A DNA stretch of 14,663 nt from an uncultured Planctomycetaceae bacterium (lineage in GTDB: Bacteria > Planctomycetota > Planctomycetia > Pirellulales > Pirellulaceae). The number at the start of each line of letters is the position of its first letter. Within the stretch, counting starts at the first letter, position 1. The position numbers and the translations under genes were made by a program. The DNA lies in the NCBI GenBank assembly GCA_903927685.1, contig CAIYOB010001037.1, positions 1 to 14,663 on the forward strand. The letters are read 5' to 3'. The notes under the pieces are model-generated. The model made no database searches, had not been told where the DNA came from, and worked only from the letters and a program-made list of their open reading frames with translations. Positions 1 to 14,663 of the stretch are shown here, in pieces.

Positions 1-477
1 GCCGTACCAGAAATCGAATTTGTCGGCGGGCAGCGACAAGTGCCGGATGTCGGCGTTCGGCCAGCCGATCGCGAACTTGCCCAGATAGCCCGTGCGATAC
101 CCGGCTTGCCGCAGCAGCATCGGGTACGTCTGGGCAAAGGCCTCGGCCGACAGCGGCTTGTGAAAATCCCCGATCCCGTGGCGGCGCAGGGTCTGGCCGG
201 TCAGGATGCTGGCTCGATTGCAGGCGCAGATGGACGTGGTCACAAAGGCGTTGGTGAACAGGATGCCCTCGGCCGCCAGTGCGTCCATATGGGGCGTGCG
301 GATGTGCGGATTGCCCAGGCAGCCCAGGCCGACCTGCGGCTGGTCGTCAGTCAGAAAGAACAGGATGTTCGGGCGCGATGGGGCCGGCGCCGCCTCGGCC
401 CCGCGGGCCGTCGGCGCTAGTGCACCGCACACCGTCAGCATCACCAGCGTCAGACAAGCAAACGTCAAGCGGGTCAT
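1..477 (-). CDS. Secreted sulfatase, N-terminal 159 residues (runs off left edge)
   Basis: Arylsulfatase-type enzyme of the alkaline-phosphatase superfamily, which hydrolyses sulfate esters, in planctomycetes usually on sulfated polysaccharides. The sequence opens with a hydrophobic signal peptide (about residues 1-27). Then come the metal-binding motif NILFFLTDDQ (D44, D45), the substrate-side PNxxTPxxDALAAEG-like segment, and the active-site region SICACNRASILTG at 82-94. C84 is the expected formylglycine cysteine and R88 the motif arginine. The motif reads C-A-C-N-R instead of the textbook C-x-P-S-R, so proline is replaced by cysteine. The downstream segment (GYRTGYLGKF) is typical. The ATG at 475-477 is preceded by a GGGAGGGAG Shine-Dalgarno stretch. 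It starts 19 bases after the beta-helix gene stops, so the two are probably one operon. The family call is firm; the substrate is unknown. The C-terminal part lies outside the window. Confidence 0.93.
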   Translation of the reverse strand, partial: MTRLTFACLTLVMLTVCGALAPTARGAEAAPAPSRPNILFFLTDDQPQVGLGCLGNPHIRTPHMDALAAEGILFTNAFVTTSICACNRASILTGQTLRRHGIGDFHKPLSAEAFAQTYPMLLRQAGYRTGYLGKFAIGWPNADIRHLSLPADKFDFWYG

Positions 478-496
478 CGTTTTCTCCCTCCCGAGG

Positions 497-2374
497 CTAC
501 CACACTTTGAGACTCTGCGTCCCCGTCGCCAGGTTCTCGAACGGTCCTGCCGCAGGCTTCGCAACGTTCCGGGGTTTGCCGAAGTAGTCCGTGTCGATCT
601 GGAGGGCCGAGCCGTCGGGGTTCTCGTAGCCGACCGCCGGGATCTTGGCCTGACCCAGCAACTCGGTAGTCACCAGCCGGGTCGGCGCGCTGGCAAACGC
701 CTGGTCCCAAGTCAGCTGCAGGACGGCCGCCTCGCCGTCGACGGCGAGTTGGACGCCGGGATCCACGTCCGCGTGGACGACTGGGTCGGTTTCCCGGGCC
801 GCAGGCCGCGCCCCGCGGCAGTAGACATTGCCGCCCGTCTGCAGCGGGAATTCGCGGTTGTCGTACACCCACAGCCCGAAGCCGGCATCGGGTTGCGGTT
901 TCTTCGCCGCGGCGCCGGCCGCCGGCGCCCCGTCGCCGACGAACAGATTGTTGTAGAAGCGGTTGTCGCCCCCGCGGATGTTCACCAGCCCGGCGACCGT
1001 GGTCGAGTGTGCGGGATGGTAGGGCGTGTCGCGGTTCAGTTCCGGCCGGCTGATGATCCGCCCGGTCAGCAGGTTGTGCGCGTAGGCCCCGCCTTCGGAC
1101 CAGTCCAGCAGGTTCACACCCGACAGGAATAAGTTGTTGTCCACCAGGAACGGCCCATGGTTCACCTCGACAAACAGGTCTTCCCCGGCATTGTCATGGA
1201 ACAGATTGCGGGTGACGCGCGTGCCCTGGGCCATCCAATCCAGCCACAAGCCGCGGCACGTCCGGTAGATGTGATTGCGGCTGATCTCGGTATCGATCGC
1301 GGCGTGGAACTTGATCCCGGCCATCTCGGCGCCGGTAAACAGTCGCCGCACGTGGATATCATGGATCGTGTTCCCGGTGACCACACAGAAGATCGGCCCG
1401 AGACTGCCCACGATCCCCGCTTGTTCGCAATGCGAGACCGTGTTGTTGCGGACGACGTGGTGGCCGATGTTCTCCCTGGTCCAGGCGATCGCGTGGGCGT
1501 GCGCCCGTTCGATGGTCTTGACGTACCCTTCGGCGGAATTGGCCGAGGTGTTATCGAACTGGTCGCCGTGCTTGCCCAGGGCAATCCCGGAGCAGACAGA
1601 GTGGCTGACCACGTTATTTTCGATGATCCAGCCCTTGCTCCAGTGCGTGCCGATCAGGCCGATCTGCTCGGCGGTGGGGGGAGCCCAAGGCGTCGCGGCG
1701 TGCCGCAGGCAGAAGCCGCGGACGGTGATGTAGTTCCGTCCCGGCTGGTCGGGATAGAAGACCGTCTGCCGGACGTTGATCTCGACCAGTTGCGTGTTGG
1801 GATCCACGCCCGGGAACTGGGCCCACAGCGTCGTATTCTCGTTGTCGACCTGGCCGAACCACAGCGGCGTGTCGCCGACGGGTTGCATGACGTCGTCCTG
1901 CTTAGCTGCTTCCGTGAGCCAGTCGCCGTTCAGATAGACAGCGCCGGTATGGTGCTCGCGGCCCTTGGGATTGAACCAGTCGCCGTGGATCAGGTCGCGG
2001 TACGGATTGAAGCCGCCGAAAAACGAATTGGGCAGCACGGCCTTCCAGACATCGCCTTGGACCCGGCTCCAGTTCTTGACCACCTCGGAGCCCTTGATCT
2101 CGACCTGCTCGCCCGGCGCCGCCTGGTACACGATCCGCTTGGCATCCGACTCGCCGCCGCGCGGCGGGTTGATGCGTTCGCGATACACGCCCGCGTGGAC
2201 GGTGACCACATCGCCCGGCTGCGCCAATTCGGCGGCTCGCTGGATCGTCTTCAGCGGAGCAGCCGGAGTGCCGGGTTGGGAATCCTGGCCATCGGGAGCA
2301 ACGTGGAACTCGGCAGCCGGAACAGCCACAGCCACGGCCACGCAGCCGGCACAAGCAAGCAGGAAGGTCCTCAT
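497..2374 (-). CDS. Secreted right-handed parallel beta-helix protein (625 aa)
   Basis: Exported protein with a short signal peptide (residues 1-20, ending VPAAEF). The opening FHVAPDGQDSQPGTPAAPLKTIQRAAE, followed by PGDVVTVHAGVYRERI, is the classic N-terminus of DUF1565/pectate-lyase-like right-handed beta-helix proteins. The middle (about 220-480) has repeated Asn-rich coils such as IENNVVSHS, VRNNTVSHC, ISRNHIYRT and VTRNLFHDN, as expected of beta-helix rungs. Members are mostly polysaccharide lyases, glycoside hydrolases or epimerases. I cannot assign a specific CAZy family. The start ATG has an AAGGAG site 6 bases upstream. It is the first gene of an operon with the downstream sulfatase, which suggests joint breakdown of a sulfated glycan. 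That role is inference; the fold assignment is well supported. Confidence 0.9.
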   Translation of the reverse strand: MRTFLLACAGCVAVAVAVPAAEFHVAPDGQDSQPGTPAAPLKTIQRAAELAQPGDVVTVHAGVYRERINPPRGGESDAKRIVYQAAPGEQVEIKGSEVVKNWSRVQGDVWKAVLPNSFFGGFNPYRDLIHGDWFNPKGREHHTGAVYLNGDWLTEAAKQDDVMQPVGDTPLWFGQVDNENTTLWAQFPGVDPNTQLVEINVRQTVFYPDQPGRNYITVRGFCLRHAATPWAPPTAEQIGLIGTHWSKGWIIENNVVSHSVCSGIALGKHGDQFDNTSANSAEGYVKTIERAHAHAIAWTRENIGHHVVRNNTVSHCEQAGIVGSLGPIFCVVTGNTIHDIHVRRLFTGAEMAGIKFHAAIDTEISRNHIYRTCRGLWLDWMAQGTRVTRNLFHDNAGEDLFVEVNHGPFLVDNNLFLSGVNLLDWSEGGAYAHNLLTGRIISRPELNRDTPYHPAHSTTVAGLVNIRGGDNRFYNNLFVGDGAPAAGAAAKKPQPDAGFGLWVYDNREFPLQTGGNVYCRGARPAARETDPVVHADVDPGVQLAVDGEAAVLQLTWDQAFASAPTRLVTTELLGQAKIPAVGYENPDGSALQIDTDYFGKPRNVAKPAAGPFENLATGTQSLKVW

Positions 2375-2450
2375 GCGGTTCTCCTTGTTCTCAGGGGTGG
2401 GGCAAGGGGTGTACCGGCAGGTCGGCCCACTCCTCGTCGTTCAGTCCGCC

Positions 2451-2479
2451 AGTGTACAATCCCGAGAAGCTGGAGTGAA
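2451..2479 (-). promoter_or_regulatory. Candidate sigma-70-type promoter of the beta-helix/sulfatase operon
   Basis: On the minus strand, TTCACT (2479-2474) and TACACT (2456-2451) are separated by 17 bases, each matching 4 of 6 consensus positions. Transcription would start near 2444 and give a leader of about 70 bases ahead of the ATG at 2374. Prediction by eye only. Confidence 0.35.
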
Positions 2480-2618
2480 CCTGGCCAGTTGGGCCCGGTC
2501 GGCTGGACCCAGCCCCAAAACCTTGATCTGTCACCCATTCTTTCACCTAATCTCTCCCTCTTGCCCTGAAGCCGGGGAGATCTGGTGCCGCATGATGGCC
2601 CACAGTTCGGCCGCTGTA

Positions 2619-2646
2619 CAGTCCGGGGACAGTTCAGTCCGGGGAC
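2619..2646. repeat. Tandem direct repeat CAGTCCGGGGAC (two copies, 16-base period)
   Basis: Two identical 12-base copies lie at 2619-2630 and 2635-2646, separated by AGTT. The motif resembles short GGGGAC-containing repeats seen in intergenic DNA and around REP-type elements. I could not find another copy in the window, so no paired boundary is shown. It sits at the left edge of the accessory island. Confidence 0.55.
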
Positions 2647-2724
2647 CTACTGTTGCCTGCGCAGAAATCTTGGTAACCTTGGTGGCCACGCTTCCGCGGG
2701 ACGCCCATCTTCGGAGGGTAAGAC

Positions 2725-2952
2725 ATGGTCAAGTTGGACGAGTTTGTCACGATCAACCAGGCGGCCCGGTTTCTTCGTGTTTCGCCCAACACGTTGAGAA
2801 ACTGGCATCGCGACGCCAAGATCCCCGTTTACCGCAACCCCATCAGCGGCTATCGGCTGTTCAAGAAGGCCGATCTGGAGGAGTTGCTGCGTCGGATCGA
2901 GAAGTCTGGGAAGTACCCGACCGGCTGGAGCCGGCCGAAGAAGCCGAAGTGA
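2725..2952 (+). CDS. Small excisionase/MerR-type helix-turn-helix protein (75 aa)
   Basis: A single-domain DNA-binding protein of the HTH_17 (excisionase/BldC-like) type. Residues 8-50 read FVTINQAARFLRVSPNTLRNWHR and then IPVYRNPISGYRLFKKADLEELL. This is the helix-turn-helix plus the small wing that inserts an arginine-bearing loop (GYRLF). The basic C-terminus (GWSRPKKPK) probably adds DNA contact. A GGAGGG ribosome site lies 6 bases before the ATG. It stands first in the island and reads toward the defence-like genes, so it may be their regulator or a relic of a mobile-element excisionase. The sequence does not distinguish these. It is in the same reading frame as the next ORF, from which it is separated by one stop. 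Confidence 0.85.
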   Translation: MVKLDEFVTINQAARFLRVSPNTLRNWHRDAKIPVYRNPISGYRLFKKADLEELLRRIEKSGKYPTGWSRPKKPK

Positions 2953-2973
2953 ACTGCCAATGGTCCCGCTCGG

Positions 2974-3552
2974 TTGGGGGAGGGCTTCAGCGAATCGAAA
3001 ATCATCGTGACGACCAAACATCAAACCAGCACAATCATCCGCGATACGGGCCCGTACAGCGGACGGAATCTGGCCGGGCCGCCGCCCGGGTGGAAGACCG
3101 CGGCTGAGGCTGCCGTTGTCCACGAGGGCTTGCCAGGCTGGATCGACCAGGCGTTTCTCCACTTGGATTATCATTGCAACCGTGTTTTGCCCGCCGAGTG
3201 GTCATCGCCGGATGATCCCCCGCCGCCTTCCCTGGCGACCGTTATTTGCCAGAACACTACTTCTCTGACTGCCAGCGCTGTGGAATATGCAAATCAGTGT
3301 TGGTGGAATCGCCTCGACGAGGTGGTGCTCGCCCCGTTGCGGCGTGAGATCAACGAAAACAACGATGGCGTCCGCGTGAACATCGCGCCGTTGCAGAAGG
3401 CCGGCGTGCTGGCCGCCGATGTGTTGGCCAAGAAGGACCTCGACAAGGCCATCGCCGACCGGGCCGAGTGGCGTGCCGACGAACGCCGCTGGTGCCGCGA
3501 GGGTACACTTCCCCATCCCGGCTGGTGGCCCATCCAAGGAGAACGAGAATGA
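2974..3552 (+). CDS. Chimeric-looking ORF; C-terminal part resembles the tail of BREX PglX (probable remnant)
   Basis: The C-terminal half (about residues 111-186), with DGVRVNIAPLQKAG at 131-144 and then ADRAEWRADERRWCREG, PGWW, looks like the extreme C-terminus of a BREX PglX adenine methyltransferase. This is from memory of the family, not a search. No methyltransferase motif (such as NPPY) is present. The N-terminal 110 residues are not recognisable, include a proline-rich stretch (81-85), and look non-native. The start is uncertain: TTG at 2974 or GTG at 3007, neither with a good ribosome site, as expected if the reading frame is only the surviving end of a longer gene. Its TGA overlaps the ATPase start in ATGA, an operon junction probably inherited from the intact gene. 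It could also be a real small protein. Confidence 0.5.
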   Translation: MGEGFSESKIIVTTKHQTSTIIRDTGPYSGRNLAGPPPGWKTAAEAAVVHEGLPGWIDQAFLHLDYHCNRVLPAEWSSPDDPPPPSLATVICQNTTSLTASAVEYANQCWWNRLDEVVLAPLRREINENNDGVRVNIAPLQKAGVLAADVLAKKDLDKAIADRAEWRADERRWCREGTLPHPGWWPIQGERE

Positions 3553-4817
3553 AGATTTTGAGACTGGAAATCCAAGGGTGTCGATCACTTAAGAGTCAGG
3601 TTTGGACGCCGGGCGACCTAAATGTGGTCATCGGCCCCAACGGAAGCGGCAAATCCAACCTGTTGAGCGTCCTTGAGATGCTCACCCAGGGTGCTAGAGG
3701 CTGCCTGGGCAAGTATGTCCAAAGGGAAGGAGGGATGGAACCGCTCCTGTGGGACGGAAGGGCTGAGCAAGTACGCGTTCGCGCGAAGATGTCTCCCCTC
3801 GCGCCGTACCGCGACGAAGCGCGGGATGCTCTCACGTACGATCTTAGTTTGGAACGTCTGGGAAAATCGAGCGCCTACCGAATCGGCACCGAGATTCTCG
3901 GCAACTTCTACAAGGTCGAACAAGGCTTGATGGACCAGCCGTTCAAGCTCCTCGAACGTGACCCGCGGCACGCGGTCATCTACTCGATCGAGGAGCAGCG
4001 ATTTGTGACGCCTGAACCCTCCACGACCACGACGACGACGCCACCGACCGCCTCGCAACAAGAAGCACCTTCTTTCGTAGCTCCTGCCGATTCAGTCTCA
4101 GAGGAAGAGCCGTTGCTGGCAGCCGTGGGCGGTCCATTCGCCCCTAACCGCTTTGCGGCAGACTTCCGCGATGAACTCGCTTCCTGGGCCATCTATCAGG
4201 GTTTTCACACTCACCGGGAGGCGACAATTCGCCAAGCAACGGTGGCGCGAGCGGAAACCCGGATGCAGCCCGACGGCCAGAACCTCATTTCGGTCCTGCA
4301 CACGCTGTACACGGGAGATCGCGGGTTCAAGGAAGAGTTGAATACGGCGATGCGAGCCGCGTACAGCGATGACTTCGAGGAACTCGTGTTTCCCCCGGCA
4401 GCGGACCAGCGAGTGCAACTACGCGTGCGTTGGAAGAGTCTGCAGCGCGAGCAGTCGGCGGCGGACCTGTCCGATGGAACGCTTCGCTTCCTGTTCCTCT
4501 TGGCCGTTTTCGCGAATCCGTCACCGCCCGCATTGATCGCCATCGACGAACCCGAGACCGGCTTGCATCCCTCGATGATGCCGATCGTTGCGGAATATGC
4601 ACGGCACGCCGCTCAACGTACACAGGTCATCCTGACAACGCACTCTCCAGAACTCCTGGACGCCTTCCGTGACGAGCCACCGACAACGACCGTTGTGGAA
4701 TGGAGGGATGGGCAGACGGTGCTTCGCGTGCTCGCCGGCGATCGCCTCGCCTACTGGCTGAAGAAGTACACCCTGGGTGAGCTATACCGGTCGAAGGAAT
4801 TGGAGGCGATGTCATGA
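3549..4817 (+). CDS. AAA/OLD-like ABC-type ATPase (AAA_21, COG4637-like), 422 aa
   Basis: An ABC/SMC-class ATPase of the type found in OLD, PARIS and similar defence systems. It shows Walker A GPNGSGKS (29-36), a signature-like LSDGTLRFLFL (307-317), Walker B LIAIDEPETGLHP (329-341) with the catalytic glutamate, and the H-switch TTHSPELLDAF (363-373). The start is ATG 3549, with AAGGAG 8 bases upstream and the ATGA overlap. An in-frame GTG at 3468 would add 27 residues with no family resemblance. A threonine-rich, low-complexity insert (about 155-190, with a run of Thr) sits in the middle lobe. It overlaps the following DUF4276 gene by ATGA, so the two products are probably made in linked amounts and act together. 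No nuclease domain is fused, unlike true OLD proteins. The substrate and trigger are unknown. Confidence 0.88.
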   Translation: MKILRLEIQGCRSLKSQVWTPGDLNVVIGPNGSGKSNLLSVLEMLTQGARGCLGKYVQREGGMEPLLWDGRAEQVRVRAKMSPLAPYRDEARDALTYDLSLERLGKSSAYRIGTEILGNFYKVEQGLMDQPFKLLERDPRHAVIYSIEEQRFVTPEPSTTTTTTPPTASQQEAPSFVAPADSVSEEEPLLAAVGGPFAPNRFAADFRDELASWAIYQGFHTHREATIRQATVARAETRMQPDGQNLISVLHTLYTGDRGFKEELNTAMRAAYSDDFEELVFPPAADQRVQLRVRWKSLQREQSAADLSDGTLRFLFLLAVFANPSPPALIAIDEPETGLHPSMMPIVAEYARHAAQRTQVILTTHSPELLDAFRDEPPTTTVVEWRDGQTVLRVLAGDRLAYWLKKYTLGELYRSKELEAMS

Positions 4818-5440
4818 AGTTCATCCTACTGGTCGAGGGCGATGCGGAGAAACTCGCAATCGCCGACTTCTTGAAGCGTTGGCTTGACCCGCAACTGAAG
4901 CAACCGGCAGGGGTGAAGGTCGTGAACTTCCACGGCAACAGCCAGCTTGTTCGGAAGATTGTCACCAAGGCGCAAGACTACTTGGACGCCCCCGAGGCCG
5001 CCGAGATCATTGGCGTCGTCGGTCTGCTAGATCTTTACGGGCTCGACATCTATCCGCCGCAGCTTTCCACGGTGAAGGAACGGTACGACTGGGGTGTGCA
5101 GCACTTCCAAGAGCAGGTCAACCGCGAGAAGTTCCGCATGTTCTTCGCCGTTCACGAGTTTGAGGCCTGGATTCTCGGACAACCGGACGCCTTGCCTCGC
5201 GCGGTTCGGGACGCACTTCCGAAAGCCACCGCCGTCCCCGAAAGGGTTGACTTCGACGAACCACCCGCGAAGCTCTTGAACCGGCTATATCTTTCCTGCA
5301 CGCGGAAGAACTACAAGAAGACGACCTACGGAAAACAACTGTTTGGAAAACTCACCCCGGATGTGGTTGTGGGAAAGTGTCCCTACCTGAAAGCGATGCT
5401 CGGCGAAATGCTCCTCATGGCGAGAGGGGCGGGTTTGTGA
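4814..5440 (+). CDS. DUF4276 family protein (Toprim-like), partner of the ATPase
   Basis: A 208-residue protein with the hallmarks of DUF4276. The N-terminal strand LLVEGDAEK (E8) matches the Toprim glutamate motif. VVGLLDLYGLD (68-78, D73) matches the acidic second motif, and HEFEAWIL (114-121) is the family signature. Toprim folds bind Mg2+ and cut or ligate nucleic acid. In OLD and PARIS (AriB) the Toprim part is the toxic nuclease released or activated by the ATPase. By analogy this is the likely effector of the pair, which is inference. The ATG at 4814 overlaps the ATPase TGA, so it is translationally coupled. The basic C-terminal half (RKNYKKTTYGKQ) could contact nucleic acid. Length is normal for the family, with no sign of decay. 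Confidence 0.85.
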   Translation: MKFILLVEGDAEKLAIADFLKRWLDPQLKQPAGVKVVNFHGNSQLVRKIVTKAQDYLDAPEAAEIIGVVGLLDLYGLDIYPPQLSTVKERYDWGVQHFQEQVNREKFRMFFAVHEFEAWILGQPDALPRAVRDALPKATAVPERVDFDEPPAKLLNRLYLSCTRKNYKKTTYGKQLFGKLTPDVVVGKCPYLKAMLGEMLLMARGAGL

Positions 5441-5468
5441 CGATGCGGCGGGCTGGCGGGAAGGCACC

Positions 5469-7151
5469 ATGAAACAACTCTTCACCGAAACCGAACTCCG
5501 CGAGTTGCTCCAGCAGGACGAGGGCCAGTTCCTGGAGTTCAAGTCGCTCTGGGACCTGTCCGGCGGCACGCGGAAGGTCCTCGAACGCCGCACCGTCCGC
5601 GACAAGATCGCCGAGTACGTGGCGGCGTTTGCCAATGCCGATGGCGGCACGCTCGTGCTCGGCGTGGACAACGACGGGACCCTGTCAGGTCATGGGTATC
5701 CCGATGAGGCAATCACCGAGTTCCTGGCCGTGCCCCAGCGCCGGCTCCGCCCGGCCGTGGCGATCCGGCACCAGCGCATCAGCCTGGCCGGGAACGAAAT
5801 CATCGTGCTCCAGGTGGCCCTGGAGCCGGAAGCGGTGATGGTCGAGGGCGACGGATTCCCGTACCGCGTGGGCGATCAGGTTCGACAAGAACCCCAGGAG
5901 GTGATCAACCAGCGCAAGCAGGCCTACCGCACGGTGGGCTACGAGTGCCGGTTCAATTTCGACGCATCGCTCGACAACCTGGACTTGGCGTTGGCAGGTG
6001 ACTTCCTGCGCCGGTCGGTCTACCGGGACCGTGCTCCCGAAGACACCCTGCAGGAACTTGGTTTGATCGTGCCTCGCGCCGGCGGTTTTGCGATCACCAA
6101 CGCGGCCCTCCTCCTCTTTGGAAAGCGTCCTTTCGCCCGCTGGCACCCCCGGGCTGGGCTCCGCATGTTCCGCGTGGCTGGCACCGAACGTAGGCACGGT
6201 CGAGACCGCAACGTCACCCAGCTGCGCCCCCTGATTGAACCGCCGCTGGCTCTGGCGATCCCGGAGGCCCATCAACTGGCCGCCAGCCAAATCAAGAAAT
6301 CCGAGAAGCTGCACGACCTCTTCTTTCGGGAAATGCCCGAATATCCCGAATTCGCCTGGCAGGAGGCAATCGTTAACGCGTTCGCCCATCGCGACTACAA
6401 CGACCACGGCCGGGAGATCGAAGTCTGGTTCTTCGACGATCGCATGGAAGTGCTCAGCCCCGGCGACGTTGTCCCACCCGTCACGGTCGATCAATTGCGT
6501 GACCGCCAGCGCGTCCACGCCAGCCGCAATCCGCTCGTCGTCCGCGTCCTGGCGGAGGTCGGGATCATGCGAGACGAAGGCGAAGGCGTGCCGCGAATCT
6601 ACCAGGAGATGGAATCGTCGTTGTTGAAGCAGCCAAGACTAACAATCGCGGCATCCCAATTCGAGTTGGTGCTCTACAATCAGCCTGCTTTCACCGGCCC
6701 CACTGCCGAGTGGCAGGGCGTGGTCTCGCAACTGGACGTGACGAAGGCCCAGAAGCGAGCCCTGTTGGCGTTTCCGGACGGCCTCACCAACGAGGATTAT
6801 CGGACGGTCAACGGCTTGGATCGCGATCAGGCTTACCGCGAGATCCAGGAATTGGTGGCCCAGGGCGTGCTGTCCCCGGCCACAACCGTCGGACGCGGGG
6901 CAGTCTACCTGCCGGCTCCCGCCATGCAAAAAGCCACCGCGTGGCTGGAGCAGCGTCTGCCGAAACTCCAGACTTTCTTCCAAACCCACGACCGCCTCAC
7001 GAATACCGACTACCGAGAACTGATGGGCGTAACACGTAACACGGCTCGCCACGAGTTGGGGCGTTTGATGGAGGCGGAGTTCCTGGTGCAGGTCGGTGAA
7101 CGCAAATCAGCACATTACGTGATGGGGACGAAACTCGTCCCGAAGGACTGA
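5469..7151 (+). CDS. Schlafen/AlbA_2-domain ATP-binding protein with tandem winged helices (COG2865-like), 560 aa
   Basis: The N-terminal AlbA_2 (Schlafen-type) domain shows QFLEFK (20-25) and AAFANADGGTLVLGVDNDG (52-70). A GHKL-like ATP-binding C-terminal-type domain follows, with EAIVNAFAHRDYNDHG (299-314) and DRMEVLSPG. The last 130 residues hold two similar winged-helix units about 71 residues apart, beginning LTNEDYR (439) and LTNTDYR (510). Such proteins are often annotated as transcriptional regulators or RecG-C-terminal-like ATPases. They are frequent in defence islands, including next to BREX genes, and the biochemical activity is not established. The start ATG 5469 has GGGAAGG nearby and lies 28 bases after the DUF4276 stop, so it is probably in the same operon. 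It is full-length and intact. It could regulate the downstream pglZ through the inverted repeats at 7155-7246. Confidence 0.85.
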   Translation: MKQLFTETELRELLQQDEGQFLEFKSLWDLSGGTRKVLERRTVRDKIAEYVAAFANADGGTLVLGVDNDGTLSGHGYPDEAITEFLAVPQRRLRPAVAIRHQRISLAGNEIIVLQVALEPEAVMVEGDGFPYRVGDQVRQEPQEVINQRKQAYRTVGYECRFNFDASLDNLDLALAGDFLRRSVYRDRAPEDTLQELGLIVPRAGGFAITNAALLLFGKRPFARWHPRAGLRMFRVAGTERRHGRDRNVTQLRPLIEPPLALAIPEAHQLAASQIKKSEKLHDLFFREMPEYPEFAWQEAIVNAFAHRDYNDHGREIEVWFFDDRMEVLSPGDVVPPVTVDQLRDRQRVHASRNPLVVRVLAEVGIMRDEGEGVPRIYQEMESSLLKQPRLTIAASQFELVLYNQPAFTGPTAEWQGVVSQLDVTKAQKRALLAFPDGLTNEDYRTVNGLDRDQAYREIQELVAQGVLSPATTVGRGAVYLPAPAMQKATAWLEQRLPKLQTFFQTHDRLTNTDYRELMGVTRNTARHELGRLMEAEFLVQVGERKSAHYVMGTKLVPKD

Positions 7152-7154
7152 CCG

Positions 7155-7246
7155 GTTATGCGCGAAACGAGCGCATATCCACCGCTCATAAAATCCGAAC
7201 ACATATCCACGCAAAGGGTTATGAATGCTTGCGAGGTGCGCATAAC
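7155..7246. promoter_or_regulatory. Inverted-repeat leader in front of the pglZ remnant (possible operator)
   Basis: The 95-base spacer is clearly structured. GTTATGCGC (7155-7163) and GCGCATAAC (7238-7246) are perfect 9-base inverted repeats bracketing it, the second abutting the ATG. An inner hairpin TATGCGC/GCGCATA (7157-7163, 7171-7177) has a 7-base loop. A third GTTATG half-site lies at 7218-7223. CATATCCAC is repeated directly at 7174 and 7202. It is markedly more A+T rich than its flanks. This fits an operator for a dimeric regulator, or an RNA hairpin; the sequence alone does not decide. Confidence 0.55.
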
Positions 7247-8312
7247 ATGGATTCCAACTTCCGCTCCTGGTTGATCGGGGAGGTCCGGGAGATCCTGGAC
7301 CGCAAGACGACGGTACCGCCCTTGCTGCTCTGGTTGGACCCCGATCAGCAGTGGCTCGATCTGCTGCGGTCGGCCGCGGAGGCGGGCAATTGACTTGTGA
7401 GCTGACAGTGCGGCACACGAACTGGTCGTCCGGGACCGCTTCTACCGCACGCCTCGGGCGCCGCGCGTGGTTTGGTTGCCCGTGGCGCGCCAGGCGATCA
7501 CCTGGTTCAAGCCTTTCGAGCTGGAGGCTGAGGCGGTGTGGGAACGGGGATTGCTGGAGGCATTGAGGGACTTTGGCGTCTACATCCCCCGCGAACACGA
7601 GGCCGAGATGGTCTATGAGTTGCCGGCCTACGCCAGGGAGTGGTTCGACCAGCCAAAGGATGCCTGGAAGGAGCTAACCCCGGGAACGGCGCGAGGGACC
7701 TTGGTCAATGACGCCCGGATGCTCCAGGTGCTGGCCGGCGAAGCCGGGGAGTCTAACCATCTCCGGCAGGAGGGGCGTTTCGACTTCTTTGCCAGCCGCG
7801 CTGTCAAGGACTTTGGGCTGCCGGAGCCCACCGGCCAAGCCGAGGAGCCGTGGCGCGTAGCCGCGACGGCGCGACCGCTGGCGACGGAGGCCGCCGATAG
7901 TTCACCGCAGGAGGCGCTGCACGAGGTCGACAAGATCGTCCCCGCAGGCCCATCTCGAAAACGGGCTCTGGAGCTCCTGACGAGCTGGCAAAATGACGTG
8001 CGGTACATTCCGACGTTCGAGCGGCTGGTGCCCGAGGCCGACAAGACGGTTGGACTGGCCTACTGGGCACGCAACCTCAGCGCCGCACCTCGCTCGCGGG
8101 CTTCGCGGGCGGTCGAGGATGCCCTCTTCGGATTGGCCGCGGACCGACTGGATCCTCCTGCAGGTGCCTTCGGAATCTCGTCGCCACCTGGCGAGCGATG
8201 GACTCGATCTGCAATGACAAGAAAACGTTCACCGGCCCGCTTGCGGGAGACCGGCGCGGCAGCGGCGGCCGGGGAGGGATCATTCCTCCCGCGCCCGCGT
8301 GCGGGAGGGTGA
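7247..8312 (+). pseudogene. pglZ: pglZ-like BREX gene, frameshifted and truncated
   Basis: BREX PglZ is an alkaline-phosphatase-superfamily protein needed for phage exclusion. ATG 7247, with GAGGTG just upstream, opens a frame reading MDSNFRSWLIGEVREIL and LLLWLDPDQQWLDLL, which ends at TGA 7391-7393. Homology resumes in another frame from about 7401 (ADSAAHELVVRDRFYRTPR, then VVWLPVARQAITWFKPFELEAE and ELPAYAREWFDQPKDAWKELT). That frame also has a TGA at 7398, so at least one indel lies between 7384 and 7420. It continues to about 8150 (SRAVEDALFGLAADRLD) and then turns into unrelated GC-rich sequence up to the stop at 8310. Only about the first 300 residues remain of a protein normally 700-900 long, and no catalytic phosphatase core is present. 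A GTG at 7467 could give a 281-residue product. The PglZ assignment is from family recall and is moderately sure; the break is directly visible. Confidence 0.68.
8236..8308. repeat. Cluster of GC-rich hairpins downstream of csrA
   Basis: Three close palindromes: CCCGC-TT-GCGGG (8236-8247); GGGAGG/CCTCCC (8272-8277, 8285-8290); and CCTCCCGC/GCGGGAGG (8285-8292, 8301-8308). The last two are mutually exclusive. They lie between the end of the pglZ remnant and the end of csrA, which converge. They may end transcription from both sides, although no T-tract follows on either strand. A repeat-element origin is equally possible. Confidence 0.45.
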
Positions 8313-8332
8313 AACGCGTGCCGCCGCGCGCC

Positions 8333-8554
8333 TCAATTCGCTTCCGCCCAGCAGCCCGTCTCGCACTCGGCCGCTTCCCGCCGCGGGGCGATGCCCAGTC
8401 GCTTGCGCGTCCAGATCTCTTCGCGATCAACCTGTACGCTCTCCGGCGCTTCGATCGACAACCGCACACGGCCGCCCTGCACCGACTCGACGGTGACCCG
8501 GATCCGCTCGTCGATCACGATCGTCTCGCCACACTTCCGCGATAACACCAACAT
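8333..8554 (-). CDS. csrA: Carbon storage regulator CsrA (RNA-binding translational regulator)
   Basis: A 73-residue CsrA/RsmA protein. The dimer binds GGA-containing hairpins in mRNA leaders and represses or activates translation. The whole fold is present: MLVLSRKCGETIVI (residues 1-14), RVTVESVQGGRVRLSIEAP (18-36) and V.VDREEI (40-47). R44, an RNA-contact residue, is present; the neighbouring residue is Asp where His is usual. A C-terminal extension of about 20 residues (Cys, Glu, Ala-rich) follows the core. The ATG at 8554 is preceded by a GGGAGGT ribosome site. It is downstream of and co-oriented with the TetR gene, 77 bases away with a palindrome between, so it is probably transcribed independently. 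Clear identification; targets unknown. Confidence 0.95.
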   Translation of the reverse strand: MLVLSRKCGETIVIDERIRVTVESVQGGRVRLSIEAPESVQVDREEIWTRKRLGIAPRREAAECETGCWAEAN

Positions 8555-8594
8555 GCTCTACCTCCCTGACGCGGCACGGCCGCTTCTTGCCTGG

Positions 8595-8613
8595 GACGGA
8601 TGTCCCATCCGTC
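8595..8613. repeat. Perfect palindrome GACGGATG-TCC-CATCCGTC
   Basis: An 8-base inverted repeat with a 3-base loop sits between the tetR stop and the csrA start. Flanking GG/CC can extend the stem past a bulge. It has the look of a dispersed intergenic repeat. It could also act as a weak terminator for tetR, but no T-tract follows on the minus strand. Confidence 0.6.
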
Positions 8614-8631
8614 GCCCAAAACCACTCTGCC

Positions 8632-9240
8632 TCAACGTGCTTTCAACATTCCATCCATAAACACCGGCGCCAGTACGCCGACGATTTCCTCGGCGGGCTG
8701 CGGCTCGTTGCCGGCCAACTCGCACTCCGCCAATTGGCGGATCGCGCCCAAGACCATCTCCGCCACCCGCTTGGCGTCCAGCGGCCGGAATTCGCCGGCT
8801 GCCACACCTTGTTCGATAATCCCCGCCAATACGCCAATGACCCGGGCCCGCAGGCTGTCCTGCTCGGTCTTCAGCAGGCCGCGAACCGAGGCGTCGTTCA
8901 ACAGGAAGTCGAACAACTGCCGTTCCTGGTTGACGTGCTCGAAGTACATCCGAGCCATCGCCTCCAGCTTGCCGCGCGCCGACTGCTGACTGGCCGCGAT
9001 CTCGTGCATCTGCACGCTGATCGGCTCATACGCCTTCTGATAGACGAACTGCAGCAGGCCCCGCTTGCTGCGGAAATAGTTGTAGACGCTGCCCTTGGCC
9101 ACGCGGGCGGCGATGGCCAGCCGCTCCATCGTCAAGCCGGCGCTGCCGTGCTGGGCGATGACGGCCACCGCCGCCTCGAACAACCCGTCCCGCATCGCCG
9201 CATCCACGGCCGCTTTGCGTCGCTCCGTCAACCTGGGCAC
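8632..9240 (-). CDS. TetR/AcrR-family transcriptional regulator (202 aa)
   Basis: One-component regulator. The N-terminal helix-turn-helix spans about residues 20-67: FEAAVAVIAQHGSAGLTMERLAIAARV, then AKGSVYNYFRSKRGLL with the usual YNYF motif. The C-terminal ligand/dimer domain is all-helical and has no recognisable ligand class. The frame begins with GTG at 9238-9240; no in-frame ATG lies upstream. It is transcribed away from thrC across a 200-base control region. That region carries a good minus-strand promoter overlapped by two repeats, which suggests autoregulation. No efflux pump lies in the window to hint at a target. The family is certain; the effector is unknown. Confidence 0.92.
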   Translation of the reverse strand: MPRLTERRKAAVDAAMRDGLFEAAVAVIAQHGSAGLTMERLAIAARVAKGSVYNYFRSKRGLLQFVYQKAYEPISVQMHEIAASQQSARGKLEAMARMYFEHVNQERQLFDFLLNDASVRGLLKTEQDSLRARVIGVLAGIIEQGVAAGEFRPLDAKRVAEMVLGAIRQLAECELAGNEPQPAEEIVGVLAPVFMDGMLKAR

Positions 9241-9318
9241 CGTGATCTCGCTTTCAACACCCGCCCTCCGACAGCCCGCGGTCGGACTCGGCGAATGGAT
9301 GAAGTTGAATTACTCGAA

Positions 9319-9352
9319 CATTTTGATGAATGTGCGGTCATTTTGCTGAATT
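9319..9352. promoter_or_regulatory. Two 20-base-spaced repeats, candidate TetR operator
   Basis: CATTTTGATGAAT (9319-9331) and CATTTTGCTGAAT (9339-9351) match at 12 of 13 positions and are 20 bases apart, about two helical turns. Each is itself a weak inverted repeat (CATT-N6-AATG and CATT-N6-AATT). The right copy overlaps the predicted -10 of tetR. TGAATTAC is also repeated at 9306 and 9347. The arrangement fits cooperative binding of a regulator at this promoter. Confidence 0.5.
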
Positions 9353-9368
9353 ACAATTTTTTGGTCAA
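9340..9368 (-). promoter_or_regulatory. Candidate tetR promoter
   Basis: On the minus strand, TTGACC (9368-9363) and CAAAAT (9345-9340) are 17 bases apart, matching 5 and 4 of 6 consensus positions. This is the most A+T-rich stretch of the window. Transcription would start near 9333 and leave a leader of about 90 bases before the GTG at 9240. Confidence 0.45.
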
Positions 9369-9405
9369 GATCGGTTTGCCGGTCGAGGCCAGGCTCAGAC
9401 GTACC

Positions 9406-9434
9406 TTGAGTTTCCTTCTTTCCTCGCTTACACT
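9406..9434 (+). promoter_or_regulatory. Candidate thrC promoter giving a leaderless mRNA
   Basis: TTGAGT (9406-9411) and TACACT (9429-9434) are separated by 17 bases. A start site 6-7 bases past the -10 falls on the GTG at 9441. No Shine-Dalgarno sequence precedes that GTG, so a leaderless transcript would explain both facts. Confidence 0.45.
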
Positions 9435-9440
9435 ACGCCC

Positions 9441-10838
9441 GTGTCAACACAACCAGCTTTCCAGAAGTGTATTTCCCCTGCCTGCGGCGCCACTTACGAC
9501 GTCGCCGAAGTCCGCGTTGCCTGTGGGCGCTGCGGCGACTTGTTGGACGTCGAGTATGACTGGGACCGCTTGCAGCCCCCGTCCAGCCTGCAGGATTTCG
9601 AGCAGTACTGGGGCCAGCGCCGCGTGCCGACGCGGTTCAGCGGCGTGTGGCGGTTTCACGAGTTGCTGCCGTATGCTAGCACCGCATCGCTGGTCACGGT
9701 CGGCGAAGGCCAGACGCTGCTGCAGCAGTCGGACGGCGTGGGCGCGTATGTCGGCCTGGTCCCGGGGCGGTTGCACCTGCAGTACGAGGGCATGAACCCG
9801 TCGGGCAGCTTCAAGGACAACGGCATGTCGGCCGCCTTTACGCACGCCCGGCTGACCGGCGCGACGCGGGCTGCCTGTGCCTCGACCGGCAATACCAGCG
9901 CTTCGCTGGCCATGTACAGCGCCGTGACGCGGCTGATGAAAGCGGTGATCTTCATCGGCTCGGGCAAGATCTCGTACGGCAAGCTGTCCCAGGCGCTCGA
10001 ATACGGCGCCCTGACGGTCCAGATCCAAGGCGACTTTGATGACGCCATGGCTCGGGTCCAGGAAGTCTCGCGGGACCTGGGCATCTACCTGGTCAACAGC
10101 GTCAATCCGTTCCGGCTGGAAGGCCAGAAGACGATCATGTTCCGGGTGCTCGAAGCGCTCCGCTGGCAGGTCCCTGACTGGATCGTCGTGCCGGGCGGCA
10201 ACCTGGGGAACTCGAGCGCGTTTGGCAAGGCGTTCGCCGAGCTGGCCAAGCTGGGATTGATTCAGCGTGTGCCACGTCTGGCCGTGATCAACGCCGCGGG
10301 AGCGGATACGCTGTACGAATTGTACGATCGCCGCGGACTGCGGTGGAATGGCGGCCAAGTCGACTCGCAGCTGGTCGACGACTATTACCGCGACTTGGAC
10401 GCCCGGCACAAGAAAGCGGACACGATCGCCAGTGCGATCGAGATCAACCGGCCGGTCAACCTGCGCAAGTGCATCCGGGCTCTGGAGGTCTGCGACGGCG
10501 TTGTCCGCAAGGTCACCGACCAGGACATTTTGGACGCCAAGGCCCAGGTCGGCGCAGGCGGCTTCGGCTGCGAACCGGCGAGTGCCGCGAGCGTGGCCGG
10601 CGCCCGCCAGCTGGTCCGCGAAGGCGTCATCGGTGCGGACGAGCGCGTGGTCTGCATCTTGACCGGCCACCAGTTGAAAGACCCCACAGCCACGGTGGCG
10701 TACCACACGTCGGACCCGGAGCATTTCCAAAAGGTATTGGGCAGCCGCGGCGTCGAGCGGGCGGCGTTTGCCAATCATGCCATCGCCGTGCCCAACGACT
10801 TGGGCCAGATCATTCAAGCCATCCAGCAGCACAGTTGA
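9441..10838 (+). CDS. thrC: Threonine synthase (PLP enzyme, O-phosphohomoserine to threonine)
   Basis: Final step of threonine synthesis, in the cytoplasm. An N-terminal zinc-ribbon-like segment (C10, C15, C28, C31) is typical of one thrC group. The PLP lysine is K125 in [10 protein letters not shown], and the phosphate-binding loop is [14 protein letters not shown], followed by [15 protein letters not shown] and [10 protein letters not shown]. The length of 465 residues is normal. I chose GTG 9441 because the zinc-ribbon homology begins just after it. An in-frame start at 9330 would add 37 residues of non-conserved sequence reaching into the AT-rich control region. It is followed 2 bases later by dapB, so two branches of the aspartate family are co-transcribed. 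Related PLP enzymes such as threonine dehydratase lack the zinc ribbon. Confidence 0.93.
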
Positions 10839-10840
10839 CG

Positions 10841-11644
10841 ATGACCATGACCAAGACACGCATCGCCATCCACGGAGCCGCCGGCCGCATGGGCCGCCGG
10901 CTGGTTGCCTTGGGCAGTGCCGATCACGAGTTGCAGATTGTCGCCGCGCTCGACTGCGCCGGGCATCCGGCGCTGGGCCAGGACGCCGGCACGCTGGCCG
11001 GCGTGCCCGCGCTAGGCGTTCCGCTGACGGCGACCCTGGATACCGACGCCGACGTGCTGATCGATTTCTCGCTGCCCGCCGGGGCGGCGTCGGCGATCGA
11101 GGTCTGCCGGCGGCGCCAGCTGCCGCTGGTCATGGCCACGACGGGCTTGGAGGACGAGCAGAAGCAGGAATTGCGGGCCGCGTCCGCGCAAATCCCGATC
11201 GTCTGGGCGCCCAGCATGAGCCTGGCCGTGAACCTGACGATGAAGTTGGCTACGCTCGCCGCCAACGCGCTGAAGAGCGCCTCGAGCAGCGTGGATGTCG
11301 AGATCATCGAGCGGCATCATCGCTTCAAGAAGGACTCGCCCAGCGGCACGGCCTTGCGGTTCGGGGAACTGATCGCCGCCGAGTTGGGCCTGACCAGCCA
11401 AGTCCACGGCCGGGAAGGCGTGCTGGGCGAGCGGCCGCGAAACGAAATCGGCTATCACGCCGTCCGCGCCGGCGACAATCCGGGCGAGCACACCATCCTG
11501 TTCGGCCTGTTGGGCGAGAGCGTCGAGCTGACCGTCCGCGCCACCAACCGCGACTGCTATGTCCAAGGCGCCTTTGCCGCCGCCAAGTTCCTCGCCGGCC
11601 GCGCGCCGGGCCTGTACACCATGAACGACGTGCTGGGGCTCTAA
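10841..11644 (+). CDS. dapB: 4-hydroxy-tetrahydrodipicolinate reductase
   Basis: NAD(P)H-dependent reductase of the lysine/diaminopimelate pathway. The N-terminal Rossmann motif is HGAAGRMGRR (11-20), followed by LIDFSLP and ATTGL (99-103). The substrate domain has APSMSLAVNL (123-132), EIIERHHRFKKDSPSGTAL (154-172, with catalytic His159/His160 and Lys163-164) and the FGLLGESVELTVRATNRD tail motif. It has 267 residues, normal for the family. Start ATG 10841 is 2 bases after the thrC stop; a second ATG at 10847 is an equally possible start. The open frame extends much further upstream inside thrC, but only this part is DapB. It shares an operon with thrC, so both use intermediates downstream of aspartate semialdehyde. 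Confidence 0.95.
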   Translation: MTMTKTRIAIHGAAGRMGRRLVALGSADHELQIVAALDCAGHPALGQDAGTLAGVPALGVPLTATLDTDADVLIDFSLPAGAASAIEVCRRRQLPLVMATTGLEDEQKQELRAASAQIPIVWAPSMSLAVNLTMKLATLAANALKSASSSVDVEIIERHHRFKKDSPSGTALRFGELIAAELGLTSQVHGREGVLGERPRNEIGYHAVRAGDNPGEHTILFGLLGESVELTVRATNRDCYVQGAFAAAKFLAGRAPGLYTMNDVLGL

Positions 11645-11678
11645 TCGACTGCTGGACCCAACTTGGGAGGATTGGCAG

Positions 11679-12311
11679 ATGCGTTTCTGGAAAGTTGCGC
11701 TGATGGTCTGGTCTGTGGCCAGCGGTGTGCCTGGCGGCGAAGACACTTCCGCGTCGCGTGGGATGTCGAATCTGTCTCAGCAGGAAATGGACGAAGGCTT
11801 TGTCAGCATCTTCGATGGCCATTCCCTGGACGGCTGGCGTGGTTCCACAACGGGGTACGTCGCCGACAACGGGCTGCTGGTCTGCCAGAAGCAGGGAGGC
11901 GGGAATCTGCTCACGGTCAAGGAGTTTGGCGATTTCGTTTTCCGGTTCGAGTTCAAGTTGGAACCGGGCGGCAACAACGGCGTCTCGGTCCGGGGCCACG
12001 AGATCCAGATCCTGGACGACTACGCGGCCAAGCACCGGGACATCAAGCCGTGCCAGTACCACGGCTCGATCTACTGTACCGTGCCGGCGCAGCGCGGCCA
12101 CACCAAGCCGGCTGGTGAATGGAACAGCGAAGAGATCCGGTGCCAGGGCAGCCACTGGACCGTCACCGTGAACGACGTGGTGATCGTCGACGTGGACTTG
12201 GCCACGGTGCCGGGCGGCGACGCTCTGGCCCGGCGGACCCACGGCCCGCTGGGCTTCCTGGGCCACGGGAGCCTGGTCGAGTTCCGCAACCTCCGCATCA
12301 AACCGCTCTGA
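11679..12311 (+). CDS. Secreted DUF1080 protein (3-keto-disaccharide hydrolase-like), 210 aa
   Basis: Concanavalin-A-like jelly-roll family abundant in planctomycetes and Bacteroidetes. Some members hydrolyse 3-keto-glycosides. A short signal peptide (about residues 1-19) precedes the family opening GFVSIFDGHSLDGWRG (40-55). The domain then runs through FRFEFKLEPGGNNGVSVRG, HEIQILDD and GPLGFLGHGSLVEFRNLRIKPL, and the last segment is the typical C-terminal strand. It is a single-domain protein of normal length. A GGGAGG ribosome site lies 9 bases before the ATG. It follows dapB by 34 bases, so read-through is likely, but there is no metabolic link. The fold is firm; the substrate is unknown. 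Confidence 0.9.
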   Translation: MRFWKVALMVWSVASGVPGGEDTSASRGMSNLSQQEMDEGFVSIFDGHSLDGWRGSTTGYVADNGLLVCQKQGGGNLLTVKEFGDFVFRFEFKLEPGGNNGVSVRGHEIQILDDYAAKHRDIKPCQYHGSIYCTVPAQRGHTKPAGEWNSEEIRCQGSHWTVTVNDVVIVDVDLATVPGGDALARRTHGPLGFLGHGSLVEFRNLRIKPL

Positions 12312-12377
12312 AATCGCAACAGGGCACGGCCCTCGCTGAAGGCCCGCTCCCGGGATCACTCCGAAGGCCACGTCTCC

Positions 12378-14204
12378 ATGCCGTTAGTCTCCCTGCACGA
12401 ACTCACCATCGGTTACCGCGGTCCGCTGTTGCTGGACAGGATCAGCTGCCAGATCGACGCGGGCCAGCGGATCGGGCTGCTGGGGCGCAACGGGGCCGGC
12501 AAGTCGACCCTGCTGCGGATCTTGACGGGCGACGTCGAGCCGGACGGCGGCGCTGTCGTGTTCGCGCCGGGGACGCGGGTCAGCCTGCTCCCGCAGGAAG
12601 TGCCACTGGGGCTGACGGGCCGCTCGCGGCACGTCGTCGAAAGCGGGCTGCCGGCCGGCGAGCCGGACCCGGAAACACACTGGCAGGACGCCCTGCGGGT
12701 CGATCAGATCCTGGCCCGCATGCAGCTGGACGGCAACGTGCCGTTCGAGTCGCTGTCGTCAGGCCTGAAGCGCCGCGTCCTGTTGGCCCGAGCCCTGGTC
12801 GCGCAGCCGGATCTGCTGCTGCTGGACGAGCCGACCAACCACCTGGACATCGAGGCCATCGAGTGGCTGGAACAGTTTCTGGGCGACTGGGTCGCGACCC
12901 TGATCTTCGTGACGCACGACCGGGCGTTCCTCCGCAAGCTGGCCAGCCGGATCCTGGAACTGGACCGCGGCCAGCTGTTCGACTGGTCCTGCGACTACGA
13001 CACGTTCCTGCACCGCAAGGAACTGGCGCTGGCCGCCGAGGACAAGCAGAACGCGTTGTTCGACAAGCGGCTGGCGCAAGAGGAAGTCTGGATCCGCAAG
13101 GGTATCGAAGCTCGCCGGACGCGGAACGAAGGCCGCGTCCGGGCGCTGGAACGGATGCGGCGCGAGCGGCAGCAGCGGCAGACCAGCCCCGGCCAGGTGC
13201 GGATGCAACTGCACCAGCAGCAGCGGAGCGGCACGCTGGTGGCACAAGCGGAGAAGATCCGCTTTGCTTACGGCGAGCGCGAGATCATCCGCGATTTCTC
13301 GACCACGATCATGCGGGGCGACAAGATCGGAATCATCGGCCCCAACGGCGCCGGCAAGACGACGTTGCTCCGTGTGCTGTTGGGCCAATTGGCGCCGACG
13401 CAGGGCACGATCCGCCTGGGCACGAACCTGCAGATCGCCTACTTTGACCAGTTGCGGATGCAACTGGACGAAGACAAGACGGTCCAGGAGAACGTCGGCG
13501 ACGGCTACGACACGGTCCTGGTCGGCGGGCAGCCCCAGCACGTCCTGGGATACCTGCAGGACTTCCTCTTTACGCCCGAGCGGGCGCGGACGCCGGTCCG
13601 GTTCCTGTCCGGCGGCGAACGCAACCGGGTGCTGCTGGCCCGGCTGTTGGCCAAGCCCGCAAACGTCGTCGTGCTGGACGAGCCGACCAACGATTTGGAC
13701 ACGGAAACGCTGGAACTGTTGGAGGACATGCTGGTCGGCTACCCGGGCACCGTGCTGCTGGTCAGCCACGACCGGGCGTTCCTGAACAACGTGGTCACCA
13801 GCACGGTCGTGTTCGAGGCGGACGGCGTGCGCGAGTACGTCGGCGGCTACGACGATTGGTTGCGGCAGCGGCCGCCGGCCGCGCCGCGCACGGCTGGCGA
13901 AACCGCCGCCGGCACCTCCCGACGTTCCGACACGCCGGCGAAAACCGGCGCCGCCACCGGCCCGCCGCCGCCGGCGGGCAAGGTCCGTCTCAGCTACAAA
14001 GAGCAGCAGGAACTCGCCGCGCTGCCGGCCAAGCTGGAACAGCTGGAAGCCGAAATCGCCGCGCTCCATCAAGCCATGGCGACTCCCGAGTTCTACAAGC
14101 GGCCCGGCCCCGCCGTCGCCCGCGACGCCGCCCTGCTCCAGACCCTGGAGGAGCAACTCGCCGCGGCCTTCCAGCGGTGGGAAGAGCTGGACGCGCGGGG
14201 ATGA
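12378..14204 (+). CDS. uup: ABC-F family ATPase of Uup type (608 aa)
   Basis: Soluble twin-ABC protein with no membrane segments; ABC-F proteins act on the ribosome and, for Uup, in genome stability. NBD1 has Walker A GRNGAGKS (36-43), signature LSSGLKRRVLLARAL (126-140) and Walker B LLLLDEPTNHLD. NBD2 has GPNGAGKT (321-328), LSGGERNRVLLARLL (410-424) and VVVLDEPTNDLD. The linker carries the Uup hallmark WIRKGIEARRTRNEGRVRAL (238-257). A Pro/Ala/Thr-rich spacer (498-535) leads to a C-terminal coiled coil (about 537-605), also Uup-like. Both catalytic glutamates are present. The first signature has Ser in place of the second Gly of LSGG. It begins 66 bases after the DUF1080 gene, with no strong ribosome site. 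Assignment to ABC-F is certain and to Uup likely. Confidence 0.92.
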   Translation: MPLVSLHELTIGYRGPLLLDRISCQIDAGQRIGLLGRNGAGKSTLLRILTGDVEPDGGAVVFAPGTRVSLLPQEVPLGLTGRSRHVVESGLPAGEPDPETHWQDALRVDQILARMQLDGNVPFESLSSGLKRRVLLARALVAQPDLLLLDEPTNHLDIEAIEWLEQFLGDWVATLIFVTHDRAFLRKLASRILELDRGQLFDWSCDYDTFLHRKELALAAEDKQNALFDKRLAQEEVWIRKGIEARRTRNEGRVRALERMRRERQQRQTSPGQVRMQLHQQQRSGTLVAQAEKIRFAYGEREIIRDFSTTIMRGDKIGIIGPNGAGKTTLLRVLLGQLAPTQGTIRLGTNLQIAYFDQLRMQLDEDKTVQENVGDGYDTVLVGGQPQHVLGYLQDFLFTPERARTPVRFLSGGERNRVLLARLLAKPANVVVLDEPTNDLDTETLELLEDMLVGYPGTVLLVSHDRAFLNNVVTSTVVFEADGVREYVGGYDDWLRQRPPAAPRTAGETAAGTSRRSDTPAKTGAATGPPPPAGKVRLSYKEQQELAALPAKLEQLEAEIAALHQAMATPEFYKRPGPAVARDAALLQTLEEQLAAAFQRWEELDARG

Positions 14205-14246
14205 CCCGTCGGCGGTCGTTCGAAGAAGCCAGGGAAGGATGGCCGG

Positions 14247-14304
14247 GGTCGAGCGCAGCGAGCCCCCAGAGTCCTCGCGGACTGTGGGCTCGCTGCACTC
14301 GACC
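14247..14304. repeat. 58-base imperfect palindrome (REP/MITE-like hairpin)
   Basis: The left arm begins GGTCGAGCGCAGCGAGCCC and the right arm ends with its near reverse complement. About 24 of 26 positions pair, with one C-A and one C-T mismatch, a 2-base bulge and a 4-base loop (TCGC). It lies 42 bases after the Uup stop. It could serve as a terminator, but there is no T-tract. The length and regularity suggest a dispersed repeat element. Confidence 0.7.
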
Positions 14305-14394
14305 ACAGCCACGGAGGCTCTGAGCGCGACGCCCGTCAGGATCGCGGTGACACGGAGCGCAACGGCCGTGCTTTCGTCAGCGGTCGTAGCGCGT

Positions 14395-14400
14395 TAGAAT
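14395..14400 (+). promoter_or_regulatory. Possible -10 element (TAGAAT) of the Tat-protein gene
   Basis: TAGAAT matches 5 of 6 -10 positions and lies 31 bases before the start codon. Only a poor -35 (TTTCGT at 14372-14377, 17-base spacing) is present, so this is weak support. Confidence 0.3.
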
Positions 14401-14431
14401 ACAGGAGGCAGAGAAACCAGGAGCAACCGCA

Positions 14432-14663
14432 ATGCCTGAGCATGAATCGACACCCGCCGAGGGACTGGGACGCCGCGATTTTCTGGTGCAATCGGCCGCC
14501 GGAGCCGCGCTGATTCTGGCGACTCAACCGGCGGTCGGCGCCGAGGCTGAGGAAACGAGGGCACCGCTGGCCGCCAAGGACTTTCGAGACAAGTTGCTGG
14601 AGTGCCTGGGCGGGCCCTGGCCGGAACCGTGCGACTTGAAGCCCGTGCTGCGGGAGACGATCC
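14432..14663 (+). CDS. Tat-exported protein, N-terminal 77 residues (runs off right edge)
   Basis: Starts at ATG 14432 with an AGGAG ribosome site 8 bases upstream. Residues 14-35 are a twin-arginine signal (GRRDFLVQSAAGAALILA) followed by an Ala-rich cleavage region (VGAEA), so it is folded before export. The mature start KDFRDKLLECLGGPWPEPCDLKP recalls planctomycete alpha/beta-hydrolase or acetylxylan-esterase-like proteins that begin the same way. That is recollection only, and the catalytic part lies outside the window. It is separated from the Uup gene by a hairpin and is probably an independent unit. Confidence 0.8.
   Translation, partial: MPEHESTPAEGLGRRDFLVQSAAGAALILATQPAVGAEAEETRAPLAAKDFRDKLLECLGGPWPEPCDLKPVLRETI

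Follow-up and report, generated by a model that had tools for sequence, protein, structure and literature searches.

A type-1 BREX operon that has collapsed, as confirmed within 14.7 kb of sequence, was found in an uncultured Planctomycetaceae bacterium, and it is rather likely that a PARIS-like (HEC-01 type) ATPase-TOPRIM module and a Schlafen-like gene persist there after the loss of BREX. The analysed sequence, referred to as the window, is the full 14,663-nt stretch from contig CAIYOB010001037.1 (assembly GCA_903927685.1). A six-frame reading of the window placed all frames of the island on the forward strand (Table 1). Searches against Pfam and PADLOC clearly named the three middle genes and barely the outer pieces.

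Table 1. Features of the collapsed BREX island (positions in the window).
Feature	Position	Strand	Description
HTH gene	2725-2952	+	Small MerR/HTH_17 DNA-binding protein at what was once the 5' end of the operon
brxA'::pglX' fusion remnant	2953-3552	+	Frame open throughout
BrxA N-terminal motif	~3037-3069	+	Inside the brxA'::pglX' frame
PglX segments in fusion	~3091-3354 and ~3361-3531	+	Sequence matches to PglX of other loci
ATPase	3549-4817	+	Intact, OLD/ABC-type, AAA_21, HEC-01A-like, 422 aa
DUF4276 protein	4814-5440	+	Intact, TOPRIM-like, HEC-01B-like, 208 aa
SLFN_AlbA_2 + HATPase_c_4 protein	5469-7151	+	Intact, 560 aa
pglZ remnant, first piece	7247-7393	+	Residues 1-48, 58% identity to L186 PglZ
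pglZ remnant, second piece	7401-8153	+	Different frame, up to about residue 307 of 830

Remnants of the BREX core

An earlier note on this DNA had described the open reading frame at 2974 as a fragment resembling the PglX C-terminus. This is confirmed by the last 56-57 residues, which share 72-91% identity (E 6e-21 to 1e-29) with the PglX tails of seven loci (72% in L188, 79% in L005, 84% in L141, 88% in each of L089, L139, and L187, and 91% in L186), but the label is incomplete, as the whole frame (2953-3552) is a BrxA::PglX fusion. Its residues 47-134 match the PglX region upstream of the tail (E 2e-14 and 6e-13), and approximately 110 codons are absent between the two PglX segments. Near its start the frame carries 10 of the 11 residues of a BrxA start motif; in a scan of 3.98 million six-frame residues from 201 sequences, matches of 10-11 residues were confined to the BrxA starts of three distinct loci and the window, with 7 as the next best value. 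With tblastn, two BrxA references matched the window at E 0.005 and 0.015. The occurrence of a BrxA start motif and a PglX C-terminus in one frame indicates an apparent deletion from early brxA to late pglX, and everything between these points seems to have been lost from the window.

The HTH gene (Pfam HTH_17, E 1.8e-11; PADLOC mad1, E 1.1e-12) immediately precedes this fusion. An HTH gene of 57% identity has the same position before the BrxA::PglX fusion of locus L155, and one of 39% identity lies directly before the full brxA of L198, but none was found before brxA in L199 or L004 at E ≤ 1e-3. Relatives of the gene are frequent: 87 of 397 genomes matched a query of HTH plus PglX at E ≤ 1e-6, mainly via the HTH part, and five such loci (L189-L193) had no match to the BREX references. 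The left edge of the island, previously set at 2974, was thus revised: the remnant begins further upstream, with the HTH gene at 2725 and the BrxA start motif at 3037.

At the other end, the earlier claim of a broken N-terminal PglZ fragment (7247-8150) held up. A tblastn search with the full-length PglZ of L186 gave E 7e-107, with 58% identity over 7247-7390 and 67% over 7416-8153, and the second piece is 62% identical to the PglZ of L139. The frame is broken at 7391-7400, where the first piece ends in a stop codon (7391-7393). Although the open frame of the second piece continues to 8312, similarity to PglZ was not found past 8153, which is therefore the right edge in place of 8312. Since the match stops at residue 307 of 830 and the PglZ domain occupies residues 466-646 in the PglZ of L005, the catalytic part has been lost. 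The profile searches proposed for verifying both fragments turned out to be nearly blind (the 2953-3552 frame matched PADLOC PglX at E 0.002 over the extreme C-terminus only, and the PglZ pieces had no PglZ profile match); homology was established by tblastn with related loci.

No tblastn match to BrxB or BrxL (two references each) was obtained in the window at E ≤ 0.1, and the BrxC and PglX references yielded, beyond chance-level matches, only the C-terminal PglX segments. Neither a methyltransferase domain nor a PglZ catalytic domain was found in the window. The 14.7 kb thus do not provide the set of a functional type-1 BREX, i.e., brxC, the methyltransferase domain of pglX, the catalytic domain of PglZ, brxA, brxB, and brxL. 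BREX is no longer able to act at this locus, because the methyltransferase domain, BrxC, and the PglZ catalytic domain are missing.

BREX loci of other genomes

The PglX, PglZ, and BrxA remnants, together with a matching gene order in a comparator locus, support the BREX origin of the island. The ancestral order would have been HTH-brxA-brxB-brxC-pglX-ATPase-DUF4276-AlbA_2-pglZ-brxL, from which most of the type-1 operon would have been deleted recently on an evolutionary scale. In the related genome G448 (L139/L144) the order is brxC-pglX-672-aa gene-ATPase-DUF4276-pglZ-brxL, with 69% (ATPase) and 58% (DUF4276) identity to the window and a PglZ of 831 aa. In L139, pglZ, brxL, and brxC as far as the contig reaches have open frames, but pglX contains a frameshift and one stop and the contig ends within brxC, so that this locus is an imperfect intact control. 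In L005, retrieved with the AlbA_2 scan, both the C-terminal end of PglX and a PglZ of 848 aa match the window pieces. In genome G614 the genes are spread over two contigs, L199 with brxA-brxB-brxC plus the beginning of pglX and L186 with the end of pglX, two further genes, and pglZ; the corresponding interval of L089 contains MazEF-like, AlbA_2-like, and ParA-like genes (named by eye). The view that accessory genes sit between pglX and pglZ is borne out by G448, where the ATPase-DUF4276 pair occupies this position, and the relevant part of PMC11341690 reports that, among about 9,000 genomes in which pglZ and pglX are co-localised, about 7,000 have genes between the two. Comparison with BREX loci of other genomes hence supported both the BREX origin and the loss of the two core genes.

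A second collapsed locus with the module was found in genome G733 (L155). Like the window, it has the order HTH-BrxA::PglX tail-ATPase-DUF4276, with the gene pair open; unlike the window, it retains a longer BrxA part and a short-form PglX, its AlbA_2 gene after DUF4276 is truncated, and no pglZ piece was found in it. Its fusion is a 313-aa frame in which residues 34-158 are BrxA (PF08849, E 4.5e-11) and the C-terminus is PglX (PADLOC, E 1e-4; 88% identity over the last 56 residues). The PglX remnant of L155 aligns pairwise with the PglX of L005 over 136 ungapped residues (57% identity), which defines the short form, whereas the window segment 3091-3354 is absent from L005 and L155 and present in the long form of L139, L141, and L089. 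A MAFFT alignment failed to set the L155 segment beside that of L005, as the ungapped pairwise match does. Since the PglX length forms differ, the collapses in the window and in G733 are more likely to represent two separate events. In a tree of ATPase plus DUF4276 from nine loci (supports of 41 to 100, the deep ones weak), the window and L155 were not joined and the BREX-linked copies were not grouped. A further collapsed BREX locus, L198 of genome G454, lacks the module; here the HTH gene and full brxA are followed by a frame that joins an apparent BrxB start (by eye) to BrxC residues 399-695.

Two modules within the island

All three middle genes are unbroken, as had been proposed: their frames are open, and where the other aligned relatives show an invariant column, the window agrees in 95/95 cases in the ATPase (31 relatives), 34/34 in DUF4276 (32 relatives), and 157/161 in AlbA_2 (14 relatives). 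They are not one unit, however, the ATPase and DUF4276 forming one module and AlbA_2 another, because the pair recurs, sometimes with no BREX nearby, and AlbA_2 is a separate gene, which L155 has only in truncated form. The ATPase (AAA_21, E 1.6e-32) has a predicted SMC/Rad50/OLD/GajA/PtuA-like fold; its ATG, with AAGGAG just 5' of it, overlaps the stop of the PglX remnant, and the DUF4276 start overlaps the ATPase stop. At E ≤ 1e-30, DUF4276 was present in 8 of 397 genomes from the class of G448. Besides G448 (in BREX) and G733 (in collapsed BREX), these were six genomes (G269, G446, G530, G582, G625, and G566) with the ATPase adjoining, and no BREX genes were found on the examined flanks of these six free pairs, with a contig of only 3.9 kb in G530.

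Translational coupling of the ATPase through the in-frame pglX tail was considered and dropped, as the brxA start presumed to be native to the window lies in another frame; the idea is also undercut by L198, whose in-frame brxB'::brxC' fusion has no such module downstream. Its appeal lay in the junctions being in-frame in both the window and L155.

The AlbA_2 protein matched SLFN_AlbA_2 (E 2.3e-17) and HATPase_c_4 (E 1.7e-22), both above the Pfam cut-off, and its C-terminus showed a weak match to the winged-helix-type DIP2311-like_C (E 1.4e-4; 22.5 bits versus a cut-off of 27). The homologue P0002 is 85% identical. Genome contigs were scanned with an AlbA_2 protein alignment, and the best 80 of 154 confirmed stretches were analysed. 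Of these best 80 loci, 14 had a BREX reference match at E ≤ 1e-8, and 13 were counted as BREX-linked after exclusion of L063 with its single weak BrxL match; AlbA_2 lay between same-strand pglX and pglZ matches in 7. Because contigs break off and the references were not numerous, these counts are minimum values. L041 has a broken AlbA_2 gene beside scraps of BrxA, BrxC, and PglZ, which argues against AlbA_2 being spared every time.

The working remainder of the island probably consists of a PARIS-like pair and, separate from it, a Schlafen-like RNase whose ATPase domain is of the histidine-kinase type. In the PARIS-like two-gene module, the OLD/ABC ATPase would sense infection and activate the DUF4276 TOPRIM nuclease, and the activated module would halt growth of the infected cell; the AlbA_2 gene product would act as a separate RNase. 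The data establish homology, gene order, open frames, preserved invariant columns, and predicted folds; nuclease activity, trigger, and abortive outcome are what we infer.

Relation to known defence systems

By its best PADLOC families, the pair corresponds to HEC-01, with an HEC-01A ATPase (E 4.1e-63) adjacent to an HEC-01B DUF4276 protein (E 1.7e-12); unlike HEC-01, it is embedded in a BREX remnant, and its function is putative. HEC denotes Hma-embedded candidate in a passage of PMC12988326 that does not name HEC-01. Compared with PARIS, a tRNA-cleaving system triggered by Ocr-like proteins, the ATPase also matched AriA (E 5.1e-31), but less well than HEC-01A, and AriB was absent among the 14 PADLOC families matched by DUF4276 at E ≤ 1, while the predicted DUF4276 fold matches a PARIS chain. 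In the type-1 BREX of Salmonella, PARIS ariA-ariB lies between pglX and pglZ according to the part of PMC11341690 concerned, and a section of PMC9009780 places the ATPase STM4493 and the DUF4435 protein STM4494 there; that both describe one pair is our own joining of these partial accounts. As far as these accounts go, the window resembles Salmonella in having an ATPase and a small partner in the same operon place, but differs in that the partner is DUF4276 and BREX has collapsed, whereas Salmonella has DUF4435 and a complete BREX. The relevant part of PMC12839542 lists OLD-ABC+TOPRIM and Schlafen+histidine kinase+wHTH as BREX backup effectors. Both module types occur together in the window; that part of the survey describes them beside BREX cores, whereas here the core is gone. 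An assignment to MADS (MAD1-MAD8) was rejected, as the HTH protein reached 17.1 of 80 bits for MAD1 and the ATPase 86.2 of 420 bits for MAD3, far below the NCBIfam cut-offs, and the other five scanned pieces matched no mad model at E ≤ 1.

Selection, recent collapse, or insertion

The strongest competitor to persistence of the modules, a real possibility although not the favored one, is that decay affects the entire island and that the three genes are still intact only owing to the recency of the collapse, without selection. In favor of this reading, the PglX tail is as near to its relatives (49/57 residues to L139) as these are to each other (47-49), and the dN of the main PglZ piece between the window and L139 (0.283) is intermediate between the values for two intact genes (ATPase 0.227, DUF4276 0.316), so that the collapse looks recent. 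The dN/dS analysis, which covered the ATPase, DUF4276, and the remnants against L139 only, failed as a check on selection, since dS was near saturation (1.56-1.72) and the PglZ scrap showed a level of constraint similar to that of the intact genes. Relative-rate counts (window-only/L139-only, by outgroup) were 36/42, 32/39, 38/34, and 31/28 for the ATPase, 35/24, 32/23, and 32/19 for DUF4276, 29/16, 24/18, and 25/17 for PglZ, and 23/10 and 23/13 for PglX. The contrasts between core and accessory rates were borderline (Fisher p = 0.045, 0.256, 0.197, 0.662, and 0.185 for five outgroup choices). In simulations (substitutions only, 400 runs per rate), three neutral genes remained stop-free with a chance of 0.75, 0.50, 0.27, and 0.055 at 0.002, 0.005, 0.01, and 0.02 substitutions per site. 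Against survival by recency alone stands the placement of the small lesions (leader frame, internal PglX deletion, PglZ frame break), all of which fall in the 1.5 kb of core remnant and none in the 3.6 kb of accessory genes; the chance of this, by a post-hoc count, is 0.088 for two and 0.026 for three lesions. In addition, the ATPase-DUF4276 pair is kept with no BREX found nearby in 6 of 8 cases from other genomes. A recent collapse agrees with the data whether or not the surviving genes are under selection. Of the earlier interpretation, BREX origin, accessory position, and loss of both core genes therefore stand, while independent selection of the accessory genes is weakened to a plausible statement by near-saturated dS, a similarly constrained PglZ scrap, and borderline rate contrasts. 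Our attribution of the intact state of the three genes to selection, and not to recency, is an inference.

That a free-standing ATPase-DUF4276 module and an AlbA_2 gene inserted into a BREX locus that was dead beforehand is improbable. Free-standing pairs are common and 67 of the best 80 of 154 AlbA_2 loci (66 matchless plus L063) have no BREX link by the references used, but the same pair occupies the same place in L139, where brxC, pglZ, and brxL are open, and in the collapsed L155, and the ATPase start overlaps the pglX-tail stop in the window, though not in L155 or L139. No mobile element was indicated by repeats, tRNAs, or viral contigs: the window contains no tRNAs and many short repeat pairs, none of which read as an element end, and of 14 viral-contig stretches that matched the ATPase pattern none was confirmed. 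Plasmid records matched the ATPase (261) and AlbA_2 (84), all below 60% identity, and none matched the PglZ piece or DUF4276. That the junctions are assembly artefacts is very improbable, given that protein clusters with the window's ATPase, DUF4276, and AlbA_2 represent 11, 12, and 4 contigs (which leaves the junctions themselves untouched) and that a similar collapse occurs in G733, though this is no test of the window junctions.

Implications

The components are of known kinds; what merits follow-up is that in two genomes the module has survived the collapse of BREX. Among the papers searched, none combined DUF4276 with BREX and PglZ, nor DUF4276 with "phage defense"; priority in print is not claimed for collapsed BREX loci. 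It is tentatively proposed that the pglX-pglZ interval carries autonomous defence modules, and that PARIS-like or Schlafen-like backups repeatedly outlive BREX in separate lineages, the surrounding core genes being deleted and the module and the HTH gene kept by selection. If true, this would provide a natural route from embedded to free-standing systems. So far, the auxiliaries of BREX have been interpreted as back-ups, either cooperating with BREX or guarding it. Once BREX is destroyed, a back-up that guards BREX would be useless or harmful, whereas one that does not would defend alone, and the collapsed loci of the window and G733 may thus serve as natural deletion mutants for the question of guarding versus autonomy.

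Interrupted, decayed and flanking regions of BREX loci

In two Spirochaetales MAGs, pglX is interrupted. In one of them (L005), the N- and C-terminal parts of pglX are separated by HigBA-like genes, which were named by eye, an AlbA_2 gene, and a PDC-S06 gene. In the other (L004), a HigA-like gene, likewise named by eye, and AlbA_2 come after the N-terminal part, and the contig stops ahead of any C-terminal part. The pglX gene of the BREX comparator genome G448 (L144, reverse strand) contains both a frameshift and an in-frame stop. Its frame also extends about 160 codons beyond the usual C-terminus; these features could reflect decay, phase variation, or sequence error.

Two genes located near pglX and pglZ in comparator loci, encoding 672 (L139) and 346 (L186) amino acids, had no match in a Pfam search at E ≤ 0.001.

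The flanks of the window island look ordinary in content. Upstream of the HTH gene lies a 12-base direct repeat, whose two copies are 16 bases apart; judged by eye, it may mark the boundary of a small repeat element.

Collapsed BREX was also observed in genome G454 (L198), and a Planctomycetota MAG contig (L041) carries another decayed BREX locus, in which AlbA_2 is decayed too.

Features of the window and of other loci
Locus	Position	Feature
Window	497-2374, 8333-14204	Flank genes: GH120-insert/beta-helix protein, CsrA, TetR, PLP enzyme, DapB, 3-keto-disaccharide hydrolase, ABC protein with two ABC_tran domains
Window	2619-2646	Direct repeat
L139	13641-15659	672-aa gene between pglX and HEC-01-like ATPase
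L186	2653-3693	346-aa gene preceding pglZ
L005	1060-10304	Interrupted pglX
L004	6638-11665	Interrupted pglX
L198	3093-5195	HTH, full brxA, frame fusing apparent BrxB start (by eye) to middle of BrxC
L041		Scraps of BrxA and BrxC, genes resembling HigBA (by eye), broken AlbA_2, broken PglZ
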